Shown piece by piece: positions 1 through 14,757 of a DNA stretch of 14,757 nt. The DNA comes from a bacterium (GTDB lineage: Bacteria > JALSQH01), in the NCBI GenBank assembly GCA_026985515.1, contig JALSQH010000207.1:1-14757 (forward strand), in the 5' to 3' direction. The position numbers and the translations under genes are program-made. The notes beneath the pieces were generated by a model. That model did not search any database. It was not told the DNA's origin and saw only the letters and a program-made list of their open reading frames with translations. Position 1 is the first letter of the stretch. Every line of letters begins with the position of its first letter.

Positions 1-1
1 C

Positions 2-760
2 GTCGAACTTTATGGTAATGACGTTTTCTTCGTCGGTTATGGCAAGGTGAATTACACAATAGATGTGAGAATGGCTGGAAGTATCAAATCTGATGGTACC
101 GGTCTCTCGTGGGGCTTGATAGATCAACAGCCTGGAAGTGTCAGCAGTTACTACAATGATCTCGTGATTTTGAATGGACACTTTATTGTATCCGGGAGCA
201 CAGAGGATCAGTCATCAGAACCATTTAAATTTGGTTGTCTCACTGCATATGGAGAGGTTCCAGATATTGGGAATGTTATGGACAATACGAATAATCTGAT
301 GGATATCAGGTTCTGCATTGGCTTTGGTAAAATGGCTGTATCACCTGAGTATAACGATTCAGTTTTTGTTATCGGGAAGGACGCTGATGATGAATATGGA
401 ACCAATGAGAGAACTTTTGTCGGCACGATTTCCTCAACTGCAATATGGCAGAATATTTCTTTCCCCATTAGCCCCACTGCAACAACATCTGTCGATTATG
501 TGTTTGATGGAATAAGTGCTGCTGGCAGTAACCCAGTTAAGATTCTGGTTATCGGCAGTGCAGAATTCAAGTATCTGATAGAAAAGGTAAATTTTAACGG
601 CCAGGAGTTCACAGAAGAATCACAGATAATCAAAAATTGTCCCGATGATGGGGAACAGCACAGATGCTCCCTTTCCTCCGTCAGGTTCATTGACAGTGAT
701 AGATTTATTGTGACTGGTTCATCAAATTACAGAGGGTGGGTTTTTACTGGAACTTACTGA
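2..760 (+). CDS. 3' end of a repeat-containing, beta-propeller-like protein (5' partial)
   Basis: The reading frame is open from the first complete codon at position 2, so the gene starts outside the window. The GTG at 47 lies inside a repeat and is unlikely to be the true start. The visible 252 residues contain recurring blade-like strands ending in a hydrophobic stretch plus G, such as NDVFFVGYG, GHFIVSGST, SVFVIGKD, KILVIGSA and RFIVTGSS. They recur at irregular intervals of a few tens of residues and are separated by polar loops. This pattern fits a beta-propeller of the kind common in exported bacterial proteins. No catalytic motif is visible and the function is unknown. The gene ends in TGA with no clear hairpin terminator, and the next promoter begins 13 bases later. 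Confidence 0.7.
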   Translation, partial: VELYGNDVFFVGYGKVNYTIDVRMAGSIKSDGTGLSWGLIDQQPGSVSSYYNDLVILNGHFIVSGSTEDQSSEPFKFGCLTAYGEVPDIGNVMDNTNNLMDIRFCIGFGKMAVSPEYNDSVFVIGKDADDEYGTNERTFVGTISSTAIWQNISFPISPTATTSVDYVFDGISAAGSNPVKILVIGSAEFKYLIEKVNFNGQEFTEESQIIKNCPDDGEQHRCSLSSVRFIDSDRFIVTGSSNYRGWVFTGTY

Positions 761-773
761 TAAGTCCCATTAT

Positions 774-802
774 TTGACATAATTTCCCATATTCCTTATA
801 AT
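774..802 (+). promoter_or_regulatory. Consensus sigma-70-type promoter of the glutamate synthase operon
   Basis: TTGACA at 774-779 and TATAAT at 797-802 are both perfect matches to the housekeeping consensus and are separated by exactly 17 bases. Transcription would start near 808-810, giving a leader of about 40 bases before the ATG at 850. That leader is too short for a riboswitch, and none is seen. A GGAG ribosome binding site lies at 839-842. Confidence 0.85.
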
Positions 803-849
803 AACAATGCTCAATTTTAACTTAACTTACTTGATAATGGAGTTCCCTG

Positions 850-2427
850 ATGTTGTTTTACGAAGAAAAGGATGCGAGAGAAACTCTTAAACTGCGAAGT
901 CTCAAAAAGGGGGAATATCATCAGGATTACCCGCTTTACACCGTTGTAAGGGATAATGACAAATGTATAAGATGTCTTGCCTGTGTCAGGCAGTGTTCCT
1001 ACGAAGCCACTTTTTATGATCCGGTAAGGAATGTAATATACAACAAAGATGAAGCCTGTGTGGGATGTCTCAGGTGTGTGGCAATCTGCCCCACTGATGC
1101 AATTACAGTTAAAAGAAATGATACAAAGTACAGAGAAAATGAAAACTGGCGAGAAGAAACGATCAAGGCAATAAAGAAACAGGCAGATTTTGGTGCTGCG
1201 AGGCTGACTGGTCTGGGAAATGATAAAGGTTATAAAATTTATTTTGATCACATGGTCCTTGATGCTTCACAGGTTACCAATCCTTCCATTGACCCTCTCA
1301 GGGAACCAATGGAATTGAGAACCTTTCTGGGGCGAAAGCCTGATTCTGTAAAGGTGGAATTCAGGAATGGGAAATTACATCTTAAGGAAAAGATACCACC
1401 CCAGTTAAAGCTGGAGGTTCCTGTAATTTTTGCTCCCATGTCTTATGGGTCAATAAATTTCAATTTTCAGGCAGCCCTTGCCATTGCAGCAAGGGAAGCT
1501 GGAACATACTTTAATACCGGTGAAGGTGGGCTACATCAGAAATTGAGGGAGTTTGGTTCCAATGCAATAGTCCAGGTTGCTTCAGGAAGGTTTGGGGTTG
1601 ATATTGACTATCTTGAAGCAGCGGCAGCAGTGGAAATAAAGATTGGACAGGGTGCGAAGCCAGGCATAGGTGGACATCTCCCCGGTGAAAAGGTAACGGC
1701 AGACATTTCAAGGACAAGGATGATTCCCGAGGGGTCTGACGCCATTTCTCCTGCGCCGCATCATGATATTTACTCAATTGAGGATCTGAGGCTGTTGATT
1801 TACGCCATCAAAGAAGCTACCAGATACACGAAACCGGTGTCGGTGAAAATTGCGGCGGTTCACAATGTCGCTGCCATTGCCAGTGGAATAGCAAGGGCAG
1901 GAGCGGACATCATTGTGATTGACGGATTCAGAGGAGGAACTGGAGCCGCCCCAACAATTATCAGGGATCATGTGGGTATTCCAATAGAACTTGCCATTGC
2001 TCAGGTGGATCAGAGATTGAGGGATGAAGGCATAAGAAACTGGGTTTCACTGATAGCAGCAGGTGGTATAAGGAGCAGTGCGGATATTGTTAAAATAATC
2101 GCCCTGGGCGCCGATGCGGTTTACATTGGAACTGCTGCCATGGTTGCTGTAGGGTGCACACTCTGTCAACAATGTCACAGAGGGATCTGTGCCTGGGGAA
2201 TCACTACCAACAGGCCAGATCTTGCAAAGAGAATAAATGTTGACATAGCTGCTGAACAGCTCTACAACCTTCTCAGAGGCTGGGCAATTGAGATAAGGGA
2301 GATGCTTGGTCTTATGGGGGTTAACTCCATTGAATCACTGAGGGGTAACAGACTGAAATTGAGGGGTGTGGGTCTTACTCAGGAAGAACTTGATGTTCTT
2401 GGTATAAAACACGCAGGATTACAGTAG
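850..2427 (+). CDS. gltB2: Glutamate synthase, FMN/synthase domain protein with N-terminal 2x[4Fe-4S] ferredoxin domain
   Basis: This is the synthase domain of a split glutamate synthase, where ammonia and 2-oxoglutarate are converted to glutamate on FMN. The N-terminus carries two [4Fe-4S] motifs (Cys39/42/45/49 and Cys70/73/76/80). The FMN barrel follows: PVIFAPMSYGS begins near residue 191, GQGAKPGIGGHLPG lies in the middle, and the glycine-rich DGFRGGTGAAP is at 358-368. The [3Fe-4S] site typical of GltB (C-x5-C-x4-C) is Cys436, Cys442 and Cys447, with an extra Cys439. The 525-residue length fits the short archaeal/Thermotoga-type protein rather than the roughly 1,500-residue bacterial GltB. 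The amidotransferase and GXGXG domains are separate genes downstream. The ATG at 850 is preceded by GGAG at a 7-base spacing. It is the first gene of the operon. Confidence 0.93.
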   Translation: MLFYEEKDARETLKLRSLKKGEYHQDYPLYTVVRDNDKCIRCLACVRQCSYEATFYDPVRNVIYNKDEACVGCLRCVAICPTDAITVKRNDTKYRENENWREETIKAIKKQADFGAARLTGLGNDKGYKIYFDHMVLDASQVTNPSIDPLREPMELRTFLGRKPDSVKVEFRNGKLHLKEKIPPQLKLEVPVIFAPMSYGSINFNFQAALAIAAREAGTYFNTGEGGLHQKLREFGSNAIVQVASGRFGVDIDYLEAAAAVEIKIGQGAKPGIGGHLPGEKVTADISRTRMIPEGSDAISPAPHHDIYSIEDLRLLIYAIKEATRYTKPVSVKIAAVHNVAAIASGIARAGADIIVIDGFRGGTGAAPTIIRDHVGIPIELAIAQVDQRLRDEGIRNWVSLIAAGGIRSSADIVKIIALGADAVYIGTAAMVAVGCTLCQQCHRGICAWGITTNRPDLAKRINVDIAAEQLYNLLRGWAIEIREMLGLMGVNSIESLRGNRLKLRGVGLTQEELDVLGIKHAGLQ

Positions 2428-2435
2428 GTGAGGAA

Positions 2436-3002
2436 ATGAAAGTAGTATTTCCCATTGAAGAGAGATGCATAGATTGTCACCTGTGTGAGGTTGCCTGTAT
2501 TGTTGAACATTCAGAAACGAAAGACCCCATTCTGGCATACATGGTTGAGGGGCTTTCCTTCAATGAGGAGTGGAGTGCCTTTACCCCTGATCCGCATGAG
2601 GCCCTTGAAGCTGGTAAGCCAAAGCCACTGAACAGGACAAGGGTGAGGAATAACGGCGCTGGTGTATCTTTCTCAATGATGTGCAGGCACTGTGAGGAAC
2701 CCAAATGCGTGGAAGCCTGCAAAAATGGAAGTCTCTATATTGCAGAGGATGGGAGAATTCTCCTGAATGAAGATAAATGCGTTGGTTGCTGGATGTGCAT
2801 TATGGCATGTCCGTGGGGGGCAATTTCCCGAAATCCCACAAGGGGAAATGTGAAGGGTCTTGAGCGAACTGCTATTTCACATAAGTGTGATCTCTGTCCC
2901 GACAGAGAAATTCCTGCGTGTGTTATGGCATGTCCCACTGAAGCTCTGATCTACATTGAGAAAGAGGAGATCAAAAATTATGAGGTACGTTTTAGTAGGT
3001 AA
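2436..3002 (+). CDS. Four-cluster [4Fe-4S] ferredoxin subunit (HycB/CooF-like), electron carrier for glutamate synthase
   Basis: This 188-residue protein has sixteen cysteines in four cluster motifs: Cys11/14/17/21, Cys83/86/91/95, Cys115/118/121/125 and Cys151/154/162/166. The arrangement is that of the electron-transfer subunits of the HycB/CooF/DMSO-reductase-B family, which wire an oxidoreductase to a redox partner. There is no signal peptide, so it should be cytoplasmic. It starts 8 bases after gltB2, with GGTGAGG just upstream of the ATG, and its 3' end overlaps the FAD oxidoreductase gene by 23 bases. I infer that it carries electrons between the FAD/NAD(H) protein and the FMN domain. 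An alternative donor such as ferredoxin or a hydrogenase cannot be excluded. Confidence 0.88.
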   Translation: MKVVFPIEERCIDCHLCEVACIVEHSETKDPILAYMVEGLSFNEEWSAFTPDPHEALEAGKPKPLNRTRVRNNGAGVSFSMMCRHCEEPKCVEACKNGSLYIAEDGRILLNEDKCVGCWMCIMACPWGAISRNPTRGNVKGLERTAISHKCDLCPDREIPACVMACPTEALIYIEKEEIKNYEVRFSR

Positions 3003-4242
3003 CTCCATAGCTGCCACTGGAGCCATTGAAGCGATCAGAAGGGTGGATAAGGACAACGAGATTGTTGTGATCTCAGATGAACCTCATTTCGTATATACAA
3101 GGGCTCTGATTCATGAGTATCTTGCCAGTATGGTAACTGAAGATATGATGTATTACAGACCCCGCGATTTCTATGAGAAAAATGGCGTGACTCCTCTGCT
3201 GGGTAGAAAAGCTGTTTCTGTTGATTTTGAGAAAAAAGAGGTGAAACTTGAAGATGGAGAGGAGATAAAATATGATAAGTTACTTCTTGCCACGGGAGGA
3301 AAGCCATTCATCCCTCCGGGAATAGAAGATCTGGCAAAGATCAGGTATTTCACATTTACAAAATGGAAAGATGCTGATGAATTGAGGGAAGCTGTAGCAG
3401 ATGCTGAAAATATAGTGGTCCTTGGTGCAGGTTTGATAGGCCTTCAATGTGTTGATGGTCTCCTTCATATGGGAAAAAGGGCCACGGTTGTTGAGCTTGC
3501 TGATACAATTCTCCCTATGGCTCTTGACAGAAAAGCTTCAGATATCATAAAAGACGCTCTCGAAAAGGAGGGAGTTAAATTTTATCTGAACAATACGATC
3601 ACAAAAGTTTACCACAGGAATGGTGAGTTAAAAGAGGTTCAGCTTAAAAGTGGTGAGAGGTTGCCTGCTGATATTCTTGTCATTGCAGTGGGTGTCAGGC
3701 CAAGGACCGATATAGTAATGGATACAAAAATAGAAATTGACAGAGGAATTGTTGTAAATGAGTTGATGGAAACCAATATACCGGATGTTTATGCAGCTGG
3801 AGATGTTGCGCAGGGAAAGGAGATTATAACTGGCATAAAAATGGTGATACCCATAATTCCAGTTGCTTATGCTCATGGTAAATATGCCGGTTTTAATATG
3901 GCAGGTGAAGAGAGAGTTTTCCCCGGTGCCCTTTCAATGAACTCCCTTCAATTTGCCAATATACCGGTAATTTCTTACGGTTTCATAAAGCCTCCTGAGG
4001 GTTCTGAAGAGCTTACCTATTTTGATCCTGACAGGCTGATTTACAAAAGAATTCTGATTCAGAATGACAGAATTGTGGGTGCTCTTTTCCTCAGGGCTGT
4101 GGATAGAGTTGGAATATTTCGTTATCTCATTGAGAGGAAACTTGATGTAACAAGTTTTAAGGAGCATCTACTGAAGGATGATTTTGACTATCCATATCTT
4201 CCCAAAAAATACAGACTGGAGATGTGGAGAGAGCCATATTGA
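2980..4242 (+). CDS. FAD-dependent pyridine nucleotide oxidoreductase (NADH oxidase/NirB-N-terminal type), glutamate synthase electron input
   Basis: This 420-residue flavoprotein has the two-dinucleotide-binding-domain fold of the pyridine nucleotide-disulfide oxidoreductase superfamily. The N-terminal FAD site is the variant VLVGNSIAATGA (residues 4-15) rather than strict GxGxxG. LLLATGGKP is at 101-109, the NAD(P) motif VVLGAGLIG is at 146-154, and the second FAD motif DVYAAGDVA is at 269-277. Glu172 at the end of the second strand of the NAD domain suggests NADH rather than NADPH. No redox-active CxxxxC pair is seen, so it is not a disulfide reductase. A TTG start at 2956 is possible, but the ATG at 2980 has GAGGAG 10 bases upstream and leads directly into the first beta strand. 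It presumably replaces GltD. Confidence 0.88.
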   Translation: MRYVLVGNSIAATGAIEAIRRVDKDNEIVVISDEPHFVYTRALIHEYLASMVTEDMMYYRPRDFYEKNGVTPLLGRKAVSVDFEKKEVKLEDGEEIKYDKLLLATGGKPFIPPGIEDLAKIRYFTFTKWKDADELREAVADAENIVVLGAGLIGLQCVDGLLHMGKRATVVELADTILPMALDRKASDIIKDALEKEGVKFYLNNTITKVYHRNGELKEVQLKSGERLPADILVIAVGVRPRTDIVMDTKIEIDRGIVVNELMETNIPDVYAAGDVAQGKEIITGIKMVIPIIPVAYAHGKYAGFNMAGEERVFPGALSMNSLQFANIPVISYGFIKPPEGSEELTYFDPDRLIYKRILIQNDRIVGALFLRAVDRVGIFRYLIERKLDVTSFKEHLLKDDFDYPYLPKKYRLEMWREPY

Positions 4243-4252
4243 GGGAGCAGAG

Positions 4253-5353
4253 ATGAGCTGGAACTATGTAAAGGATATATCAAATTGTGGATTATTTGGT
4301 GTGATAAGCAAAAAGAAGAGGCTGATAAATGGAGAGATAGCCAGGAGAGCAATTGCGAATATGCATGACAGGGGCAACGGACTTGGTGGTGGATTTGCTG
4401 CATATGGAATTTACCCTGATTACAAAGACTTCTATGCTTTTCATATCATGTATGATTCCCTCAAAGCGATAGATGAAACTGAGGAATTCCTGAGGGATAA
4501 TCTGGAAGTGGTGCATGAGGAGGATATTCCGACGAGGGAAACAGACAAGATAAAATGGAGTCCCTATTTGAAAAGGTACTTTGTTCTTCCTGCCAATAAC
4601 CCCAAGGAAAGGGAACTTGAGCTTTTAAGAGGAATGGATGATGATTATATTGTCAGGGTTGTGATGATAATTAATGATAGAATTGAGGGAGCCTATGTCT
4701 TTTCAAGCGGGAAAAATATGGGTGCATTCAAGGGGGTTGGATTCCCTGAGGATCTTGCCGAATTCTACAGACTTGACGAGTATGATGGGTATATCTGGAT
4801 AGCCCACAACAGATTTCCAACAAACACCCCCGGATGGTGGGGTGGTGCCCATCCCTTTACCCTTCTTGACTGGGCAATTGTACATAATGGTGAGATCTCT
4901 TCATACGGAATAAATAGAAGATACCTTGAAATGTTTGGTTACAAATTAACCCTTCATACTGATACGGAGGTGGTGGCTTACCTGATGGACCTCATTGTGA
5001 GGAAACATGGGCTTCCCTTTGAGATAGCGGCAAAGATTTTCGCACCTCCCTTCTGGAAGGATATAGATGAAATGGATGAGGATGAGAGGGAAGCTTACAC
5101 TGCATTGCGGGCTGTTTATGGGTCAGCTGTTCTCAATGGTCCTTTTGCAATACTCTTTGCCTTTCATAATGGACTCATGGGCTTGAACGACAGGGTGAAG
5201 TTGAGACCTCTGGTTGTGGGAGAGAAGGATGATCTGGTATACATGTCAAGTGAGGAAGCAGGCATAAGGGAGGTTGAGCCAGATCTTGACAGAGTTTACG
5301 CCCCACCTGCCGGTGAACCTGTACTGGTGTTTACAGAGGAGGAGAAGGATTAA
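4253..5353 (+). CDS. gltB1: Glutamate synthase, class II glutamine amidotransferase domain protein
   Basis: This protein hydrolyses glutamine to glutamate and ammonia for the synthase domain. The Ntn-hydrolase signature NCGLFGVIS places the likely nucleophile at Cys12. Other conserved elements are HNRFPTNTPGWWGGAHPF (185-202), HNGEISSYG (211-219) and HTDTEVVAYL (235-244), with an NDRVKLRPL segment near 312-320. These are the glutamine-binding and oxyanion elements of the family. Because class II enzymes need an N-terminal cysteine, the 11 residues before Cys12 would have to be removed, as happens to the GltB propeptide. The chosen ATG at 4253 has GGGAG 5 bases upstream. The frame is open 75 bases further upstream, but that part lies inside the preceding gene. 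The 366-residue length fits a stand-alone domain. The stop codon overlaps the next start by one base. Confidence 0.9.
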   Translation: MSWNYVKDISNCGLFGVISKKKRLINGEIARRAIANMHDRGNGLGGGFAAYGIYPDYKDFYAFHIMYDSLKAIDETEEFLRDNLEVVHEEDIPTRETDKIKWSPYLKRYFVLPANNPKERELELLRGMDDDYIVRVVMIINDRIEGAYVFSSGKNMGAFKGVGFPEDLAEFYRLDEYDGYIWIAHNRFPTNTPGWWGGAHPFTLLDWAIVHNGEISSYGINRRYLEMFGYKLTLHTDTEVVAYLMDLIVRKHGLPFEIAAKIFAPPFWKDIDEMDEDEREAYTALRAVYGSAVLNGPFAILFAFHNGLMGLNDRVKLRPLVVGEKDDLVYMSSEEAGIREVEPDLDRVYAPPAGEPVLVFTEEEKD

Positions 5354-6090
5354 TGGTGGTAATAGATGCAAAGGGTGTTTACTACAGGGATCTGAATGAA
5401 AGAGTGAGAAGGGAAATAGAAAAGGGTGAAAAATATATAAAACTTGTAAATGTTAATGGTCAGAGATACATAGGTGCCGGGCTGAAAAACAAAGATGTTT
5501 ATATTGAGGTGGAAGGTACCGCAGGGGAAGATCTTGGTGTCTTCATGGATGGACCAACAATAAGAATTCATGGAAACGCCCAGGATGGTGTCGGCAACAC
5601 CATGAATTCTGGTAAGATCATTATTGAAGGTATGGCTGGAGATGTTCTTGGTTATGGTATGAGAGGTGGCAGGGTGTACATACGGGACAATGTTGGTTAC
5701 AGGGTGGGAATCCATATGAAGGGTTATTTCAACAAGATTCCCATAATAGTAATTGGCGGGAAGGCGGGTGATTTTTTTGGTGAATATATGGCTGGTGGAA
5801 GGATGATTCTTCTTGGTATAACCGGAGGGAACATACCCATCACGGGAGATTATGTTGGAACAGGAATGCATGGAGGTGCAATTTTTATCAGAGGGCACGT
5901 CCCGAAGAACAGGCTTGGTAAAGAAGTTGGAATAAGGGAACCTGATGAAGATGATATGAGGTTTCTCAGGGAAGTTCTTGAAGATTTTGCTAAGGAGCTT
6001 AATTTTGATTTTGAGGAGATAATGTCTGAGCCCTTCATAAAGTTGTTGCCTGTCTCCAAGAGGCCCTACGGCAGACATTATGTTTATTAG
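5353..6090 (+). CDS. gltB3: Glutamate synthase, GXGXG beta-helix domain protein
   Basis: This 245-residue protein corresponds to the C-terminal GXGXG domain of bacterial GltB, a right-handed beta-helix that packs against the synthase and amidotransferase domains and is structural rather than catalytic. The periodic glycine pattern is clear: GTAGEDLGVFMDG (55-67), GNAQDGVGNTMNSG (74-87), GMAGDVLGYGMRGG (93-106), GGKAGDFFGEYMAGG (135-149) and DYVGTGMHGG (166-175). The start is fused to the end of gltB1 (TAATG), which implies translational coupling. The C-terminal tail (about 190-245) is acidic and helical, and I do not recognise it. It is the last recognised gene of the glutamate synthase set. 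Confidence 0.9.
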   Translation: MVVIDAKGVYYRDLNERVRREIEKGEKYIKLVNVNGQRYIGAGLKNKDVYIEVEGTAGEDLGVFMDGPTIRIHGNAQDGVGNTMNSGKIIIEGMAGDVLGYGMRGGRVYIRDNVGYRVGIHMKGYFNKIPIIVIGGKAGDFFGEYMAGGRMILLGITGGNIPITGDYVGTGMHGGAIFIRGHVPKNRLGKEVGIREPDEDDMRFLREVLEDFAKELNFDFEEIMSEPFIKLLPVSKRPYGRHYVY

Positions 6091-6781
6091 AAAACTTCTT
6101 TTCTCCATTCTTCTGATTTTTCTACTTTCAGGATGTATCCAGTATGAGGAAACGATTCACATTTTCCCATCTGGATGGGTCAGAGTGTCCATTGATCTGC
6201 GTGCTCCCGCCACCATTTTTCGCCAGATGGTGGCCAGGGGAGGAAGCAAGTTTTTTAAACTATTGATGCAACCAAGACACAGGGTGATAAATCAACTTCC
6301 CTCTTCTGTTCAGCTGATGGAGTGGTATCTTGATAAAAGCACCGCTAACTGGCACTTTCATACCAATTTCTATGTAAAATCTTCCTCAGCGGGCCAGTTA
6401 TCCGGGCTCTTTGAAGGTCAGAAAATTAACATATCCATTTCTAATGGAAATGTCAATTTCAGACGCTTCATAGATATGACGAGGTTTGGGAGAATTATCG
6501 CCAATTTGAAACAATCTCCCCTGATTAAAAGGGAACTGCTGTTAGCCTCCCACTTCCGCTTCAGGATTGTGGTGCCAACCAGGATTATTTCTACCAATGC
6601 CACCGTCACCACTGAAGACACCGCTGAATGGGATTTTAAACTCCTTGATCTGGTTGCTCAGCCACAGGTTATGAAGATAACCTTTCCTCTCCCGCCTTTT
6701 TACTACTATCCCCTTTTCTGGCTCCTTTATGGACTGGTAAGCATGGTTTTCTACTTATGGCTGTTGTTTAAGAAGCTTTGA
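6080..6781 (+). CDS. Predicted lipoprotein with C-terminal membrane segment (LppM/DUF3153-like, tentative)
   Basis: The 233-residue product begins with a classic lipoprotein signal: a short basic start (MFIRK), a hydrophobic core and the lipobox LSGC, with Cys19 as the lipidated residue. The mature part has a beta-rich pattern, including EETIHIFPSGWVRVSIDL and a segment near 172-190 of the type 'threonine-arginine ... TNATV ... EWDF'. This resembles the LppM/DUF3153 family by eye, but I cannot confirm it without a profile search. The last 30 residues are strongly hydrophobic and end in KKL, suggesting a single transmembrane helix. Its ATG overlaps the end of gltB3 by 11 bases with only a distant GAGG at about 6062, so translation is probably coupled. 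A role in glutamate synthesis is not implied. Confidence 0.7.
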   Translation: MFIRKLLFSILLIFLLSGCIQYEETIHIFPSGWVRVSIDLRAPATIFRQMVARGGSKFFKLLMQPRHRVINQLPSSVQLMEWYLDKSTANWHFHTNFYVKSSSAGQLSGLFEGQKINISISNGNVNFRRFIDMTRFGRIIANLKQSPLIKRELLLASHFRFRIVVPTRIISTNATVTTEDTAEWDFKLLDLVAQPQVMKITFPLPPFYYYPLFWLLYGLVSMVFYLWLLFKKL

Positions 6782-6907
6782 GATAATTCTCTTGAATTTC
6801 CTTAGAAGTTTAAAAAAGAAAAGTAGAGCTTAATTGATGTGGTTAGAGGGCTACAGAATCAGAAAAACGATAGATAAGATTAAAAATAAATTATGTAACC
6901 TGTTGAT

Positions 6908-6921
6908 TTAACATATGTTAA
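6908..6921. promoter_or_regulatory. 14-base perfect palindrome, candidate operator upstream of the subtilisin-like gene
   Basis: TTAACATATGTTAA is a perfect 14-base palindrome. It lies inside a looser inverted repeat whose outer arms are TGAT and ATCA, and it ends 3 bases before a TTGACA at 6925. Position and symmetry fit a dimeric repressor or activator site. It is A+T-rich, so chance occurrence is possible, and no regulator gene is in the window. Confidence 0.35.
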
Positions 6922-6924
6922 TCA

Positions 6925-6958
6925 TTGACAAATAAAATTTTTTCTGTCAAGATATAAT
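6925..6958 (+). promoter_or_regulatory. Possible promoter of the exported-protein block
   Basis: TATAAT at 6953-6958 is a perfect -10 hexamer, 26 bases before the ATG at 6985. The only good -35 hexamer is TTGACA at 6925-6930, but the spacer is 22 bases instead of 16-18. The -10 site may therefore act with a poor -35 or depend on an activator, for example at the adjacent palindrome. Confidence 0.4.
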
Positions 6959-6971
6959 TGAAAATAGAAGA

Positions 6972-6980
6972 AGGGGAGGT
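6972..6980 (+). promoter_or_regulatory. Strong ribosome binding site that fixes the start of the subtilisin-like gene at 6985
   Basis: AGGGGAGGT lies 4 bases before ATG 6985 and is among the best Shine-Dalgarno sequences in the window. The downstream open frame (first possible start TTG 7041) has no such site. This argues that the gene was designed to start at 6985, in a frame that now runs into TGA at 7042. Confidence 0.75.
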
Positions 6981-7017
6981 CGAAATGAAAAATGTTAAAT
7001 TTCAAAAGCTTATCTCC

Positions 7018-7041
7018 TCATTCATTCAGTCAGTCATTCAT
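7018..7041 (+). repeat. Tetranucleotide repeat (TCAT)2(TCAG)2(TCAT)2 in the signal-peptide coding region
   Basis: Six consecutive 4-base units of the form TCAK follow one another without interruption, and a related TGAT comes next. They sit 33 bases after the ATG at 6985 and exactly where the reading frame breaks. Because each unit is 4 bases, gain of one unit or loss of two would join the start to the downstream frame. This is the architecture of a slipped-strand contingency locus, although the tract is short and two-motif. Confidence 0.8.
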
Positions 7042-9107
7042 TGATAATTTTATTGTTCTTGATTGTGGGATCAACCTCAGGGAATTCAGCCACATTTGAG
7101 TTTTTAAATCAGGTAAGGGGTATTGATACAGGAAATGGTCTTGTTGGATGTGAAGCTGTTTATATAAGGGGAAAGGATCTGGTTGGAGGTTACAGTTTTG
7201 CAGATGCAGTTACCAATCCATGGGGTAAAATTTCATCAGAAGGAAGTGTGGTTATACTTGGTAAAAATAGGATAGAAGGTGATATTTATCTCCCCAATCT
7301 TTCAGACTATTGGGATTTTGGCAGAAATAAAGTTGAAGGCGAGTTAAAGAGTGTAGATATAGTTTCCAGTTGCGATGCTATTGAGAAAGTTGAGGATTGG
7401 ATTTATAAGGCGTCACTTGATAATAATAACGATGAATGGAACTTTGGAGAGGATCTTTTTGGATATTTAGAATATGAAAAAGGTCATCACCATAAAAAGG
7501 GAAGGTTAAGGTGGGTTAATGAGTATAGTATTTCTTCACCTCAGGAAGGGATTTTTTATTTTGATCATTTGAGGATGGGAGGAAAGGTAAATGTCAAGGT
7601 AGGTTCATTGTTAACATTGTTTGTTAAAGGGGATTTTGAGGTTCTGGGTAAGAGTAAGGTGAATTATGGAGGAGATCCGGCGAGTTTAATAGTTGTAGTT
7701 GGGGGTGATGTAAGGATATGTGGAAAAAGTAGTTTTTCAGGGACGATTATCAGCAAAGGGGATGTTAGGATATGTGGTAGGAGCCGGTTCAAAGGGAGTA
7801 TTATAAGTAAGAGACTTTTCATTGATGGCCATAATGAGGCATTGTGGGATGTGAATGAGGGGGTGAATTATTTCATTTATTACAATGAGTGGGGGACTGG
7901 AGAGACAATAAGGTATTATTTTGAGTCAGGGAAGTATATGGTGAAGGTTACAGAGGGGAGTTTAGCGAAGGTAGAAGGAAAGTTGTATGAATTGGGGATT
8001 ACATATGATGTAGATGATGTGGGATATTTCCTATTTTTTAAATCTAATATGCCTTTAAGTGAACTTAAGCAGGAACTTTTACCAGTAGGAGCAAGTTTTG
8101 TAGGTCAGTTTTTTACTAAAAGTAATGATGATAGAGGATGGATTCCTAATCCGGTTTTGTTAGTAAGATATAAAGACGATGTTACCAAGCAGGAGGTTAT
8201 AGATTTTAATAAGAGAATAGGGGTTAAGAGTGTTGAGGTTCTATCCTGGGACACCCTTATCTTTGCATTGACAGTAACTGCTGATAATGTGTATGAGTTA
8301 ATGGAAAAAAGAAAAGAATATGAAGAATCGGATCTTGTGGAGTGGGTGGATATAGATGAAGCAGGAATTGTAGAAGGAAAGTATCATGAGAAAGTTTTAA
8401 ATAAGGAACTCGATGATAATACTTATTCAGAATATAATTATATGGGCTTAACTGGTTTCTTTACGAGAAATACTCCTGATGTTCTTGATTTTTTAGTGGG
8501 CTACAAAAATGAATCCATTGAATTCCCCATATATGGAGCCAATCGATACAATAGGCCTGTGAGAATTGGGGTAATTGGATATGGAGTTTATGATGCTCAT
8601 GAGGATCTTAGACACTCTCTGTGCGGTTTTGGTAAGACATTTGTTGAAGGTGATAAAAATGGGTACATTCCTAATTATATTAGAAATCCCAGTGAAAACG
8701 ACAATAACCAGCATGAAATCTGGATTACTGGTTTGATAGCTGCTGATTCATTCAATCATAAGGGCGTATGGGGTCTGACATTTGGTAGTAGCTGTGTCGT
8801 GCCAATTCAAGATGTTTATCGTAGAAAAACTCATTGGTGGGAAGAAGGTGAATATATAAATGTAAGTAAAGTTTCCTGGACGGTGAAAGGCATAAACTAT
8901 GCTAAGGATGTAGTTGATATTCTTAATATATCCTGGAAATATGAGGAGAGCAATGCATTGAGAGACGCAATATTGGATGCAGCCAAGAAGATTTTGATTG
9001 TTGCCAGTGCTGGTAATGAAGATAAGAATAGATGTAATTTCCCCGCCAACTTGGCTGGAAGAAGCAACGGCATATTGTGTGTTGGAGCTGTGTCTGGAGG
9101 AAATTAA
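7041..9107 (+). CDS. Subtilisin-like protein, N-terminal fragment: DUF7305-like beta-helix, propeptide and first part of a degenerate S8 domain
   Basis: In this 688-residue frame (weak TTG start with no ribosome binding site), residues 1-16 are the hydrophobic half of a signal peptide. Residues about 170-270 have short G-rich beta-helix turns (LFVKGDFEVLG, VVVGGDVRICGKSSFSGTI, GDVRICGRSRFKGSI), similar to the DUF7305 domain of pilus-associated and surface proteins. Residues about 370-440 (NPVLLVRYKDDVTKQEV ... EWVDIDE) look like a fervidolysin-type propeptide. The S8 domain starts near 505. The expected VIDTG is VIGYG, so the catalytic Asp is Gly513. The His motif is DNNQHEIWITG with His558 in place, where HGTHVAG is usual. 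The oxyanion Asn is Asn659 in SAGNED. The frame stops two residues after GAVSG, inside the domain. Confidence 0.8.
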   Translation: MIILLFLIVGSTSGNSATFEFLNQVRGIDTGNGLVGCEAVYIRGKDLVGGYSFADAVTNPWGKISSEGSVVILGKNRIEGDIYLPNLSDYWDFGRNKVEGELKSVDIVSSCDAIEKVEDWIYKASLDNNNDEWNFGEDLFGYLEYEKGHHHKKGRLRWVNEYSISSPQEGIFYFDHLRMGGKVNVKVGSLLTLFVKGDFEVLGKSKVNYGGDPASLIVVVGGDVRICGKSSFSGTIISKGDVRICGRSRFKGSIISKRLFIDGHNEALWDVNEGVNYFIYYNEWGTGETIRYYFESGKYMVKVTEGSLAKVEGKLYELGITYDVDDVGYFLFFKSNMPLSELKQELLPVGASFVGQFFTKSNDDRGWIPNPVLLVRYKDDVTKQEVIDFNKRIGVKSVEVLSWDTLIFALTVTADNVYELMEKRKEYEESDLVEWVDIDEAGIVEGKYHEKVLNKELDDNTYSEYNYMGLTGFFTRNTPDVLDFLVGYKNESIEFPIYGANRYNRPVRIGVIGYGVYDAHEDLRHSLCGFGKTFVEGDKNGYIPNYIRNPSENDNNQHEIWITGLIAADSFNHKGVWGLTFGSSCVVPIQDVYRRKTHWWEEGEYINVSKVSWTVKGINYAKDVVDILNISWKYEESNALRDAILDAAKKILIVASAGNEDKNRCNFPANLAGRSNGILCVGAVSGGN

Positions 9108-10350
9108 ATATCGTGATGGTGCGAGTAATTATGGCAAATACTTAAGTTTAGTTGCTCCTGATGGGATAGTAGTACCCACATATTTGGTAGACAATACAGG
9201 GAATGCAAGCATATATAAATATTTGATGTTTTGGGGAACCTCTTGTGCTGCTCCATATGTAGCTTCTGTTGCAGCAATTTTGAAATTTTTCGATCCTCAA
9301 TTGACTCCAGAAATATTAAAAGAACTTTTAATAAAAACTGCTTCAAATGAGAAAATTAAGAATTATAGCAAATGGGAATATGGTGCAGGTGTTGTTGATA
9401 TAGGAAAGGCATTCAAAGTACTTTTGTTTCAAGAAGAAGACTATTCTTTATATCCTAATGTGATTCTAAGCTTCTCATCTTTTAATTTAAATTTTAACAA
9501 AGCAGGTTATGATTATTCCGAAATGGATGTTCCAAAAGGTAAAATTGGAATAAAGACAGGCTTCTTATCTAATTTCAGAAAGGAAAATTATGACTTAACT
9601 TTACCTGCAGAAGTGTATGTAATTTTAGGTAAAAATAGTACATCCTATAATTGGTTTAAATTTCATATCGGAAGTAATATGCCGAAAAGTGAGAGTGACA
9701 TATTTTCTAAGGTGCATATGGTTTTACCAGTGGATGCTTCTGCACGATTTTTATTCCTTTACATAGCTAATTTGGGAGAGCCGGTAGGATTTGAAGATGA
9801 AGGGAGGATTGTTATTTTAGGGAGTTCCTTTTCAGATTCAATAGATACCCATTTTAAGGTTTTACCAAAAAATGCTAATACTCCTCCCAACCAGGGGTGT
9901 TCCATAGAATATAATTTTAGCGAGGCTCCTTTTGGAGAGAACATTATTGATGCTTTTAGAAAGGTGAGAGATTCTTATCTTGCTAAGGTTTCTTATGGAT
10001 TAGAAGCGATAAACTTATACTATGAATGGAGTTCTGAGTTTAATAATATATTAGATAATAATCCAGATTTGAAAGAAGAATTTCATGATATTATTTATGA
10101 GATTTTTGGTATTAATAACTTAACCGTGAAGAATGCGCAAACTCTTGCGAATGAACTCTGGAACTTACGATTGAGCGAGGAGGAGAGGATACGGATACAG
10201 AATTTTGTTAGAATGATAATTCCTTTTTTATCGTCAAAGCCTCGTACTTTTGCCCTGGTGGCCGAAAAAGTTTTTTCGTTACCTGAAACCAATTCTTTAT
10301 CTGTCGGTGAAATTATTGAAGAGATTTTGAGATATTATGAAAAGAGGTAG
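9106..10350 (+). CDS. Subtilisin-like protein, C-terminal fragment: end of S8 domain, beta-rich region and CFI-box-like domain
   Basis: The frame is open from 8998, but similarity to subtilases resumes only at about 9106 (KYRDGASNYGKYLSLVAPDG), so the upstream residues are out-of-frame translation. The catalytic Ser is in GTSCAAPYVAS at 9235-9267, with Ser at 9241-9243. After the S8 domain comes a beta-rich region (about 9440-9880). From the TGT at 9898 there is a segment CSIEYN...FRKVRDSYLAK...INLYYEWSSEF. Spacing and key residues (Cys, RD-x-YL, YY-x-x-S) match the CFI-box C-terminal domain (usual start CFIATAAYGS) found on many exported proteins. No independent start codon with a good ribosome binding site is seen. 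The gene ends inside the next coding frame. Confidence 0.75.
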   Translation, partial: KYRDGASNYGKYLSLVAPDGIVVPTYLVDNTGNASIYKYLMFWGTSCAAPYVASVAAILKFFDPQLTPEILKELLIKTASNEKIKNYSKWEYGAGVVDIGKAFKVLLFQEEDYSLYPNVILSFSSFNLNFNKAGYDYSEMDVPKGKIGIKTGFLSNFRKENYDLTLPAEVYVILGKNSTSYNWFKFHIGSNMPKSESDIFSKVHMVLPVDASARFLFLYIANLGEPVGFEDEGRIVILGSSFSDSIDTHFKVLPKNANTPPNQGCSIEYNFSEAPFGENIIDAFRKVRDSYLAKVSYGLEAINLYYEWSSEFNNILDNNPDLKEEFHDIIYEIFGINNLTVKNAQTLANELWNLRLSEEERIRIQNFVRMIIPFLSSKPRTFALVAEKVFSLPETNSLSVGEIIEEILRYYEKR

Positions 10351-10354
10351 AATG

Positions 10355-12319
10355 ATGTCATCCAGACGATATTTAAGAAAATTACCAATAATTGCTTTAG
10401 TAATGTTAATACTGAGTAAGGTATCCTGTTGCCCCGATTTTTATAATACCCCTGGATTTTTCCTGTTTCATTATAATGAAGATTTTTATCCCCCGTTTTT
10501 CCCTGGTGAGGAAACCCAAGCAATTTTTTCTGTTGATTATTTTTATACCGTTGATTTTAATAGCAACGGCTGGTCTGACATTGAAGCCAATGAATTGCTT
10601 AAAGATAGACCAGATGTTTTTCAGAATGACCTTGGCTACTTTGAGAATTTGACTTCGGGAAGCATTTATGGTGGATCTGCAGGAGGTTATATCTACATGA
10701 TAGGTAGAAGTTATTGTCGAAATAAAGATTATCCAGTCAATCAATGGAAGAATTTTGTTAAGATATTAGGTAATAGTGGTAATTATTTATGGTATCTAAA
10801 AGATAGTAAACTTTATATGTTGGATCTCTCCAAAAGAAAATCTATGTTTTTGTCAAAAGATGTTACGGGTCTGTTGATTAGAGGTAAGTTGAAAAATTTT
10901 TATGAGAAAGGTGGTAACTTATACGTTGTAATTGTGGATTTCGCAACTTCAGAGGAATTTAAGAATTATTTCTATGAGAAATTGGAAAACTTAGAAAAAC
11001 ATCCCAATAAATTTTTTGTTAATCAGGATAAAGTCAAATTCGGTCTTAAGGTAATGACAAAGGAAGATATTGTATATAAGTGGCTGACTATGATGGTTGA
11101 CAAGGGATATTATCCATCAGAACTTACTGAAAACGGACTTTGGGGGAGGAAACTTGAGTTATATTCTGTAAGTAATACTGGTATGGTTCTTCAATGGAAA
11201 TATCTTGATAGACCGATGAGTTTCTTCAGGGATTTTAATATTATGCTTGCAAGTGAGGAAGATAATATGGGGGTGTCTGGCATAGAGGGAGAGCTAACTG
11301 ATGAAGTTGAGTTGGTAATTTTGGGTAGCAGATATATCATTTTAGCAGCCAAGTTTTTAACTGGAGATGGTGCTAATTTTGTAAATTATTTTAAGTGGCT
11401 GAAGGTTAATGAAGAATGTAGGAAAATCTTTTCATTGTCATTTAGGTCATTTAAAAGTAAGATTCTTAAAAATAAAGTAAATGTAAAATGTTTTAATTCT
11501 GGTTACTATTGTAATGGATCATTTTTACATAAGGAAAAACATTATTTTCATAATTGCATAAAATGGGATCGCAAAATAAAGGTGCCAGATTTTTCTTTTT
11601 ACAAAAATGAATCTGATCTTATAGGAATGGAACTTGAAACTAACTCAGATCGGTTGATGGGTGTATATTCCTTTTTTGGTGAAGGTAAAAATGCAATAAA
11701 GTTTTTCTCTTTAATATATCCTGATTGTTTCAGTGTATCTTCCTTAAAGTGGGAGAATCGAATGGTTTATGACAGCTCTTTTTATTCTCTGGATTCTTCT
11801 AAGAAAGTTATCAATCTCATTCCCTTTTTCTCTGGCAACTCTATCTACTTCCAGTGTGAGCTTTCTTCATCCACAAATCTTGTTGGTGGTCTTTGCAGAT
11901 ATGATATGGACTCAAAGGAGCTCACCCACCTCCGTTCCGACATCCCTCCCGCAAATACGGTGGATTTTCCTCCCGAAGAAGACTGGGATGATAATAAGCT
12001 CTATGTTACGGGTGATGGAAGATATGCTTTAATTGTGCCCATTCATTTTACCAAGAAGTGTTTAACGAATGATCCAGAAAAGTGTATCTACTGCAACAGG
12101 GATATTTCTCCCAATGTGTGGGATTTTGGGAGTTTTAGTAAGATCTATGCCTACAGCTTAACAGACTCCACCCGACCCCCTGTGGAGATAGATGTAACGG
12201 GTTATGATGGTTATCTTGTTCCTTCCCCTGATCATATGCAGTTTGCCTTCAGCATGGGAGATAAGATTGGAATTCTTGATGGGAAAACTTTAGAGGTGAG
12301 GGTGCTGGAGGTCAGGTAA
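10355..12319 (+). CDS. Exported protein of unknown function with C-terminal PD40/propeller-like repeats
   Basis: I do not recognise a family for the whole protein. The N-terminus (MSSRRYLRKLP then a hydrophobic core ending LSKVSCC) is a signal peptide. Cys25 or Cys26 could be lipidated, but KVSC is a poor lipobox. Blade-like strands occur at several places, for example GNYLWYLKDSKLYMLDL and, at the end, YLVPSPDHMQFAFSMGDKIG, which resembles PD40/TolB-type propeller blades. A cysteine group (C-x8-C-x2-C, KKCLTNDPEKCIYC) lies near the C-terminus. I chose ATG 10355 because AGAGG at 10343-10347 is 7 bases upstream. ATG 10352 and ATG 10337 (which overlaps the protease gene) are alternatives. It is probably co-transcribed with the subtilisin-like gene. 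The last 550 bases or so are less A+T-rich than the rest. Confidence 0.75.
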   Translation: MSSRRYLRKLPIIALVMLILSKVSCCPDFYNTPGFFLFHYNEDFYPPFFPGEETQAIFSVDYFYTVDFNSNGWSDIEANELLKDRPDVFQNDLGYFENLTSGSIYGGSAGGYIYMIGRSYCRNKDYPVNQWKNFVKILGNSGNYLWYLKDSKLYMLDLSKRKSMFLSKDVTGLLIRGKLKNFYEKGGNLYVVIVDFATSEEFKNYFYEKLENLEKHPNKFFVNQDKVKFGLKVMTKEDIVYKWLTMMVDKGYYPSELTENGLWGRKLELYSVSNTGMVLQWKYLDRPMSFFRDFNIMLASEEDNMGVSGIEGELTDEVELVILGSRYIILAAKFLTGDGANFVNYFKWLKVNEECRKIFSLSFRSFKSKILKNKVNVKCFNSGYYCNGSFLHKEKHYFHNCIKWDRKIKVPDFSFYKNESDLIGMELETNSDRLMGVYSFFGEGKNAIKFFSLIYPDCFSVSSLKWENRMVYDSSFYSLDSSKKVINLIPFFSGNSIYFQCELSSSTNLVGGLCRYDMDSKELTHLRSDIPPANTVDFPPEEDWDDNKLYVTGDGRYALIVPIHFTKKCLTNDPEKCIYCNRDISPNVWDFGSFSKIYAYSLTDSTRPPVEIDVTGYDGYLVPSPDHMQFAFSMGDKIGILDGKTLEVRVLEVR

Positions 12320-12517
12320 ATCTTATTTTCTTACGCTTCTTTTGCTAACTGATAAATTTAACAGTGTTATGCCTTGAAAAATTTGCTCTCTGGCAATAAA
12401 TAAGGAGATAGTAGTATTTAATTTTCAAAAAGCTTTTCCTGCGTCGTTTTTTATAATTGAATTTTGTATTTTAAAAAGTCCATATGTCCTTCTCCCACAA
12501 TATCTTGTCCCTTCTTC

Positions 12518-12546
12518 TTGACATATACAATTTTTTGTGCTATAAA
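12518..12546 (+). promoter_or_regulatory. Strong sigma-70-type promoter of nrdD
   Basis: TTGACA at 12518-12523 and TATAAA at 12541-12546 are separated by exactly 17 bases. TGC immediately before the -10 adds an extended -10 element. The predicted transcription start is near 12553, giving a leader of about 55 bases before ATG 12608. The rest of the 12320-12517 intergenic stretch shows no ORF with a ribosome binding site and no convincing terminator. Confidence 0.85.
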
Positions 12547-12551
12547 ATATA

Positions 12552-12569
12552 AACACAAGATATGGTGTT
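12552..12569. promoter_or_regulatory. NrdR-like box 1 over the nrdD transcription start
   Basis: AACACAAGATATGGTGTT matches the general NrdR box pattern (AACACtAtATaTaGTGTT as I recall it) at 15 of 18 positions. Its outer arms AACAC and GTGTT are perfectly symmetrical. It covers the expected +1 region, where repressor binding would block transcription. NrdR represses ribonucleotide reductase genes in many bacteria. Confidence 0.65.
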
Positions 12570-12581
12570 GCTAAAATATAA

Positions 12582-12599
12582 ACCACAATATTTAGAAGG
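12582..12599. promoter_or_regulatory. Weaker NrdR-like box 2 overlapping the nrdD ribosome binding site
   Basis: ACCACAATATTTAGAAGG keeps the left arm and core (CACAATATTTAG matches 10 of 12 core positions) but not the right arm. It starts 30 bases after box 1, about three helical turns, and known NrdR sites occur as pairs with roughly that spacing. A perfect 12-base direct repeat TAAAATATAAAC (12543-12554 and 12572-12583, 29 bases apart) precedes both boxes. Confidence 0.45.
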
Positions 12600-12607
12600 A
12601 GGGGAAA

Positions 12608-14728
12608 ATGGGACATGTCAGGTACATCAGGAAAAGGGATGGCAAGGTGGTTGAATTCAAAATAACAAAAATTGCAGATGCTATTTTCAAGGCGGCCAGC
12701 GCCGTAGGGGGTAATGATTACGGTGAATCAATTAGGATTGCAAGACTTGTAAAAGCGGCTGTGGATGCCATTTATGGAGATGAAAGAATTCCAACTGTTG
12801 AGGAAATTCAGGATCTCGTTGAGAAATTCCTCATTGAAGAGGGTCATGCAAAAACTGCCAAGGCTTACATTCTCTACAGGGAGCAGAGAAGCAGAGTAAG
12901 GGAATTTTCATCTCTCTTTGATGAGGCACTTGATATGATAGATGATTATCTTGAACAGAGAGACTGGCGTGTCAATGAAAACAGTAACATGAGTTATTCG
13001 CTTCAGGGACTGAACAATTATATTTCTTCCGCTATCACTGCCAGGTACTGGCTTAACAGAATCTACCCCGAGGAGGTGAGGGAGGCTCACAATAAGGGAT
13101 TTTTTCACATTCATGATCTTGGTATCTTAAGTGTTTACTGTTGCGGATGGGATCTTGAAGATCTACTTCTCAGAGGACTTGGTGGTGTGGAGGGTAAAGT
13201 TGAGAGTGCTCCCCCGAAACATTTCCGAACTGCTCTGGGACAGATAGTCAACTTTTTTTATACACTTCAGGGGGAGGCTGCGGGAGCTCAGGCATTTTCA
13301 AATTTCGATACACTTCTTGCCCCATTCATCAGGTATGATGGTCTCACCTACAGAGAGGTGAAACAGGCAATGCAGGAATTTATTTTTAACCTGAATGTAC
13401 CTACAAGGGTAGGTTTTCAGACTCCCTTTACAAATCTTACCTTTGATATAATTCCGCCAAAATCTCTCAGGGATGAGCATGTTATCATTGGTGGTGAGAG
13501 AAAGAAGGAGACCTATGGAGAATTTCAGGATGAAATCTACATGATTAACGAAGCGTTTGCCGAAGTTATGCTTGAAGGGGATGCCAGGGGGAGGATTTTC
13601 ACTTTTCCAATACCAACATACAATATAACACCTGACTTCCCATGGGATGAACCGAGACTTAACAAGCTGTGGGAAATGACAGCCAAGTATGGAATTCCCT
13701 ACTTCAGTAATTTTGTAAATAGCGACATGGACCCGGATGATGCAAGAAGCATGTGTTGTCGTTTGAGGCTTGATAACAGAGAAATAAGAAAACAGGCCAG
13801 AAAGCTCTCAGCAAACATATTCAATCCGGTAATGAACAAGACATTTTCAACCTCTGAGAGGAACTCGTCTGAACTTGAGCCACCGGATAAGAGAGGGGGT
13901 GGTCTTTTCGGTGCCAATCCCATGACTGGAAGTATCGGTGTGGTAACGATAAATCTTCCCAGACTGGCATATTTATCTAAAAGCAGGGAAGAATTTTTCA
14001 ATCTCATAGAAAAATATATGGAAATTGCCAGAACGTCGCTGGAGATAAAGAGAAAGATTCTCGATCGCTTTACAGAAATGGGACTTTACCCATATTCGAA
14101 GGTTTACCTCAGATCTATAAAGGAGGCCTTTGGTTCATACTGGGCAAATCATTTTTCCACAATTGGTTTAATAGGGATGCATGAAGCTTCACTCAATCTG
14201 ATAGGTAAGGGAATAGAAACCGAAGAGGGTAGAGAACTGGCCATAGAAACCCTTAATTTTATGAGAAAGGTGCTTGATAGATTCAAGGAGGAGACGGGGC
14301 ATCTCTATAACCTTGAAGCTACCCCTGCCGAAGGGGCAAGTTACAGACTTGCAAGGAAAGACAAAGAAGAGTTTCCAGATATCATTACTTCAGGGGAAGC
14401 AGAGCCTTTTTACACCAATTCCACTCAGCTTCCTGTGGATTATACTGAGGACATTTTTGCGGCTCTTGAGCATCAGGATCAGTTACAGGTTATCTATACC
14501 GGTGGGACGGTTTTCCATGGTTTCCTCGGAGAGAGAGTTGAAAGTATAGAGGCCACGAAGCAACTTGTAAGGAAAATTGCAGAAAATTTTCATCTTCCTT
14601 ACTACACAATAACCCCTACATTCAGTATCTGTCCCGTACATGGTTACATTCCTGGAGAGTATGAGTTCTGTCCCTATCCTCATACAGAGGAAGAGCTTGA
14701 AAAGTATGGGATCATTATTGACGAATAA
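12608..14728 (+). CDS. nrdD: Anaerobic (class III) ribonucleoside-triphosphate reductase lacking the C-terminal glycyl-radical motif
   Basis: NrdD reduces ribonucleoside triphosphates to deoxynucleotides without oxygen, after NrdG generates a glycyl radical. Residues 1-95 form an ATP-cone regulatory domain (RKRDGKVVEFKITKIADAIF ... IEEGHAKTAKAYILYREQR). The ten-stranded barrel follows, with Cys178/179 in SVYCCGWDL and Cys383/384 in SMCCRLRL at the places of the two active-site cysteines. EATPAEGASYRLA is at 570-582. The C-terminal metal site is CPVHGYIPGEYEFCPYPH (675-692), with CPYPH where the second CxxC pair is usual. The protein ends 14 residues later at IIIDE, so the usual RVxGYxxP-type glycyl-radical loop is absent. 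AGGAGGGG lies 4-5 bases before ATG 12608. The missing part may be the next gene, which starts 17 bases after the stop codon. Confidence 0.93.
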   Translation: MGHVRYIRKRDGKVVEFKITKIADAIFKAASAVGGNDYGESIRIARLVKAAVDAIYGDERIPTVEEIQDLVEKFLIEEGHAKTAKAYILYREQRSRVREFSSLFDEALDMIDDYLEQRDWRVNENSNMSYSLQGLNNYISSAITARYWLNRIYPEEVREAHNKGFFHIHDLGILSVYCCGWDLEDLLLRGLGGVEGKVESAPPKHFRTALGQIVNFFYTLQGEAAGAQAFSNFDTLLAPFIRYDGLTYREVKQAMQEFIFNLNVPTRVGFQTPFTNLTFDIIPPKSLRDEHVIIGGERKKETYGEFQDEIYMINEAFAEVMLEGDARGRIFTFPIPTYNITPDFPWDEPRLNKLWEMTAKYGIPYFSNFVNSDMDPDDARSMCCRLRLDNREIRKQARKLSANIFNPVMNKTFSTSERNSSELEPPDKRGGGLFGANPMTGSIGVVTINLPRLAYLSKSREEFFNLIEKYMEIARTSLEIKRKILDRFTEMGLYPYSKVYLRSIKEAFGSYWANHFSTIGLIGMHEASLNLIGKGIETEEGRELAIETLNFMRKVLDRFKEETGHLYNLEATPAEGASYRLARKDKEEFPDIITSGEAEPFYTNSTQLPVDYTEDIFAALEHQDQLQVIYTGGTVFHGFLGERVESIEATKQLVRKIAENFHLPYYTITPTFSICPVHGYIPGEYEFCPYPHTEEELEKYGIIIDE

Positions 14729-14745
14729 AAAAGGAGGTTTGTACC

Positions 14746-14757
14746 ATGAAAAAGAAG
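14746..14757 (+). CDS. Start of a further gene (3' partial, four codons), possible separate NrdD glycyl-radical peptide
   Basis: A strong AGGAGG at 14732-14737 is followed 8 bases later by ATG AAA AAG AAG, and the window then ends. The short gap after nrdD and the absence of a terminator imply co-transcription. Nothing of the product beyond MKKK is visible. By context it could be the missing C-terminal glycyl-radical segment of NrdD or the activase gene nrdG. Both are inferences. Confidence 0.6.

Follow-up and report, generated by a model that had tools for sequence, protein, structure and literature searches.

The textbook class III ribonucleotide reductase carries its glycyl radical in the catalytic chain. 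The NrdD of the present locus resembles described class III NrdDs (PF13597; PRK08270/NF006126; 1h78, 4u3e, 8p23, 9d3x) in its ATP-cone, barrel, finger-loop cysteines and C-terminal zinc site and, in its relatives, in the operon partner NrdG, but differs in that the split form has its radical glycine on a separate peptide and not in the catalytic chain. The nearest precedents for this arrangement are the class II reductase NrdJa/b, which is also split, and the spare part GrcA/YfiD. In NrdJa/NrdJb of Pseudomonas (PMC4520616, PMC5704485), described in 2015 as a unique case of a reductase that is split in a free-living organism (PMC4520616), the C-terminal part of the reductase likewise comes from a separate gene, but that enzyme belongs to class II, its separate part, a cysteine-rich domain, carries no radical, and the distribution is narrow. 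GrcA/YfiD and Y06I of phage T4, spare parts of pyruvate formate-lyase (PFL; PMC8683613), are small autonomous glycyl-radical domains and are also found in phage, as is the peptide described here, which would similarly complete a larger enzyme in trans. Unlike GrcA/YfiD, this peptide is homologous to the C-terminus of NrdD and not to PFL, and we propose that it is an obligate subunit in split hosts instead of a repair part. Genes for nrdD in more than one piece are also known from Aeromonas phage phiAS4 and Lactococcus phage 949 (PMC3653736), but these interruptions are sporadic and belong to single phages, whereas here a conserved break before the glycyl-radical loop recurs in many phyla. Our literature search, which covered only a minority of the subscription journals, found no description of a class III enzyme with its radical on a peptide of its own.

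The window, that is, the whole stretch of DNA analysed (14,757 nt), is the complete contig C207 of an assembly of 268 contigs (97.6% complete). Its 3′ end contains the following features:

12608..14728, plus strand: NrdD, 706 aa (NF006126, 1031 bits, profile positions 3-653 of 684; PF13597, 609 bits, positions 1-534 of 562)
12623..12892, plus strand: ATP-cone domain, residues 6-95 (PF03477, 75.5 bits)
13754..13759, plus strand: finger-loop Cys383-Cys384, motif MCCR, read from the sequence and invariant in alignment A3
14630..14683, plus strand: putative C-terminal zinc site C675, H678, C688, H692 (CPVH...CPYPH), from the sequence and the ligand table of relatives
14684..14725, plus strand: 14-residue acidic tail TEEELEKYGIIIDE in place of the radical loop, read from the sequence, with similar tails in split relatives
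14731..14737, plus strand: Shine-Dalgarno sequence AAGGAGG, 8 nt upstream of an ATG
14746..14757, plus strand: first four codons (MKKK) of an ORF truncated by the contig end, predicted to encode the glycyl-radical peptide from its position and the operon order in relatives

The score of the window NrdD (1031 bits) is well above the NF006126/PRK08270 cut-off of 548 bits. Among the features of class III reductases, the NRDD catalytic domain, the finger-loop cysteines and four candidate zinc ligands are present; Cys383/Cys384 would by homology be the thiyl radical site, and C675, H678, C688 and H692 are predicted to bind zinc. The radical glycine (motif RVxGY) is absent from the chain, the frame of which stops before it. 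The C-terminus (...CPYPHTEEELEKYGIIIDE, then the stop) lies 14 residues past CPYPH, and the fuller end reads ...SICPVHGYIPGEYEFCPYPHTEEELEKYGIIIDE. Both profile matches end early (653/684 and 534/562), and thus the missing part is exactly the glycyl-radical segment. The TAA stop of nrdD is followed by AAAAGGAGGTTTGTACC, then by ATG-AAA-AAG-AAG, and there the contig ends; the ATG at 14746 is 17 nt past the stop. Up to that point the chain is complete, with ATP-cone, barrel, finger-loop cysteines and metal ligands. An earlier note on this DNA had described an otherwise complete NrdD with Cys383/384, a stop 14 residues after the metal site CPYPH, a missing glycyl-radical loop, and a ribosome binding site with a new start codon 17 nt further on, and sequence and profile matches agree with it in all these respects.

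The window very probably encodes the larger of the two chains of a class III reductase in which a radical peptide, encoded next in the operon, docks onto this chain and is activated by NrdG. In such an enzyme, the NrdD chain would carry the ATP-cone, the barrel, the thiyl-radical cysteine and the zinc site, and a separate peptide of ~45-90 residues, next in the operon, would carry the radical glycine and the W/N tail. On docking, this peptide would occupy the position of the covalent C-terminal domain of ordinary NrdDs. NrdG, the radical-SAM activase whose gene usually comes next, would put the radical on the peptide glycine, which would pass it to the finger-loop cysteine.

The search of public genomes with the window protein retrieved 80 loci, the best segments being 58-67% identical. 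In most of them NrdD stops at the same place and is followed by a short ORF with the missing segment. The set used for the tree (89 NrdDs, from the search loci and additional genomes) showed 68 NrdDs, the window's included, in which the radical glycine is missing and 21 fused ones. Since 68/89 end without the radical segment, the truncation in the window is neither chance nor a lone defect. In the related loci without the glycine in NrdD, a separate ORF for the radical peptide lies downstream of nrdD and on its strand, a result which supports the proposal of the earlier note that the radical peptide is made from the next gene; for the window's own genome this peptide is predicted.

These peptides, mostly ~45-90 residues long, share the consensus xEVYSRVVGYxRPVxQWNxGKxEEFxxR with the radical Gly in 67/67. 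Within the 30-residue core starting at EVYSR, the residues R, G, P, N, K, E and R are each found in 67/67 as well. For the 13 peptides of alignment A1, the only Pfam match is to the end of the NRDD profile (PF13597), and the NCBIfam families common to them are NrdD families.

In a few loci the arrangement is more complex. The separate peptide ORF of L010 is interrupted by an insert. In L115 (G014:C26, minus strand, ~C26:7190-8180), an insert splits the peptide gene directly after the radical glycine codon; it contains a LAGLIDADG-like ORF, and a GTTGGGT/GCCCAAC pairing suggests a group I intron, for which no Rfam match was found. Locus L108 has a fused NrdD (4010-6139) and a second radical peptide (6214-6477) with its own zinc-ribbon-like N-terminus, possibly a spare part, and its close relative L105 (6112-6369) is of the split form.

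The survey of 386 genomes, sampled by kinship, showed 85 with a PRK08270-type NrdD above the cut-off. Of these, 44 are fused, 40 (the window's genome included) lack the radical segment and one is truncated, that is, about half of the PRK08270-type NrdDs in the surveyed genomes are split. Genome G399 was considered as a split genome and rejected, since its frame holds a fused radical domain; it was counted as fused, and so was G269 with the same pattern. A separate peptide was found in 39/39 of the other body-only genomes, nearly always on the same contig and usually as the next gene; in G380 and G350 it is on a different contig from nrdD. The window's genome is the sole body-only genome without a peptide; its contig breaks off at codon four of the ORF that follows nrdD.

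The split form was found in Spirochaetota, Desulfuromonadales, Omnitrophota, Halanaerobiales, Patescibacteria, several candidate phyla and small-genome archaea. On the NrdD tree (a quick, unrooted tree of the body minus the C-terminus, from which no direction of change was inferred), at least seven changes between split and fused were counted, of which well-supported branches require at least five; shuffled labels gave a mean of 19 changes. The split state is thus phylogenetically clustered, yet it was gained or reversed several times. A dependence of Halanaerobium and Halothermothrix on split NrdD alone was dropped as a candidate, because their weak PF02867 matches are, by eye, full-length class II-like reductases; a PF02867 match is lacking only in G041, the genome of the closest relative, which may be incomplete.

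The commonest gene order is nrdD-peptide-nrdG, and six neighbouring radical-SAM genes that were tested are NrdG2 by the curated cut-off. The order nrdD-nrdG-peptide occurs in L055, L086, L094 and L097, and in G014 another gene stands between nrdD and the peptide. These cases, together with the peptides of G380 and G350 on other contigs, speak for a reading in which NrdD is truly split but nrdG or an unrelated gene starts at 14746, the radical peptide being further on or elsewhere. We consider this improbable: the peptide is the next gene in most loci, including those with the window's tail type, and the start MKKK fits peptide starts such as MKKD, MKEK and MEKE.

The contig ends four codons into this ORF, so that the peptide of the window's genome is deduced and not read. 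The last 28 bases of the contig showed no other occurrence in this assembly by sequence search. A profile search of the assembly found no radical peptide, and no NrdG above the cut-off was found in it (best 57 bits against a cut-off of 131, by which NrdG of six split-type relatives scores 159-229 bits). Likewise, another complete nrdD, which the earlier note had named as evidence against a split enzyme, was searched for in this assembly and none was found. The absent peptide and NrdG are the genes expected right after the contig end, and their absence therefore fits a split enzyme with both genes probably lying just past it.

The same absences could also indicate a non-functional or decaying NrdD that lost its C-terminus by mutation in a genome using another reductase, an alternative raised in the earlier note. 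The large subunit of a class I/II-type reductase is indeed present as fragments at contig ends (C2, C267), and thus NrdD need not be the only reductase of this genome. Decay is, however, very unlikely, as the NrdD body is intact at 58-67% identity to its relatives, its ending is a widespread conserved form, and the missing genes are those expected beyond the contig end.

The peptide of the relatives is a gene of its own. Its start is in phase 0, 1 or 2 relative to nrdD in 19, 19 and 29 of the 67 loci, respectively, and the gap has a median of 37 nt, with four loci at 722-814 nt where nrdG lies in between. A Shine-Dalgarno match precedes the peptide start in 62/67 relatives. Among 24 Desulfuromonadales-type peptides, the median pN was 0.06 versus a pS of 0.84, with pN below pS in every pair compared, which shows that the peptide is under selection. 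The mixed phases, the gaps, the Shine-Dalgarno matches and the pN/pS values exclude read-through or frameshifting as the general mechanism. The least probable reading, which can nearly be discarded for the window, is that of a normal fused NrdD interrupted by a programmed frameshift, stop read-through or a sequencing error, of which the earlier note had named a frameshift. In L002, L006/L081, L041, L068, L070 and L107, only one stop separates nrdD from a peptide in the same frame, but the 67 loci show mixed phases, gaps to >100 nt and several stops in many in-frame cases, nrdG or other genes can stand between the two, and the NrdD of the window ends in a tail of its own, as other split forms do, before a clean start signal.

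The C-terminal metal site follows the separation of the two chains assumed for the split enzyme. In nearly all fused relatives, a site CPxH...CPxC is located immediately before the radical loop. Split pairs were sorted into three types by the ending of NrdD, and in each the peptide was examined for a Cys at position -5 or -3 relative to EVYSR, position -5 being the place of the last Cys in the fused protein. In type (i), with CPxC on NrdD, such a Cys occurs in 0/17 peptides, and in type (ii), with NrdD ending in CP[YFH]xH[ST] as in the window, in 0/14. On the contrary, in type (iii), the 35 other pairs in which NrdD has no second Cys, it occurs in 35/35 (the lineages are not independent, so that the counts do not amount to a test of significance). 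The ligands on NrdD and peptide are complementary: where NrdD lost the fourth ligand, the peptide supplies a cysteine. Judging from the sequences, one zinc would be held jointly by both chains in type (iii), whereas NrdD would provide the complete set of four ligands (C675, H678, C688, H692) in the type to which the window belongs.

AlphaFold models were obtained for two natural in-frame pairs (L081 and L068) read through the stop, with no fused protein in the alignment. The mean pLDDT was 80 for L081 and 82.5 for L068, with ~50-77 in the peptide part. Residues 106-749 of the L081 model align on residues 85-735 of the Prevotella enzyme 8p2s_B (rmsd 3.0 Å, 555 residues), the alignment extending through the radical domain, and the L068 model aligns to the NrdDs of T. 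maritima and S. thermophilus up to near their ends. The models are consistent with docking of the peptide at the usual place of the radical domain, but they weigh lightly since the chains are tethered and AlphaFold knows the fold. For the window, homology and these tethered models suggest that the peptide would dock in trans beside Cys383/384.

Radical peptides are also carried by phages. The scan of IMG/VR showed 468 contigs coding for the radical segment, and 80 were kept; 71/80 have a short ORF and no NrdD within the fetched flanks of ≤6 kb. Among whole viral records, which may be fragments, 35/38 have the peptide without an NrdD body and 3/38 a body with a separate peptide. Some of the lone peptides on the viral contigs (L146-L225) have an added zinc-ribbon-like N-terminus. 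In four viral records and two host contigs, the genes near the peptide that were tested belong to phage families, that is, a Sak4-like annealing protein, exonuclease VIII, a helicase, terminase, transposase and a DNA transposition protein. Extra copies of the radical peptide were noticed in hosts with split NrdD (L116 and L117 in G036, L118 in G018, L235 in G385), those of G036 and G018 adjoining Mu-like phage genes.

One example is the archaeal virus ANMV-1, described as encoding an oxygen-sensitive ribonucleotide reductase (PMC4372165). The annotated gene (L236, 25525-25959), named "anaerobic ribonucleoside triphosphate reductase" in the record, codes for 144 residues with zinc-ribbon-like cysteines and the radical segment, and no NrdD body is detectable in the 38-kb record. 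The published reductase of ANMV-1 is only the glycyl-radical domain.

By analogy with YfiD/Y06I, the phage peptides are candidate spare parts, and peptide-mediated rescue in trans of an oxygen-cleaved NrdD is plausible. The authors of the YfiD study regarded only two spare-part proteins as validated, with the speculation that further ones may repair other glycyl radical enzymes (PMC8683613); the phage-borne peptides may be candidates for such further proteins. We lean slightly towards the peptide being a replaceable radical cartridge: many hosts would keep the glycyl radical on a separate peptide, and the lone peptide of many phages would activate or reactivate the host reductase, split or oxygen-cleaved, securing dNTPs for phage replication. 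If true, this would give NrdD an equivalent of the spare part that T4 carries for pyruvate formate-lyase.

With a widespread natural split, several questions can be tested directly: the docking and movement of the radical domain in the course of activation, whether it is the free or the bound peptide on which NrdG acts, and whether an oxygen-damaged reductase can be repaired by peptide swap. Annotation is corrected as well: an NrdD consisting of the body alone is no broken gene, a short "NrdD" protein is no fragment, and the radical domain by itself, as in the virus ANMV-1, does not make a ribonucleotide reductase.

Two other regions of the window were read by eye. Glutamate synthase is encoded at 850-6090 as separate genes (FMN-binding domain, ferredoxin, FAD oxidoreductase, glutamine amidotransferase and GXGXG domain). 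A subtilisin-like protease at 7041-10350 is spread over two overlapping ORFs, the second of which holds the catalytic serine motif GTSCAAP; this looks like a frameshift near 9000-9107.
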